This document shows positions 1 to 64,000 of a DNA stretch of 64,000 nt, in pieces. The notes under the pieces are model-generated. The model saw nothing but the letters and a program-made list of their open reading frames with translations. It was not told where the DNA came from and searched no databases. Position numbers and translations under genes: made by a program. Source of the stretch: Phycisphaerales bacterium (GTDB lineage Bacteria; Planctomycetota; Phycisphaerae; Sedimentisphaerales; Anaerobacaceae); contig PLLP01000022.1 of NCBI GenBank assembly GCA_003141315.1, forward strand, positions 1 through 64,000, written 5' to 3'. The first letter of the stretch is position 1, and each line of letters starts with the position of its first letter.

Positions 1-1212
<1,212 letters not shown>

Positions 1213-1235
1213 AAAACTAAAAGTGGAAAACGCTG

Positions 1236-1276
1236 CCCGGCTGAGTTATTATGGTGCGGAGTAATTCTCAGTCGGG
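1236..1276 (+). terminator. terminator-like hairpin after tpl
   Basis: The arms CCCGGCTGAG and CTCAGTCGGG pair over 10 bp with one G-U pair and enclose a loop of 21 nt. Only a short TTT follows, so intrinsic termination is uncertain. Confidence 0.35.
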
Positions 1277-1333
1277 TTTGCCTATGGCGAATCCTGGATG
1301 ATGTGAAAAATAATTTTCAATAAAGGGACAGGA

Positions 1334-2536
1334 ATGTTTAACAACAGCATAACAGCGGCGAAGGGATTTTTGGCGGCAGGGGTCGCCTGCGGAATAAAGG
1401 TGTCGGGCAAAAATGATTTGGGATTGATAGTATGCCCGACAGGCGCAAAGGCAGCGGCGGTATTCACGACAAATAAAATCGTGTCGGCTGCGGTGACAAT
1501 CAGCAAACATCATATCGGCAGCGCAAAAATTTTCGGCGTAGTCGTCAATTCAGGCAACGCGAACGCCTGCACAGGCGCTCAGGGTATCAAAAATGCGATA
1601 ACAATGTGCGGCGCACTTGCGGGAAAAATCGGCACGGACCCGCATAATGTGCTGGTGGCATCGACGGGGATAATCGGCCATCAATTACCGGTAGAAAAAA
1701 TTACGGATGCTATGCCGGCGACGGTACGAAAACTTGCGGCGACGAAACAGGCAGGCGATAATTTTTTGCGGGCGATTATGACAACTGATACGAAAATGAA
1801 ATGCGCTGTGCGGCGATTTGAAATTTCAGGCAAAAAGATAACGATTGCCGGCGCAACAAAAGGTTCCGGTATGATAGCGCCGAATATGGCAACGACGCTT
1901 TGCTTTCTTACGACAGATGCGGCGATAACAAAACCGCTGCTGGCTAAGGCACTCAAATCGGCAATCGGCAATTCGCTAAATAAGCTTACGGTCGATGGTC
2001 ACCAAAGCACGAACGATACAGCGGTTATCCTGGCGTCGGGACTGGCGGGCAATCGGCAGATAACAGGTAAAGGAACACAATATAAAAAGTTTGCGAATGA
2101 ATTGGTAAGCCTTTGCGACGATTTGGCAAGGCAGATGGCGCTCGATGCCGAAGGCGCAACGCGGAGTTTTAAGGTAATCGTCAACGGCGCGGCGACTAAA
2201 GATGATGCGGCAAAGGCGGCGCGGGCGGTCGCGGGCTACGACCTGGTTAAATGCGCAATCCGCGGCGGCGACCCGAACTGGGGCAGGATTATCTGCGCGG
2301 TCGGTTCAGCCGGTGTGAAACTGAATGAGAGAAAACTCTCCTGTAAGATTGGTGATATTGCGGTCTTCAGAAACGGCAGGCCGGCAAAATTCAACGCAAA
2401 AAAGGCAAGCGCTGCGATTACAAAATCATTTCACACAATCACGGTCGATTTGGGCGCCGGCAAATACAGCGACTTCTGCTACGGCTGCGATTTGAGCAAA
2501 GAATACGTGACTATCAATGCCGATTATCATACATAA
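1334..2536 (+). CDS. argJ: bifunctional glutamate N-acetyltransferase / amino-acid acetyltransferase (ArgJ)
   Basis: Arginine biosynthesis. ArgJ moves the acetyl group from N-acetylornithine to glutamate (cyclic pathway), and some members can also use acetyl-CoA. The 400-residue protein has the family layout: GVVVNSGNANACTG near residue 75, the autoprocessing site KGSGMIAPNMATTL in the middle (self-cleavage before the Thr of MAT, which becomes the N-terminal nucleophile), and GGDPNWGRI near residue 310. The ATG follows an AGGGACAGGA ribosome site. No other arg biosynthesis gene is adjacent; argS downstream is a tRNA synthetase. Whether this copy is mono- or bifunctional cannot be read from the sequence. 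Confidence 0.93.
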   Translation: MFNNSITAAKGFLAAGVACGIKVSGKNDLGLIVCPTGAKAAAVFTTNKIVSAAVTISKHHIGSAKIFGVVVNSGNANACTGAQGIKNAITMCGALAGKIGTDPHNVLVASTGIIGHQLPVEKITDAMPATVRKLAATKQAGDNFLRAIMTTDTKMKCAVRRFEISGKKITIAGATKGSGMIAPNMATTLCFLTTDAAITKPLLAKALKSAIGNSLNKLTVDGHQSTNDTAVILASGLAGNRQITGKGTQYKKFANELVSLCDDLARQMALDAEGATRSFKVIVNGAATKDDAAKAARAVAGYDLVKCAIRGGDPNWGRIICAVGSAGVKLNERKLSCKIGDIAVFRNGRPAKFNAKKASAAITKSFHTITVDLGAGKYSDFCYGCDLSKEYVTINADYHT

Positions 2537-2726
2537 TTCGTCTGGTGTTGCAAATTCAAGACCACGGATTTCGAACAAACCGACTGTATATGGCTTTTTC
2601 CATTATGCTCAGCACAAAGCAGGAAAGTTTGACTTTGACAGCCGGTTTGAGTAAGCTATCGGGGTGCGGTTGCGATGAACCGGAGCTGCTGCATTGGTTT
2701 TTACCGTTTGTATAAAGGACTTTGAT

Positions 2727-3110
2727 TTGGCAAAAAAAAGAAAGCTGACGGCGAGGAGCTTCGCGATAGCCGCTGCGAAAGTGGCGGCGGAGCGGCACTG
2801 CACGAATATTACCATTTTGGACCTGCGGGGCAAATCGCCCGCAACGGATTTCTTCGTAATCGCCACCGGCACAAGCGACAGGCAGATGCGCACCGTCGCT
2901 GACGAGATAAGCGAACTTGGAAGAGAGCGCGGCTTCAACCGGTTCGGCTCAGCGGGCTACGAGCAGTCAAAATGGATTCTGCTCGATTACATCGACGTGG
3001 TTGTGCATATATTCGACACCGAATACCGCGATTATTACGACCTCGACCTGCTCTGGGGCGACGCAAAAAGGATAACCGTAAAATCCAAAGCCACAGAGGA
3101 AAAGAAATAA
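2727..3110 (+). CDS. rsfS: ribosome silencing factor RsfS (Iojap/YbeB family)
   Basis: Binds ribosomal protein L14 (uL14) and blocks subunit joining in starvation, by family knowledge. The fold is covered by the segments AKVAAERHCTNITILDLRG, ATDFFVIATGTSDRQ and the C-terminal DYIDVVVHIFDTEYRDYYDLDLLWGD, all typical. I chose the TTG at 2727 because AAAGGA lies 7 nt upstream and the homologous region begins just after it; an in-frame TTG at 2694 would add 11 unlikely residues. About 90 nt separate it from argS. Confidence 0.9.
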   Translation: MAKKRKLTARSFAIAAAKVAAERHCTNITILDLRGKSPATDFFVIATGTSDRQMRTVADEISELGRERGFNRFGSAGYEQSKWILLDYIDVVVHIFDTEYRDYYDLDLLWGDAKRITVKSKATEEKK

Positions 3111-3201
3111 ATTGGCCACAGATAACATATAGAAAAAAACGTAAATTGACGCAGCTGTTTGCTTACTTTTGGTTTTTTATTTTTAATATTTGATATTTAA
3201 G

Positions 3202-5268
3202 ATGAAAACGGTTGTTGATATACTTGAAGAGCGGATTAGCGCGGCGATGGCGGCTGTGGGTTCGGTAGGCTCACCACAAGTGTCGGGGCAAAGCGGCTTT
3301 CCCGCAATCGTGCGCCCGGCGGCTGATGCGCAGTTCGGCGACTACCAGGTCAACGGCGTGATGGCTCTTGCCAAAAAAATGAAGACCAACCCAAAGCAGC
3401 TTGCCGAAAAGGTGCTGGAGAAAATTGACGTTGCCGACATCTGCGAAAAACCTGAAGTGGCTGGGCCAGGTTTTATTAACCTGAAACTCAAACCTGATTT
3501 TGTTGCGCAAAACCTGCTGCAAATTAATATTGATAACAAACGGCTTGGTATTGAAAAAACCGATAGGCCGCAAACCGTTGTTGTTGATTTTTCCTGTCCC
3601 AATGTTGCAAAGCAAATGCATGTCGGCCACCTGCGAAGCACGATAATAGGTGATTGTATCTGCAGGCTCCTCGAATTCGAGGGCCATAAGGTCATCCGCC
3701 AAAACCATATCGGCGACTGGGGAACTGCATTAGGGATGGTTATTCTTGGTCTATGGCATATGTGCATGGCCGAGAAACGCGGTGGCAAACCGTATTATGA
3801 GAATGATATTGAAGATCTAAAGGTATACGCGAACAACAAGCAGGAACTGAAAAACATTTGTAATCGAATACGTATACGACATGAAGAAGATTGGGAGGAA
3901 GATTTTATAGAGTGGCGAGGTGACGGGAAAAAGCGATTCAAGCCATTCCTTGACAATCTCAAAACAAGAGAAGACAGCGCAATATGGGAGAAAATTACAA
4001 TTCTCTACCAGTACGTAAATCTATTGGAAGAATCATTAGTAGGATTGGGGTTAACGACCATAACGCGTGTGAAGAAAAAATCTTATAAAAAAGATGAGAA
4101 TCCTTTTGAGTATATCTCAATACCATATGAATCCCTATCACGTCATATAACAGCTATGATGCAAAATATCGATGATAAAGATAATGAGCAGGAGAAAGAT
4201 GCTTGGGAACGTATTAGAAAAATATCATTAAAATATTTCCATGAGATTTATAGAATACTCAATGTTAAATTATCTATGGAAGATGTGCGAGGTGAGAGCG
4301 ACTATAGAAAGAATCTATCATCCACCGTAAATGATTTGTTGAGACATAATACTGCCGTAAAGTCTAATGAAGCGATTTGCATTTTTCCTGATGGGTTTAA
4401 GACGAAAGAGGGAAAGCCTTTGCCGTTTATTATCCAAAAAAGCGATGGGGCATACCTATATGCGACGACGGATTTGGCGGCGCTGCGATACCGGGTAAAA
4501 GAGCTTAAGGCAGACAAAATTATTTATGTGACGGACGCCAGGCAGAAGCAGCATTTCGAGATGCTCTTTAAAGTTGCGAAAATGGCCGGCTGGCTGAAAG
4601 ACGGGCAGGTATTTCACGTTATGTTCGGTTCGGTGCTCGGCGATGATGGAAAACCCCTTAAAACCCGCAGCGGCGAAAATGTAAAATTAAAAGAACTGCT
4701 CGATGAAGCGGTTGAACGGGCCAAGGCAGTTGTGGAACAGAAAAATTCTGATTTGCCGGATGAGGAAAAAAAGGAGATTGCAAAGGCGGTCGGGATAGGG
4801 GCGGTGAAGTATGCTGATTTCTCGAATAACCGCACGAGCGATTACGTCTTCAGTTTCGATAAGATGCTCGCGATGGAGGGCAACACGGCGCCGTATATGC
4901 AGTATGCTTATGCACGGATAAAATCGATTGAGCGAAAGGCAATTTCCAAGGAAGTTGACGTCGAGAAAGAGCTTTCGAAAATTAAGAGTTTGGATTTGGC
5001 AGAGCGGGCAGAGCTGGATTTGGCAAAGCAGCTTGTCAGGTACGGCGAGGCTGTCGAATCCGCAGCGGATGATTACAGGCCAAATTATTTGACGAGCTAT
5101 TTATATGAGCTTGCACAGAAGTTCAGCACCTTTTACACAACTTGCCCTGTTCTGGATGCCGCCCCTGCCAAAAGGCCGACAAGACTTTTGCTCTGCGATT
5201 TGACGGCGAGGACAATTGAACACGGATTAAGAAAATTGCTCGGCATCGAAGTCCCGAAGCAAATGTAG
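3202..5268 (+). CDS. argS: arginyl-tRNA synthetase with unusual internal insertion
   Basis: Class I synthetase that charges tRNA-Arg. It has the N-terminal Add-1 domain (QFGDYQVNGVMALAKK), the HIGH-type motif HVGH at residues 140-143, GDWGT, the catalytic DGAYLYATTDLAA and KTRSGENVKL regions, and the C-terminal anticodon-binding domain ending in the usual G-I-E-V-P. At 688 residues it is about 110 longer than E. coli ArgS. The extra length lies after GDWGTALGM, in a stretch (about 3790-4400) that is only about 27-37 percent GC in the 60-base rows I counted, against near 48 percent in flanking rows. The reading frame is intact through it. The ATG at 3202 is preferred over an in-frame TTG at 3190. 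Confidence 0.93.
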   Translation: MKTVVDILEERISAAMAAVGSVGSPQVSGQSGFPAIVRPAADAQFGDYQVNGVMALAKKMKTNPKQLAEKVLEKIDVADICEKPEVAGPGFINLKLKPDFVAQNLLQINIDNKRLGIEKTDRPQTVVVDFSCPNVAKQMHVGHLRSTIIGDCICRLLEFEGHKVIRQNHIGDWGTALGMVILGLWHMCMAEKRGGKPYYENDIEDLKVYANNKQELKNICNRIRIRHEEDWEEDFIEWRGDGKKRFKPFLDNLKTREDSAIWEKITILYQYVNLLEESLVGLGLTTITRVKKKSYKKDENPFEYISIPYESLSRHITAMMQNIDDKDNEQEKDAWERIRKISLKYFHEIYRILNVKLSMEDVRGESDYRKNLSSTVNDLLRHNTAVKSNEAICIFPDGFKTKEGKPLPFIIQKSDGAYLYATTDLAALRYRVKELKADKIIYVTDARQKQHFEMLFKVAKMAGWLKDGQVFHVMFGSVLGDDGKPLKTRSGENVKLKELLDEAVERAKAVVEQKNSDLPDEEKKEIAKAVGIGAVKYADFSNNRTSDYVFSFDKMLAMEGNTAPYMQYAYARIKSIERKAISKEVDVEKELSKIKSLDLAERAELDLAKQLVRYGEAVESAADDYRPNYLTSYLYELAQKFSTFYTTCPVLDAAPAKRPTRLLLCDLTARTIEHGLRKLLGIEVPKQM

Positions 5269-5325
5269 GAAAAAATTCAAAAATAAAAAAACAAACGGCA
5301 AAATTGTGGAAGAAAAAATATTTAG

Positions 5326-5348
5326 CCTGTGGTTTTACCACAGGTTTT
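5326..5348 (+). terminator. intrinsic terminator after argS
   Basis: A perfect 8-bp stem, CCTGTGGT / ACCACAGG, closes a TTT loop and is followed by TTTT. It lies 57 nt past the argS stop. Confidence 0.75.
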
Positions 5349-5364
5349 CAGATGGGTTTGAGAA

Positions 5365-5775
5365 ATGAAGATTATAAACGATGGTTTCGATGTCGGAACA
5401 AAAAGCCGTAATCAGATGATTGACATTACCGCCAGGGTCGAGGCGATTGTCGATAAAGCCGGCATAAAAGACGGAGATGTAACCGTCTATTGTCCGCATA
5501 CGACGGCAGGGGTGACGATAAATGAAAACGCCGACCCCGACGTGGGACACGATATACTGCTCACGCTCAGCGAGCTTATACCTGCCGGCCAGCCGGGTTA
5601 CCAGCACAGCGAGGGCAATTCCGATGCGCACTGCAAAAGCTCGATTGTCGGGTGCAGCAAACAGATTTTGGTAAAGGATGGACGTCTCCTGCTCGGAACC
5701 TGGCAGGGAATTTATTTTTGCGAATTTGACGGGCCTCGAAGCAGAAAAGTTTTTGTGCAGGCCCGCGGCGAATAA
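5365..5775 (+). CDS. YjbQ/UPF0047 family protein (secondary thiamine-phosphate synthase fold)
   Basis: Small single-domain protein of 136 residues, the usual family length. It carries all three signature blocks: HTTAGVTINENADPDV, HSEGNSDAHCKSS and LGTWQGIYFCEFDGPR. E. coli YjbQ has a weak thiamine-phosphate synthase activity, but the physiological role of the family is not settled. It lies just downstream of the argS terminator and has only a weak ribosome site, so it may have its own promoter. Confidence 0.88.
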   Translation: MKIINDGFDVGTKSRNQMIDITARVEAIVDKAGIKDGDVTVYCPHTTAGVTINENADPDVGHDILLTLSELIPAGQPGYQHSEGNSDAHCKSSIVGCSKQILVKDGRLLLGTWQGIYFCEFDGPRSRKVFVQARGE

Positions 5776-5845
5776 GAAATTTGGAACTTAGAATTAAGAA
5801 TAAAAGCATTTGCTGCTGATTAAGGTGCGTGGGAAAATCGGGGGT

Positions 5846-7039
5846 ATGCGAAAGAAAGAATCTATGAAACAAAAATTTTTCGGCATTAGTCCAAATGTGG
5901 TTTGGCTCGGCGTGGTAAGCTTCCTCAATGACGTGAGCAGCGAGATGATAATGCCGATACTGCCGATGTTCATCGAGTCGCTTGGCGGAGGCAAACTGGC
6001 GGTCGGGGTACTGGGCGGAATCCGCGACAGCTTATCGAGCTTACTCAACGTCGTGAGCGGGTATATGGCGGGCAGGACGGGCAAAAAAAAGATTTTCGTT
6101 TTTCTGGGTTATTGCACGTCGGCGGTTTTTAAGGTACTTCTGGCAATATCGTCGACATTCAGGCAGGCGGTTGTGGTTTCATCGCTGGAGAGGCTTGGCA
6201 AGGGAATGCGAAACGCACCGAGGGATGCGATTATAGCCGAGTCTATGCCGCAGGAGCGGGGCAAAGGCTTCGGATTTCACCGCGCCCTCGATACGATGGG
6301 CGCAATACTGGGGTCATTATTTGTCTTAATTTTATTGTGGTTTTTTAATTTCGGATTTAAGGCTGTCCTGATTATCGCGGCGTCGCTATCGCTGGTTTGC
6401 CTGATTCCGCTTGCCTTCGTAAAGGAGCCGAAACTTGTGCCGGAAAAGAAAGAGGCGGTTTCCGCCTCAGTGGTATTGCCGGCTGGGCTGAAGATTTTCA
6501 TAGTTATCGCGGCGGCTTTTGCGCTCGGCAATTTCAGCTATATGTTTTTTGTGCTCCGGTCGAGCGAGTTTTTCGCGGATAAATGGGCGAAGGTTTTACC
6601 CGTTTTGCTTTACGTATTTTTCAATATTTTTTCTGCCGCTTTCGTTATGCCGTTAGGCGTCCTCGGGGACAGGATAGGCAAACAGAAGGTAATTATCCTG
6701 GGGTATTTGATGTTTGCGGCGACGTGTTTCGGTTTTATCTTTATAAGGTCGGCGGCGGGACTGGCTGCACTTTTTGCGTTCTATGGGATTTCGGTGGCGT
6801 CGGTTGACAGTAATCAGAGGGCGTACGTATCGGATTTGTCGGGCGGACAGAAAAAGGCTGCTGCGCTAGGGGTTTATCATACGGCGGTGGGCGTGATGGC
6901 ACTGCCTGCGGGACTGCTTGGCGGCCTGCTGTGGAAATATATTTCAGCAGAGACAACATTTATTTACGGCGGTTCAATCGGCCTGATTTGCGCAATAGCG
7001 ATGATAAGCCTTGGCAGGTATGTGGAAAAAATAAAATAA
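5846..7039 (+). CDS. MFS transporter
   Basis: Twelve-helix major facilitator permease of about 398 residues. Hydrophobic segments run throughout, and the loop 2-3 motif region SGYMAGRTGKKK is recognisable. The N-terminal block FLNDVSSEMIMPILPMF is shared by a subgroup of MFS proteins. The substrate cannot be read from the sequence. The start is uncertain: ATG at 5846 (MRKKES) or ATG at 5864 (MKQKFF) both fit; a TTG at 5810 is less likely. Confidence 0.85.
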   Translation: MRKKESMKQKFFGISPNVVWLGVVSFLNDVSSEMIMPILPMFIESLGGGKLAVGVLGGIRDSLSSLLNVVSGYMAGRTGKKKIFVFLGYCTSAVFKVLLAISSTFRQAVVVSSLERLGKGMRNAPRDAIIAESMPQERGKGFGFHRALDTMGAILGSLFVLILLWFFNFGFKAVLIIAASLSLVCLIPLAFVKEPKLVPEKKEAVSASVVLPAGLKIFIVIAAAFALGNFSYMFFVLRSSEFFADKWAKVLPVLLYVFFNIFSAAFVMPLGVLGDRIGKQKVIILGYLMFAATCFGFIFIRSAAGLAALFAFYGISVASVDSNQRAYVSDLSGGQKKAAALGVYHTAVGVMALPAGLLGGLLWKYISAETTFIYGGSIGLICAIAMISLGRYVEKIK

Positions 7040-7083
7040 AATAAAAATTGGACAGGCCGGTTCGTTTTTTTGGCAATAAAAAA

Positions 7084-7137
7084 GGCGAGGTGGTGGAACC
7101 GGCTGGGGGGGAAACCGGCATGCCACGTTACCTCGCC
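7084..7137 (+). other. long hairpin downstream of the MFS gene
   Basis: GGCGAGGT pairs with ACCTCGCC at the base, then GTGG with CCAC, then CCGG with CCGG, enclosing a G-rich loop. The 7-bp base and following GTGGAA resemble the 5' part of a tRNA-Leu, but there is no T arm. It may be a transcript end or a decayed tRNA-like element. A second hairpin with 10-bp arms and one G-U pair (7147-7156 / 7160-7169) follows directly. The rest of the gene-free stretch 7040-7654 holds T-rich sequence and the diverged repeat listed next. Confidence 0.45.
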
Positions 7138-7472
7138 GAGGTTTAAAATAATCGCTATAAGCGGTTATTATCGCATATAAACAGCAAAAGTAATCATTCC
7201 CCTGATGTCTGTCAACTATAAATTTGGCGGTTTATCGAAAAGACGAACCCCACATTCGTATTCTCGTTTCGTTCCTCCAAAACTTAAGTTTCAATATAAC
7301 AATTTCTTTGAAATAATGCAAGTAAAATCTCTTTTTTTTTGCAGCCTGCCCGTTCTTTGAAACCTTGCGTTTTTTTGAATAATTTAGTATATATTTTAGC
7401 CGGGCCGCCACAAAGGCTTTTGAAAACCGGCAGGCGGAAATTACCGGACGATAAACAATAATATACTGAATA

Positions 7473-7560
7473 TAAACCCTGTTAGAGGATGCTACCCCTC
7501 GTGTCCCGATAAATGGGGGTTGGCCGGTTTCCGGTTTGCTTTTTGGCGGATTCTCTAACG
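7473..7560. repeat. diverged copy of the CCCCGTTAG inverted repeat family
   Basis: The left end TAAACCCTGTTAGAG and right end CTCTAACG match the ends of the dispersed family seen at 27272, 28213, 36098, 48013 and 60136, but with a C-to-T change and loss of the terminal GGGG. It lies about 95 nt upstream of the yggS-like gene. Confidence 0.45.
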
Positions 7561-7654
7561 AAATAAAAAATTTTTCTCAGTTGCCCCTTTTGGAAAACAG
7601 GCCGGCTGGTTATACTCTTGTAATGTTAATAACCCAAGGTTGCCTGGTTTAGTT

Positions 7655-8377
7655 ATGTCGAAAATAGCAGATAAGCTTAAACGTGTAAGGGATAACATTA
7701 ATGCCGCCTGTTCGAGGGCATCGAGAGACCCTGCGGAAATCAAACTGGTGGTGGTCACCAAGTCGGTTGAAATCGATGAGATACAGGAAGTTATCAGGCT
7801 GGGCTGCCGTGACCTCGGCGAGAACCGCGTTCAGCAGTTAAAGAAGGTGGCGGCGCAGGTTGATGAATTCATGGCGAAAGGTTCCGCGGACCCGAATCCG
7901 TCCGGCCCGGTCAACTGGCACATGATAGGTCATCTGCAGCGGAATAAGGTAAAGCAGGTTCTTCCTATAATAAGTATGGTTCATTCCGTTGATACGCTCA
8001 GGCTCGCCGAAGAGATAAATACGGAGTCGGCAACTTTGAATATCTGCCCGATGGCACTGCTGCAGGTAAATACCTCGATGGAACCGCAGAAGTTCGGCGT
8101 GCCTGTCGGGGCGGCGATACACCTCGCTGAGCAGATTGCAACGCTTCCGAATCTGAAACTCGCCGGCCTGATGACTATGGCGCCGCTTACACGCGACAGC
8201 CAGGTAATTCGGGATTGCTTTGTCCGCGCAAGGGAGCTGTTTATCGAAATGAGGGGCGAGGGGATTGTCGGACGGGAATTCAACGATCTGAGTATGGGTA
8301 TGAGTTCGGATTATGAGATTGCGGTAGAAGAGGGAGCAACGATATTACGAATAGGCTCGGCAATCTTTTCCCGCTGA
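7655..8377 (+). CDS. YggS-type PLP homeostasis protein
   Basis: PLP-binding TIM-barrel protein of the YggS/PROSC family, which buffers free pyridoxal phosphate and has no known enzymatic reaction. The lysine that binds PLP is in LVVVTKSV (K36), and the family blocks LGENRVQ, WHMIGHLQRNK, MALLQVN, GLMTMAP and LSMGMSSDYEIAVEEGAT are all present in order. The length (240) is normal. I chose the ATG at 7655; a TTG at 7640 is in frame. Downstream (about 8450-8510) is a short run built from CACAGAGGCACAA-like units, a kind of dispersed repeat common in bacterial genomes. Confidence 0.92.
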   Translation: MSKIADKLKRVRDNINAACSRASRDPAEIKLVVVTKSVEIDEIQEVIRLGCRDLGENRVQQLKKVAAQVDEFMAKGSADPNPSGPVNWHMIGHLQRNKVKQVLPIISMVHSVDTLRLAEEINTESATLNICPMALLQVNTSMEPQKFGVPVGAAIHLAEQIATLPNLKLAGLMTMAPLTRDSQVIRDCFVRARELFIEMRGEGIVGREFNDLSMGMSSDYEIAVEEGATILRIGSAIFSR

Positions 8378-8661
8378 ACATAAAACAGACTCCAGACACA
8401 AGACGCAAAAAAACAGAATACAGTAGACAGAATGCTGCGGACGGCACACAGATAAAAATAGGCACAGAGGCACAAGGGGGCAAAGGCACAAAGAAAACCA
8501 GACAGGATGATCTGCCGGCGGCATTTTAAAGGAGAAATGAGCAAAGTGGCTTTGCAAAGATGCCGACAGTTAAATTAAACCCAGCATTGGATACATTGCG
8601 GTTATAATGAAATATGTCCTATAAAAAGCGTTTTCTTCGCAATATTCGGGAGGCCAGGTAA

Positions 8662-9495
8662 ATGACGCCGGCAAATGGAAAAAGCGGTTCGACCGTGCAA
8701 GCTGCCGACCACAAAGAAATGCCGAAAAATTTTGTGGACAACGAGGCCTTCGCCAGCACGATGTTCGAGCAGTTAAGGCTGGCGGGACAGGTGCAGCGGG
8801 ATTTTCTGCCGAAATTTCTGCCGGACACCGACAAAGCCAGATGGGCGGTGACGTTTCTGCCGGCGGAGGTTGTAAGCGGTGATATTTACGACGTCGCCAG
8901 GATCGATGAGAGGCATATCGGTTTCTATGTGGCGGACGTTGTCGGCCACGGGATGCCGGCGGCGCTTTTAACGATATTTCTGAAGCACGCTATTGTCACA
9001 AGGCAGACGCTCGGCAATACATACCAGATATATTCGCCGCAGGAGGTTCTCAAATCGCTGAATATGCGAATGACTGAACAGAAACTCACCAGCAGCCAGT
9101 TTATAAGCTGCTGCTATTGCCTTTTGGATATCCAGACTCTGGAACTCACAGTAGCGCGCGGCGGCCATCCGTATCCGATACTTATAAGGAACGGTTCCCC
9201 GCTCAGACTTCAGGCTGAAGGGCCTTTGCTCGGCGTCTTCGAGGACGTCTCCTTCGAACAGCAGACCGTTAAGCTGCAAAGTGGCGATAAACTGTTTTTG
9301 TATTCTGACGGGGCAGAACCTTTCCTTGGCCATTTCGACCAGACGGAAGGCTTCATATTTGAGCCGGGCTTTTGCGAATTGGCCGCCCTGCCGATAGAAA
9401 AACTCAATGAGCAGTTCGAGCTTTTGCTCCAGGGCCGGCAGACAAACGCATCTGAAGTCGACGACATCACAATCGTCGGCCTTGAGATACTATAG
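8662..9495 (+). CDS. PP2C-family serine phosphatase (RsbU/SpoIIE type)
   Basis: Protein phosphatase of the kind that dephosphorylates anti-sigma antagonists or other phosphoserine targets. The SpoIIE-type catalytic domain spans about residues 60-275. Metal-binding motifs are visible: SGDIYD, DVVGHGMPAALL, GGHPYPILI, LYSDGAEP and DDITIVGLEIL. The first 50 residues are a linker with a short helix (FEQLRLAGQVQRDFLP) typical before RsbU domains. No PAS, GAF or receiver domain is attached, so any sensory partner must be encoded elsewhere. The start is supported by AGGTAA just upstream. The target is unknown. Confidence 0.88.
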   Translation: MTPANGKSGSTVQAADHKEMPKNFVDNEAFASTMFEQLRLAGQVQRDFLPKFLPDTDKARWAVTFLPAEVVSGDIYDVARIDERHIGFYVADVVGHGMPAALLTIFLKHAIVTRQTLGNTYQIYSPQEVLKSLNMRMTEQKLTSSQFISCCYCLLDIQTLELTVARGGHPYPILIRNGSPLRLQAEGPLLGVFEDVSFEQQTVKLQSGDKLFLYSDGAEPFLGHFDQTEGFIFEPGFCELAALPIEKLNEQFELLLQGRQTNASEVDDITIVGLEIL

Positions 9496-9651
9496 ACTTT
9501 TTACCAGACATAAGACTCCAGGCTAACGAATTTGCTTTTGCAACAAACCGCAAATTGCCATCCCCCTGCCACAAATGAGCAATTTCTGTGTGGCTATAGG
9601 AAAACTGCGGAAGACAGGCAATCCGGTAATATGTTATGCGGTCAAAATTAT

Positions 9652-9680
9652 TTGCAAAATTGACAGATAGTTGTTATATT
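9652..9680 (+). promoter_or_regulatory. predicted sigma-70 type promoter for accBC
   Basis: TTGCAA and TATATT are separated by 17 nt, about 130 nt ahead of accB. This is the only clear signal in the 314-nt gap 9496-9809, apart from the GC palindrome at 9738. Confidence 0.5.
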
Positions 9681-9737
9681 TAGAGGCCTTATTTAACTCA
9701 TACAAATTCATAATTGGCGGCTCTGCCCGCTGTGCCG

Positions 9738-9751
9738 TCCGCCGCGGCGGA
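9738..9751. repeat. GC-rich palindrome in the accB leader
   Basis: TCCGCCGCGGCGGA is a perfect 14-bp palindrome. It is related to the CCGCC-core palindromes at 11686, 23800, 31837, 37426, 53094 and 59353. Confidence 0.5.
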
Positions 9752-9809
9752 TAGCGGCAGGTGGAAAAGTATTTTTCGGATGCGGAGGTTAATGGGAAAG
9801 GAAGAGCTG

Positions 9810-10298
9810 ATGGCTCACAAGGAAAATGATTTCGATTTTTCAAGGATTGAAAAAATTCTTGAGATAATGAAGGCCAATGACCTTGTTGAAATTGAGATAA
9901 AGCAGGGCGAGGACAAGATTTTTCTCAAACGAGCCCAGCAGCAGTCGGCCTCACCGATGATGCCGACGATTATTCATTCGCCGGTACCTGCTATTACAGC
10001 AGAGCATATTGCGGCGGCGCAGGCAGCGATGGCGCCGGCAGGCGAATCAAAAACTGGGTTTGAGTTTATAAAAGCGCCCCTGGTCGGCACATTTTACGCC
10101 GCCCAGAGTCCGGATTCGCCGCCGTTCGTTGAGGCCGGTTTTAAGGTAGAGCCGCAAATGGTTGTCTGCATCATTGAGGCAATGAAGGTAATGAACGAGA
10201 TAAAATCGGAAGTCGGCGGTACGGTTGTTGAAGTGCTGGTCAAGAACGGGCAGGCAGTCGAATTCGGCCAGCCGCTTTTCAAGGTAAAGCCGGAATAA
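9810..10298 (+). CDS. accB: biotin carboxyl carrier protein of acetyl-CoA carboxylase
   Basis: Carries biotin between biotin carboxylase and carboxyltransferase for malonyl-CoA synthesis. The N-terminal helix ([19 protein letters not shown]) and a Pro/Ala linker lead to a C-terminal biotinyl domain. The biotinylated lysine is K126 in EAMKVMNEI; most bacterial BCCPs have Met after this lysine, here it is Val. I chose the ATG at 9810 (AAGGA 7 nt upstream); an ATG at 9792 would add MGKEEL and has GGAGG only 3 nt away. It lies 40 nt ahead of accC and is surely co-transcribed. The carboxyltransferase genes are not in the window. Confidence 0.93.
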
Positions 10299-10338
10299 AA
10301 AATCTAAAAATCTCCCTTAATAAGGTTTTGTTCGAGAA

Positions 10339-11676
10339 ATGTTTTCAAAGATACTGATAGCAAATCGCGGCGAGATTGCGCTGCGGATAATACGGGCATG
10401 TCATGAACTGGGCATCAAGGCGGTTGTTGTCTATTCGGAAGCGGACAAGAACGCAGCATATCTTAAACAGGCCGACGGGGCGATTTGCATCGGGCCTGCA
10501 AACCCAGCCGAGAGTTATCTCAATATCGCAAGAATCATCAGCGCCGCCGAGATAGCCGATGCGGATGCGATTCATCCCGGTTATGGATTCCTATCTGAGA
10601 ATATGGAGTTCGCACGGATTTGCCGGGACTGCTCGATAGAGTTTATCGGGCCGCCTCTTGAGGCGATGAATCTGCTCGGCGACAAGGCTGCCGCCCGAAG
10701 CCTTGCTACGAAAGCGGACGTGCCTGTTGTGCCGGGCTCGGAAGGAATTGTCCGCACGGTTGAGGATGCGGTTAAACTCGCAGGCGAAATCGGATACCCT
10801 GTGATAGTAAAGGCGGCGTCAGGCGGCGGGGGTCGCGGAATGAGGCTTGCCCACAACGAGACGAGTCTGCGGCAGGGATTCGATGCGGCCCGCAGCGAGG
10901 CGGAGGTCTCTTTCGGGAACAGGGAAGTTTATCTGGAGAAATATATCGTCGAGCCGCGGCACGTAGAGGTGCAGATAATGGCAGACAAGGCGGGCAAGGT
11001 CCTGCATTTTTTTGAGAGGGACTGCTCGACACAAAGAAGACACCAGAAAATGATTGAGGAGTCGCCCTGCCCAGTTCTCGACGACAGGAAAAGGCAGGAG
11101 CTTTGCGAATCAGCGATAAGAATTATCAAAGAAGCACGGTATGACGGGGCGGCAACGGTCGAGTTCCTGCTCGACAAGAAAAAGAATTTCTACTTTATGG
11201 AGGTCAACAAGCGAATACAGGTCGAGCATCCCGTCACCGAAATGGTGACTGGCTTTGACCTGATACAACTGCAGATAAAAGTGGCGGCGGGCGAGAAAAT
11301 GGAATTCGAGCAGCGGGATATTAAGCACAGCGGAACAGCGATTGAGTGCAGAATCAACGCCGAGGACGCTGCGAATAATTTTTCACCCTGCCCCGGAAAA
11401 ATCGAACGGTATATTCAGCCCGGCGGCCCGGGCGTAAGGGTCGATACTCACGTTTATCAGGGTTATACCGTCCCTTCCAATTATGACTCGATGATTGCCA
11501 AGCTGATTGTTCACAGGCCGACGCGGCTGGAAACGATTGCCACAATGCAGAGGGCTTTGGGGGAATTTGTGATTGAGCCGATAAAGACGACCATACCGGC
11601 CTGTCAGGCGATTCTTTCGCACAACCTTTTCATCAAAAGCAAGATAGACACCGGCTTTATCGAAAGACACTTCTAA
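10339..11676 (+). CDS. accC: biotin carboxylase subunit of acetyl-CoA carboxylase
   Basis: ATP-grasp enzyme that carboxylates biotin on AccB. The N-terminal domain begins [20 protein letters not shown], the glycine-rich ATP loop GGGGRGMR is near residue 165, and the active-site block is [16 protein letters not shown]. Most biotin carboxylases read [14 protein letters not shown] there, so this copy carries Val for Met and Lys for Thr; the catalytic Arg and Glu are kept. The length of 445 is standard. It follows accB in the usual operon and ends at a shared terminator facing leuB. Confidence 0.95.
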
Positions 11677-11685
11677 AGAAATTCA

Positions 11686-11700
11686 TCCGCCTGCGGCGGA
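11686..11700. repeat. short GC palindrome after accC
   Basis: TCCGCCTGCGGCGGA is a perfect palindrome around a central G, 9 nt past the accC stop. It shares its CCGCCTGCGGCGG core with copies inside the ROK kinase gene (23800) and the propeller gene (37426). Confidence 0.6.
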
Positions 11701-11724
11701 CAAAAATTAAAATGTAAAATGAAG

Positions 11725-11768
11725 GAATCCCGCACCTGTTCTGATAAATCAGGATAAGTGCGGGATTC
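11725..11768. terminator. bidirectional terminator between accC and leuB
   Basis: GAATCCCGCAC and GTGCGGGATTC form a perfect 11-bp stem with an inner CTGAT/ATCAG hairpin. A T-rich tract follows on the plus strand. On the minus strand TTCATTTTAC follows. It serves the convergent accC and leuB genes. Confidence 0.8.
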
Positions 11769-11784
11769 TCTGTTTTAGTTTTTT

Positions 11785-12870
11785 TTAATCGGCTACTTTT
11801 TCTGCGACGAGGTCGCCGACCTGGCTGGTAGAGTATCCCATTTTGCCGGCGGCGAGCGATTTTAGTTTATTTGCGGTGATAAATTTTACCGCATCCTCGA
11901 TTTTTTTGGCAGCTGTCTCTTCGCCGAGCGTTTCGAGCATCATCTGGCCGGCACAGATTGCCGCCAGCGGATTGATTACGCCCATCCCGGTATATTTCGG
12001 TGCCGAACCGCCGATAGGCTCGAACATAGAGACGCCTTCGGGGTTGATGTTGCCGCCAGCGGCGATGCCCATTCCGCCCTGCGTTATTGCGCCGAGGTCG
12101 GTAATGATGTCGCCGAACAGATTTCCGGTAACCAGCACATCAAACCATTCAGGATTTTTAATCATCCACATACAGCAGGCGTCAACATGGTAATAATCTC
12201 TTTTAATATCGGGATAATATTTTTTGCCCATCTCGTGGAAGGCCCTTTCCCAGAGGTCGTAAATAAAGGTGAGGACATTTGTTTTGCCGACTAATGCGAG
12301 CGTGTTTTCCGGGCCTTTACCGCGTGCCTTTTTGCCGTATTTTTTCGTGTACTCGAATGCGTATTTCAGGCAGCGGTCAACCTGGAAGCGGTTATAGACC
12401 GCCGATTGCACCGCCACTTCGTTCGGCGTTCCCTTGAGTGTGAAGCCGCCTGTGCCGGTGTAAGCGTCGCCGGTGTTTTCCCTGACGACGACGTAATCGA
12501 TTTGTTCGGGGCCTTTGCCCTTGATGGGGCATTCGACTCCCGGGAACAATCTTACCGGCCGCAGGTTAATATACTGGTCGAGGTCGAAACGGGCTTTCAA
12601 TAAAATTCCTTTTTCAAGGATACCGGGCTTGACATCCGGGTGGCCGATAGCGCCGAGCAAAATCGCATCGAATTTGCGAAGTTCTTCAACGGCCTTGTCG
12701 GGCAGGGTCTCGCCGGTCCGTTTATATCTTTCGCCTCCGAAATCGAAATCAGTAAGGTTCACTTTGAATTTGAATTTAGCAGCGGCGGCCTTGAGGACCT
12801 TTACCGCCTCGTTTGTCACTTCCGGCCCGGTGCCGTCGCCGCCCATCACGGCAATTTTGTAAGTCTTCAT
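11785..12870 (-). CDS. leuB: 3-isopropylmalate dehydrogenase
   Basis: NAD-dependent oxidative decarboxylase of the leucine pathway. It has the family blocks MGGDGTGPEV, ILLGAIGHPDV, the substrate-binding Arg region YINLRPVRLFPG, VVRENTGDAYTG, LVGKTNVLT, and the metal and cofactor region VLVTGNLFGDIITDLGA followed by EPIGGSAPKYTG. The length is 361. Malate or tartrate dehydrogenase paralogs look similar, but the position as last gene of an operon with leuA, leuC and leuD supports LeuB. It lies 18 nt downstream of the methyltransferase gene. Confidence 0.9.
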   Translation of the reverse strand: MKTYKIAVMGGDGTGPEVTNEAVKVLKAAAAKFKFKVNLTDFDFGGERYKRTGETLPDKAVEELRKFDAILLGAIGHPDVKPGILEKGILLKARFDLDQYINLRPVRLFPGVECPIKGKGPEQIDYVVVRENTGDAYTGTGGFTLKGTPNEVAVQSAVYNRFQVDRCLKYAFEYTKKYGKKARGKGPENTLALVGKTNVLTFIYDLWERAFHEMGKKYYPDIKRDYYHVDACCMWMIKNPEWFDVLVTGNLFGDIITDLGAITQGGMGIAAGGNINPEGVSMFEPIGGSAPKYTGMGVINPLAAICAGQMMLETLGEETAAKKIEDAVKFITANKLKSLAAGKMGYSTSQVGDLVAEKVAD

Positions 12871-12888
12871 TCAGTTGTTTCCTTTCTT

Positions 12889-13842
12889 TTATCGCGAATT
12901 TTCAATCCGCCGAGTGCGGACTGGTTTTGTATTTCTTTCCCAGAAAACGCCATCGACAAAACCCTGGATGGTCTTGTCGGTCTCAGCTTGTTCGAGCCGT
13001 TTTTCGGCAAGGCAGCAGTAAGTTTTGTCGATTTCGATGCCGACGTAATTTCTGCCGAGTTTTTTTGCGACGACCGATGCCGTGCCGGACCCCAAAAACG
13101 GGTCAAGTATAGTATCACCTTTCATGGAACTTGCAAGGATGATTTTGGCGAGCAGCTTTTCCGGCTTTTGCGTCGGGTGGTCGGTATTTTCCGGCATTGA
13201 CCAGAATGGAACGGTCAAATCCGTCCATAAATTCGATGGATGTGTCAATCTGAAATCGCCCTGTAATTCCTTTTGCCAATCCTTGGGCTTTTTGTCAACG
13301 GTATAAGGCGCTATTACCCGTCGTTTAATTTTTACCGCTTCGACGTTGAAGGTGTATTTATCGCTTACGGTACAGAACCAGATGTCTTCGCTGCAATTTT
13401 TCCAGTTCTTTTTTGCGCCTCTGCCTTTTTCACGTTCCCAGGTAATACGGTTTTGAATCTTAAAATATTTTTCCGCAAACAGTTGAACCGCGCCGCAAGC
13501 ATTCCAGTCCGAGCAGATATAGACCGACGCTGCCGGTTTAAGCAGTCTGAGCAGGGGTTTAACGCAGGTTTCTAAAAATTCGAGGTAGCCCGCCTGCCCT
13601 TTCTTTTTAAAACTTGTGCCGTTGAAATCCTTATCGAGATTGTATGGCGGGTCGATAAAAAGCAAATCGACGAATTTATCCGGCAAAAAAGGTGCAGCCG
13701 ACAGCATATCCTGGCAGATGGTTTTGTTTAGAATCTGTTCAACGCTAACAGGGTTCTCCAGCCGCAGCAGTCTTTTTGAATAATCAGTCAATTCCTGTGT
13801 TGGCAAGCGAATCGTCTTATTTCTTTGGGCTTTTATCCTCAT
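12889..13842 (-). CDS. DNA methyltransferase (adenine N6 / cytosine N4, DPPY type)
   Basis: S-adenosylmethionine-dependent DNA amino-methyltransferase. The catalytic motif DPPYNL is near residue 69 and the AdoMet motif DPFLGSGTA near residue 245, an order typical of the beta class. DHPTQKP precedes the latter, as in many adenine methylases. No restriction endonuclease gene adjoins, so it looks solitary. Its ATG overlaps the stop of the upstream lipoprotein gene in an ATGA, which suggests coupled translation inside the leucine operon. The recognition sequence cannot be predicted. Confidence 0.87.
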   Translation of the reverse strand: MRIKAQRNKTIRLPTQELTDYSKRLLRLENPVSVEQILNKTICQDMLSAAPFLPDKFVDLLFIDPPYNLDKDFNGTSFKKKGQAGYLEFLETCVKPLLRLLKPAASVYICSDWNACGAVQLFAEKYFKIQNRITWEREKGRGAKKNWKNCSEDIWFCTVSDKYTFNVEAVKIKRRVIAPYTVDKKPKDWQKELQGDFRLTHPSNLWTDLTVPFWSMPENTDHPTQKPEKLLAKIILASSMKGDTILDPFLGSGTASVVAKKLGRNYVGIEIDKTYCCLAEKRLEQAETDKTIQGFVDGVFWERNTKPVRTRRIENSR

Positions 13843-15515
13843 CTGTATTTTATATCGGAATTATCAAGCCACCTAAAAAAAACGCCTTCGGAAATCTCTT
13901 CGTCAGGGATTTCAGAAAGATGCCCGTTCGTGGCAATCTTGATTTCGGAAGGTATCGAGAATATCCGGTATTTATAAAAAGTTTTGCCTTGGAATTCATC
14001 ATAAGGGGAATCTATCATAACAGGGAACGTTATACCTTTTTCTTTTATGACTTTTCGCAGTTTATCCAAATTATTGCTATCGACATGCGGATGGATAGAT
14101 ACAAAGAGCGGCCCCTGCGATGACTTGATTGTATCGCCGAATTCTCCCTGCAGCCGAGACAGCTCGCGCATGCAGGGTACACAGCCGATACCCCAAAAAT
14201 GCAGTATTACCGGCCTGCCTTTTTGAGCGGCAAGGTCAATCGGATTGCTGTTAAGCCACTGCGATGCTTCAAGAGAAGGAGCCGGCTGCTGCCTGAGTTG
14301 GCTGTAGAAATTATCTCTGGCTTTAGCGGCAGCTGCCAAAGCATCAATTTTCTCTTTCGAATCGCCGGCTTTGTAGACAATCTTTCGAATATTATCCGTG
14401 ATTTTGTATCCATCAGGAATAGACGGTGCGAATAATTCGGCTTTTAATTCCGGTTTGTTTACAAAATCCTCAACAGTCAGCAGAGATTGCTGATTAATCT
14501 CTTTTTTGCTGCCGGCAGCATCGCCGCGATAAACTGTGAATTCAATTTTCCAGGGCAGGTAAAGCCCATCGCCAACTTTATGAAAGTCGCTGTATTTAAT
14601 TTCCCTTTCAGGAAAAACAGAGTACTGGAACTTTGGCCTTTGAGTTTCTAATTTAGTGGCGCAGCGGACAATGGCAAAACCGAGATTCGGGTCGAGCGCT
14701 AACCGGATTGCAATCGTGTAGGTCACTTTTTGACCGGTTTTGGCATTCGGGTCAACGATAATAGCCGGATGAGCAAAACTTTCATACGCAACCTCTTGCC
14801 GGCTGTGTTCTTTTGACCATTGGTCTGCCTGCACTTTATCCTTGAAGAGAGGATATTCCAGTTTCCACGTCCGTTCAAGGATGAAGCACATCCTGCCATC
14901 AACGCGTGTGCATACCGGCAGCAGGCGTATCTGCGGGTCGGTGAGGATTTCGAGTATGTCGGGAATGTCCTGCCTCCACTTTCGTCTTAAGGCATCTGCC
15001 CCCGGCAATTGAGGAAGAAAATCGGGCAGCGGCGGCGTGTTCCCGAGGGCTACACTCTTAGCGGCCTGTCGGAATTGAGCCTCATTTACGTCCGGCCATA
15101 TCATACGCGTGCTATTACCATCCGAGGCGGCCTCCATCGTATTCGACCACCGTGAATTATTCCATTTTACCCGCCAATACCACCTGCGATTATCGGAGAC
15201 CATACGAACGCGGATTTCTTCTTCGGATAATGGAGAGGTCTGTTTAAAGGTTGCGCGGTAGCGGGTCTCCCAGGGCGTCAACGTTTTAAACGCTGCAATC
15301 TGGTTTTTTATTTTTGCGACGACATCGTCCTTGCTCATCATTGGAAGCCCCGCCTCCGATGCAGGGATAGTCTCCCAATCTTCTGTGTATCCTAAGGACT
15401 GCGTCGGCAACGAATCGGGACCGCCGTCCGAAGGCCTATTGCTATAGGCGCATCCTGCCGGCAGTAGCACAATCGCCGCAATCCAAAAAAGTATCGCCGA
15501 TGTCCATCGCTTCAT
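13839..15515 (-). CDS. lipoprotein with C-terminal TlpA-like thioredoxin domain
   Basis: Predicted periplasmic or surface lipoprotein of 558 residues: a hydrophobic signal ends in the lipobox LLPAGC. Residues about 50-410 form an unrecognised domain, partly beta-rich, that resembles outer-membrane lipoprotein-sorting or DUF-type folds only in general pattern. The C-terminal 140 residues are a TlpA/ResA-like domain with the redox pair CVPC at 445-448 in WGIGCVPCMREL and a cis-Pro loop at FSIPSEIKI. I infer thiol-disulfide exchange outside the cytoplasm. Its place between leuD and the methyltransferase is unexplained. Confidence 0.8.
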   Translation of the reverse strand: MKRWTSAILFWIAAIVLLPAGCAYSNRPSDGGPDSLPTQSLGYTEDWETIPASEAGLPMMSKDDVVAKIKNQIAAFKTLTPWETRYRATFKQTSPLSEEEIRVRMVSDNRRWYWRVKWNNSRWSNTMEAASDGNSTRMIWPDVNEAQFRQAAKSVALGNTPPLPDFLPQLPGADALRRKWRQDIPDILEILTDPQIRLLPVCTRVDGRMCFILERTWKLEYPLFKDKVQADQWSKEHSRQEVAYESFAHPAIIVDPNAKTGQKVTYTIAIRLALDPNLGFAIVRCATKLETQRPKFQYSVFPEREIKYSDFHKVGDGLYLPWKIEFTVYRGDAAGSKKEINQQSLLTVEDFVNKPELKAELFAPSIPDGYKITDNIRKIVYKAGDSKEKIDALAAAAKARDNFYSQLRQQPAPSLEASQWLNSNPIDLAAQKGRPVILHFWGIGCVPCMRELSRLQGEFGDTIKSSQGPLFVSIHPHVDSNNLDKLRKVIKEKGITFPVMIDSPYDEFQGKTFYKYRIFSIPSEIKIATNGHLSEIPDEEISEGVFFRWLDNSDIKYR

Positions 15516-15534
15516 AAAACGAACCTTTTGCTTG

Positions 15535-16020
15535 TTAAGCTCCTGCTTTTTTTATGTGTTCCAAAAGCCCGCCGTTATTAATTATCTCGACAGCAAAATC
15601 CGGCAGAGGATTGAATTTAATCTCCTTTTTGCCCGTCACATTCTTGATTACGCCTTTTTTGTAGTCGATTTCAATCTGGTCGCCATCGGCGATTTTTTCC
15701 GATGCGTCCGCTGATTCGATTATGTAGAAGCCGCAGTTGATTGCGTTGCGATAGAAGATTCGGGCAAACGATTTTGCGATAACGGTCTGAACTTTTGCAC
15801 CGCGGATTGCCCAGACGGCGTGCTCGCGAGATGAGCCGCATCCAAAATCCTCGCCCGCGACGATAATATCGCCCGGCTTTACTTTTTTAACAAAGTCTTT
15901 ATCGAGGTCTTCCATGCAATGTTTGGCCAGTTCCTGTTCGTTATCAGTATTCAGATAACGGGCGGGAATAATCTCATCGGTATTTATATGGTCTCTTTTA
16001 TAAACATAAGCTTTAGCCAT
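15535..16020 (-). CDS. leuD: 3-isopropylmalate dehydratase small subunit
   Basis: Partner of LeuC in isomerising 2- to 3-isopropylmalate. This 161-residue protein is of the short form found in many thermophiles and planctomycetes rather than the 200-residue enterobacterial form. It shows [29 protein letters not shown] and [17 protein letters not shown], which are diagnostic. It is separated from leuC by about 1.2 kb of inserted sequence, unusual for this gene pair. Confidence 0.93.
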
Positions 16021-16065
16021 AAATCCTCACTATTTAACCACAGATTTTTAATAAATATTTTATTT

Positions 16066-16098
16066 TTAACCACAGATTAACACAGATTTTCACAGATT
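16066..16098 (+). repeat. CACAGATT repeat, copy 1
   Basis: A 33-nt unit starting TTAACCACAGATTAACACAG and ending TTTTCACAGATT. It is identical to copy 2 at 16760 and is preceded by a partial copy at 16034-16048. The stop codon of the UDG-like gene lies inside it. Confidence 0.85.
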
Positions 16099-16746
16099 TT
16101 TTAAAAGAACCTTTATTTTTCCCCAATCTTTTTTCTGCTCTTTTTCACTCCTTCTCCCAAGCGTTCTTGGAGAGGTATGATAAAGCGGATAAACAATAAA
16201 TTCATCGAATTTAAAATGCTTTTTTCTAACATCCTTGCCTAAGCGAAATTTTTTCATTTCCTTTAGTGTTTCTGATTCCTTCAAACAATAACCTAATGCT
16301 TTGCGTCCCCAATTACCTAAAGTAACTATCAGTTTGGGATTAAGTATTTCTATTTGTTTTTTCAGCAATTCGGAGCAATTTCTCACCTGTTTGGCAGAGG
16401 GAGATTTATTCTTTGTATAATCGTTGGTTGGAATGCATAGACAAGCGTTAGTAGAAAAAATTCTTTTTTTACATATTCCTAATGGTTCAAAAAGATTTCT
16501 GAAAAGCTTAGCTGTGGGGTCATCATTATTAGGGTTTACTTCGCCTGATTTAGTAGTTCCTTTTAGCCCAGGTCTTTCATTTATAAAAAGAATTTTTACT
16601 TTGTTACGTCCAAATTCTTTTGCAGGACTCGGAACAGATATTTCAATAGAGCTATTACCATAGCAGAGCTTTCGTTTAGGGCATTTTTTGGCTTCTTTGT
16701 AAAGCTTGTCTATATTATTTATTTTTTTCTTAACGGAATCTTTCAT
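16090..16746 (-). CDS. uracil-DNA glycosylase superfamily protein
   Basis: Matches the UDG fold pattern: the first motif is ILFINERPG near residue 60, the core strand is PKLIVTLGNWGRKALG, and the last motif is YHTSPRTLGRR, comparable to the HPSPR-type motif of family 4/5 enzymes. Cysteines at KKCPKRKLC and NACLC could serve an iron-sulfur cluster, but spacing differs from classic family 4, so DNA repair activity is only inferred. The gene is AT-rich and lies between two identical direct repeats inside the leucine operon, which points to acquisition. The start is ATG 16746; an in-frame GTG at 16767 lies within the repeat. Confidence 0.7.
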   Translation of the reverse strand: MKDSVKKKINNIDKLYKEAKKCPKRKLCYGNSSIEISVPSPAKEFGRNKVKILFINERPGLKGTTKSGEVNPNNDDPTAKLFRNLFEPLGICKKRIFSTNACLCIPTNDYTKNKSPSAKQVRNCSELLKKQIEILNPKLIVTLGNWGRKALGYCLKESETLKEMKKFRLGKDVRKKHFKFDEFIVYPLYHTSPRTLGRRSEKEQKKDWGKIKVLLKNL

Positions 16747-16759
16747 TCTTATTTTTCTC

Positions 16760-16792
16760 TTAACCACAGATTAACACAGATTTTCACAGATT
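16760..16792 (+). repeat. CACAGATT repeat, copy 2 (left end of the unit)
   Basis: Identical over 33 nt to copy 1 at 16066-16098 and inverted with respect to copy 3. It separates the UDG-like gene from the GxxExxY gene. Confidence 0.85.
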
Positions 16793-16808
16793 TATAAAAA
16801 ACCAAACC

Positions 16809-17192
16809 TTAACAAGTGTTAATAATTCTCTTAAACTCAAGCGAAGGGGCACCGAAATTGATTAATAACGCCAACGGCAGGCTGGTCGCCTTCAGGTAGT
16901 TCAATACCTGCGCATTTTCAATTTCAGACAGCCTCTTTATCGCTTTTAATTCTACTAAAACTTTCCCTTCTACGACAAAATCACAAAAGAACTGTTTGGC
17001 AACTCTGCCTTTGTAAAATACATCAACAGGTTTCTGTTTTTCAAAAGGAATCTTTCGCAGATTCAGTTCTATTGCCATTGCCTCTTCATAAACGCTTTCG
17101 AGAAAGCCGTTATGGAGAGTATTATGAACCTCTATAGCCGCTGCTATAATTTTCTCTGTCAAATCTTTATGTATAAAATCCTGCTGAACCAT
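16809..17192 (-). CDS. GxxExxY family protein (PD-(D/E)XK nuclease-like)
   Basis: 127-residue protein with the name-giving motif GFLESVYEEA near residue 30, and the PD-(D/E)XK-like strand pair FFCDFVVEGKVLVELKAI near residue 70 (D, then E-x-K). It ends with LKATSLPLALLINFGAPSLEFKRI, usual for the family. The biochemical function is unproven; a nuclease fold is the standard assignment. It is the only gene between two 33-bp inverted repeats. AAGGAA just ahead of the ATG may be the ribosome site. Confidence 0.85.
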   Translation of the reverse strand: MVQQDFIHKDLTEKIIAAAIEVHNTLHNGFLESVYEEAMAIELNLRKIPFEKQKPVDVFYKGRVAKQFFCDFVVEGKVLVELKAIKRLSEIENAQVLNYLKATSLPLALLINFGAPSLEFKRIINTC

Positions 17193-17229
17193 TTCCTTAT
17201 TCGCCTTTTCTCACTATTTATATTTTTTT

Positions 17230-17262
17230 AATCTGTGAAAATCTGCGTTAATCTGTGGTTAA
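17230..17262 (-). repeat. CACAGATT repeat, copy 3 (right end, inverted)
   Basis: Reverse complement of copies 1 and 2 with one substitution. It overlaps the last four bases of leuC and provides its stop codon. Confidence 0.85.
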
Positions 17263-18521
17263 ATATATTTTCTCGGGTCGGTTAGTTTTCCTTCGATTGC
17301 GCTTGCGGCGGCGGTGGCGGGACTGGCAAGATACACCTCACTTTTCGGATGTCCCATCCTGCCGACAAAGTTCCTGTTTGTGGTGCTAACGCATTTTTCG
17401 CCCGCGGCGAGGATGCCCATAAATCCGCCGAGACACGCCCCACAGGTCGGCGCAGAGATTACGCAGCCGGCATCGTAAAAGATGTCGAACAAGCCTTCGT
17501 CCTTCGCCTGTTTCCAGACGGCCGGCGTTACGGGAACGACTATCGTGCGGATGGCAACCTGTTTATTTTTGAGGACTTTTGCGGCGATTCTCAGGTCTTC
17601 GATTCTGCCGTTGGTGCAGCTTCCGATATAGGCCTGGTCCATCGCTTTGCCGGCGCAATCGCCAATCGGCACAGCGTTGCTCGGCAGGTGCGGCATCGCC
17701 ACCATCGGTTCCATTTTCGAGCAATCGAATTCATAGACCGATTCGTATTTGGCGTCCTTGTCGGATTCAAAAACGGTGTAAGGCTTTTTATCCTTTAAAT
17801 GCTCATCGAGATATTTTTGGGTAATCTTATCGAAGCCGATGATGCCGTTTTTGGCGCCGGCCTCGATAGCCATATTGGTCATGGTCATTCGGGCTTCCAT
17901 CGACATATCCGCCAGTGCAGGCCCGACAAATTCCATCGCTTTATAGAGCGCACCATCGACGCCGATTCGTCCAATCACCGCCAGGATTACGTCCTTACTG
18001 AAGACGCCTTTGGTTAGTTTGCCGTTCAGGACAAATTTTATTGAGGGCGGCACTTTGAACCAGAGTTTGCCTGTGGCGATAGCCGCCGCCAGGTCGGTCG
18101 AGCCGATACCGGTTGAGAAGGCAGCGAACGCCCCATAGGTGCAGGTGTGCGAGTCGCCGCCGATTATGCAATCACCCGGCCTGATGTGGCCCTGCTCGGG
18201 CAGCAGCGCATGGCAGACGCCAGCTTTGCCGATTTTGTAATAGTTTTTGATTTTGTGCCTCTTTACCCACGTATCGAGCCTTTTGTGCAGTTCTGCACTT
18301 GCGATATCTTTCGCCGGCTGAAAGTGGTCGGGCGTAACGATAATTTTTTCCGCATCGAAAACCTTATCGATGCCTTTTTCGGTGAGCATCGAGATTGCCG
18401 CCGGCGTCGTCACATCGTGGCACATAACAACATCAATCTTCGCATCAATCAACTGCCCGGGCTTAACTTCTTTTAATCCCGCCGATTTTGCCAAAATCTT
18501 TTCTGTAATCGTCATTGACAT
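17259..18521 (-). CDS. leuC: 3-isopropylmalate dehydratase large subunit
   Basis: Aconitase-type iron-sulfur enzyme. The 420-residue chain is the short archaeal/thermophile-like LeuC form that pairs with a short LeuD. It has MCHDVTTPAAI, GDSHTCTYGAFAAFSTGIGSTD, and the cluster cysteines in GSCTNGR and APTCGACLGG. It begins with AAGGA 8 nt ahead of the ATG. Its stop codon is read from the terminal repeat of the inserted unit, so the natural C-terminus may have been slightly altered; the protein ends LTDPRKYI, close to what homologs show. Confidence 0.93.
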   Translation of the reverse strand: MSMTITEKILAKSAGLKEVKPGQLIDAKIDVVMCHDVTTPAAISMLTEKGIDKVFDAEKIIVTPDHFQPAKDIASAELHKRLDTWVKRHKIKNYYKIGKAGVCHALLPEQGHIRPGDCIIGGDSHTCTYGAFAAFSTGIGSTDLAAAIATGKLWFKVPPSIKFVLNGKLTKGVFSKDVILAVIGRIGVDGALYKAMEFVGPALADMSMEARMTMTNMAIEAGAKNGIIGFDKITQKYLDEHLKDKKPYTVFESDKDAKYESVYEFDCSKMEPMVAMPHLPSNAVPIGDCAGKAMDQAYIGSCTNGRIEDLRIAAKVLKNKQVAIRTIVVPVTPAVWKQAKDEGLFDIFYDAGCVISAPTCGACLGGFMGILAAGEKCVSTTNRNFVGRMGHPKSEVYLASPATAAASAIEGKLTDPRKYI

Positions 18522-18543
18522 AATGTTAATCCTTATCTTGTAT

Positions 18544-18574
18544 GCCTGCCCTCCGTAGCTTTAGCGAAGGAGGG
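18544..18574. repeat. hairpin repeat CGTAGCTTTAGCG type, copy 1
   Basis: CCCTCC and GGAGGG flank the core CGTAGCTTTAGCGA between leuA and leuC. The same core with CCCTGC / GCAGGG arms recurs at 59309, a dispersed hairpin family with compensating arm changes. Confidence 0.7.
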
Positions 18575-18611
18575 TCATTTCTAATTTTTCATTTTTATAT
18601 TTTATATTTTT

Positions 18612-20195
18612 TTACAGTTCTGTTTTTATTTCCGGCTCTTTCGACTTGTTCTTCCCCGCCCAGACCATTCTGTTGATGGCGTCAACGTAGGCCTTTGCGC
18701 TGGCCTCGATGATGTCGGTGGAGATTCCCCTGCCGACAAAGGTAATTCCGTCATCGATGATTTTGACGATGGCCTCGCCGAGCGCTTCCTTGCCGCTTGT
18801 GACAGCCTTTATAGAATAGCTCTCCAATTTGGGCGAAAGTCCCGTAGCCTCTCTTATGGCCTCGTAGGCGGCATCGACCGGCCCGTCGCCGAAGGCGGCT
18901 GCCAACTTTATACCTTCTTTGGTCTGTATTTTCACGCTCGCTGTCGGCAGCGTTCCCGTGCCGCTCGATACGTGCAGATATATAAGCTCGAACACCGGCT
19001 CAATTGTCCTAATCTGGTCGCTTAAAAGGGCCGCGATATCTTCATCGAAGACTTCTGTTTTCTTGTCAGCCACTTCGAGAAATTTCTGGTACAACTGCTC
19101 GAGCTGCGATTCCGATACCTTGTAGCCGAGCTCATTCAGCCTGTGCTTTAGGCCGTGCCTGCCGGTTCTGGCGGTAAGCACAACTTTGCTTTGCGGCGAG
19201 CCGACGTCTTCCGGCCGCATTATTTCGTAGGTGAGCGGATTCTTCAGGAAACCATCGACGTGAATCCCGCTGCTGTGCGCAAAGGCATTTGCCCCGACGA
19301 CGGCCTTGTTAGGCGGAACGCTCGAACCAAGCGCCTCGGCAACCATTTTGCTCGTCCGGTAAAGCTCTTTGGTATTTATTTTTGTGCCGAGTCCGAAAAA
19401 ATCCTTTCTGGTTTTTATCGCCATCACGGCTTCTTCGAGCGAGGCGTTTCCCGCGCGCTCGCCAACGCCGTTGATTGTGCATTCAATTTGGCGAGCGCCA
19501 TTGGCGACTCCCGCCAGCGTATTTGCCACCGCCAATCCCAAATCATCGTGGCAGTGAACGCTTATTATGGTCTTGCGAACATTGGGGACTTTCGCATAGA
19601 TATCGGCGATGAGCTGCCCGAATTGCTCCGGTATCGAATAGCCGGTAGTATCGGGAATATTCACCGTGGTAGCGCCGGCATCGATGACAGCCTCGATAAC
19701 TCTATAGAGATATTCCTTGTCCGCCCTGCCGGAATCCTCGCAGTAAAATTCGATATCATCTGTATATTGTTTGGCGCGTTTGACGGCTTTTATGCCCATT
19801 TCAATCGCCTTTTCTTTTTTGTCATTAAGCGTTTTTCCGTATTTAATATCTGCGAACTTGCTTGCAATATGAATATCGCTGATGCCGAGGCCGGTATGTA
19901 TCCTCGCCTTTTTGGCTTTCTTCAAGGCCTTGCCGGCGGCATCGATGTCGTCATCGACCGCTCTCGAAAGCCCGCAGATAGTCGGGCCGGCAACCTGCTG
20001 CGCTATCAGGCTTACCGCTTCGAAATCCAGCGGCGAGGAAATTGGAAACCCCGCCTCGATAATGTCAACGCCGAGCTTAGCGAGCTGCATTGCCAGTTCG
20101 AGTTTTTCGCTGACGCCCAGCCTGGTTCCTGCGGCCTGCTCGCCGTCGCGAAGGGTCGTATCGAAAACAATTATCTTTTCTTCAGAACGAGTCAT
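18612..20195 (-). CDS. leuA: 2-isopropylmalate synthase
   Basis: First committed step of leucine synthesis: acetyl-CoA plus 2-oxoisovalerate. The TIM-barrel has [11 protein letters not shown] (with the metal Asp), [16 protein letters not shown] with the His pair, and [14 protein letters not shown]. The C-terminal 130 residues (PTASVKIQT to [13 protein letters not shown]) form the LeuA regulatory domain that binds leucine. The length is 527. A start at 20195 follows CTGGAG. Citramalate synthase is a close relative, but the operon with leuCDB favours LeuA. A 112-nt leader separates it from the Leu-rich peptide described next. Confidence 0.93.
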
Positions 20196-20307
20196 TTTTT
20201 TTCTCCAGAGTTAAATTACACAATCAAAGACGTAATTATGCGCTATTCGGCGCAAAAAAACCACGATTTTAATGATAAAAAGGGAACAGAGATTGTATGT
20301 AAAGTGT

Positions 20308-20388
20308 TTATCGCGCCTTGCGGCGCAAAAGCAGGGCGAGGCCTAAAAAGGCCTGTGCGAATGAACTAATTATACGTTTGTCTGCCAT
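20308..20388 (-). CDS. candidate leucine leader peptide upstream of leuA
   Basis: A 26-codon ORF on the minus strand reads MADKRIISSFAQ followed by AFLGLALLLRRKAR and TAA. Five of seven consecutive codons near its end are leucine (TTA, CTC, CTG, CTT, TTG). It starts 10 nt downstream of a predicted -10 box, so its mRNA would be nearly leaderless. Two short hairpins, AGGCCT/AGGCCT with TTTT between and GCGCC-GCAA-GGCGC, lie over its 3' half. I see no textbook terminator with T-run after it, so the attenuation mechanism is unproven. It resembles leuL-type peptides in composition only. Confidence 0.5.
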   Translation of the reverse strand: MADKRIISSFAQAFLGLALLLRRKAR

Positions 20389-20398
20389 AGTGCATATA

Positions 20399-20427
20399 AT
20401 TCTACAATAACAGCCGGTTTTATGCAA
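20399..20427 (-). promoter_or_regulatory. predicted promoter of the leucine operon
   Basis: On the minus strand TTGCAT (20427-20422) and TAGAAT (20404-20399) are 17 nt apart. The expected start of transcription falls only a few bases ahead of the leader ATG. The remainder of the gap 20428-20589 shows nothing else. Confidence 0.6.
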
Positions 20428-20589
20428 GCGATTTTTGAAAATTTTATGGATATGGAAAAACAATCGCAAAAAGAAAGATAAATGCTGCTTGAGGCCGGCA
20501 TTTTTTGAGATTATAATTTGTCCTGCTCTGATTAGCGGCTTTTGAAATATCCGGCGTGATAAATTATCAAGACGAAGGGATTGACGAAA

Positions 20590-21162
20590 ATGGATGCAGT
20601 GAAATTTTTATTCGGTATCTGCTGTTCACTGGCGATTTTGGCAGGATGCTCGGCGGGACAAAAGGCGGGCGAAAAAGAGCAGGTAAAAGAGGTTTGCCTA
20701 TCCGGTATAGATAAACAGCGGGCAGTTGTAATATCGGAGGAGGTCTTGCGGGATTTTAATTTTTCCATCGCGAAGGAAGATGCGAATAGCGGCTATATAC
20801 TTACGAGGCCGCTGCCGGGCAGCCAGTTCTTCGAATTCTGGCGAAAGGATAATGCCGATTCGTATAGCGCCGCCCAGTCAAGCATCCAGAGCATCCGGCG
20901 GACGGCGGAACTGAATTTGAGCGAAGTGAACGGTCAAATCTGCATCAATTGCGCGGTTCGTAAACAGAGACTTTACCTGTCGGCGCCGCCGGAAGAGAAA
21001 GCCGGCTTAAAGTATGACAGAATCACGGGCCAGAAAATCCGCACAACAAATACCGGCCTCGACACCAACCCGAAGCAGATGTCCTGGATTGACCTGGGCA
21101 ATGACGCTAAATTGGCAGCGGTGATTTTGAAAAAAATCGAAGCAGCAGCATTAAAACGATAA
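20590..21162 (+). CDS. hypothetical lipoprotein
   Basis: Not recognised. A signal peptide MDAVKFLFGICCSLAILAGC ends in the lipobox LAGC, giving a mature Cys near residue 20. The remaining 170 residues are mixed alpha/beta and polar, with GYILTRPLPGSQFFEFWR and a later segment resembling membrane-anchored assembly lipoproteins only loosely. The start is ATG 20590, with GAAGGGA nine bases upstream; a TTG at 20581 abuts that site. It stands alone, divergent from leuA. Confidence 0.7.
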   Translation: MDAVKFLFGICCSLAILAGCSAGQKAGEKEQVKEVCLSGIDKQRAVVISEEVLRDFNFSIAKEDANSGYILTRPLPGSQFFEFWRKDNADSYSAAQSSIQSIRRTAELNLSEVNGQICINCAVRKQRLYLSAPPEEKAGLKYDRITGQKIRTTNTGLDTNPKQMSWIDLGNDAKLAAVILKKIEAAALKR

Positions 21163-21200
21163 ATCCGAAGCACGAAATCCGAAATTCGAGACAAATTCAA

Positions 21201-21557
21201 ATGACCGAAAACAAAAATCCAAAACAATACGACTTGGAAGAACGAACCTTAAAGTTTGCAAAACGAATCAGGGAATTTGTCGGCAATTTGGATAAAAACA
21301 TTGCTACAATTGAGGACTCTAAACAACTGATAAGGTCTTCAGGGTCAGTTGGGGCAAATTACATTGAAGCAAATGAAGCTTTAAGTAAAAAAGATTTTAT
21401 TATGAGAATTAAAATTTGCAGGAAAGAGGCCAAGGAAAGTAGTTACTGGCTAAAACTTATAAACAGCCCGGAATCACAGGATGAAAGACTTGATTTGGAA
21501 AGAGAAGCAAAAGAACTTACCAATATTTTTGGAGCAATACTGCGCAAAAGCGAATAA
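21201..21557 (+). CDS. four helix bundle protein (23S rRNA intervening-sequence protein family)
   Basis: 118 residues, all helical by pattern. The motifs LEERTLKFAKRIREFVGNL, QLIRSSGSVGANYIEANEA and FIMRIKICRKEAKESSYWLKL are the signature of the S23/IVS family, first seen within 23S rRNA intervening sequences and related to the Avd protein of diversity-generating retroelements. No reverse transcriptase is nearby. The function of free-standing members is unknown. The start codon lies inside the repeat run that bounds the cassette. Confidence 0.9.
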   Translation: MTENKNPKQYDLEERTLKFAKRIREFVGNLDKNIATIEDSKQLIRSSGSVGANYIEANEALSKKDFIMRIKICRKEAKESSYWLKLINSPESQDERLDLEREAKELTNIFGAILRKSE

Positions 21558-21574
21558 TATTGGGATGATGCTAT

Positions 21575-22537
21575 ATGGAAAACCAAAATGAGTCGGAAAA
21601 GATTTTTGAGCAATACCTGGATTTGAATGGATTCCGAGGCAAGTGGACTTATGAACCGTCAATAGCCGGAAAATCCAAAAGGCCGGACTACCTATTGTAC
21701 CACAAGGGGCAGGAGTGCTTTTTTGAAGTCAAGGAATTAAGGGATAAAACCAATGATCTGACGGGCCGACGTGAAGAAATAAAAAGGGCAGGGGAAAATC
21801 TCAATAAACTGATGGAGCTATCTAGGGATATTAATCCATGCCCTACGAACCTACGTGAAAAAATAAACGAAGCAAATGAAAGGTTCTATACACTGATGGG
21901 GCTATCTGGACATATTAATCCATATCCTACGAGCTTGCGGGCAAAAATAAATGAAGCGAGAGAAAAATTCAAAGAATATAAAGACTATTGTTGTTCCCTT
22001 GTGGTTTTTAATATCAATGATATAAGTGCAATACTTGATCCGCTGTTTGTATTTAGCGCGATGTTGGGAAATTTACGCTTCACAACGGACTTCAATGCTG
22101 TTGAAAGCACAACGGTTAAGGGGTCTGAAAAGAACGTTTTTCTTGGCGGTGGCAAAATGATTGATTGCAAAGAGAAACAACCCTGGAACACGACTATAAG
22201 CGCAATTATCGTATTAGAGGATAAATTCCTTGATGACAGTAAATATAAGATGGCGATAAAGGAGGAAGTGAAAAAACAAAACAGGCCACTTACAGGTATA
22301 GAAAAGTTTGCAATCGCAGAAATTGAAAGCCATCATAGTACTTATGTGACGAGAGTTGTCGTGGTTGAAAATCCTTTTGCACAAATAACATTTCCTGATA
22401 ATTTGTTTAATGGTCCCTTCGATGAGCGATGGAGATGGAGAAAACAGAACGGTGAAGTTGAAAGGATTTTTGCAGGTGATAAATTACGGGAGCTGAAATC
22501 TCCCAAAGCAAGTGGGTCTTCCAACTGTTCCTCCTGA
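21575..22537 (+). CDS. hypothetical protein with nuclease-like N-terminus
   Basis: 320 residues, unrecognised as a whole. Residues 35-60 contain KRPDYLLYHKGQECFFEVKE, a D-(about 15)-E-x-K pattern of the PD-(D/E)XK nuclease fold. Residues 79-134 consist of two tandem copies of a 28-residue unit (LMELSRDINPCPTNLREKIN and LMGLSGHINPYPTSLRAKIN at their starts), the result of an 84-bp duplication. The C-terminal half has no known motif. It begins 17 nt after the four-helix-bundle gene and may be co-transcribed. Function: possibly DNA cleavage, low confidence. Confidence 0.65.
   Translation: MENQNESEKIFEQYLDLNGFRGKWTYEPSIAGKSKRPDYLLYHKGQECFFEVKELRDKTNDLTGRREEIKRAGENLNKLMELSRDINPCPTNLREKINEANERFYTLMGLSGHINPYPTSLRAKINEAREKFKEYKDYCCSLVVFNINDISAILDPLFVFSAMLGNLRFTTDFNAVESTTVKGSEKNVFLGGGKMIDCKEKQPWNTTISAIIVLEDKFLDDSKYKMAIKEEVKKQNRPLTGIEKFAIAEIESHHSTYVTRVVVVENPFAQITFPDNLFNGPFDERWRWRKQNGEVERIFAGDKLRELKSPKASGSSNCSS
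21809..21976 (+). repeat. 84-bp tandem duplication inside a coding region
   Basis: Two in-frame 84-bp copies begin at 21809 (CTGATGGAGCTATCT) and 21893 (CTGATGGGGCTATCT). They have diverged at several positions but encode matching 28-residue units. Confidence 0.75.
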
Positions 22538-22677
22538 CAAGTTGGATACTATTTCGAAGAAGGGCGAATGATGTTTTTGGTAATTTGATATTTGGAAATT
22601 TGGATTTGTTTCGGATTTAGATATTCGAATTTCGGATTTTTATAGATGCGTGTCATTTTGATTTTTGAGGTTTTCTT

Positions 22678-23661
22678 ATGAATGTATTGGTTTGCGGCGG
22701 TGCGGGATATATCGGCAGCAATATGGCAGCAATGCTAAATGCCGAAGGGCATCAGCCGGTAGTCTATGACAATCTGAACAAGGGGCATAAGGCGGCGACA
22801 GGAACCGCAGAATTCGTCAAAGGCGACCTGGCCGATTATAAGCTGCTCGTTAAAACTTTGAAAAAATATAAAGTCGAGGCGGTAATGCACTTTGCGGCAT
22901 TTATCGAGGTAGCGGAATCTGTCGAGCAGCCGTTAAAATATTATCACAACAACGTCTCAAATACGCAGACGGTCCTGCAGGCGATGGCAGAGACGGGCGT
23001 CGAAAGGTTTGTCTTCAGCAGCACCGCCGCCGTTTATGGAATGCCGAAAAAAGTGCCGATAACGGAGGATTCGGAAAAGGAACCGATAAACCCTTACGGC
23101 CAGACGAAGTGGGCATCGGAACGAATGTGTCATTGGCAATGCGAGGCGGGCAAACTGCGGTATGCTGCGCTGCGGTATTTTAATGCAGCAGGCGCAGGGG
23201 TCAACAGCACGCTCGGCGAAGACCACAAGCCCGAATCGCATTTGATACCGCTGATTATACAGGCTGCGATGGGAAAACGTGATTCCATAAAAATTTACGG
23301 CACGGATTACGACACGCCCGACGGCACCTGCGTCCGCGATTACATCCATATCGAGGATTTGTGCTCGGCGCATCTGCTTGCACTTGAAAAATTAAATGAA
23401 AACAGGGAGCTGATTTTTAATCTCGGCAATGGCAAAGGCTATTCGGTTCGTGAAGTAATTGATACGGTTAAAAAAGTTTCAAGTAAAAATTTTAAGGTTA
23501 TCGAAACAGGCAGACGGCCAGGCGACCCGGCTGTCCTGACGAGCGATGCGACAAAAGCAAAAAGTGAGCTCGGCTGGAAGATAAAATACCCGGGCCTCGA
23601 AAGTATCGTTGAAACCGCCTGGAAGTTTCATAATAAATATCCAAATGGATACCCGGAATAA
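22678..23661 (+). CDS. galE: UDP-glucose 4-epimerase
   Basis: Extended SDR enzyme that interconverts UDP-glucose and UDP-galactose. NAD binding: GGAGYIGS at residues 7-14. Catalysis: SSTAAVYG with Ser/Thr and YGQTK with the Tyr-Lys pair near residue 145. RYFNAAGA and the C-terminal GRRPGDPA complete the pattern. It is followed after 38 nt by a ROK kinase, which suggests joint use in sugar activation; the GH2 beta-galactosidase 5 kb downstream could supply galactose. Confidence 0.93.
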   Translation: MNVLVCGGAGYIGSNMAAMLNAEGHQPVVYDNLNKGHKAATGTAEFVKGDLADYKLLVKTLKKYKVEAVMHFAAFIEVAESVEQPLKYYHNNVSNTQTVLQAMAETGVERFVFSSTAAVYGMPKKVPITEDSEKEPINPYGQTKWASERMCHWQCEAGKLRYAALRYFNAAGAGVNSTLGEDHKPESHLIPLIIQAAMGKRDSIKIYGTDYDTPDGTCVRDYIHIEDLCSAHLLALEKLNENRELIFNLGNGKGYSVREVIDTVKKVSSKNFKVIETGRRPGDPAVLTSDATKAKSELGWKIKYPGLESIVETAWKFHNKYPNGYPE

Positions 23662-23699
23662 TTAGTTTTGAGTTTTAAGTTATTAGTTTTGAGTTGTGG

Positions 23700-24680
23700 A
23701 TGAAAAATATACTCATTGGAATTGACCTTGGCGGGACGAATATCAAGGTCGGCTGTTTCGATTCGAATCTGAAACTGCTCGGCAAAACGTCTATAGCGAC
23801 CCGCCTGCGGCGGGCCGATATGGGGCCGCAAACCGTTGTCGAGAGATTGTCGGCGGAAATTGGCAGGCTCGTCGGGCGGTGCGGCCTTAAAACGGAAGAC
23901 ATCGCCGCTGCCGGTATCGGAACGCCCGGACCGGCAGATTACAAGGCAGGAATAATAATCAACTCGACAAATATGCCCGCATTCAAAAACTTCCCCATCA
24001 GGCAATTATTAAGTGATAAGCTGAATTGCCCGGTTGCATTCGATAACGATGCCAACGTTGCCTGCCTCGGCGAGTTTGTTGCGGGCGCGGGAAAGAACAT
24101 AACCGATATGGTTTTTTTTACGCTGGGTACCGGCATCGGCGGCGGGATTATCAGCGGCGGCAAACTTATACGCGGCAGCAGCGGAAACGCCGCTGAACTC
24201 GGACACGTCATTATTTATCCCGGCGGCAGGCAGTGCAATTGCGGGCAGCGGGGCTGTGTCGAGGCATACGCCTCTGCGAATAATACCGCAAAAAGGGCAA
24301 AAGAGGCTGTGGAGAATGGAGAGCAATCCGGCTTAAAAAAAATCCTGGAGCAAAAAGGCGAAATCAGATGCGAAGATGTTTATGAGTATTTGAAAAATGG
24401 TGACGCACTTGCGAAAAGAATTACCGATGAAACCGCAGAAGCCCTCGCAATTTTGTGTATCAATATGCTTCACACAACCGACCCGCAGCGAATCGTCTTT
24501 GCAGGCGGTATGATTGCCGCAGGCGATATTCTTTTAGACAGGATAAAATATTACTTCAACAAAGAGATTTGGAAACTTAAAAAAGAGACTGTTGAGATTT
24601 GCTTTGCTACTCTCGGCGAAGACGCCGGCATTATCGGCGCCGCAGCAATGGCAAGAGAAAAACTGAAAGCTAAACGCTAA
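23700..24680 (+). CDS. ROK family sugar kinase (glucokinase-like)
   Basis: ATP-dependent hexose kinase. IGIDLGGTNIKVG at the N-terminus binds phosphate; GTGIGGGIISGG and AELGHVI hold the sugar site (H of GH); the zinc motif CNCGQRGCVE is complete. No helix-turn-helix precedes, so it is an enzyme, not a ROK repressor. Residues about 34-40 (TRLRRAD) are encoded by the palindrome CCCGCCTGCGGCGGG at 23800, an apparent insertion in a surface loop. Glucose is the likely substrate by family; N-acetyl sugars remain possible. Confidence 0.9.
   Translation: MKNILIGIDLGGTNIKVGCFDSNLKLLGKTSIATRLRRADMGPQTVVERLSAEIGRLVGRCGLKTEDIAAAGIGTPGPADYKAGIIINSTNMPAFKNFPIRQLLSDKLNCPVAFDNDANVACLGEFVAGAGKNITDMVFFTLGTGIGGGIISGGKLIRGSSGNAAELGHVIIYPGGRQCNCGQRGCVEAYASANNTAKRAKEAVENGEQSGLKKILEQKGEIRCEDVYEYLKNGDALAKRITDETAEALAILCINMLHTTDPQRIVFAGGMIAAGDILLDRIKYYFNKEIWKLKKETVEICFATLGEDAGIIGAAAMAREKLKAKR
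23800..23814. repeat. GC palindrome within the ROK kinase gene
   Basis: CCCGCCTGCGGCGGG is the same 15-mer as at 37426-37440 in the propeller gene and keeps the reading frame here. Confidence 0.7.
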
Positions 24681-24892
24681 AAACCAGAACTTAAAGTATA
24701 AATCTTAACGGTGAAAGTTTTGAATTACAATTTTTGCATTTTTCACTTAAAAACAGCGATTTTTAGGCTAAACTCGTTCCAATTTTCCTACTTTTTTACC
24801 TATCTCTTTTTCGTTTCAAGCCGAAGATAGAAGATAAAAGCAAGATTCTGAATTCATAATCGCGATGAAGATTAAGGAAGGGGATAAAAACA

Positions 24893-25750
24893 ATGAAAAA
24901 TCAAAAACTATCAATACTACAAACTATCGTCATATTTACTTTAGCAATGGTAGCTTTATTCGGAGTTCTTCAAACAATGGCATATACATTCGAGTATTCT
25001 AATACTGTGAAGGAATCTAAAGAAGCTGTTAAAAGAAAATATGATAAACAAGAGAAAATTATAAATGAGTCAGGTTTAAGAATATTGGCGGGAAGCAACC
25101 AAGAAACCATCCGCCTATCATCAGATGTGCGAGGACGATTCGAACAAGAGATTAGAGAATGGCTCAACGACAAAGATGAGATCAAGCAAGCCGCTCTTAA
25201 GTGTATTTCTGTAAATATTCAAGAAAAAGGAACAGATACATACATAGGTACGGCGACCTTTGACAATGGCGAACAAGTACCTGTGGAGGTTGGCAAAAAG
25301 GGAGATTCAGGTGAACTGTATTTCCGAGCCGATCTTCCTGCTCTGGTGGTTGTCATGTCAGCTGTGCTTCCTGGCTATGAGCACACGACAATAGGCAAAG
25401 CATTTGATATTTTCTTCGCCGATCCAAACTGGATAACACGAATAGCCGCGAATGGTGCAAAGTTTGTCGAGCTTACCGGCCGGTTGAAGAAGGATTTGTT
25501 GCTTATTGACCTTAATGACAATCCATTTAGTGACTTAGGAGATGCGTTAAGGGTGGCAGACGGAATAACGCCATCTTGGTCTTGGAAGCAAGGCGACCAG
25601 ATTTGCATCCGCTTCGCAATTTCGTATGACGGAGATAACTTTGAGATTTGGTCTGTTCAAAGAGGAAATGATCAACCGATCAGGACCAATGACTCGGGAA
25701 AGCGAGCAATGCTGGACAAGCTCTTAGAGGCAATATACGAACTAAAATAG
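24893..25750 (+). CDS. hypothetical membrane-anchored protein
   Basis: 285 residues, not recognised. One N-terminal transmembrane helix (TIVIFTLAMVALFGVLQTMAY) anchors it; the rest is predicted outside. A helical stretch (ESKEAVKRKYDKQEKI) is followed by an alpha/beta domain. Codon use is AT-richer than in galE or the ROK gene, so it may have been acquired. A good ribosome site, GAAGGGG, lies 9-10 nt ahead of the ATG. Confidence 0.65.
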   Translation: MKNQKLSILQTIVIFTLAMVALFGVLQTMAYTFEYSNTVKESKEAVKRKYDKQEKIINESGLRILAGSNQETIRLSSDVRGRFEQEIREWLNDKDEIKQAALKCISVNIQEKGTDTYIGTATFDNGEQVPVEVGKKGDSGELYFRADLPALVVVMSAVLPGYEHTTIGKAFDIFFADPNWITRIAANGAKFVELTGRLKKDLLLIDLNDNPFSDLGDALRVADGITPSWSWKQGDQICIRFAISYDGDNFEIWSVQRGNDQPIRTNDSGKRAMLDKLLEAIYELK

Positions 25751-25872
25751 TGTTCGCCCCAAAGTCATAATAAGATGGGTGGTCAAGAAATCAGCTAACC
25801 TGTAGTACTTTGTTCAATAAATAAAAAGTATTCGCTCCACATTTTGTGCTCTATGCTGGAAAGGAGACTAAC

Positions 25873-26175
25873 ATGCAAGTCACATATCAGAATAAAAACG
25901 GCGTATTGTTCGACATTGAGGTTCAGAGTGCCCGAGTCCCAACGGATGCAAACTACTGGGGGTACCATATAAAAGCAAACGAACATGAAACAAATTTGGG
26001 GCACGTCTATTTTGCAGCGATTAAAAAGGAATTCTGCGTAACGCAGAAAAAGGCTGATTTGTTTATCATGGAAAGGCCTATTGAGTACCTTAAGTCGTCT
26101 CTTTTAGACAGGTACGAGAATGGGGCACATCTCCTGATTTGGCCGAATTTATCTAACGGCTGGATAGTAATCTGA
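25873..26175 (+). CDS. hypothetical small protein
   Basis: 100 residues, not recognised, no signal peptide or transmembrane segment. The N-terminal half is rich in beta-type residues (VTYQNKNGVLFDIEVQSARV). The ATG at 25873 has AAAGGAG six nt upstream, so the nine codons before it are unlikely to be translated. It sits alone in an AT-rich accessory stretch. Confidence 0.6.
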   Translation: MQVTYQNKNGVLFDIEVQSARVPTDANYWGYHIKANEHETNLGHVYFAAIKKEFCVTQKKADLFIMERPIEYLKSSLLDRYENGAHLLIWPNLSNGWIVI

Positions 26176-26295
26176 TCGCGTAGTTAGTTGTCATTCGGTA
26201 AATCCAACTATTTTTATTTTGTGACAGCACTGGATGAGGAAATCGGCGGATAGTATTTTTTATTTTAAGTTACCTTGCTTCTACTTCTCTTCTTC

Positions 26296-27123
26296 CTACA
26301 ATGCCTCGTTAAGTGCGCCGGAGCGGAAGCCTTGTAAATCAATCGTGATATACTTAAAACCCAATCCCTTCAACTCGGCGACGATTTTTGAGCGATTCGG
26401 TTCTTCTGTAATTTTTTTGAAATCCTGCGGATGAACTTCAATTCGGGCAACCGTATCGTGATGACGAACCCGAAATTCAACAAGACCTAATTTTTTCAGA
26501 AACTCCTCGGCCTGTTCGATTTGCCTTAATCTTTTTTCCGTAATCGCAAGGCCATAACTTAACCGCGAGGCTAAGCACGGCGAAGCAGGAATGTCGGCGA
26601 TAGGCAGGTGGAGTTTTCTGCTTAATTTGCGAATATCATCTTTTGTAAATCCCGCGTCAGCGAGGGGGCAATCGATTTTGAATTTTTTTATAGCGAGCAG
26701 GCCCGGCCGATAGTCTTTGTTATCGTCGAGGTTGTGGCCGCAGACGACCTTATTGAAACCTTTTTCTTTTGCGATGCCGGTAAGGAGTTTCATAAGATGG
26801 GCTTTGCAATGGAAGCAGCGGTCGGCTTTATTGACGGTAAAGTGCGGGTCGGCCATTTCGTTTGGCTCAACGGTTTCAAGTTTGGCTCCGATTTTTTTTG
26901 CTAATTTAACTGCTTGTCTGTATTGCGACGCTGGTAGTGACGGCCCTTTTGCAATGCAGGCGAGGACGTTTTGTTTGCCGAGGGTATCGACCGCGACCTT
27001 TAATAAGAATGTGCTATCGACACCGCCGGAATAGGCCACAACGACTTTACCAAGCCCTTTTAAGATTCGCTGAAGCAATGCGTATTTATTCTGAAGGTTT
27101 GCGATTGTCGGCCCCTTCCACAA
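26296..27123 (-). CDS. larE: LarE-type ATP-dependent sacrificial sulfur transferase
   Basis: Adenylates and sulfurates the nicotinate-derived precursor of the nickel-pincer cofactor. The PP-loop SGGVDST is at residues 32-38 and the sacrificial cysteine fits C183 in PASPCLASRLSYG. CFHCK near residue 103 is also typical. Neither larB, larC nor the racemase gene larA is in the window, so substrate use is inferred. No ATG fits the N-terminus: the TTG at 27123 gives MWKGPTIANL with no upstream ribosome site, so the exact start is uncertain. Confidence 0.85.
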   Translation of the reverse strand: MWKGPTIANLQNKYALLQRILKGLGKVVVAYSGGVDSTFLLKVAVDTLGKQNVLACIAKGPSLPASQYRQAVKLAKKIGAKLETVEPNEMADPHFTVNKADRCFHCKAHLMKLLTGIAKEKGFNKVVCGHNLDDNKDYRPGLLAIKKFKIDCPLADAGFTKDDIRKLSRKLHLPIADIPASPCLASRLSYGLAITEKRLRQIEQAEEFLKKLGLVEFRVRHHDTVARIEVHPQDFKKITEEPNRSKIVAELKGLGFKYITIDLQGFRSGALNEAL

Positions 27124-27160
27124 TTTTGAATTTTAATTTTTGAATTTTGATTTTCCTTAC

Positions 27161-27232
27161 AGCCGATGGTGGGAATCGGACCCACAACCCCGGCTTTACG
27201 AAAGCCGTGCTCTACCGTTGAGCTACATCGGC
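27161..27232 (-). tRNA. tRNA-Thr (anticodon CGT)
   Basis: Full cloverleaf on the minus strand: acceptor GCCGATG/CATCGGC, D arm GCTC/GAGC, anticodon arm CGGCT/AGCCG with loop TTCGTAA (anticodon CGT), T arm GTGGG/CCCAC. The 3' CCA is not encoded. Confidence 0.96.
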
Positions 27233-27271
27233 AACAGCGGATTATAGTATCGTTTCGAGGCAGGTTTGTAA

Positions 27272-27341
27272 ACCCCGTTAGAAACTTTTAGCCTCTAAAG
27301 ATTTGCGTTAGCCCCGTTAGAATTGGGGTTTCTAACGGGGT
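27272..27341. repeat. CCCCGTTAG inverted repeat, copy between tRNA-Thr and hisA
   Basis: The ends ACCCCGTTAGAAAC (27272-27285) and GTTTCTAACGGGGT (27328-27341) are a perfect 14-bp inverted repeat. A second CCCCGTTAG (27312) is nested inside. Confidence 0.85.
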
Positions 27342-27360
27342 AAAGGTGTTTGAATAGTGT

Positions 27361-28077
27361 CTATTTTGCGGCCTTTATGGCGTCGGCCAGACTCAACGTG
27401 CCTTCGTAAATAGCCCTGCCGACAACCGCCGCATCGATGCCGCCCAATTTTTTCAGTTGTTTTATATCCTCAATAGTATTTATTCCGCCCGAAGCAACGA
27501 CGGGGACACTCACCGCATCGGCCAGCGCCTTTGTCATCTCGAAATTGGGTCCTGCCATCATACCGTCTTTTGTTATGTCGGTATAAATTATCGCAGCGAT
27601 GGGCAGTTTGGCAGCCTCCGCCGCAAACTCCAGAACCGTAAGCGGCTGTTCCTTTGTCCAGCCTTCCGTTGCCAGTTTGCCGCTCCTCGCATCGAGGCCG
27701 AGGGCAATTTTGCCGGCAAACTTTTGCGTCATCCGGCCGAACCATTCGAAATCGGTAATCGCCTTCGTCCCGATTATCACCCGTGCGATTCCCAAATCGA
27801 GCAGTTGCTGTATCGATTCTTCATTGCGGATGCCGCCGCCGACCTCGATTTTTAATTTTCCTTTTTTGGCAATCCGTTCAACGGTTTTCGTATTCACAGG
27901 TTTGCCCAACTTTGCGCCGTCGAGGTCAACGATGTGCAGCCACTTTGCGCCGTCAGCGGCAAACAGGCCGGCCTGCCCGGCAGGGTCATCGTTATAAACG
28001 AGCTGGCGATGGTAGTTGCCCTGTATCAGCCGGATGCATCTGCCGTCAATAATATCTATCGCAGGTATTATATACAT
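27361..28077 (-). CDS. hisA: HisA: phosphoribosylformimino-AICAR phosphate isomerase
   Basis: Histidine biosynthesis, an Amadori rearrangement on a (beta/alpha)8 barrel. The start MYIIPAIDIIDGRCIRLIQG carries the catalytic Asp (AIDI); the second Asp lies in YTDITKDGMMAGPN. LHIVDLDGAK, IEVGGGIR and VVASGGI provide the phosphate sites. ATG 28077 has GGAG nine bases upstream; earlier in-frame codons are not used. The gene stands apart from other his genes and is bordered on both sides by CCCCGTTAG repeats. Confidence 0.94.
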   Translation of the reverse strand: MYIIPAIDIIDGRCIRLIQGNYHRQLVYNDDPAGQAGLFAADGAKWLHIVDLDGAKLGKPVNTKTVERIAKKGKLKIEVGGGIRNEESIQQLLDLGIARVIIGTKAITDFEWFGRMTQKFAGKIALGLDARSGKLATEGWTKEQPLTVLEFAAEAAKLPIAAIIYTDITKDGMMAGPNFEMTKALADAVSVPVVASGGINTIEDIKQLKKLGGIDAAVVGRAIYEGTLSLADAIKAAK

Positions 28078-28212
28078 TTTACACCACTCCACTGAATAAC
28101 GGGCGGATTGTATCAAATGCCGCTGTTTTTGAAAATTAAAAATCAAACTGAAAACTGAAAAATTTCCTGCCGAGGTTAAAACATATCGAATACGCTCTTG
28201 TCCGCTGGGTAA

Positions 28213-28272
28213 ACCCCGTTAGTCCCGTTAGAAACAATCCGCCTGTAGCAGACTAAACAGGACTAACGGGGT
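28213..28272. repeat. CCCCGTTAG inverted repeat, copy upstream of hisA
   Basis: ACCCCGTTAGTCC (28213-28225) and GGACTAACGGGGT (28260-28272) pair perfectly over 13 bp. A nested CCCGTTAGAAAC follows the left end, as in the copy at 27272. The remainder of the gap 28078-28389 is AT-rich and shows nothing else. Confidence 0.85.
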
Positions 28273-28389
28273 AAATTTTGAATTTTGATTTGAATTTTTG
28301 CCTTTTGATTTTTGCTGTTTGATTTGTTATATTGTTCGGCAGCCCGGCCTGCCCTGGGGTTCTGGTTGTAATGAGCAGGCTGGAAATAT

Positions 28390-28478
28390 GGAGAGGTGTC
28401 CGAGCGGCTGAAGGAGCCGGTTTCGAAAACCGGTGTTCGCCTTTCGGCGGACCGCGGGTTCGAATCCCGCCCTCTCCG
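28390..28478 (+). tRNA. tRNA-Ser (anticodon CGA)
   Basis: Class II tRNA with acceptor GGAGAGG/CCTCTCC, anticodon arm CCGGT/ACCGG with loop TTCGAAA, a long variable arm (TCGCC/GGCGG region), and T arm GCGGG-TTCGAAT-CCCGC. The 3' CCA is not encoded. It lies about 140 nt ahead of the GH2 gene. Confidence 0.96.
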
Positions 28479-28602
28479 TTCTTCGCTGCGCTACGAACGG
28501 CACCGCCGCCTTAGCTGCGCGGCCGAACGGCACGGCTGTTTTTGCCAGAAGCAAAACAGGGTCCTGATTTATCAGGGCGGTTTGTCTTTTTGCTGGTTTT
28601 GA

Positions 28603-32452
<3,850 letters not shown>

Positions 32453-32454
32453 TA

Positions 32455-33096
32455 TTATTGCAGCGCCGGCGTACTAACGGACTTTTGTGCGGCGATGGTG
32501 TGAGTTTTTTTGCTGTCTTTGATATACTTTCGCTCGAAATTTGAGCCTACCACTTCCCCCTGCTGTGCGCCGGCGGCCGGCACAAATGCGACTATCTGCA
32601 AATCGCTTCTGCCCTCAATAAGTTTTTGAATCTGCCCAAAGTATTCCGCATGGTCGGTGGCGGCCTGCAAACGGCCTCCTTTTTTCAGGCAGCGCATCAT
32701 TTGATTAAGATTCGTTTCGCTGAAAAACCGCCTTTTGTGATGCCGGCTTTTGGGCCAGGGGTCGGGAAAATAAATATGAAAGCAATCCACGGATTCATCA
32801 GCGATAAATTCCGCCAGAAAGGCTGCTGCCTCGGTGCGAATGATTTTGGTGTTTGCAACATTCCACCTGCCGACGCGGTCAACCGCAAAACGGTAATACC
32901 GCGACGCCCATTCGATGCCCAGAAAATTTATTTCCGGATAATTTTTGGCCTGATTAAGCAGGAAGCTCGCCCTGCCCGTTCCGATTTCAACGTGAACGGG
33001 CCCTGCCTTGCCGAAAACCGCCACAAAATCAATCCTGCCGTTCAAATCTTCCGGCCTAAGAGAGACCTGTGGATAATCCTGTGTTGGCCGCCTCAT
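32455..33096 (-). CDS. trmB: tRNA (guanine-N7)-methyltransferase
   Basis: Methylates G46 of tRNA using AdoMet. The AdoMet loop is HVEIGTGRASF near residue 40, the acidic strand follows as GIEWASRYYRFA, and HIYFPDPWPKSRHHKRRF is the catalytic signature. The tail contains TSTP-like VSTPAL only loosely; the usual T-x-Y-E motif near the end is replaced by GSNFERKYIK. The ATG at 33096 has AGG eight bases ahead; a TTG at 33111 is possible. It converges with the nitroreductase gene with two bases between stops. Confidence 0.9.
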   Translation of the reverse strand: MRRPTQDYPQVSLRPEDLNGRIDFVAVFGKAGPVHVEIGTGRASFLLNQAKNYPEINFLGIEWASRYYRFAVDRVGRWNVANTKIIRTEAAAFLAEFIADESVDCFHIYFPDPWPKSRHHKRRFFSETNLNQMMRCLKKGGRLQAATDHAEYFGQIQKLIEGRSDLQIVAFVPAAGAQQGEVVGSNFERKYIKDSKKTHTIAAQKSVSTPALQ

Positions 33097-33211
33097 ATTA
33101 GAAACCTGCAAATTCCGGAAAAAGATTTTTTCAGAGATATGGTTTTATTATACATCAAAAATCTGGCCGGTTTGCAAAAATTATCTCGCGGCAGGCAGGT
33201 TTGCACGACAC

Positions 33212-34009
33212 CTACTCTATGTGGACGACGCTGCCGCCCTTGTCGGCCTCGAGGCTGTATTTCTTGATAATATCGTAGAGCCGGCCCGAATTGCGGACTT
33301 TTTCAAAGTGGAATTCCGGGTCGGTCTTGTCGGTGGTGTAAATAATTACGCTGCCTATGCCGACCATACGGTCGAAGACTGTTTGCCTCATCTTCATATC
33401 GATAATGCGGAACATATCGAGGTTATCGACCTTCCTGTCGAAGAGGCCCCTGCTGTATTCAATCCGCACAGGCGTAATCTGATAACTAATCATCTTCAAT
33501 TCATAGAATTTTTCTGTAATCATAAGAGCCGCTATTAAAAAGATGAGCAGCCCGATGATAATGCGGAATTTCCGAAAGGAATGATAAAAACTGCCCGAAT
33601 CAGCAGACTGCTGTGCAGCGGAATTGTTTTGCAGTGCGGCGGTTAAGGCCGGCTGGGATTCCGCCTGCGGTGAAGCAGGCTGTCCTAAATTTACCGAAGA
33701 CGTCAAATCCGCAGGCTTAAAAGGTTTTTCGAACGGGATAATCAGCACAAAAATTGCGATGCAAAGCACAATAACACTTGCTTTGGACTTGCCGATAAAC
33801 GACCAGTACGATGGCTGCACCATCATAAGTGTTTGTTCGCCGTCGCTTGTATCATTGATATTGGCGGAGAGGGCCCTTTCCACCAATTTTAGTCTGTCGG
33901 GCGTAAAAATCTCTCCGCAATACCGGCATTTAATCGCCGGCGACGGTATCTGCTCCGCACAAAACGGGCAGGGCTTGGTGCTGGTTGTATTATTCGCCTG
34001 GAAGTTCAT
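33212..34009 (-). CDS. zinc-ribbon membrane protein with bacterial PH domain
   Basis: 265 residues. An N-terminal zinc ribbon (CPFCAEQIP...KCRYCG) is followed by two transmembrane helices (VIVLCIAIFVLIIPF and IIIGLLIFLIAALMI) split by a Ser/Gln/Ala-rich linker, and a C-terminal YdbT-like PH domain (ITPVRIEYSRGLFDRKVDNLDMFRIIDM). The second helix and PH domain match the bPH2 layout. Function unknown; it is probably a membrane-associated scaffold. It lies downstream of rpsT on the same strand. Confidence 0.8.
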   Translation of the reverse strand: MNFQANNTTSTKPCPFCAEQIPSPAIKCRYCGEIFTPDRLKLVERALSANINDTSDGEQTLMMVQPSYWSFIGKSKASVIVLCIAIFVLIIPFEKPFKPADLTSSVNLGQPASPQAESQPALTAALQNNSAAQQSADSGSFYHSFRKFRIIIGLLIFLIAALMITEKFYELKMISYQITPVRIEYSRGLFDRKVDNLDMFRIIDMKMRQTVFDRMVGIGSVIIYTTDKTDPEFHFEKVRNSGRLYDIIKKYSLEADKGGSVVHIE

Positions 34010-34111
34010 TATTCTATTATTATCGGTTTTGACGTGCAGTTTTAATGAGGGTTTCGAGCCGATTATTTGATGCGGCTAAGACCGGTTAAACGCCCAGATG
34101 TCATTAACAAA

Positions 34112-34147
34112 GGAACGGCTGACTGCCAGTCCGACAGCCGCCGTTCC
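34112..34147 (-). terminator. hairpin downstream of rpsT
   Basis: GGAACGGC and GCCGTTCC form an 8-bp stem about 65 nt past the rpsT stop. The tail reads TTTGTTAAT on the minus strand, so termination is probable but not strong. Confidence 0.5.
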
Positions 34148-34213
34148 AAAATTTACCCGTTCGTTTTTCCGATTTTATGCGGTACCGAAAAAAACCAAAG
34201 CGAAAGACTATCT

Positions 34214-34486
34214 CTATTTTGCCTTGGCCAGCTTGTTAATGCGTTTTGCCAGCCGCGACTTCTTTCTCGCAATCGTTCTTTTATGCATTGTGCCGCCTGA
34301 TGCAATCTTGTCGAGGTTTCTTGAAACCTGCAGAAACTGCTCTTTTGATTTTTCCGCGCTGCCGCCGGTCAGCTCCTGTTCCAGCCGTTTAATCTGGGTT
34401 TTGATTCGGCTTTTTCTCGACCGGTTAATAAGTTTGCGTTTTGCGTTTTGTCTTACTCTTTTCTTCGCTGATATCGAATGCGCCAC
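34214..34486 (-). CDS. rpsT: 30S ribosomal protein S20
   Basis: Basic 90-residue primary 16S rRNA-binding protein. MAHSISAKKRVRQNAKRK is the classic S20 start, and the end SRLAKRINKLAKAK is also typical. The start codon is GTG, preceded by AGGAGAT, which is common for rpsT and can relate to autoregulation in enterobacteria; here that is only a parallel. Confidence 0.96.
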   Translation of the reverse strand: MAHSISAKKRVRQNAKRKLINRSRKSRIKTQIKRLEQELTGGSAEKSKEQFLQVSRNLDKIASGGTMHKRTIARKKSRLAKRINKLAKAK

Positions 34487-34566
34487 TTTAATCTCCTAAA
34501 AATATGCCTTGTCTAAAAATAATTTCTGTAATTTACATTATGTTTAATTTGCCTGAAGTAATTTTC

Positions 34567-35976
34567 TCAGCTGCCCTGCTGCTTTTTTCTTAACGCATCA
34601 ACCCGCTGGCGTACGTCCTTGTATCCGAAATCGAGTTGGGCAATCTTGCGGTAAATATCGAGGGCTTGTTCGGTGTCGCCTTTTGCCTCGAATGCCCTGC
34701 CGAGGTTATATCGCAAATCCTTGGCGATGTTGTCGTCGGTCAGCTCATACGCCTCTATCGCCTGGTTAAATACGTCAATCGCATCTGCATACCAGCCTTT
34801 CAGGTAGAAGCACAAACCAATCTTGCCCGATGCTGAGATTTTATGCCGCGGGTCACGGCTGGCATCCTGAAACATCGGTATCGCCTCGTCATATTGTTTA
34901 TTCTGGAGCAGGCAACTCGCATATTCGTATTTTGCCCGCAAATCCGTCGGGTAATTAATAACGCAAAGCCTGTAATGCTCACGTCTGGTTTCACTAAGCT
35001 GCTTTTCAACCTGCTCGACAGCAGCCTTCAAAGCAGCATCGCCGGGTTTTACTTCGAGGGCATCTTTTGCCTGGCGAAATTTGCGGCCAATCTGCCTTAT
35101 CCTGATTTGGCCCGCGCGGTCCTGAAAGCTGAAATCCTTCTTTTCGACAGAGGTCTTCTCTAATAATGCGATTGCCTCATTTTCAAATTTGTCCTCTTCC
35201 ATATCGGAAAGCACCTGCGCCAGGTTAAATATGTGGCCGGCAACTCCAGGCTCTTCCGCAAGTTCTTCCCGGGCGTCCTCGATGGCCTTTAAGCGGTAAT
35301 CCTCGGTCTTAATAACGTTTTCCTGCGATTGCAATTTTTCCTGGACTTCGCGGTTCTTTATCGAGTTCCTGAAGTCGCCCTCCTGGTCGTATTTGCCGCG
35401 CGATACAGTAAGCTCCGCAGAAAGCCTTCTGAATTCATCCGCAAGGTCGCCATCCTGCGGATGCAGCTTCACCGCATATTGACAGGCTGCAAGCGCCCTG
35501 TCGAATTGGCCTATAGCCGAGTAAGAATCTTTGAGAAAAATATACGTTCGCACGGAAGGTTTGCCGCTGTTGTTGTTGAGCTGGAACAGCAGGTCGGCTA
35601 TCCACATGGCCGTCTGTTTATAATCGCCCTCGACAGCAGCCTTGAGCATCGATTCGGCATAAGGCAAATGGTCGGGCTCTTTTGTGAAGAGGTATTCGGC
35701 GCCTAACAATTGGTCGATTGCTTCCTGCCCATGACGCGGGCGAAGAGCCTTGACCTTTTCCATCATTGTCGGCCCTTTGCCGCCCTTTTCTTTTCGCTGA
35801 AGCGCCATTGCCCGCAGCTTCGCGTGGCCGTCAGCGACCTCATCGGGAACGATGCGCAGCCCTTCGAGAAACATATCGATTGCATAATCGAAATTGTTTG
35901 TATCGGCTGCCCTGCGAGCCTTTTCAAAAAAAGCCCACGCCTTCGTCATTTCGCCTGTCGGACCTTGTTCTGCCAT
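34567..35976 (-). CDS. tetratricopeptide repeat protein
   Basis: 469 residues made largely of TPR-like helix pairs. Clear units include NNFDYAIDMFLEGLRIVPDE, IGQFDRALAACQYAVKLHP, KQYDEAIPMFQDASRDP, YLKGWYADAIDVFNQAIEAY and GDTEQALDIYRKIAQLD. A charged helix (about 200-330) lies between the two TPR blocks. There is no signal peptide, so it is cytoplasmic, probably a protein-interaction scaffold. Similar proteins occur near translation genes in planctomycetes, but the partner is unknown. Confidence 0.85.
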   Translation of the reverse strand: MAEQGPTGEMTKAWAFFEKARRAADTNNFDYAIDMFLEGLRIVPDEVADGHAKLRAMALQRKEKGGKGPTMMEKVKALRPRHGQEAIDQLLGAEYLFTKEPDHLPYAESMLKAAVEGDYKQTAMWIADLLFQLNNNSGKPSVRTYIFLKDSYSAIGQFDRALAACQYAVKLHPQDGDLADEFRRLSAELTVSRGKYDQEGDFRNSIKNREVQEKLQSQENVIKTEDYRLKAIEDAREELAEEPGVAGHIFNLAQVLSDMEEDKFENEAIALLEKTSVEKKDFSFQDRAGQIRIRQIGRKFRQAKDALEVKPGDAALKAAVEQVEKQLSETRREHYRLCVINYPTDLRAKYEYASCLLQNKQYDEAIPMFQDASRDPRHKISASGKIGLCFYLKGWYADAIDVFNQAIEAYELTDDNIAKDLRYNLGRAFEAKGDTEQALDIYRKIAQLDFGYKDVRQRVDALRKKQQGS

Positions 35977-36097
35977 ATTCTCCGGCTAAACCTTAATGTA
36001 AGATATTAAAGCACCTTATTTTATGTAATAAATTCGCATTGTCAACCATTTTGTCCTACAAAGGCAGGGTGAACATAGAATGATACTGCAATATTTA

Positions 36098-36174
36098 CCC
36101 CGTTAGAGAGCCACACAGATTTCGGCGAATCGAAGGCAAATACTAAACCTTTGAAGCGTAGCTCTCTAACGGGG
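36098..36174. repeat. CCCCGTTAG inverted repeat, copy after the propeller gene
   Basis: CCCCGTTAGAGAGC (36098-36111) and GCTCTCTAACGGGG (36161-36174) form a perfect 14-bp inverted repeat, ending 8 nt before the stop codon of the next gene. Confidence 0.85.
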
Positions 36175-36182
36175 ATTCCCGC

Positions 36183-37535
36183 TTAATCGGTTCCGTATAG
36201 CCACGAATCGGCAAAGATTGCAAGGTCAGTAAAATCCACTTTGCAGTCACCATTAAGGTCTGCCTTCGGGCAAAACTTATTGAATATATAAGCCGAGCCG
36301 GAGTCGCTTCCTTTGTCGTCATCGCCAAACGCCCCCACGATTGCGAAATCCCCGCTGATAGCAACAGAACAGCCAAAAACGTCTCCGGCAGCGCCATCCG
36401 AGGCCAGTAGTTTTGTCTGCTGGCTCCAACTCGTCCCATCCCACCTGAATATATAAGCCTTGCCGATGCAACTTGAGCCATAGCCATATTGGACCGCCCC
36501 CGCTATTGCTAAATCACCGCTGATAGAGACAGAATAACCAAAGTTGTCTCCGGCAGCGCCATCCGAAGCAGTAAGCTTTTGCTGCTCTATCCAGTTTGTC
36601 CCATCCCGCTTGAATATACAAGCCGAGCCGGATAATATCCCTTTGTCATCATCGCCATCCGCCCCTACAATTGCATAATCGCCGCTGATAGAAACAGAAC
36701 TGCCAAACCAGTCATCGGCAGCACCATCCGAAGCAAGAAGCTTTGTCTGCTGGCTCCAGCTTGTCCCATCCCACCTGAATATATAAGCCGAGCCGGAATA
36801 GTCTCCTTTGTCATCATCGTCCATCGCCCCGACGATTGCATAATCTGTGCTGATAGAAACTGAATAGCCAAAACAGTCTTCGGCAGCGCCGTCTGAGGCA
36901 GTAAGCTTTACCTGCTGAACCCAGTTCGTCCCATCCCTTTTAAATATATAAGCCGAGCCGGAGTAATCTCCATTGTCGTCATCGCCATACGCCCCGACGA
37001 TTGCGAAATCACCGCTGATAGAAACAGAATAGCCAAACTCGTCACTATCAGCGCCATCCAAGGCGGTGAGCTTGGCCTGCTCGCTCCATGTTGTGCCATC
37101 CCGTTTGAATATATAAGCCGCGCCGGAGCCGATTACGTTGCCATCACTGCCACGCGCCCCGACGATTGCATAATCGCCGCTGATAGAAACTGAATAGCCA
37201 AACTGGTCGCCGGCAGCACCATCAGAGGCAAGGAGCTTTTGCTGCTGAACCCAATTCGTACCATCCCACTTGAATATATATGCTTTGCCGGTGACACTGC
37301 GGCTAATCTGTTCCGTCCCCACTATTGCATAATCACCGCTGATAGAGACAGAATAGCCAAACCAGTCACTGGCAGCGCCATCTGAGGCGAGAAGCTTTGC
37401 CTTCTCCAGCCAGTTGGTAGCGGCCCCCGCCTGCGGCGGGCTAAAGGAAAAACACACCAAAACAATCGCCATCAAAATAAAGAATTTCTTGTCCGCCGTG
37501 TGTCTGGCTGACTTGTTTTTCTCATCTCCGGACAT
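36183..37535 (-). CDS. secreted seven-repeat beta-propeller protein with dockerin-like tail
   Basis: 450 residues. A signal peptide (FILMAIVLVCFSF) ends near a GC palindrome that encodes SPPQAGA. Seven near-identical repeats of about 52 residues follow, each with the pattern L-x-A-S-D-G-A-x-x-D-x-FG-x-SVSISGDYAIVGA and then AYIF(K/R)xDGTxW, an FG-GAP-like unit; seven units would close one propeller. The last 25 residues (DLNGDCKVDFTDLAIFADSW) are a dockerin-type EF-hand. The ATG at 37535 has AAGGAGG seven bases ahead. Likely surface display or binding; ligand unknown. Confidence 0.88.
   Translation of the reverse strand: MSGDEKNKSARHTADKKFFILMAIVLVCFSFSPPQAGAATNWLEKAKLLASDGAASDWFGYSVSISGDYAIVGTEQISRSVTGKAYIFKWDGTNWVQQQKLLASDGAAGDQFGYSVSISGDYAIVGARGSDGNVIGSGAAYIFKRDGTTWSEQAKLTALDGADSDEFGYSVSISGDFAIVGAYGDDDNGDYSGSAYIFKRDGTNWVQQVKLTASDGAAEDCFGYSVSISTDYAIVGAMDDDDKGDYSGSAYIFRWDGTSWSQQTKLLASDGAADDWFGSSVSISGDYAIVGADGDDDKGILSGSACIFKRDGTNWIEQQKLTASDGAAGDNFGYSVSISGDLAIAGAVQYGYGSSCIGKAYIFRWDGTSWSQQTKLLASDGAAGDVFGCSVAISGDFAIVGAFGDDDKGSDSGSAYIFNKFCPKADLNGDCKVDFTDLAIFADSWLYGTD
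37426..37440. repeat. GC palindrome in the propeller gene signal region
   Basis: CCCGCCTGCGGCGGG, identical to 23800-23814, within the codons at the signal-peptide junction. Confidence 0.7.
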
Positions 37536-37723
37536 TGCCAATCCTCCTTTTAAAAAAGGCCTCTAATATCAATATGAATGTGTAATTATACCATTTGTCG
37601 ACTTTTTAAGCAAATATTTTCTGGAAAGGATGTCGTAAAAATCTTCTCAATACCTTTGCCTTTTGCCCTTGTTTATACTCTGTTAATCCGCGAAACCCGC
37701 AAATCAGTTTAATCCGGACTTTT

Positions 37724-37754
37724 TTTACAGTGGGCTTGATTATCCGGCTATAAT
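37724..37754 (+). promoter_or_regulatory. predicted glyA promoter
   Basis: TTTACA (37724-37729) and TATAAT (37749-37754) are 19 nt apart, in the 310-nt gap before glyA. The spacer is slightly long. Confidence 0.45.
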
Positions 37755-37768
37755 GATTTAGGATTTTA

Positions 37769-37801
37769 CCCCGTTAGAGGCCGCCCCGTTAGAAGCGGGG
37801 C
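37769..37801. repeat. partial CCCCGTTAG repeat upstream of glyA
   Basis: Two left-end words, CCCCGTTAGAGG and GCCCCGTTAGAAGCGGGGC, follow each other with no matching right end. The second is itself a small hairpin. It resembles the nested arrangement at 27272 and 28213. Confidence 0.6.
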
Positions 37802-37845
37802 ATATAAAGGCGTTTACCATATTTTAAAGGTTTAGGAATCTATTT

Positions 37846-39093
37846 ATGGCTGCTTCATTAGAACAAAATGACCCGGAAATTTTTAAGCTGATTACACAGG
37901 AAGAGCAAAGGCAAAAGCGGATTATTCGGCTGATTCCTTCCGAAAATTACGTCTCGAAGGCCGTCCGCGAGGCAACAGGCGGCTGGCTCACAAATAAATA
38001 TTCCGAAGGCTACCCCGGCAAACGCTACTACGAAGGCCAGGATGTGGCAGACGTTGTCGAAAATATCGCGAGAGAGCGGGCAAAAAAATTATTCGGCGCC
38101 GACCACGCGAACGTCCAGCCTCATTCGGGTTCGCCGGCAAACCTCGCCGCCTACCTTGCGCTCGCCGAACCGGGCGATACGATTATGGGCCTGGCCCTGC
38201 CTGACGGCGGACACCTTACGCACGGCTGGAAGGTGAGCATCACGGGAAAAATTTTCAAATCCGTTCAGTACGGCGTGAACCCGCAGACAGGTTTTCTCGA
38301 TTTCAATCTGATTGAAGACCTGGCAAAAAAACATAAACCAAAAATTATTATCTGCGGCGCAACCGCATACCCGCGCCAAATAGATTTCGAGGCCTTCGCC
38401 GCAATCGCAAAAAATGTCGGCGCGTTTCTCGTAAGCGACATCGCGCATATCGCAGGCCTCGTTGCCGGCGGCGCGCATAAAAGCCCGGTTCCATTTTCGG
38501 ATATTGTGACAACTACCACGCATAAGACGCTGCGAGGGCCGCGTGGGGCTATGGCCCTGTGCAAAGAACAGCACGCACAGAAGCTCGACAAGACTATCTT
38601 TCCCGGCCTTCAGGGAGGCCCGCACATGCACACGATAAGCGCAATCGCCGTCGCGCTCGGCGAGGCAGCGACGCCGGCCTTTAAGGAATACGCAAAACAA
38701 ATTGTCAAAAACGCAAAGGCAATGGCGGAAAAACTTTCGGAGTACGGCTTCAATCTCGTTTCCGGCGGCACCGACAACCATTTAATCCTCATCGATTTGC
38801 GGAACAAAAACATACCGGGCAGGAAAATGGCGAAGGCCCTTATGCGGGCAGGAATCGAGAGCAACTGTAATTCCGTGCCGGGTGATACCGCGCCACCGTT
38901 TAATCCGAGCGGCCTGCGAATCGGAACGCCCGCCATTACCACACGCGGTATGAAAGAGGAACAGGCTATGCGGGTAGCCGCTCTCATCAGCAGGGTTGCC
39001 GATAATATTGATAACGAAGATGTGCTGGACAAGATAAAACAGCAGGTCGAGGCCTTGTGTAATCAATTCCCTGTGCCGGATAGTTTTATTTAA
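37846..39093 (+). CDS. glyA: serine hydroxymethyltransferase
   Basis: PLP enzyme that converts serine and tetrahydrofolate to glycine and methylene-tetrahydrofolate. The PLP lysine is K227 in TTTTHKTLRGPRGA. IPSENYVSKAV, NKYSEGYPGKRYYEGQ and QPHSGSPANLA are family signatures. The length of 415 is standard. It is expressed alone, apparently from its own promoter and with a CCCCGTTAG repeat in its leader. Confidence 0.96.
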   Translation: MAASLEQNDPEIFKLITQEEQRQKRIIRLIPSENYVSKAVREATGGWLTNKYSEGYPGKRYYEGQDVADVVENIARERAKKLFGADHANVQPHSGSPANLAAYLALAEPGDTIMGLALPDGGHLTHGWKVSITGKIFKSVQYGVNPQTGFLDFNLIEDLAKKHKPKIIICGATAYPRQIDFEAFAAIAKNVGAFLVSDIAHIAGLVAGGAHKSPVPFSDIVTTTTHKTLRGPRGAMALCKEQHAQKLDKTIFPGLQGGPHMHTISAIAVALGEAATPAFKEYAKQIVKNAKAMAEKLSEYGFNLVSGGTDNHLILIDLRNKNIPGRKMAKALMRAGIESNCNSVPGDTAPPFNPSGLRIGTPAITTRGMKEEQAMRVAALISRVADNIDNEDVLDKIKQQVEALCNQFPVPDSFI

Positions 39094-39395
39094 TCGCAAA
39101 AAAACAACAAAGTAATCAAAATAGGTAAAGGTTCATTGGAAGAACCTGAAAATTTGATGTCGCAATTTGCGACCTCAAGTTCACGCCGGGGTTAAAAAAC
39201 TTGCCAAGTTTTAGCGGGGTGTTTGTCGATATTAATGGGGGCATAAAGGGGCAGTTTGCGGGCAAGTGTTGCCGGGATGCGAAAGGAGGCCTTAAAAAAT
39301 TGAAAAAACCGGTTATTATAGAACTTAAAAGCAGCTTTAGCGTATTGAAACATTGTAATAATAAAAAGATATCTCAACTGAAAAGGAGAACAAAA

Positions 39396-39809
39396 ATGAA
39401 GAAAAGTTTGATTGTGGCTTCGGTGATTATCGCAGGCTTATTATACATCAGCGGCTGTGAAAACCAGTCTCAAACAGACGCAGGCGTAGGAGCGCTGGCG
39501 GGCGCCGGTATCGGCGCTATCGTAGGTCACCAGTCCGGAAAAGCTACTCAAGGCGCCCTGATTGGCGGCGCGGTCGGCGGCGGAACCGGCTATATGGTCG
39601 GCAACGAACAGGATAAGAAACAGGCAGCAGCCGAAAACGCCAATATTCGCCAGGAGATGAATAACATAACAGTCAACGTCACCAACAGCAACGGTTCTAT
39701 TATCCAGGTAGTCCTCAGAAAACAGGGTGTCGGCTACGTCGGGCCGAGAGGAGAATATTACCCAAGCTTTCCCACGGAAAGTCAGCTTAGACCGGTTTAT
39801 GGATTCTGA
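39396..39809 (+). CDS. glycine-zipper lipoprotein
   Basis: 137 residues. Signal peptide with lipobox YISGC near residue 20, then a glycine-zipper (GVGALAGAGIGAIVGHQSG and ALIGGAVGGGTGYMVG), which forms membrane-inserting hairpins in outer-membrane lipoproteins such as the SlyB/OsmB class. The C-terminal part (VRK-type beta residues ending RGEYYPSFP) is unassigned. AAAGGAG precedes the ATG at 39396. Of the 302 nt ahead of it nothing else is clear. Confidence 0.85.
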   Translation: MKKSLIVASVIIAGLLYISGCENQSQTDAGVGALAGAGIGAIVGHQSGKATQGALIGGAVGGGTGYMVGNEQDKKQAAAENANIRQEMNNITVNVTNSNGSIIQVVLRKQGVGYVGPRGEYYPSFPTESQLRPVYGF

Positions 39810-39834
39810 TTTGTCCCGTGCAAGATAAAAAACA

Positions 39835-39871
39835 AGCAGGCCGAGGCTTTTTTGTAAATCCTCGGCCTGCT
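39835..39871 (-). terminator. intrinsic terminator of the GH130 gene
   Basis: AGCAGGCCGAGG and CCTCGGCCTGCT form a perfect 12-bp stem; on the minus strand TGTTTTTTATC follows. It also lies just past the plus-strand lipoprotein gene, where it lacks a T-run. Confidence 0.75.
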
Positions 39872-39904
39872 GCATATACACAATACGAGCAACGGGTGAC
39901 GAAT

Positions 39905-40864
39905 TTAGTCTTGTGCGTCCGGGCAGACCTTGATGTAATCCAGAATGTCGCTCATTTTCGCGCTTGCGACAGCGATGCTGTAATCCGCCGCCCCGTAATA
40001 TAAATGAAGCAGACCTTTTTTGTCGTCAATTGTCGCACCGGTGGGAAAGACCACGTCGCCAACATCACCGACCCTTTCGTAATCTTCTTTCGGGCCGAGA
40101 ATCCATTCATCGCTTCGCTTAAGCACCTTCCAGGGTTCGGTCTTGTCTAAAAGCGCAAGCCCCACGCGGTAGATAGACCCCGCTGCCGTCACCCTTACGC
40201 CGTGATAGAAAACTAACCAGCCGAGTTTAGTCTCGATAGGCTGACAGGCAAGACCGACACGGTGGCAATCCCAGTAGGCAGCCCTCGTTTTGAGAATTGC
40301 CCTGTGGTCGCCCCAGTGTTTGAGGTCCGGCGAAAAGCTCATCCATATATGCGCCTCGCTTCGGACAATCGGGCGGTGAATCAGGACGAAGCGGCCTCTG
40401 AACCGCCGGGGAAGCAGGCAGGCGTCCTTATCTTCGGGCGGAAGCAATGCACCGAGCCTGTTGAAATGTTTGAAATCTTTTGTAATCGCAAGCGAAACGA
40501 CCGGGCCGCCCTCGCTGAATGACGTGTATGTTATCGCATATTGTTTCTGCTCTTCCAGCCAGATGATGCGCGGGTCTTCGAGCCCAAACCGCTCCTCCAT
40601 CGAAGTCTGGTCCGCCTCCATTGTCGGCGTGGAATCAATATGCCATTTCGTAAAACCATCGGCGCTCCTGGCGACGGTAAGATGCGAAAAGCCCCGCATA
40701 TCCTCGACCCTCACCAGAATAAGCGTCTGTTTTCCGATTTTGGTAGCGCCGGGATTGAAAATCGCATTGGCAGGATAAGGCCAATCCTCCGGCATCAAAA
40801 TCGGATTGCCCTTGTACCTTTTGAATAACGAGTACGCCATTTTTTCTCTTTTTAGGTTTGGCAT
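39905..40864 (-). CDS. GH130 family glycosidase / beta-mannoside phosphorylase-like
   Basis: Five-bladed propeller enzyme family that cleaves or phosphorolyses beta-mannosides. Blocks present: NAIFNPGATKIG, LILVRVEDMRGFSHLTVARS, FGLEDPRI with the conserved Asp, and a C-terminal YYGAADYSIAVASAKM. The reaction (phosphorylase or hydrolase) cannot be decided by eye. Two starts fit: ATG 40864 (MPNLKREKMAY, with GGGAA upstream) and ATG 40840 (MAYSLFKRYKGNP), where homology begins. Confidence 0.85.
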   Translation of the reverse strand: MPNLKREKMAYSLFKRYKGNPILMPEDWPYPANAIFNPGATKIGKQTLILVRVEDMRGFSHLTVARSADGFTKWHIDSTPTMEADQTSMEERFGLEDPRIIWLEEQKQYAITYTSFSEGGPVVSLAITKDFKHFNRLGALLPPEDKDACLLPRRFRGRFVLIHRPIVRSEAHIWMSFSPDLKHWGDHRAILKTRAAYWDCHRVGLACQPIETKLGWLVFYHGVRVTAAGSIYRVGLALLDKTEPWKVLKRSDEWILGPKEDYERVGDVGDVVFPTGATIDDKKGLLHLYYGAADYSIAVASAKMSDILDYIKVCPDAQD

Positions 40865-41034
40865 TTTTTGTTCCCTAATAATAATATGTAGATGTCTTTT
40901 TTTATCGGCAAACAAGCTGATTTTTGCTTACCAAAATTAACTGCCGCCAGCCAAGCCTGATGCCGGTAAGCCGGCGGATACATTGACGAAACAGGCCTCT
41001 TTTGTTAGCATTCTGCGATTTGGGATATTAACAT

Positions 41035-41676
41035 ATGTTAGTCGAACAGCTTATTGCCGGTGCATTCGATACCAACTGCTACATCATTGTAAGCAGTAAG
41101 TCCGCGGCGGATTGTCTGATTATTGACGCCGGTCTCGAATCTGCACCTATTGCCGGTTACCTCCGCCAAAAAAAACTTAATCCTGTCGGGGTTATCCTGA
41201 CTCACGGACACATCGACCACATTGCCGGCCTCGAAGATCTGCTGGCAAACTGGCCCGAAATTAAAATTTATATCCACAGCAGCGATGCGCCGATGCTGGC
41301 CGGCAAAAATAACCTCTCGGAATTTGCCGGATTATCACCCACAAAAACAAAGGCAGATTATTTATTGGAGGACGGCCAGCTTATCGAGGCGGCACAAATC
41401 AGGCTGAAAGTTCTTCACACGCCGGGTCATACGCCGGGCGGCATCTGCCTGTATTCGGCTGATGAGGGAATTGTCTTCGCCGGCGATACTCTCTTCGCAG
41501 GCTCCGTCGGTAGAACAGATTTTCCGGGCGGCAATACGAAACAATTGCTGAAGAGCATCAAAGAGAAACTGCTTCCGCTTCCGGATAACACAAAAATTTA
41601 TCCCGGGCACGGGCCGGCAACGACTATCGCCGAGGAAAAAAAATTCAATCCGTTTCTGCAAAACTTTAACTGGTAG
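41035..41676 (+). CDS. MBL-fold metallo-hydrolase (glyoxalase II-like)
   Basis: 213 residues with the metal motif THGHIDH near residue 62, then HTPGHTPGG, VFAGDTLFAGSVGRTDFPGG and PGHGPATT, the usual order for hydroxyacylglutathione-hydrolase-like proteins. Substrate unknown. No ribosome site precedes the ATG. The 237 nt after it hold only short broken ORFs. Confidence 0.88.
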   Translation: MLVEQLIAGAFDTNCYIIVSSKSAADCLIIDAGLESAPIAGYLRQKKLNPVGVILTHGHIDHIAGLEDLLANWPEIKIYIHSSDAPMLAGKNNLSEFAGLSPTKTKADYLLEDGQLIEAAQIRLKVLHTPGHTPGGICLYSADEGIVFAGDTLFAGSVGRTDFPGGNTKQLLKSIKEKLLPLPDNTKIYPGHGPATTIAEEKKFNPFLQNFNW

Positions 41677-41913
41677 CCGGTAAAATTCGTATTATACTCG
41701 AGGCCCTAAATAAATGAGTTTTTCCGACGTGTCGGGATTCAAATTCGCGGTCGGTAGACAAGACCTTTACACCTGCTGGGTTCGCCGTTGAAAAAAAGAA
41801 CCAATCGGCCAAAAGAAAACTAAATCGTCAATGAACTTGCCGTCAAAACGACTATCACCGAGTTCGGCGCAACCATCACAGGCATCAAGGATTTCGACAG
41901 TTAAAAAACGTAA

Positions 41914-42489
41914 TCAGGCCTGTTTATCAAGGGATAAAGTATCAGGTTGTTTTTTGTTATTCTCGCTTTGCTCTAATATCTTTTTGATATGCCATCTTAC
42001 GAAATGCGGTGCCCCGCACAAAAAATAGATTACTAAAGTAAGCTGAACTGCCCATGTTAAGAGCTGCTGCACGTCAAAAACATCCGATGCAGGCGAATAG
42101 ACGCTCCTGGAATAAATATAATAGTAAATTTTAGTAATGATATCGGTCAACAAATGGTTCATAAAAAACATACCCGCAAATACAGCCGCAAGTCTGAATG
42201 CAACAGGCATCCAGAAATCCTTTGGCAATTCAGGTTTTTCTTCTTCTATCCCGACAATTTTTCCCGCCCAGAAGTCTGCCTTTTTAATCAGGAGAAATAT
42301 AATTAATAGTATAAAAGCAGTATAGAGCATCAGCGTTGGAAACATCGGCCAGATATTACCGAATGATTTTGAAAACCCAGACAGGAAAAGTAAGGGCAGC
42401 GACCCAAGCAGGGAAAAGGCAAACCCAATCAATAAATAAATACCCATCCCTATAAGTAAAATCCTCGTTAGTTTCCGAAGGCTATTCAT
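41914..42489 (-). CDS. membrane protein with GAPHFVRW motif, paralog A
   Basis: About 191 residues with four transmembrane segments: near the start, around residue 45, around 95, and a last one ending YFLCGAPHFVRWHIKK. It shares the last motif and topology with the next gene upstream, so the two arose by tandem duplication. Not recognised as a named family. ATG 42489 follows AAGG; a TTG at 42504 is in frame. Confidence 0.7.
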   Translation of the reverse strand: MNSLRKLTRILLIGMGIYLLIGFAFSLLGSLPLLFLSGFSKSFGNIWPMFPTLMLYTAFILLIIFLLIKKADFWAGKIVGIEEEKPELPKDFWMPVAFRLAAVFAGMFFMNHLLTDIITKIYYYIYSRSVYSPASDVFDVQQLLTWAVQLTLVIYFLCGAPHFVRWHIKKILEQSENNKKQPDTLSLDKQA

Positions 42490-42513
42490 TTTAAGACCTT
42501 TCAATATTTTTCA

Positions 42514-43107
42514 TCACTCGTGCGTTTGTAACGGTGCATAATTTTCACCGATTTTCGCTGCAGATTGCCGTAGTTTTTTCATCTGCCATTTTACAAAGTG
42601 GGGCGCCCCAAATGCCAGGTATATGCCCAATGCCAATTTGCAGATTGCTGTGAACCCACGAAGATATGCATAAATTGAGATATTAAACATATTGTCCACA
42701 TATTTATAAACAATCATATCGACCAAAATCTTTGGGCCGTAAATAAGAAACATCGGGACTTTTGTAATAAAGTCCGCGTTATATACAATTATCAAGACAC
42801 CACAAAAGACAAGACCAAGCCGCAAGCCCGCTAATATTTGTTTATCGCTAACCGGCTGTTCACATCCCTGAACTTCTCCGACCATTCGCAAAATCCATCC
42901 ATTGCGAACAAAGAAGACGTTGTAAAAAACAGCTAATAAAATTACCAGCACCGTTGTTGCGATTAATGTTTTTACCACCCAGACCAAAGTTCCCGTTTGG
43001 CCTGGGTAAAAGGCGAGATAACCGAATTGACTCAGGCATAAATATAAGGAATATATCCCCAGAATATTAAGGGTAACTTTTGCAATTAAATGAAATTTTG
43101 TCATCAT
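42514..43107 (-). CDS. membrane protein with GAPHFVKW motif, paralog B
   Basis: About 197 residues with four transmembrane segments; the last runs into YLAFGAPHFVKWQMKK, matching paralog A. Helix 2 is followed by a cytoplasmic loop with EVQGCEQPVSDKQILAGLRLG. The gap to phoU is 90 nt, so it could belong to the phosphate operon or be separate. Function unknown. Confidence 0.68.
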   Translation of the reverse strand: MMTKFHLIAKVTLNILGIYSLYLCLSQFGYLAFYPGQTGTLVWVVKTLIATTVLVILLAVFYNVFFVRNGWILRMVGEVQGCEQPVSDKQILAGLRLGLVFCGVLIIVYNADFITKVPMFLIYGPKILVDMIVYKYVDNMFNISIYAYLRGFTAICKLALGIYLAFGAPHFVKWQMKKLRQSAAKIGENYAPLQTHE

Positions 43108-43197
43108 ACCTCTTGCCTCGGTCAAAATTCTTAAGGCAATTATATTGATAACCTTTGATTTGTATATAAAAAACTCTCGGCGTTGGCAAAAACAATA

Positions 43198-43863
43198 TCA
43201 ATACTTCGACACGTTGATTGTCTGCATGGAACCCGTCACCAGGAATACGATGCGTTCACAAATATTGGTTGTCCGGTCTGCTATGCGTTCGAGATTGTGA
43301 GCCGCCCAGATAAGGTACGTCGCCTTTTTAATAGTTGACGGGTCTTCAATCATACAATCGATTAATTCCTGATATGTCTTGTCATAAAGGGCATCGACCG
43401 CATCGTCCTCATTGCAGATTGCGCCGGCTGCCTTGGCATCGCGCTTCAAAAAACTCTCGATGCTCCTATTGAGCATACTGACCGCCAGCTCGGCCATTTT
43501 CGGTATGTAATCAAGAGGCTTTACCAGGGGCTCTTTTCCGAGCAGAACCACTATCTTCGCTATGCCTTCCGCATAGTCGCCCATCCGTTCGAGGTCGGTG
43601 ATGATATTCAGAATAGCGATAATCTCCCGAAGGTCGCCCGCTACAGGCTGCTGCGTGGCGATTAAATAGATACAATTATCCTCAATCAGCTGCCGCTTTT
43701 GATTTATAATTGCATCGTCCTCGATAATTTGTTTTGCATCTGCGATATTGCGGCTCTTAAGGGCCTCCATCGAGCGGTTTATTGCGCTTGCGACCAGCGC
43801 CGTCATTTCCGCCAATTCGTTCTCAAGTTTTTTAATGTGATTTGCAAATCTTTCTCTAATCAT
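43198..43863 (-). CDS. phoU: PhoU phosphate signalling protein
   Basis: All-helical 221-residue protein with two PhoU repeats. ITDLERMGDYAEGIAK (first) and AHNLERIADRTTNICE (second) carry the ExxxD metal sites. It couples Pst transport status to the PhoR-type kinase in known systems; neither phoR nor phoB is within the window. Last gene of the pst operon, 15 nt after pstB. Confidence 0.94.
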   Translation of the reverse strand: MIRERFANHIKKLENELAEMTALVASAINRSMEALKSRNIADAKQIIEDDAIINQKRQLIEDNCIYLIATQQPVAGDLREIIAILNIITDLERMGDYAEGIAKIVVLLGKEPLVKPLDYIPKMAELAVSMLNRSIESFLKRDAKAAGAICNEDDAVDALYDKTYQELIDCMIEDPSTIKKATYLIWAAHNLERIADRTTNICERIVFLVTGSMQTINVSKY

Positions 43864-43878
43864 ATTTTTATCCTTAAT

Positions 43879-44640
43879 TTAGCCGAATCGGCCGCTGATA
43901 TAATTTTCGGTCAATTTCTCTTTCGGGTTAGAGAAAATCTCCGCCGTTCCTGCAAATTCAATCAATTTTCCCAGGTGCATAAACGCAGTCTCATCCGATA
44001 CCCTCGCCGCCTGCTGCATATTATGCGTCACTATTACTATCGTATAATCCCTTTTCAGTATCCGCAGAAGCTCTTCTATCTTCAGCGTCGAGACGGGGTC
44101 AAGCGTGGAGCAGGGCTCATCCAGCAGAACAATATCAGGCTTCAGTATAATCACGCGGGCGATACAAAGCCTCTGCTGCTGTTCCAGCGAGAGAGTCCTC
44201 GCATTTTTCTTCAGCCTGTCCTTCAACTCATCCCACAATCCGACGTGTTCGAGGGCATTTTGAACCGCCTCGTCAATTTTCTTTTTTTCGCTCATCATCC
44301 TGTGAATTCGCAGCCCGAACCGCAGGTTATCGTATATCGAAAGGTTGAATACGTTAGGCCTTTGAAAAACCATCCCCACCTTTTTCCGGAGGCTTATCAG
44401 GTCCATCTTGTCTGATAGAATATCTTCACCCTCAATCAGGATTTGGCCCTCGACTTTCGTGCTTTCAACCAGGTCGTTCATCCTGTTGAAGCAGCGCAGC
44501 AGCGTCGATTTTCCGCACCCTGATGGCCCGATTATCGCCGTTATACGATGGCGGTGAATCCTGATGTTCACTTCCTCCAGCGCAAGAAAATCGCCGTAAT
44601 AAAGGTTCAGCCTGATAGTTTCAATTACAGCCTTATCCAT
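43879..44640 (-). CDS. pstB: PstB phosphate ABC ATPase, copy 1 (degenerate signature motif)
   Basis: Nucleotide-binding subunit of the phosphate importer, 253 residues. Walker A GPSGCGKST (38-46), Q-loop Q93 in VFQRPN, Walker B LLDEP (E175) and switch His H206 in VTHNMQQ are intact. The ABC signature is changed: residues 150-154 read LSLEQ instead of LSGGQ. Copy 2 upstream has the opposite defects. Only one base separates the two genes. I infer that the two copies form a heterodimer. Weak expression as a decayed paralog is the alternative, but all other motifs are preserved. Confidence 0.9.
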   Translation of the reverse strand: MDKAVIETIRLNLYYGDFLALEEVNIRIHRHRITAIIGPSGCGKSTLLRCFNRMNDLVESTKVEGQILIEGEDILSDKMDLISLRKKVGMVFQRPNVFNLSIYDNLRFGLRIHRMMSEKKKIDEAVQNALEHVGLWDELKDRLKKNARTLSLEQQQRLCIARVIILKPDIVLLDEPCSTLDPVSTLKIEELLRILKRDYTIVIVTHNMQQAARVSDETAFMHLGKLIEFAGTAEIFSNPKEKLTENYISGRFG

Positions 44641-44641
44641 A

Positions 44642-45397
44642 TTATCCGAATCTTCCCGTTATATAATCGTTTGTTCGACCGTCTCTGGGGTTGGTAAAAA
44701 GCGTATCAGTATCGTCAATCTCCACCAAGTCGCCCATAAGAAAGAAAGCGCATCGCCCGCTCACCCTCGCAGCCTGTTTGGTATTGTTGGTCACCAGAAT
44801 CTGCGTGTAATTTTCCTTCAGCTGCTGCATCGTATCTTCCACTTTTGCCGTCGAAATCGGGTCGAGCCCCGAGCAGGGCTCATCATAAAGGATAATGTCA
44901 GGCTCCACCGCCAGCGTCCTGGCGAGGCACAATCTCTGCTGCTGGCCGCCGGATAACTTCATCGCCGGCATATCTAATCTATCCTTTACTTCTTCCCACA
45001 GGTGCGCCTTTTGGAGAGATGTCTCGACGATTTCCTCCAGGCGATTCTTATCCTTAACGTCGTGAACCTTCGGGCCATAAGCAACATTATTGAAAATGCT
45101 TACGGGCAGAACCTGCGGCATCGCAAACACAATCCCGATTTTACGACGCAGGATGCTATCGGGCAAAATCCCGATATCTTTACCTTCGAAAATAATCTCG
45201 CCGGTCTGCGAGTATGAAGGGTCAAGGTAATTGAGCCGGTTGAGCGCACGCAAAAAAGTGCTTTTGCCGCTGTTGGCGGGCCCGATGACGCCCAGAATCT
45301 CATTTTTATAGACATCGATGTTCAGACTCTTCAGCACGCAGTTCTTCTCGAAACAGCAGTTCAAATCAATTGTCTGTATGATTACTTCATTTACCAT
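44642..45397 (-). CDS. pstB: PstB phosphate ABC ATPase, copy 2 (degenerate Q- and H-loops)
   Basis: 251 residues, clearly PstB-like. Walker A GPANSGKST (39-47), Walker B LYDEP (D172, E173) and the signature LSGGQQQRL (148-152) are intact. The Q-loop glutamine is Ala (A92 in VFAMPQ), and the switch histidine is Asn (N204 in VTNNTKQ). These are the positions that sense gamma-phosphate and couple to the permease. Its start overlaps the end of pstA by 7 nt. Confidence 0.9.
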   Translation of the reverse strand: MVNEVIIQTIDLNCCFEKNCVLKSLNIDVYKNEILGVIGPANSGKSTFLRALNRLNYLDPSYSQTGEIIFEGKDIGILPDSILRRKIGIVFAMPQVLPVSIFNNVAYGPKVHDVKDKNRLEEIVETSLQKAHLWEEVKDRLDMPAMKLSGGQQQRLCLARTLAVEPDIILYDEPCSGLDPISTAKVEDTMQQLKENYTQILVTNNTKQAARVSGRCAFFLMGDLVEIDDTDTLFTNPRDGRTNDYITGRFG

Positions 45398-46239
45398 AAT
45401 TTCTTCTTCCGGAATCTCGCACGAAGAATTATGCTCCCTAAATTCATCAGGAAAACCAGTGCGATAAGCACAAAAGCAGTGGCGAAGCTGATTTTAGGCG
45501 GTATATTCGGCACCTGCGTTGCGATTGCATAAAGATGGTAAGACAGTGCCATCGCCTGGTCGAAAACCGAATGGGGCAGTCTCGGCAGATAAAACGCCGC
45601 TACCGTAAACAGTATCGGCGCCGTTTCGCCTGCCGCCCTGCTCAAACTCAAAACCGTACCCGTCAGAATTCCGGGTATCGAATAAGGCAGCACACAATTG
45701 CGGATTGTCTGCCATTTCGTTGCGCCGAGCGACAGACTTATCTCCCGGAAACTTGCCGGCACCGATTCCAGCGCCTCCTTCGTGGCCGTTATGATTACAG
45801 GCAGACTCATTATCGCCAGCGTAAGCGACCCTGCCAGGATTGACGTCCCCAGCCTGAGAAACAGCACAAAAAGTCCGAAACCGAACAGGCCATAAACAAT
45901 AGAAGGCACACCCGACAGGTTGACAACCGAAAGTTTTATAAGCCGCGTAAAGAAATTATCCTTTGCGTATTCGACAAGATAAATCGCCGCCAGCACTCCC
46001 AGCGGCAGGGAAAAAATCATCGTCCCGATTATCAAAATTATTGTGCCGACAATCGCGGGAAATATTCCGCCCTCCTTCATTCCGTTTCGCGGCGCCTCGG
46101 TCAGGAAACTCCAGTTCACCGCCCCGATACCTTTGAAAACCACGTAGGCCATCGTAAGAATTATGGGGATGACCACAAGCATGGTCGCGAAACCGAGGAT
46201 AAAAAACGCCGCTGTTTGTCTTTTCTGCGCTGCGCTCAT
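45391..46239 (-). CDS. pstA: phosphate ABC transporter permease PstA
   Basis: 282 residues, six transmembrane helices. The EAA coupling loop is SFREISLSLGATKWQTI near residue 190. ATG 46239 overlaps the pstC stop in an ATGA; in-frame codons further upstream lie inside pstC and are not used. Confidence 0.93.
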   Translation of the reverse strand: MSAAQKRQTAAFFILGFATMLVVIPIILTMAYVVFKGIGAVNWSFLTEAPRNGMKEGGIFPAIVGTIILIIGTMIFSLPLGVLAAIYLVEYAKDNFFTRLIKLSVVNLSGVPSIVYGLFGFGLFVLFLRLGTSILAGSLTLAIMSLPVIITATKEALESVPASFREISLSLGATKWQTIRNCVLPYSIPGILTGTVLSLSRAAGETAPILFTVAAFYLPRLPHSVFDQAMALSYHLYAIATQVPNIPPKISFATAFVLIALVFLMNLGSIILRARFRKKKLW

Positions 46240-47105
46240 TTTTTTGTCCTCTGCAGATATATATCGGCAATCAGGTTTATTAGAAAAGTTATGATGAAAA
46301 GTATCAGGCCTGTAGCGAATAACGCATAATAGTGGTCTGACCCGCTCACGGTCTCGCCCATCTCGCCGGCAATCGTCGCAGTTAGTGTTCGCAGCGGCTG
46401 AAGGAGTGTATGCGGAATGATTGGCGAATTGCCCGTCACCATCAGGACAACCATTGTCTCCCCGATGACCCTGCCTATGCCGAGCATTATCGAAGCGATA
46501 ATTCCTGAAGACGCCGCCGGAAGTATGATTCGCCACAACGTCTGCCATCGTGTCGCCCCAAGCCCGAACGCCGCCTCCTTATAACTTTTCGGCACGCTTA
46601 CTATCGCATCTTCCGAAATACTGATTATCGTTGGCAGCGCCATATATGCGAGCAGCAGGCTTCCCGTCAGGCCGCACATCCCGGTAGATAAATGAAACGT
46701 GGTTTTAAGAAACGGCCCCAGCCACACTATCCCGATAAACCCGAGAACCACGCTCGGTATCGAGGCGAGGATTTCGATAAGCGATTTCAGGATATGCTTA
46801 AACCCTGCCGGCGCAACCTCCGCAATAAACATCGCCGATGCCACGCCAAGCGGCACGCAGATTACTATCGCCCCGACCGTCACGTATATCGAGCCCAGCA
46901 GCAGCGGAACTATTCCGAATTTCGGCGGGTCAGAAACAGGCAGCCATTTTGTGCCGGTCAAAAAATCCTTGAAGGGATATACCCCGAACAGCGACAGCGA
47001 TTCTTTCAATAAAAGCAGAAAAATCAAAATGACGAAAATAATAACCAGCAAACCGCTGAGTTTGATGCACCCCTCGACGCCAAATTCTCTAATCTTCCTT
47101 GACAA
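46236..47105 (-). CDS. pstC: phosphate ABC transporter permease PstC
   Basis: About 290 residues with six transmembrane helices; EAA loop SYKEAAFGLGATRWQTLW. No ATG is available: TTG 47105 (GAGGAAA seven to nine bases upstream) overlaps pstS by 17 nt; TTG 47138 is an alternative and would overlap by 50 nt. The tight overlaps through pstS-pstC-pstA-pstB suggest one mRNA with coupled translation. Confidence 0.9.
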   Translation of the reverse strand: MSRKIREFGVEGCIKLSGLLVIIFVILIFLLLLKESLSLFGVYPFKDFLTGTKWLPVSDPPKFGIVPLLLGSIYVTVGAIVICVPLGVASAMFIAEVAPAGFKHILKSLIEILASIPSVVLGFIGIVWLGPFLKTTFHLSTGMCGLTGSLLLAYMALPTIISISEDAIVSVPKSYKEAAFGLGATRWQTLWRIILPAASSGIIASIMLGIGRVIGETMVVLMVTGNSPIIPHTLLQPLRTLTATIAGEMGETVSGSDHYYALFATGLILFIITFLINLIADIYLQRTKK

Positions 47106-47964
47106 TCTGCTGTTTCCTCGGAACAAACCCGCTTTCAACCATTTCCTTCTGCCCCGCCGGACTTAAGGCATATTCTATAAACAATTTTGTCACACCCTCA
47201 GGCCGGCCGTTTGTAAAAAAATACAGCGGCCTTGAAAGTGGATATTTTTTGCTTAAAACATTGTTCACGTCCGGCACAAAAAATTCACCGCTCCTGCCGA
47301 CCCCTACTGTCTTTGTCCTCTGTGATGTATAACCCATACCGAGGTATCCGATTGCCGCCTCGTTGGTCACAACCTCCTCGACTATCGCCTGCGACGATGA
47401 AAGCAGCAGCGTCTCGGATAAAAATTCTTCCGTCGATTCCTTTTTGCCAAGCTTTACCACCTCATCCTTGAAATATGAGTATGTGCCGCTGCTTACCTCT
47501 CGCGACAGTGTCACAATAGATGCGTCTTTTCCACCGAACTCCTTCCAGTTGGTCGCCTGGCCCGTATAAATTCTGTGCAGGTCATCGATGCTGAGTTTCT
47601 CGACCGGGTTATTCTTATTAACGATTACCGCCACCCCGTCGTAGGCAACGATAAATTCGTTCGGCTCGACGCCTCTCTTTCTTGCAATTTCAATTTCCTT
47701 TTTTGTGATTTCCCGCGACGCCGTCGCAATGCCGGCTGTCTTGTTGATGAGCGACGCAATCCCCACACCGCTGCCCCCGCCCGTCACCGCAACGTATATG
47801 TGCGGATACACCTTCATAAATTCTTCGCTTATCATCTGGGCGGCGTTGACTATCGTATCGGAACCCTTCACCTGCAGGAAGCCCACAGGCTCACCAGGGT
47901 CTGCTTTTTTTTCGCAGCCGGCAAGAAAAACCGCTGTAAGAATTAAGAGAATTTTCACCTTCAT
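47089..47964 (-). CDS. pstS: phosphate-binding lipoprotein PstS
   Basis: Extracytoplasmic phosphate receptor. Signal peptide and lipobox FLAGC. The phosphate-binding loops are KGSDTIV near the N-terminus and GGGSGVGIASL, then SREVSSGTYSYF. At about 291 residues it is of the short PstS class. ATG 47964 is taken as the start; an in-frame TTG at 48009 would put 15 extra residues before the signal. A CCCCGTTAG repeat lies just upstream, between it and recR. Confidence 0.93.
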   Translation of the reverse strand: MKVKILLILTAVFLAGCEKKADPGEPVGFLQVKGSDTIVNAAQMISEEFMKVYPHIYVAVTGGGSGVGIASLINKTAGIATASREITKKEIEIARKRGVEPNEFIVAYDGVAVIVNKNNPVEKLSIDDLHRIYTGQATNWKEFGGKDASIVTLSREVSSGTYSYFKDEVVKLGKKESTEEFLSETLLLSSSQAIVEEVVTNEAAIGYLGMGYTSQRTKTVGVGRSGEFFVPDVNNVLSKKYPLSRPLYFFTNGRPEGVTKLFIEYALSPAGQKEMVESGFVPRKQQIVKED

Positions 47965-48012
47965 AGCCGCCGCAATTTTAACCGCTGTATTTTTCCTTTG
48001 CAAGCACATTTG

Positions 48013-48075
48013 CCCCGTTAGAGAAAGCTGCGATTTTAATTTCGATTATCCCAATTTATCAGGACTCTAACGGGG
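48013..48075. repeat. CCCCGTTAG inverted repeat, copy between pstS and recR
   Basis: CCCCGTTAGAG (48013-48023) and CTCTAACGGGG (48065-48075) form a perfect 11-bp inverted repeat in the divergent promoter region. Confidence 0.85.
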
Positions 48076-48148
48076 TTCCCTTTTGTGCGTTGACATACCG
48101 ACCATCAATGTTATATAGTAAAATCAAATTTTTAGGATTTGTATCGCA

Positions 48149-48754
48149 ATGAGTGAAATTTATACAGAAAGCTTAAACAGGCTTATCGAGGAATTCGGCA
48201 GGCTGCCCGGCATCGGCCCCAAGACCGCCGAACGGCTCGCCTTCCACATCCTCTACGCAAAAACAGATGAGGCCCTCGCCATGGCAAAGGCAATCAGCGA
48301 CGTCAAAACCAAAATCAAGAACTGTAAAATCTGCTTCAATCTTTCGGAAGAACCCGTCTGTAAAATCTGCTCCGATAACAAACGCGACAAAACCATTATC
48401 TGCGTCGTCGAGCAGCCAAAGGATATTATCAATCTCGAAAAGACCGGCTCCTGCAGGTGGCTCTACCACGTTCTCGGCGGGCACATCGCCCCGCTCGAAG
48501 GCATCGACGCCGACCATCTCAATATCACCCAGCTCGTCAGCAGGGTCAAAGAGGGCGGCATCTCGGAAATCGTGATGGCTACTAATCCCAACCTCGCCGG
48601 CGACGGCACCGCTCTTTATTTGTGCTCCCTGCTCAAAAATACAGGCGTCAAAATCACCCGCCTCGCTCGCGGCCTGCCGACAGGCTCGACTATCGAATTT
48701 GCCAACGCAAAAATCCTCACCGACGCCATCACCGGCAGACAGCAGATTGAATAA
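48149..48754 (+). CDS. recR: recombination mediator RecR
   Basis: Acts with RecO/RecF in loading RecA on gapped DNA. Helix-hairpin-helix (LPGIGPKTAERLAFHIL), the four-Cys zinc motif (CKICFNLSEEPVCKIC), and the Toprim domain (IICVVEQPKDI) are all present; 201 residues, standard length. dnaX and the YbaB gene that often adjoin recR are not here. Confidence 0.95.
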   Translation: MSEIYTESLNRLIEEFGRLPGIGPKTAERLAFHILYAKTDEALAMAKAISDVKTKIKNCKICFNLSEEPVCKICSDNKRDKTIICVVEQPKDIINLEKTGSCRWLYHVLGGHIAPLEGIDADHLNITQLVSRVKEGGISEIVMATNPNLAGDGTALYLCSLLKNTGVKITRLARGLPTGSTIEFANAKILTDAITGRQQIE

Positions 48755-48883
48755 CCCCGCCTTTACCTCCTTTTTTACGGGGCAAAAAATTGGAATTTTA
48801 TCGCTCCCAATATAAATCTGTCAGATTTAATACGTCCTTTGCGTTCTTTGGCAAAAAATTCTTATCAATCCCCGCATCCTTTC

Positions 48884-48892
48884 TGGTATAAT
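48884..48892 (+). promoter_or_regulatory. extended -10 promoter ahead of rpoN
   Basis: TGGTATAAT, an extended -10 element, lies 33 nt before the rpoN ATG. A weak TTATCA sits 19 nt upstream of the TATAAT. Confidence 0.5.
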
Positions 48893-48925
48893 ATAACCGT
48901 ATCGTAATTTCTTTTTGGTGAATCA

Positions 48926-50419
48926 ATGGATTCGATGAAGCTGCAAATGACAGGGCAGATGAGGTTCGAACAGCGGATGAAGCTCGCTCCGCATATGATT
49001 CAGTCGATGGAAATTCTCCAGCTGCCGCTGCTCGCTCTCAAGGACCGCATCGAGCAGGAGCTGAACAGCAACCCGACTCTCGAATCCGATGACGGCCTGC
49101 CGCCGCAATCCGCCTCTGCGGATGAGCCTGTCAATACCGCTGAAAATCCCGCAGATGCATCTTCGAGTCAGACGACTACCGCTGAAGCCGATACCGAAAA
49201 AGATACCGAGTTTGAAAGATATACCGGCCTCGATGATAATGTCTCCGAATATTTAAATCAGGCCGATTCTTTTCGGCCTCGTTCGTCTGCCGAACAGGCT
49301 GACAAAAAACTCGAAGCGATAAAAAATACCGCCGCTCCTCAGATGTCTCTGCACGATTACTTAGATGACCAGTGGCGGCTCGTCGATACTCCTGATACGG
49401 TAAAGAAAGCTGGCTCCATAATTATCGATTACATCGACGAGAAAGGCTACCTCTCCGTCAGGCCGGAACAGCTTCATAATGAAAAAAGTGATTTCTCACC
49501 CGATGATATAAACAAAGCCCTTGCGCTCATCCAGAAACTCGACCCCGTCGGCGTCGGCGCACGCGACATGGGTGAATGCATGTTGATACAAATGGCCAAT
49601 TCCGGCGAGGATTATTCCTTCGAAGAAAAATTAGTTTCCAATTATATGCAGGACCTCCTCGAAAATCGCCTGCCTGAAATCGCAAAAAAAATGAATTGTT
49701 CCCTCGAACAGCTTAACCATTCCATCGAAAGGCTCGGCAGGCTTGATATTTCGCCGGGCCTCCAGGTCGGCCCTGACCAGAATCACCCCATAACCGCAGA
49801 CGTCATCGTCGAGGAATCCGACCAGCCCAATGGCTTCTCCGTAAGACTGGCAGATACAGGCCTTCCAAATCTGAGAATCAGCGATTATTACGTCAAGCTC
49901 GCCAAAGACCCATCCTCCAATGATAAAACAAAGCAGTTCCTCCAGAACAGCATCCGTTCCGCCCAGTGGATTATCGATGCTATTCAGCAGCGGAAAAATA
50001 CCCTGCTAAGAGTCGCTCAATCAATCGTAAAATTCCAGCACGACTTCTTCGAGAAAGGCCATCTCTACTTAAAACCGCTCCCGATGTCGAAGATCGCCGA
50101 GGATGTCGGCGTGCATCTGGCGACCGTATCACGCGCCGTCGCCGGCAAATATCTTTTCTGTTCGCAGGGCATAATTCCGCTTCGCAAATTCTTTAGCGGC
50201 GGCACGGAAGACGTGAACGGAAATCCCCAGAGCTGGCAGACCGTCCGGATTAAATTGCAGCAGATTATCGACAGCGAAGATAAAAAGAAGCCGCTCAATG
50301 ACGACCAGATTCGACAGAAGCTCGCCGATGCCGGCATCCCGAACCTCGCAAGGCGAACCGTCGCTAAATACCGCAAACTCCTCAACATCCCCACCGCCAG
50401 ATTCAGAAAAAAATACTAA
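48926..50419 (+). CDS. rpoN: RNA polymerase sigma-54 factor
   Basis: 497 residues. Region I is glutamine- and leucine-rich (LAPHMIQSMEILQLPLLAL), region II is an acidic linker, and region III has the core-binding part (SLHDYLDDQW), the HTH (VGVHLATVSRAVAGKY) and the RpoN box ARRTVAKYRKLLNIP, which contacts the -24 element. It works only with enhancer-binding ATPases, none of which is encoded nearby. ATG 48926 is used; ATG 48935 is also possible. Confidence 0.95.
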   Translation: MDSMKLQMTGQMRFEQRMKLAPHMIQSMEILQLPLLALKDRIEQELNSNPTLESDDGLPPQSASADEPVNTAENPADASSSQTTTAEADTEKDTEFERYTGLDDNVSEYLNQADSFRPRSSAEQADKKLEAIKNTAAPQMSLHDYLDDQWRLVDTPDTVKKAGSIIIDYIDEKGYLSVRPEQLHNEKSDFSPDDINKALALIQKLDPVGVGARDMGECMLIQMANSGEDYSFEEKLVSNYMQDLLENRLPEIAKKMNCSLEQLNHSIERLGRLDISPGLQVGPDQNHPITADVIVEESDQPNGFSVRLADTGLPNLRISDYYVKLAKDPSSNDKTKQFLQNSIRSAQWIIDAIQQRKNTLLRVAQSIVKFQHDFFEKGHLYLKPLPMSKIAEDVGVHLATVSRAVAGKYLFCSQGIIPLRKFFSGGTEDVNGNPQSWQTVRIKLQQIIDSEDKKKPLNDDQIRQKLADAGIPNLARRTVAKYRKLLNIPTARFRKKY

Positions 50420-50466
50420 TCCCCGATTTATCCCCTATCGTCTCTACTCCCCTATCCGGCATATCT

Positions 50467-50580
50467 CTAACTCTTCCTTTGTTTGGCCGCCCCCGTGATT
50501 CTAACAGTAGAACGAATAGAATTGCCTTCTACTAATGCACTCAAAACCAGTATCCGTTTTTCTTTAGTCAATATATTCAT
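50467..50580 (-). pseudogene. truncated IS1-family transposase N-terminus
   Basis: A 37-codon ORF reads MNILTKEKRILVLSALVEG then NSIRSTVRITGAAK before a premature stop. This matches the InsA-like helix-turn-helix start of IS1-family transposases. A promoter-like TCGACT-17-TATAAT lies just ahead on the minus strand. No downstream transposase half is present, so it is a remnant. Confidence 0.6.
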
Positions 50581-50635
50581 ACTGACTATTATACTTGAGC
50601 AGTCAAGCAAAGTCGAGAGAAAAATCAAAAAAATC

Positions 50636-51547
50636 TTAATTTTTTTGGAGTGCAATATTTTTGACCAAAGCTAAGCCGAGATGGTTTTCTATCATCTTAT
50701 ATGCCAGTGTATTTTGGAATACGTGCATATTACAATGATGAATTGTAAGCACTAAATCCTGCAAGATAGGGTCATTTTCAAGTGGAGAAACAACAAGACC
50801 TATCTCATTTTGACATTCGTCAATGTGAATGTGTCTATTGTGGCTTTTATTGCGAGAATAGTCGGTTAATTTTCTAACTACTTTTTTGGCACGCTCATTT
50901 GCATTTGGTAATCCCTCAAACATAACCGATTTGAGTTGCTCTTCAACAAACTGTTTCGACCATTGAATAGCATTCTCACATTGGCTAAGGAACGTTGGAC
51001 GATATTGCCTGATAATAGATTGCCAAATTGGAATCTTAGAAGAATCTCTCTTAACTTCCCTGCAAGCACGCTTAAATTCTTTGATAACTCCAACAGCAGG
51101 AATATCTCTCAAATGAGGGTCAATCGGCCCTAAATTTGAATGCTTTGACATTACTATTTCACGACACGAACAAGCAATCATAGTGCCAGCAGACATCGCA
51201 ATTTGTGGCACAATCGCCCGAATATCATGCCCAAACATCCGCCGCAAATAATCTACAATAGATTCTGTTGCCGCAAGCTCTCCACCTTGAGTATGGAGTA
51301 TTAAATCAAGCCCTTTTGTTCTATCAAGGTTGTTAATAGTCATCATAAACCCGTTTTTATCTTCATCAGTAATCCCTGATTGTTCTACATACGGTTTGCT
51401 AAGAAAACCAGAGTAATACGATATGACATTTCGGCCTGTATGTTTATACAGCAAATCGAGATATTTTCGCCTTACGAGGTCAGGAGACTGCACAGCCTCA
51501 ATTTGGTATTTTTGAAATTCCTCAAGAACTTCTCTCCAGTTTGGCAT
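50636..51547 (-). CDS. SDH-family Clp-fold serine proteinase
   Basis: 303 residues of the SDH_protease/SppA-like crotonase-ClpP fold. LDLILHTQGGELAATESIVDYLRR and the nucleophile serine in PQIAMSAGTMIACS are clear, then NLGPIDPHLRDIPA. No signal peptide is seen, so it is cytoplasmic. Targets are unknown. It begins just after a 63-residue acidic ORF and a small basic protein, probably one transcript. AT-rich codon use suggests acquisition. Confidence 0.85.
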   Translation of the reverse strand: MPNWREVLEEFQKYQIEAVQSPDLVRRKYLDLLYKHTGRNVISYYSGFLSKPYVEQSGITDEDKNGFMMTINNLDRTKGLDLILHTQGGELAATESIVDYLRRMFGHDIRAIVPQIAMSAGTMIACSCREIVMSKHSNLGPIDPHLRDIPAVGVIKEFKRACREVKRDSSKIPIWQSIIRQYRPTFLSQCENAIQWSKQFVEEQLKSVMFEGLPNANERAKKVVRKLTDYSRNKSHNRHIHIDECQNEIGLVVSPLENDPILQDLVLTIHHCNMHVFQNTLAYKMIENHLGLALVKNIALQKN

Positions 51548-51553
51548 CTTTTA

Positions 51554-51745
51554 TTACCCTTGATGAATCAGCAAATCCGTTGTTATCCCGTATGTAGTAA
51601 AACTATCTACGTGTTTAAGAGGTGATGGTTGTAAAAGTGATGAAGACTCGTCAGCAGTGTCTAACTTTTCATCAGAAACAAAATAATCTTTATACAATTC
51701 TTCTAATTGATTTTGGTCTGGATTAGTATCTTTTTGGGCTTTCAT
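51554..51745 (-). CDS. small acidic hypothetical protein
   Basis: 63 residues, acidic (about 12 Asp/Glu against 5 Lys), predicted disordered with one helix (QNQLEELYKDYF). Not recognised. Six bases separate it from the protease gene and 18 from the upstream small gene. A GAGGTG ribosome site fits the ATG. It could be an adaptor or an inhibitor of the protease; that is guesswork from position. Confidence 0.55.
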   Translation of the reverse strand: MKAQKDTNPDQNQLEELYKDYFVSDEKLDTADESSSLLQPSPLKHVDSFTTYGITTDLLIHQG

Positions 51746-51763
51746 ATAAGCACCTCGCTTTCT

Positions 51764-52009
51764 TTAGTCGTTTTTGTGCCATCTCGCCTGAGCAGCAATT
51801 TTAGCAATATCCTTGCGTTTTTCGGCAGATAACTTCCTTGCGCGTGCTTTACCACCTTTAATACCACCCAATCGCCCTAACATCACAGCAGCAGGGTTTT
51901 TACCCTCTTGAGCAGCCTTTTTGAACAATTCCTCGCTTGTTGCATCATCTACAATATACTTGGCAAGCTGATTTAAATCAAGACTTTTTTTACTTGACCG
52001 CTTTTGCAT
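51764..52009 (-). CDS. small basic protein with GGIKGGKARA motif
   Basis: 81 residues, strongly basic at the end. GRLGGIKGGKARARKLSAEKR followed by KDIAKIAAQARW is a widespread pattern in small proteins often next to toxin or phage genes, thought to bind nucleic acid; the function is unproven. I start at ATG 52009; codons further upstream are in frame but lack support. Confidence 0.65.
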   Translation of the reverse strand: MQKRSSKKSLDLNQLAKYIVDDATSEELFKKAAQEGKNPAAVMLGRLGGIKGGKARARKLSAEKRKDIAKIAAQARWHKND

Positions 52010-52225
52010 AGTAGCAGTATATATCGGCCTTCGATATGTGTCAAATTTAATCTTTCTAAGCACCCATCTTAACTTGTAAAAGAGCCATAAACATCATAAA
52101 ATAGACTTGCCGGTAATTATGCCGGTTAAAGATTTAAGGAGTAAAAACCTTGAAAGCTCTATTGAACTTCTTGCCCCTTGTTCGGTAGCGTAAACTACTG
52201 ATAATTCGACAAGGCAAGGTCTTTA

Positions 52226-52470
52226 GGTTGGCAGGGCCAAAGGAAACGAGACCCGCATAAGCGGATAACTAACGCCCACCATTGAATTTTTACGGGTTTG
52301 GTGGTTCCCAATAGGGAATAAGGCTCGGCATAGTTTGTCAAAGTTACTCCGAAACTGGCCCCAAGGGGCTTCGCGGCCTAACAGAAGAGGTGTAGCCCAC
52401 TATTCTGTTTACTTGGGACACCCAGTGCTAAGAGAGCAACGAGGACTATTCCTGCCAACCCTTTTTTCTC
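52226..52470 (+). ncRNA. structured RNA of unassigned family upstream of dnaG
   Basis: A perfect 10-bp closing helix, GGTTGGCAGG (52226-52235) with CCTGCCAACC (52451-52460), is followed by CTTTTTTCTCTTTT. Inside are several hairpins: CCGC-ATAA-GCGG, CCACC/GGTGG, TTCCC-AATA-GGGAA, GCCCC-AAG-GGGC, and AACAGAA/TTCTGTT. A further foldable stretch (52107-52222) precedes it. I looked for RNase P, tmRNA, 4.5S and B12-riboswitch signatures and did not find them; a divergent 6S-like RNA cannot be excluded. The rest of the gap 52010-52783 holds a promoter and a hairpin listed below. Confidence 0.6.
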
Positions 52471-52587
52471 TTTTAATTTTCAAAGAACTTCATACTGACC
52501 CACTACCTATTCGTCCCATTTCGCTAAATGTCCAAAAGGCTGATGAAGCTGTTTTTCAGTATTAAAAGGCAGGTTTTTCGATTCCAT

Positions 52588-52617
52588 TTGACTTTTTTCA
52601 AAAATGCCCTATATATA
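52588..52617 (+). promoter_or_regulatory. predicted promoter of dnaG-rpoD
   Basis: TTGACT (52588-52593) and TATATA (52612-52617, or 52610) lie 16-18 nt apart. The predicted leader runs about 160 nt to dnaG. Confidence 0.5.
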
Positions 52618-52663
52618 GGTAGCACAAAACTATCGAAGGGACTGTGCAAAAACACTTTGCTCG

Positions 52664-52684
52664 ATGAGCTTTCGGCTCATTTTA
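52664..52684 (+). terminator. terminator-like hairpin in the dnaG leader
   Basis: ATGAGC-TTTCG-GCTCAT followed by TTTT, between the predicted promoter and dnaG. It could attenuate the operon. A large GC-rich inverted repeat (GCCTGCCCGCC with GGCGGGGCGGGC, 52713-52753) lies between it and the gene. Confidence 0.4.
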
Positions 52685-52783
52685 AAGGAAGGCTTTCTAA
52701 CTTCCCGTGACGAGCCTGCCCGCCGAGCGGGTCTTTAGACAGGCGGGGCGGGCCGCTTACAGAAAGGATTTGTAAGAAATCTT

Positions 52784-54607
52784 ATGTCGTCTTTCGATTA
52801 CGGGTTGGTCTCCAGGGTTCAGCAGGCCAACGATATTGTTGACCTGATTAGCGAATACATAAGCCTTAAGAAAAAAGGGCGGGAGATGGTCGGCCTATGT
52901 CCATTTCACACGGACCATAAGCCCAGCCTTTACGTCAACCCGGCAAAACAGATTTTCAAATGCTTCGCCTGCGGCGCAGGCGGCGACGTTTTGAAGTTTA
53001 TCCAGATGCAGGAGAATCTAACATTCCCGCAGGCACTGAAAAGGCTCGCCGACCGCGCAGGAATAAAAATCCCGACCCATTCTGTCGACAATAGACCCGC
53101 CGCGGGCGGGTCAGCCGAAACCGCAAATATTGACCCGAACAAGCTGTCGGCGGTGACCGCCTGGGTCGCGCAGCATTTCCAGGCAAACCTTTATCATCCG
53201 CAAAAGGGCAAATTCGCACGCGATTATCTTCAGCAGCGAAAAATCGATACCGACGTCGCAAAAAAATGGCGGCTCGGCCTTGCACTTGCCGGCGACGACC
53301 TCGCAAAGGCCGCTAATGAAAAAAGGCAGCCGCTCGATTTGCTCGTGAAGACCGGCTTATTGGTTAATCAGAATAAGGATAAATTTTCAAACCGTCTTAT
53401 ATTTCCTATAACGGATACCAGCGGCAGAATCATCGCATTCGGGGGCAGAACCCTCGATAACAGCGACCCGAAATATCTCAATACCAACAGCACGCCGCTC
53501 TTCGATAAAAGCAATTGCCTTTACGGCCTCGAATACGCAAGACACGGAATGGTCGCATCGGCTACCGCCGTTGTCGTGGAAGGTTATACCGATTGCATAA
53601 TGGCCCACGCAAAGGGCATCAACAATGTAATTGCGACGATGGGCACCAGCCTCACCACCGGTCACGGCAAATTGCTCAAACGTTTCGCAAAGAACGTCGT
53701 CCTGATGTTCGACAGCGACACCGCGGGCCAGGCCGCCGCCAACAGGGCGCTGGAGGTTTGCATCGCCGAGCAAATTGATATTAAACTCGCCTTTGTCCCG
53801 CAGGGAAAAGACCCCTGTGATTATCTTATCTCCGCAGGCCAGGAAAAATTTCAGCATCTGATTGATAATGCCGTTGAGGTCATCAAATTCAAATGGGATA
53901 AACTCACCTCGCACCTCGAAAAAACTGACACCCTCGCCGATAACAAGGTCGCTATCGAAGAATTCATGCAGACGGTCGCGAATGCGATGCAGGCGGGCGC
54001 TATCGGCCATATCGAACGCGGGCTTCTCGTCAATCGCCTTTCCAAAATCCTTCATTTGACCAGCCGGCAGATTGACGAAGAGCTGAATAAAAAATTTAAG
54101 GTTGCGCAAAGAACCGCCGCTTATAATCTTGAGAATCAAAAGTCGGTTTGCCTCGAATGGGGTTCCGGCGCTCTCGCTGCCGCTCAAAGGCAAATCCTCG
54201 AAGTCATCCTTAACGAGCCGAAACTCATCGACGACGTTTCAAAAAAAATCAGCATCCATGATTTCGATGTTCCGCTGCTCAAGCAGGCCGCCGAGGTAAT
54301 TTTTCAAACTCTGCACGAAAAACCGGCCTCTTCGGTAAGCCAAATCCTTGCTCATACCGATTCGGTTGAGGTTGCAAACGCAATCGTGCATCTGCACGAA
54401 ATCGGACTGAAAAAGGGTAATTTCCAGGCCTCTCTAAATGGCGCTCTTGATGTTATGCTTTCTCGCCGGGCAGGCAAACCCGCCTGCTCAAAGACTGATT
54501 CGGCGGGCAGGCAAAAGCCCGACATAATTGATAATGACGCAGAATATCTGAAACAAATATGCCAAAAAAATCGTAAATGTAATAGTCGAAGCGTGGGAAT
54601 GGTCTAA
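52784..54607 (+). CDS. dnaG: DNA primase
   Basis: Makes RNA primers for replication. The CHC2 zinc finger is C39-x2-H42 with C60-x2-C63; the Toprim domain includes VVVEGYTDCIMAH and VLMFDSDTAGQAA; the C-terminal helicase-binding region is short. Two stretches derive from GC palindromes: RPAAGG near residue 107 (53094) and the tail AGKPACSKTDSAGRQKP (54470-54520), both absent from typical DnaG. Length 607. rpoD follows after 68 nt, the conserved macromolecular-synthesis arrangement. Confidence 0.95.
   Translation: MSSFDYGLVSRVQQANDIVDLISEYISLKKKGREMVGLCPFHTDHKPSLYVNPAKQIFKCFACGAGGDVLKFIQMQENLTFPQALKRLADRAGIKIPTHSVDNRPAAGGSAETANIDPNKLSAVTAWVAQHFQANLYHPQKGKFARDYLQQRKIDTDVAKKWRLGLALAGDDLAKAANEKRQPLDLLVKTGLLVNQNKDKFSNRLIFPITDTSGRIIAFGGRTLDNSDPKYLNTNSTPLFDKSNCLYGLEYARHGMVASATAVVVEGYTDCIMAHAKGINNVIATMGTSLTTGHGKLLKRFAKNVVLMFDSDTAGQAAANRALEVCIAEQIDIKLAFVPQGKDPCDYLISAGQEKFQHLIDNAVEVIKFKWDKLTSHLEKTDTLADNKVAIEEFMQTVANAMQAGAIGHIERGLLVNRLSKILHLTSRQIDEELNKKFKVAQRTAAYNLENQKSVCLEWGSGALAAAQRQILEVILNEPKLIDDVSKKISIHDFDVPLLKQAAEVIFQTLHEKPASSVSQILAHTDSVEVANAIVHLHEIGLKKGNFQASLNGALDVMLSRRAGKPACSKTDSAGRQKPDIIDNDAEYLKQICQKNRKCNSRSVGMV
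53094..53112. repeat. GC palindrome within dnaG
   Basis: GACCCGCC-GCG-GGCGGGTC, 8-bp arms, in frame in the linker between the zinc and RNA polymerase domains. Confidence 0.65.
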
Positions 54608-54675
54608 TAATTTTAAAATCAAAGAATGCTTGAGTCTTTTGTCTTATGTCTTGAGTCTTATGAAAGGTTGGAAAA

Positions 54676-56436
54676 GTGGCGAAGAAAACGAATAAATCGG
54701 AAAAGAGCGAAAAAGAAAAACGCGCCGCCGGCGCTGAGCCGCCTGTGACTGACGCCTTAAGGGCCGACTCTGTCGAGCAGCGGATTAAGGCTATCATCGA
54801 AAAGGGAAAGAAAAAAGGTTATCTCACTTACGATGAGATGAACGCCGACCTTCCCGATGAAGCCGTAAGTCCCGCAAGGCTCGACACGCTGCTCTCCACT
54901 CTCGAAGAAATGGGCATAAATATCGTCGATGAGCCGGAGGTCGGGAAAGAGGAAGTCGAAGAATTCGAAGTGCCGCCCGAAGACGATGAATCGAGAAAAG
55001 AGCAAATCGAAGACGACAAGCTCCTCGAAAAACAGCTCGTCGGCGAGGAAACAAGCCGGCGCACCGATGACCCGATTCGCCTCTACCTTACGCAAATGGG
55101 GGAGATTCCCCTGCTCACGAGGAAAGAGGAAGTTGACCTCGCCCGCAAGATTGAGCTGGCGCGGATGGCTTTCAGAAGAAAAATGCTCGAGGTCGATTAT
55201 TGCGCCAAGAACGCAATCGGCCTGCTGCAGCAGGTTCAGGAAGGAATGCTCTCATTCGACAGAACAATGAAGATTAGCACCGCGGATAATCTTATACGGG
55301 TGGTAATCAAAAGGAGGCTGCCGGCAAATATCCAGACGTCAAACCAGCTTCTCGATATAAACCGCGACATATTCAAAAAATTTGTATCTACCGGCGACAT
55401 CGAGGAGAAAAAACTTTTACTAAAAAGAATTTCGAGAAATAAACGCAAGATTGCGACGCTGCTCGAGGAATTAAGCCTGCGGACAAGCAGAATACAGGCG
55501 ATGAAAAATAAGCTGCACGGCATATACGACAAGATGCGTCATCTTGAAGCGATGATGGCAAAAGGGCCCGGCGGCGATATGATGCCTGAAGATATCGAGG
55601 CCGTCAGGCAGGAGCTGGCGGGACTCTGCGAGATGGTTTCGGAAACGCCTGAACAGCTTGAAAAAAGATTACGAACAGTCGAGAGGATTTTCACACAATA
55701 CGAAGAGGCCAAGCGGACGTTATCGAGCGCTAACCTTCGGCTGGTCGTCTCGATTGCGAAAAAATACCGGAATCGCGGCCTTACTTTTCTCGACATCATA
55801 CAGGAAGGCAATACCGGCCTGATGCGGGCCGTCGATAAATACGAATACCGCAGGGGCTACAAGTTCAGCACTTACGCCACATGGTGGATTCGCCAGGCGA
55901 TTACACGCGCCATCGCCGACCACGCAAGGACGATTCGCATACCGGTTCACATGATTGAAACGATGAGCCGGCTTCGCAACGCCGGCAAGAACCTCACACA
56001 AGCGCTCGGCAGAGAGCCGACCGTCGAGGAAATTGCTGCTGAAGCACAGATGAGCATCGAAGAGACCAGACGGGTTCTGAAAATTTCAAAGCACCCGATT
56101 AGTCTCGACAGGCCCATCGGCGACAGCGACGACAGCTACTTCGGCGATTTTATCGAGGACGACCACGTCGATTCGCCGGTAGTATCAGCTTCGCAGGAGA
56201 TGCTCCGCGATAAGATTGAAGGCATCCTGAATACGCTCTCATACCGCGAGCGCGAAATTATCCGGCTGCGATACGGCATCGGCGACGGCTACACTTATAC
56301 GCTCGAAGAGGTCGGCAAAATCTTCAAGGTGACCCGTGAGAGGGTTCGCCAGGTCGAGGCGAAGGCTATCCGCAAGATGCAGCACCCCGTCAGATGTAAA
56401 AAACTCGAAGGCTTCCTGGACCAGGCGGTTAATTAG
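54676..56436 (+). CDS. rpoD: primary RNA polymerase sigma factor (RpoD/SigA)
   Basis: 586 residues. Region 1.1 (acidic, first 100 residues), region 1.2 ([19 protein letters not shown]), a non-conserved insertion between 1.2 and 2, regions 2.1-2.4 ([18 protein letters not shown] to [20 protein letters not shown]), region 3, and region 4 with the HTH ([22 protein letters not shown]). Starts with GTG 54676. Directly follows dnaG. Confidence 0.96.
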
Positions 56437-56499
56437 CCGCCGGTCTCTCGCCGCCGGCCGCCGGAGAGATGCAACAAGCTCCGGCATCCTGAGTCTTAT

Positions 56500-57069
56500 A
56501 TGAACCTGATAACAATTATTTTTATCGCTGTCGGCCTGTCGATGGATGCCTTCGCCGTTTCGGTCGTCTCAGGTTCTTTCTACAAACATAGTCCATTCAA
56601 ACCGGCGTTTCTGCTGGCTTCTTTCTTCGGCGGTTTTCAGGCCCTTATGCCGCTGATTGGCTATGCCGCCGCACTCAACCTGAAACCGCTTATCGAAGGG
56701 TACGACCATTGGGTCGCCTCGGCAATCCTCACCGCGATAGGCCTGAAAATGATTTACGAATCTTTTAAGATTAAATCCGCTCAGCAAAAATTCGACCCCT
56801 GCAATCTTCCGGTCCTGCTGTTCTTATCCATCGCCACAAGCATTGACGCCCTCGCGGTCGGCGTCTCACTTTCACTGATTACAAACGCAATACTGCTGGC
56901 CGTCATTATCATTGGCCTTACGACTTTTATTTTCTGCTATGCCGGCGTCTTCATCGGCAAAAGTTTCGGCCACTTCTTTGAAAATAAAATTGAAGCTGTC
57001 GGCGGGATCGTTCTTATCGCCATCGCCGCCAAAATCCTGTTTCAGCACCTGCTTTCCCTATCCGCATAA
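56500..57069 (+). CDS. mntP: manganese efflux pump MntP
   Basis: 189 residues, six transmembrane helices in two related halves. Asp residues in the paired motifs SMDAFAVSV (helix 1) and TSIDALAVGVS (helix 4) define the family. Exports Mn2+. No yybP-ykoY riboswitch is evident in the 63 nt ahead, so how it is regulated is unclear. Confidence 0.9.
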   Translation: MNLITIIFIAVGLSMDAFAVSVVSGSFYKHSPFKPAFLLASFFGGFQALMPLIGYAAALNLKPLIEGYDHWVASAILTAIGLKMIYESFKIKSAQQKFDPCNLPVLLFLSIATSIDALAVGVSLSLITNAILLAVIIIGLTTFIFCYAGVFIGKSFGHFFENKIEAVGGIVLIAIAAKILFQHLLSLSA

Positions 57070-57145
57070 GCACAAGGCTTAAATTTTGTTAATTATTTAC
57101 CAAACACCCCCTTGACTTTCTATTCATCTATGCAAGAATATCGCT

Positions 57146-57922
57146 ATGTCTTTGGGCCATATAATAAGGAATAAGAGGGAAGAGAAAAAACTTACCCTCG
57201 ACGAGGTAAGCCGGCAGACGGGCTTTTCCAAGCCCTATTTATCCACTATCGAGACCGGCAAGGTCAAAAATCCGCCCAGCGACGAGCTACTGGTCAAGCT
57301 CGAAAAGTTCCTCGGTTTCGACCCCGGCCTTTTGCTCCACATCGCTCATATGGAACGTATGCCCTCGGATATTCGCCAGGGTTTCGAATCCGTCCAGGCT
57401 GAAAACCAGAAATGGCGACAATTTATCAAAAATCTTATCAACAAAAAAACCGACCCCGATAGTATCAATTCACTGCTCAAAGAAAACAGCCTCGCACCGA
57501 CTCACGACACCCCTGCCATCTCCGCGGGAAAACTCGTACCGGTTATCAACAAAGTTGCCGCCGGTTATCCCGCCGATTTTGACGACCTCGGCTATCCTGC
57601 CGGCGTCGCCGACGATTATGTCCGCTGCCCAGACCTGCACGACCCCAATGCCTTCGCGGTAAGAGTCATCGGAAATTCTATGGAGCCGAAATTCCGGGAA
57701 GGCGACATCGTTGTCTTTTCGCCCGCCGCCGAAGTCCGCAGCGGCGACGACTGCTTCATCCGCTTCGCCGACCCGCATGAGACCACTTTCAAAAGAGTCT
57801 TTTTTGAGCCGGACAATACCGTTCGCCTCCAGCCCCGAAACGATGAATACCCGCCGCTGATTATTGACGGCAAAAGAATTAACGGCCTCTACAAAGCCGT
57901 CATCAAATACGAAATTCTGTGA
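57146..57922 (+). CDS. XRE-S24 regulator (LexA-like / CI-like repressor)
   Basis: 258 residues: N-terminal HTH (KLTLDEVSRQTGFSKPYLSTIE) and C-terminal S24 peptidase domain. Ser178 in GNSMEPK and Lys216 in TTFKRV make the catalytic dyad; a likely cleavage site is A139-G140 in VAAGYP. I infer RecA-stimulated self-cleavage, as in CI or LexA; without target operators its regulon is unknown. The neighbouring downstream gene is unrelated to known SOS genes. Confidence 0.88.
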   Translation: MSLGHIIRNKREEKKLTLDEVSRQTGFSKPYLSTIETGKVKNPPSDELLVKLEKFLGFDPGLLLHIAHMERMPSDIRQGFESVQAENQKWRQFIKNLINKKTDPDSINSLLKENSLAPTHDTPAISAGKLVPVINKVAAGYPADFDDLGYPAGVADDYVRCPDLHDPNAFAVRVIGNSMEPKFREGDIVVFSPAAEVRSGDDCFIRFADPHETTFKRVFFEPDNTVRLQPRNDEYPPLIIDGKRINGLYKAVIKYEIL

Positions 57923-57963
57923 CTTCATAAAACAATGGTCTGTTTTCTTTTCAGGAGGCAATT

Positions 57964-58449
57964 ATGGACAAGCTTTATGATTCCGAAACAGGCTGCTGCC
58001 CTCGCTTCAATCCGGAACCCTGGGACGAAAAAGACCACAACTTCAAAAACAAACTTTTCATCAAAGACCGCGTCAGGAGCATTCTTCACATCCCCATAAA
58101 TTTCGGTTCCGTAATGACCACTAATATGGAAAAGATTGCCAGCGCGGGCGCTCTTACGCCATCTCCTTTTATGCTCGCCGACGAAAATTCCTTATGGGGT
58201 TCCGATATCTATATCGAAGTCACTAAAAATATCCCGGATTCCCAAATGGCGGCAATCTCCGGCTCTTTCCTCACCAAGGTTTTTGAAGGCCCGTACAAAA
58301 ACATGCGAGGCTGGATAAAGCAAATGCAGGATTTTGTCGCCTCTCGCGGCAGGAAAATGAATAAACTCTATTTTTTCTACACCACCTGTCCCAAATGCGC
58401 TAAATTCTACGGCAAGAATTACGTCGTCCTCGTTGCCAAGGTTGATTGA
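57964..58449 (+). CDS. conserved hypothetical protein (CCPRFNPEPWDEK type)
   Basis: 161 residues. It starts with CCPRFNPEPWDEKDHNFKNKLF and ends with TTCPKCAKFYGKNYVVLVAKV, both characteristic of a broadly distributed protein of unknown role, sometimes listed as hydrolase without evidence. The CPKC pair may bind a metal. Good ribosome site (CAGGAGG) before the ATG. It follows the S24 regulator after about 40 nt and may share its transcript. Confidence 0.75.
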   Translation: MDKLYDSETGCCPRFNPEPWDEKDHNFKNKLFIKDRVRSILHIPINFGSVMTTNMEKIASAGALTPSPFMLADENSLWGSDIYIEVTKNIPDSQMAAISGSFLTKVFEGPYKNMRGWIKQMQDFVASRGRKMNKLYFFYTTCPKCAKFYGKNYVVLVAKVD

Positions 58450-58483
58450 ATCCTTCAAATTTCAATTTGATTTTTGAAATTAT

Positions 58484-59296
58484 TTAATCTATTCTCTGGT
58501 CTGCAACTGCCAGAACGAGCGCGAAGACTTTTGCCGCACCGGCTTCTTTCAATTGTTTGGCGCATTCATTCAAAGTCGCCCCTGTCGTCTTTACATCATC
58601 AACCAGACAAATCTTTTTGCCGGCAAAATCATGCCCCCGGCGAACCGCAAATGCCCCTTTGACATTTTTCAAGCGCTGATGCACACTTGCCGTCGATGGC
58701 TGTATCTTCGTCCTGCGAATCCGCACAAGGTCGGTATTCACCCTGGTTCGACTTCGTTGGCCATCTATCGCAGCCGGGTGAGCTAACTGCTCCGCCAGAA
58801 TCTGCGACTGGTTATAACCTCTCCGCACCCTCCTCATCCAGTGCAGAGGCACAGGAACAAAATAATCTATATCATCCAAAAACGTGCTGCCCGACAGAGC
58901 CGAGTTAGCCAAAAAACTGAGAGTTTTTGTCGCCTTTCCGCTGTCAGTCTTGAACGAAAGTATCATTTCCCGAAGACTCGTCGCATAAACGCCCGCCCGT
59001 GCAATCGCATCAAAGGAAAACTCCTCCCCTTCGCAGCCGGCACAACCGCCTCCCGATATCCCGTATTCGCTTACGTCCCTGCCGCACCTTTTGCAGTAAT
59101 TACCGCCGCTTACAGCGCCAATCTGCTGCCAGCAGCCATCGCACAGCTCGCTATTTATTTCGAGAATAATACTTCTGCAATTGACGCACCGCTTGGGCCA
59201 AAGCAAATGATTTAACGCCCCCCACCCGACCGCAAAAAAGTCTTTCACTCCTATAAGGAATGGCTTACGCCATTTTTTTATTGGCTGCTTTATCAT
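58484..59296 (-). CDS. comF: ComF family protein
   Basis: 270 residues. The N-terminal four-Cys zinc finger (CVNC...CDGC and CKRCG...CAGC) precedes a phosphoribosyltransferase-like domain with the PRPP loop ICLVDDVKTTGATLNEC. ComF assists DNA uptake in Bacillus and Haemophilus; the enzyme activity is unknown. DYFVPVPLHWMRRVRRGYNQS is also diagnostic. Residues 180-188 (DGQRSRTRV) look like another short insertion. Confidence 0.9.
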   Translation of the reverse strand: MIKQPIKKWRKPFLIGVKDFFAVGWGALNHLLWPKRCVNCRSIILEINSELCDGCWQQIGAVSGGNYCKRCGRDVSEYGISGGGCAGCEGEEFSFDAIARAGVYATSLREMILSFKTDSGKATKTLSFLANSALSGSTFLDDIDYFVPVPLHWMRRVRRGYNQSQILAEQLAHPAAIDGQRSRTRVNTDLVRIRRTKIQPSTASVHQRLKNVKGAFAVRRGHDFAGKKICLVDDVKTTGATLNECAKQLKEAGAAKVFALVLAVADQRID

Positions 59297-59308
59297 TTCC
59301 CGTACCCT

Positions 59309-59334
59309 GCCCTGCGTAGCTTTAGCGAAGCAGG
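59309..59334. repeat. hairpin repeat CGTAGCTTTAGCG type, copy 2
   Basis: CCCTGC-GTAGCTTTAGCGAA-GCAGGG, the partner of 18544 with covarying arms. Ahead of comF on the minus strand. The palindrome GTCCGCC-TG-GGCGGAC follows at 59353-59368. Confidence 0.7.
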
Positions 59335-59374
59335 GCCTGTGTTCTGTCTTCTGTCCGCCTGGGCGGACTGGATT

Positions 59375-60223
59375 CTATTTCAAATCATACTCCCTGTTGT
59401 CCATGGACAAAAAGCCGACCTTGACAACGCTCTGCTTGTTATACTCGTCGATAACGGCTTTGCTTTTCGTCTCCGAATATCTTTCGCTCACCGCCGCCAC
59501 CCTGCCGTCGCAATACGCTGTGTTCGTCCTGCCCATATGCCGATACCCCTGTGTGCCTGCGTACCTGTAGCTGTCGCCGAAATCCTTATCGAGTTTGCCT
59601 GCCTGCGGCGACCGCATATATTTATTGGCGCCGAGCACAAACTCGCCGTCGCCGAAAATCGCACAATCGCTGCTCCTTACCACCTCATCAATCTTGCTCG
59701 ATTTACTCCCCAGAGTAATCCCGAAACCGCAAGCGAGCAGCCCGCCTATGTAGCTGGCATTATAATTGTAGCCGGTAAAGAGGTCGCCTGCGGAATTTGA
59801 ATTGCCCCTGAACGACGGGCACTGTTGAACCTCCATAATACCCCCACCCTGCCACAGAAAGCCCGGCACGCATTCCTTCAACTCGCCCGCCTCGAACGTC
59901 TTGAAAAAATCCCACTCCTTCTGAGCGCCGGTATCGCTGAAATCCATAAACCCAGCCAGCGGATAATACCCGTTATTGTTGCAGACATAAACATCCGCCG
60001 CTATAATCATCTGCCGCAGCCTGCTTTGGCATATCAGGCCCTTGCACTCATCTTTTGCCCGCCCGAGGCACGGTAGCATAATCGATAAAAGCAGCGATAT
60101 CGTTGCTATAACAACCAACAATTCTATTATGCTAAACCCCGTTAGAAAACACCGATTGAATCGGTGCCGATTAAAATTGCTGACTTTCTCTAACGGGGTA
60201 AACCCCTTGTTCTTCATTTCCAT
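59375..60223 (-). CDS. prepilin-type protein with H-X9-DG tail and duplicated processing motif
   Basis: 282 residues. The N-terminus reads MEMKNKGFTPLE, then an insertion of about 20 residues, then LTGFSIIELLVVIATISLLL. A normal member would read KGFTLIELLVVI without a break. The extra stretch is encoded by a CCCCGTTAG inverted repeat (60136-60199), which places a GF-x3-E motif on both sides. The C-terminal HMGRTNTAYCDGR fits the H-X9-DG motif of planctomycete prepilins exactly. It begins 8 nt after the surface-protein stop, as third gene of the riboswitch operon. Confidence 0.88.
   Translation of the reverse strand: MEMKNKGFTPLEKVSNFNRHRFNRCFLTGFSIIELLVVIATISLLLSIMLPCLGRAKDECKGLICQSRLRQMIIAADVYVCNNNGYYPLAGFMDFSDTGAQKEWDFFKTFEAGELKECVPGFLWQGGGIMEVQQCPSFRGNSNSAGDLFTGYNYNASYIGGLLACGFGITLGSKSSKIDEVVRSSDCAIFGDGEFVLGANKYMRSPQAGKLDKDFGDSYRYAGTQGYRHMGRTNTAYCDGRVAAVSERYSETKSKAVIDEYNKQSVVKVGFLSMDNREYDLK
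60136..60199. repeat. CCCCGTTAG inverted repeat inside the prepilin gene
   Basis: ACCCCGTTAGA (60136-60146) and TCTAACGGGGT (60189-60199) are perfect inverted ends. In the coding direction they are read as T-P-L-E at the first end and L-T-G-F at the second. The frame is kept. Confidence 0.85.
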
Positions 60224-60231
60224 TTTTCGTT

Positions 60232-61299
60232 TTATGGCCAGTTATTACTTAGCCAGTCTCCCGCCAAAACCGCAAAATCCCTGAAATTTATTATATTGTC
60301 GCTGTCCTTGTGCAAATCCGCGGCAGGTGCGCCGCTTGCCGGCCCCAGCCAATTTATACAAAAAATCTCCAAATCTGCTTCGTCCGTCCGGCAGTCCCTG
60401 TTTATGTCGCCGGCGCAAAACGGATGCTTGTAATCCCCGCAGCAGCTCACATCCGAAACCGCATCAACCTCCGGCTTCAGTCCATCCGGGCCCGGGTCTG
60501 TTCCTAAACATTCAATCTTTATATATTGAATCCACCGCTCTCCCGACTGCGGGTCGATGGCCAAATTGTTAAAGTCTGCCAATCTCCTCAAATCAAAAGC
60601 TGTTCCGCCTGCCGACTTTCCGTAAGCCGAACACAATTCCGCCAGGCTCTTACCCGCAAAATCATTAGGGTCAACATTCGGGTCTAATGGCAGCGTCGGG
60701 TCAGTCTGGTCACCCCACCACAAATTCCCCCACCCCGAATAATATGCCGGATTGTTCAGGTCAAACACCCTTCCGAGCGTCGGCGCAAACGAATCCGCAT
60801 AAGGCCCGTCCTCGAAACAAAACCAGGTAATCCCGTCCTGGCTTACCGATACCATTCCATTTTCCGCGCTGACTTCGCCGCTTCCGATAAAGCAATTGCA
60901 GGGGTCGCCGTAATACCAGTTTCCACCAACACTAAACATTGAGTTTCCGAATACTATAAAATCAAACCCATAAGGATTGTTCCGGTCATCGCAAACCTTG
61001 TGATTAAACTTCAAAATCAGACTCCCGCCCACGCCTACCGTCACCACTTCCGACGTTTTCCACTGCGGATATACCGGCACCACAGGCCTCGGCGCACCGT
61101 AATAATCCGTATCCACCGCAGGCCTCCCAATCGCCGCCTGCGAAAAAATGTAAAACCCAGCGCCTGCCCCCGGCACATACCCGACCACCTGCGTCACAAA
61201 ATCATTGGCGTCAAAACCATCCACCCGCGGCGGATTTGCCAACACCACGATTCCGCAGACAACCGCAATAAAATAAATCGCAATCTTCTTCTCGCCCAT
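60232..61299 (-). CDS. secreted cell-surface protein with dockerin-like repeats, riboswitch operon
   Basis: 355 residues. Signal peptide MGEKKIAIYFIAVVCGIVVL. The body contains YVPGAGAGF, VGVGGSLILKFNH and NPYGFDFIVFGNSMF followed by SVSQDGITWF; this pattern resembles surface proteins found with cobalamin-uptake genes in Bacteroidota, as I remember them, but I could not test this. Two EF-hand dockerin-like segments (GDINRDCRTDEADLEIF and DSDNIINFRDFAVLAGDW) form the tail. It lies 20 nt after the PEP-CTERM gene. ATG 61299 is used; GTG 61311 is alternative. Candidate vitamin B12-binding surface protein. Confidence 0.75.
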   Translation of the reverse strand: MGEKKIAIYFIAVVCGIVVLANPPRVDGFDANDFVTQVVGYVPGAGAGFYIFSQAAIGRPAVDTDYYGAPRPVVPVYPQWKTSEVVTVGVGGSLILKFNHKVCDDRNNPYGFDFIVFGNSMFSVGGNWYYGDPCNCFIGSGEVSAENGMVSVSQDGITWFCFEDGPYADSFAPTLGRVFDLNNPAYYSGWGNLWWGDQTDPTLPLDPNVDPNDFAGKSLAELCSAYGKSAGGTAFDLRRLADFNNLAIDPQSGERWIQYIKIECLGTDPGPDGLKPEVDAVSDVSCCGDYKHPFCAGDINRDCRTDEADLEIFCINWLGPASGAPAADLHKDSDNIINFRDFAVLAGDWLSNNWP

Positions 61300-61319
61300 A
61301 TTTCTACTCACTGTACGCT

Positions 61320-61892
61320 CTACGCTGTAGAGCTTTGCACATTACGCTTCCGTAATAACAGGGTGATTCCTATAACAAATAAACTTATTGTCGCCGGCTC
61401 AGGCACCGGCGCCTCGCCGGGGCCGCGTACCGGCTGCCAGCTTATGCTGTCGTAATTGCTCCACACCCAGCTATCCCAACTCCCGTTCGCAAGCTGCCGC
61501 CAGTCAACTCCCGTATTCTGCATCCAGTCCTCTCCATTCGAACTTCCCCAATATCCCCACCCCGTAAATCCTGCACCAGCGGGATAATTAAATTTCTGCC
61601 CAGAGGAATAAACAAAATCATTAACAAAATGACTGTTAAATTCCGCATACCACTTCGCACTTACATCGAGCGAGCCCGCCGAATCTATCGCCGCCAGCGC
61701 ATCCCAGCCGGTTGCCAGACCATCCCATTTGTATTTGAACAAAAAATAATTTCCCGCATCGAAGTCAATCACAATAATCGCCTCGTTGGCGCCCGTGCCG
61801 GCTGAATACTCGGGTTCGCCGTTATAAACAACAACGCCAAACACATTCGACACAATCATCAGTCCCAGCATTACCTGAACAATTCTTTTCAT
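61320..61892 (-). CDS. PEP-CTERM protein, first gene of the riboswitch operon
   Basis: 190 residues. Signal peptide MKRIVQVMLGLMIVSNVFG; unassigned beta-rich body (IIVIDFDAGNYFLFKYKWDG and GWGYWGSSNGEDW); and a C-terminal sorting signal VPEPATISLFVIGITLLLRKRN, which directs processing by an exosortase-type system. ATG 61892 has AAAGGAG nine bases upstream. The long leader carries two terminators and a cobalamin riboswitch, so I infer repression by vitamin B12 and a part in its uptake. Confidence 0.82.
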   Translation of the reverse strand: MKRIVQVMLGLMIVSNVFGVVVYNGEPEYSAGTGANEAIIVIDFDAGNYFLFKYKWDGLATGWDALAAIDSAGSLDVSAKWYAEFNSHFVNDFVYSSGQKFNYPAGAGFTGWGYWGSSNGEDWMQNTGVDWRQLANGSWDSWVWSNYDSISWQPVRGPGEAPVPEPATISLFVIGITLLLRKRNVQSSTA

Positions 61893-61989
61893 AATCCCCT
61901 GCTCCTTTCCAAAAAATATTTTTCTTTTGTTTAACCCCTGCACCCTCGGCGGGGGCATTTGGCGAATTGCCGTTTTCTGCGCAATAAAA

Positions 61990-62022
61990 AAGCCGCCGTT
62001 CCCGTGAAAGGAACGGCGGCTT
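61990..62022 (-). terminator. strong intrinsic terminator in the operon leader
   Basis: GGAACGGCGGCTT pairs with AAGCCGCCGTTCC over 13 bp. On the minus strand TTTTTT follows. It stands between riboswitch and first gene. Confidence 0.85.
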
Positions 62023-62117
62023 ATAATCAAACCACCACAAAAGCTAAACCGCACCTGCCAATAAAACGAATCGGCCGGCGTCTCTTATGTTCCAGACCAC
62101 GAGAACAAAAACAAAAT

Positions 62118-62131
62118 CCCGATTTTTCGGG
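62118..62131 (-). terminator. short terminator directly after the riboswitch
   Basis: CCCGA-AAAA-TCGGG followed on the minus strand by ATTTTGTTTTTG. It is a small stem, but its position right after the aptamer fits the expression platform. Confidence 0.55.
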
Positions 62132-62138
62132 CCTGAAT

Positions 62139-62371
62139 ACAGGCAGGTTTTCTGACTTGCGTCCTGCCTTGAGGCGCCTTCCCATCCCGTTTTATCGAGA
62201 AAGTGGCATAGCAGGCAAAATGCCCTACTACTAAATACCTCTCGGCCTTGCCCCGTGCCAGCCTCGATTCCTCGAAGCGGCGGGGCGCGGACGCTCACAG
62301 CGGCGGGTCCGTCGCGGATTTTAACCGCGTTCCCTTTTTACTAACATCTTCCGGCGCGAGCCTGAAGACCT
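62139..62371 (-). promoter_or_regulatory. cobalamin (B12) riboswitch
   Basis: Minus-strand RNA with the conserved aptamer parts in order: a 5' P1/P2 strand GGTCTTCAGGCTCGCGCC, AAAGGGAACGCGGTTAAAATCC, CGGACCCGCCGCTGTGA (B12-box region), TATGCCACT, GGGAAGGC and the 3' strand AAGTCAGAAAACCTGCCTG. The order and words are those of the cobalamin class. The P13-type arm between (GCCCCGCC to GGGGC) is extended. It controls the three-gene surface operon below. Confidence 0.93.
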
Positions 62372-62495
62372 GTAATCAGCTGCTGCTCCGCATAATCCCG
62401 ATTCAACAGGGACTATGCACGAGCTATCCATTTTCCAAAGAACACTTACCGTTTTAACAAACACTAAAAAACAATCAAGAAAAATTCCAAAACTT

Positions 62496-63332
62496 TTATC
62501 GTGCAAGATAAAGGATAATTCCCGTCAGTGCTGCTATCGCCACCAAGCAGATGCCAAGCGACACCGCAAACAGCCACATAAACTGCTTATTCTGCCGGGA
62601 TATTACATACTTCAGATATTTTTCGCTTGTCGAAAAAGTCTTGCTCATCTGCATAATGCTGTCGGTATGGCTGATGGTATTCTGATTGAGCCTGGCAAGT
62701 ATCTCATTAAATTTCTTGAAACCTGACGCCATATTATCCTCCGCATCCGCCGTCACGTTGAGCTGCTCATTTATCTCTTCCAGCAAATCCGTTTGCCTAC
62801 CCGCCTCCGCAGGTATCTTTTCCACTGCCTCCAGAAACTGCTCATTTTTTAACTGCATATCGGACAACTGCTCCGAAAGCTGCAGGCGAATTTTTTCCTG
62901 GTTTTCCACTATCGCCGGAAAGCTCCTTACCAGTTCCGGCATTGTGTCTAATCGCGATATCAATTCCATGTGCTGCCTGAGCTGCTGTTCAAGATTGCCG
63001 TTTATCGCCTCCAGTTTATCAACAACCCTGTTAAGCGATGCCTGCATCTTTTCATTCTGGTTAGCCTGGCCGGCTGTCCCGCCTGCGGCGAGCTTGTCGA
63101 ATCCGCCCGCGGCAGGTCCTGACCCTACCGGAACACCTGCCTGCAAACCTCCCCTTCTCCCTCCCTGTCCTTCTGAACCCGACCCGGAACCTTTACCTTC
63201 CGCGGCAAGCTCCTCAACATCCCTGGCCATCAGACCCTCATCGTCCAGACGAGGCTCTGCGCCGCCTTCGGAAGGCTCATCGCCAAAACCCAGCCAATTC
63301 TTAACCTTCGACCAGAATTCTCTTATTTCCAT
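62496..63332 (-). CDS. coiled-coil protein with C-terminal membrane anchor
   Basis: 278 residues, not recognised. Residues 1-90 are Gly/Glu/Ala-rich and likely disordered; 95-235 form long heptad-like helices (LNRVVDKLEAINGNLEQQL, EKIRLQLSEQLSDMQLKN, LLEEINEQLNV); the last 25 residues are a transmembrane helix (LFAVSLGICLVAIAALTGIILYL). The segment AAGGTAGQ has sequence built from GC-rich repeats. Probably a tail-anchored inner-membrane scaffold. It faces away from the riboswitch promoter region. Confidence 0.7.
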   Translation of the reverse strand: MEIREFWSKVKNWLGFGDEPSEGGAEPRLDDEGLMARDVEELAAEGKGSGSGSEGQGGRRGGLQAGVPVGSGPAAGGFDKLAAGGTAGQANQNEKMQASLNRVVDKLEAINGNLEQQLRQHMELISRLDTMPELVRSFPAIVENQEKIRLQLSEQLSDMQLKNEQFLEAVEKIPAEAGRQTDLLEEINEQLNVTADAEDNMASGFKKFNEILARLNQNTISHTDSIMQMSKTFSTSEKYLKYVISRQNKQFMWLFAVSLGICLVAIAALTGIILYLAR

Positions 63333-63452
63333 TTCGAATTCCCCGCAAAACTATTTCAACTGCATATTAAACGATTTTCCTTATGGAAGTTCAAGTCTTT
63401 TTTGTTATTATTACTGTCCTAAAACTTATACCAGAAAATAAAGGGAAAAACT

Positions 63453-64000
63453 ATGAAACTGGTCACATACTCAAAGAACGCTGTAATCTCCTGCGGAATT
63501 CTTTCCGGCAATACTATAATCGATATCTCGTCTGCCCAACAGCTCAAAAATCCGCCCTGGGATATGCGCGAAATCCTCGAAAGAGGCCCCGACTTCCTCG
63601 ATACCCTTCAAAAAACGCTTTTATCTAAACAGGCCAACCCTGTAAAAATCCCGCTTGAAAATGCGAAACTGCTCGCACCAATCCCGAGGCCCGGCAAAGT
63701 CCTCGCTCTGGCGGGAAATTTCAGCGAGCACATCCGGGAGGCCAGCATCACTCGCGGCTTCAAACTCGGCTTATCCGATTCCACCCGCCAGACCACCGTC
63801 CCCCGGCCATTTCTCAAACCCTCGACGTCCGTAATCGGCACGAACGAGGAAATCCCCTGGCCCGACTACAGCGACAAAATCGATTACGAAATCGAACTCG
63901 GCGTCGTCATCGGTAAAAAAATAAAATACGCCAACCCCGAAGAATCTCTCGCCGCCGTCGCCGGCTGCACAATCGTCAACGACGTCTCCGCCCGCTCTGC
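63453..64000 (+). CDS. fumarylacetoacetate hydrolase family protein, 3' end cut by window
   Basis: The frame is open from ATG 63453 (AGGGA seven bases upstream) to the end of the window, 182 complete codons. The N-terminal domain is followed by the catalytic domain with KVLALAGNFSEH, DYEIELGVVIGKK (metal Glu residues) and TIVNDVSAR (metal Asp). The family includes 2-keto-pentenoate hydratases and acylpyruvate hydrolases; which one this is cannot be read from the part seen. Confidence 0.88.
   Translation, partial: MKLVTYSKNAVISCGILSGNTIIDISSAQQLKNPPWDMREILERGPDFLDTLQKTLLSKQANPVKIPLENAKLLAPIPRPGKVLALAGNFSEHIREASITRGFKLGLSDSTRQTTVPRPFLKPSTSVIGTNEEIPWPDYSDKIDYEIELGVVIGKKIKYANPEESLAAVAGCTIVNDVSARS

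Follow-up and report, generated by a model that had tools for sequence, protein, structure and literature searches.

Evidence for a previously undescribed RNA family with a predicted mini-ORF, found in the end of a transposon remnant upstream of dnaG

Introduction

What is encoded by the stretch of DNA that lies between a protease module and dnaG in this Phycisphaerales contig? An earlier note on the window (the whole stretch of DNA that was analysed, 64,000 nt in length) had proposed a structured RNA of unknown family at this place, either a stable non-coding RNA (ncRNA) or the leader RNA of dnaG-rpoD. The question is which of these readings holds and, for an RNA gene in its own right, how it came to lie beside dnaG and what it might do.

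The comparison of homologs described below gives strong support to an undescribed RNA family that was reached from one sequence without RNA-seq, and the resulting four-sequence alignment and structure are concrete and directly testable. A large conserved fold with an embedded mini-ORF, carried as cargo by a transposon and also found at a phage satellite's att site, suggests that mobile elements carry RNA-only accessory functions.

The RNA gene and its predicted fold

The RNA gene is about 360 nt long (52107-52467, + strand, as are all features of the RNA given here) and adjoins dnaG, which begins about 320 nt downstream on the same strand. A predicted sigma-70-like promoter, TTGTAA-17-TAAAAT (52074-52102), places the expected transcription start near 52107, the first base of the RNA, and its -35 element lies inside the conserved subterminal sequence of the transposon described below. 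TTGCGT-17-TATAAT stands at the matching position in the homolog of genome G070; for the homolog of genome G707, a sigma-70 promoter is not recognisable at the matching place and the T-run is also absent.

The RNA opens with the 5' hairpin H1 (GCCGGUA-AUUA-UGCCGGU; 52109-52126), which recurs at the same place with changed sequence in G009, G070 and G707. Domain I follows (52126-52226); it is closed by helix P2 (about 52126-52133/52219-52226, placed by the fold and by comparison of the members) and encloses a Shine-Dalgarno-like sequence, the mini-ORF and hairpin H3 (52170-52218). Domain II (52226-52460) is large and multibranched, and is closed by P1, a perfect 10-bp helix GGUUGGCAGG/CCUGCCAACC (52226-52235/52451-52460) that spans 235 nt and has a predicted p of about 0.94. 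It contains hairpins A (52253-52264), B (52278-52305) and C (52305-52318), and helices P4 (52327-52334/52445-52452), P5a (52354-52358/52422-52426), P5b (52360-52365/52412-52417), P6 (52380-52386/52403-52409) and P7 (52389-52392/52398-52401). A T6 run (52462-52467), conserved in a fragment from genome G064, is the predicted and probable terminator. The closing helix, the internal hairpins and the terminal T-run seen in the first reading are all present, and the second foldable region that had been placed just upstream is real and part of the same RNA, comprising H1 and the domain closed by 52127-52133/52219-52225.

The fold of the window sequence alone is not strong evidence, and the proof comes from the homologs. 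The single-sequence fold is modestly better than chance (z = -2.2); shuffled sequences fold as well in 1 of 100 cases for 376 nt and in 5 of 200 for 235 nt, and an inverted repeat of at least 10 bp spanning at least 150 nt arises in 3.5% of shuffles. We call the RNA real because four members carry compensatory changes in nearly every helix, and not because of the single-sequence fold.

Rfam status and search for homologs

The Rfam 15 covariance models gave no match in 51600-52800, either at the gathering score or up to E = 5, and none over the G707 RNA at the same thresholds, in agreement with the earlier view that the known RNA classes checked by motif do not fit. Readings as an integron attC site or as a retron were dropped: neither an integrase nor a reverse transcriptase lies nearby, and the expected motifs are not matched.

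The sole relative recovered by plain sequence searches was a 3' end of 42 bp, T-run included, with 88% identity in G064, a genome of the window's family. A covariance model of domain II, R1, was built from the window sequence and this 3' fragment. Run on 347 genomes of the class, it recovered G707, which belongs to another family, at 82 bits; a set of 161 genomes of the order yielded G009 at 67.5 bits and G070 at 44.9 bits. With the window, this makes four known full members, 64-71% identical over aligned positions, two of which have no obvious mobile context. G707, G009 and G070 all keep H1, P2, the Shine-Dalgarno-like sequence and the mini-ORF, and we regard the three accepted hits as confirmed because these conserved features lie outside what R1 contained.

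The E-values of R1 are soft and should be read with care, since a gpsA coding region scored 31.6 bits; this match, in G756, falls in the gpsA coding frame and was rejected, as was a GC-rich match in G301 at 23 bits. A second model, R2, made from two sequences, yielded no further match, either in 114 genomes of G707's order or in 324 of the phylum. Searches of phage and plasmid collections gave nothing apart from a chance match on the NGR234 plasmid, which is the start of a coding gene. Among nine matches from a pattern scan of genome contigs, eight look like chance, mostly in coding sequence, and the only real one is L056, the G064 fragment. Pattern scans of viral contigs gave chance matches only; most of these loci (L304-L315 being left out) were checked with R1 and none scored.

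The distribution is patchy: among the 89 genomes of the window's family, three have a full member and one a fragment, and the 114 genomes of G707's order have a single member. The RNA almost certainly represents a real family, previously undescribed and sparsely distributed.

Covariation evidence for the fold

Across the four sequences, helices that were picked by hand, a choice that favours pairing, have standard pairs in 250 of 256 cells. Fifty base pairs are variable, and compensatory double changes keep the pairing in 39 of them. Within the variable columns, pairing is kept in 166 of the 172 cells, and permuting the 3' letters gives a mean of 110.6 +/- 5.5; none of 5000 permutations reached 166. 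Because hand assignment biases towards pairing, an independent check is important. A plain MAFFT alignment folded with RNAalifold gives 57 pairs, 23 of them with double changes, and recovers P1, P4, P5a and H3.

Examples of these changes are U-A to C-G in P1, AUAGU/ACUAU to ACGGU/GCCGU and CGGGG/UCCCG in P4, and ACUGG/CCAGU to CAGAG/CUCUG and GGAAG/CUUCC in P5a, and hairpin B shows four double changes when the window is compared with G707. The helix that closes domain I reads UUAAAG/CUUUAG in the window, CUGAAG/CUUUAG in G707, CUAAAG/CUUUAG in G009 and AGAAAG/CUUUCA in G070. The compensatory changes among homologs that the earlier note named as the test of its reading are present. Judged by covariation among the aligned sequences, the fold of the RNA family is conserved, which, together with the lack of an Rfam match, supports the reading as a stable ncRNA of unknown family.

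A predicted mini-ORF in domain I

No credible protein had been thought to read through the RNA. This holds for long ORFs and fails for a short one: behind the Shine-Dalgarno-like AAGGAG (52136-52141) lies a mini-ORF of 12 codons, TTG...TAG (52150-52188), with a TTG start and the predicted product MKALLNFLPLVR. Like the transposon, it was missed in the first reading of the sequence. Each of the four members has exactly one combination of Shine-Dalgarno-like sequence, start codon and closed ORF (12-18 codons) in domain I, with 8-9 nt from GGA to the start codon, and the mini-ORF runs into hairpin H3. Shuffled segments hold such a combination in 1.5-2.8% of cases per sequence; the product of the per-sequence chances is about 1.5e-7, a figure that treats related sequences as independent.

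The peptides of the other members would be MKYILGPLPLGGQR in G707, MLKHLLTFSSLLRIPKCG in G009 and MLTKLLTLRSFFPHWYCG in G070. The peptides are leucine-rich, and those of G009 and G070 are similar to each other; with so few residues and such large differences, they cannot prove that their sequences are under selection. The comparison nevertheless shows a conserved putative translation start with a mini-ORF in the RNA family, and the mini-ORF is likely to be translated.

The transposon remnant and its cargo slot

The RNA lies in the end of a remnant of an IS1-like transposon with an SDH-type protease module (50482-52507), of which fuller relatives exist in other genera. The right terminal inverted repeat (TIR), ACTGACCCACTACC, is at 52494-52507 (+ strand). 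Both ends are present in the relatives L073, L076, L077 and L080, matching GGTAGTGGGTCAGTTT or close variants, and these elements are flanked by 8-bp target duplications (GACAACTA, CATTCTTC, TATTTTCT and GGCGGCTG). Three of them, L073, L076 and L077, are full-length: they have genes for a DDE transposase with a weak match to PF03400 and for a small protein rich in Lys, Gly and Ala, and two of the three also carry an SDH-type ClpP-like protease.

The element in the window keeps three passenger genes, all on the - strand. The first encodes an 81-aa Lys/Gly/Ala-rich small protein (51764-52009), has its promoter at 52044-52016 and in relatives adjoins TIRs and transposases. The second encodes a 63-aa acidic small protein (51554-51745), and the third an SDH-type ClpP-like serine protease (50636-51547; PF01972, 8e-20). 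Of the transposase, only about 44 residues from its start survive (50482-50613, - strand), matching the transposase of L073 at 75% over 44 aa in tblastn, and the left TIR is lost. Since most of the transposase and the left end are gone, the element is an immobile remnant. Along almost all of its length, the protease also matches phrog_11747, a phage family (E 7e-90); a search for the protease in viral contigs gave nothing, and PADLOC found no defence-family match worth keeping in the protease module.

Between the small-gene promoter and the cargo lies the conserved subterminal sequence of the transposon (52061-52092, + strand), and the slot between this sequence and the TIR is occupied in the window by the RNA, which thus sits between the internal genes and the TIR as cargo would. 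Elsewhere, the slot holds a tRNA-Ser-like gene (G013), an ORF (G050) or small ORFs (G076); in G026, G027, G039 and G070 nothing occupies it. Such varied use of one slot among related genomes makes the transposon informative in itself. The gene in the G013 slot (L073 2123-4836; L026 3816-3888, - strand) has the anticodon ACT and is followed by a terminator-like hairpin.

In three genera (52494 in the window, L026 and L041), the corresponding place upstream of dnaG is occupied by the same transposon family with different cargo, that of G013 and G050 being other than the RNA. This suggests either a target hot spot or an exchange of cargo at an old insertion. Since the RNA is cargo in the end of a transposon remnant, transposition is most likely what brought it to dnaG.

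Genomic contexts of the other members

The G707 RNA lies just inside attL of a 10.2-kb, phage-satellite-like element (L163 78-10335) that is inserted in tRNA-Lys and has a tRNA-derived direct repeat at both ends. The element encodes a D5-type primase, a terminase and a tyrosine integrase, with no recognised capsid gene. The RNA is placed between tRNA-Lys and an excisionase gene, and faces the 3' end of the tRNA on the other strand. The G009 RNA is intergenic, between ordinary genes, and the G070 RNA is downstream of a fab operon. The members in the window and in G707 show the RNA family to be carried by two kinds of mobile element.

Proposed working of the RNA and alternative explanations

Our best explanation, which we consider fairly probable on balance, is an autonomous RNA gene of a new family, most likely dual-function or translation-gated and spread partly by mobile elements. 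We infer that the RNA would be transcribed from its own promoter, end at its own terminator and act as a separate molecule. A ribosome on the mini-ORF would have to melt H3 and would also disturb P2, which closes domain I, and translation could thereby switch domain I between two states. Domain II would be the stable working part, binding a protein, an RNA or the ribosome to the benefit of the element or the host. Translation gating of domain I is a tentative proposal for the mechanism, and a somewhat doubtful one. That the family stands for a new class of mobile-element RNA machine, a folded effector RNA gated by ribosomes on a built-in mini-ORF, is rather unlikely; if true, the element would sense the translational state of the cell (e.g. 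phage attack) without a protein of its own.

It is unlikely, though seriously to be weighed, that the RNA is purely structural, a scaffolding RNA of mobile elements like a smaller GOLLD or ROOL, with a mini-ORF that only loads ribosomes or is incidental. GOLLD and ROOL are highly structured, multibranched RNAs carried by many phages, often near tRNA genes (PMC7567579; PMC12286853), and satellites make abundant ncRNAs (PMC7567579). The window RNA is likewise multibranched and ornate, as is OLE, and the G707 copy lies beside a tRNA in a satellite-like element; however, at about 360 nt it is much smaller, it leaves the GOLLD and ROOL consensus of Rfam unmatched, and its translation start and mini-ORF are conserved. 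The IIR transcript of PLE is another ncRNA of a phage satellite, lying between inverted repeats and having antisense matches to leaders (PMC7567579). The G707 copy resembles it in being carried by a satellite-like element, whereas neither inverted-repeat flanks nor antisense leader matches are known for this RNA, and recognised mobile elements account for only two of the four members.

Alternatively, the RNA could serve chiefly as the mRNA of a tiny peptide (a signal, an inhibitor or a type I-like toxin), the fold serving to control stability and translation. The Shine-Dalgarno-like sequence, start and closed short ORF in all four members would suit such an mRNA, as would the leucine-rich peptides and the likeness of those of G009 and G070. 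We nevertheless rate it as rather unlikely: the 12-18-aa peptides differ strongly and lack a membrane-spanning pattern, and the fold of domain II, which makes up two thirds of the RNA, is kept by compensation. A translation initiation site and a short ORF inside the RNA, as found in all four members, are what is expected of a dual-function RNA. The psm-mec RNA of SCCmec is of this kind, with a short ORF and a non-coding part, and is likewise borne by a mobile element. VcdRP of Vibrio cholerae also combines a short ORF and a non-coding part in one transcript (PMC8672173). Unlike in these two RNAs, the ORF here has 12-18 codons without clear sequence conservation, and a large conserved fold takes the place of a base-pairing seed in the non-coding part.

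The other half of the earlier proposal, a leader or attenuator in which the mini-ORF and fold would control read-through into dnaG-rpoD, has fared badly. Leader-peptide attenuators have a Shine-Dalgarno sequence and a short ORF that runs into a hairpin, a layout shared by the RNA, which also ends in a T-run and lies close upstream of dnaG on its strand. Yet the RNA has no conserved downstream gene: what follows it in the window is the terminator-like T-run and then the transposon end, which separates it from dnaG, and related dnaG loci hold other cargo or none at this place. The four members lie in four unrelated contexts, none of the other three near dnaG, and the G707 RNA faces a tRNA 3' end on the opposite strand. 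Any leader reading, dnaG's included, is disfavoured because no gene is consistently downstream; control of dnaG by read-through is very improbable, and comparative evidence makes us highly confident that the RNA is not a dnaG leader. That the 10-bp arms are instead the terminal inverted repeats of a MITE, with the fold as a by-product, is scarcely credible: a perfect inverted repeat 235 nt apart inside a mobile element would fit, but the RNA is single copy in its own genome and several near-identical copies are not found, no target duplication is seen, compensatory changes fall inside the arms, and conservation extends beyond them on both sides (H1, the Shine-Dalgarno-like sequence and the T-run).

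Other observations in the region

Just before dnaG, at 52717-52757, lies a GC-rich, palindromic, repeat-like stretch (gcccgccgagcgggtc...gacaggcggggcgggccgc), and a similar short palindrome occurs inside dnaG near 53095. Further along the window, a cobalamin riboswitch was found at 62125-62388 (- strand), with a score of 71 bits.
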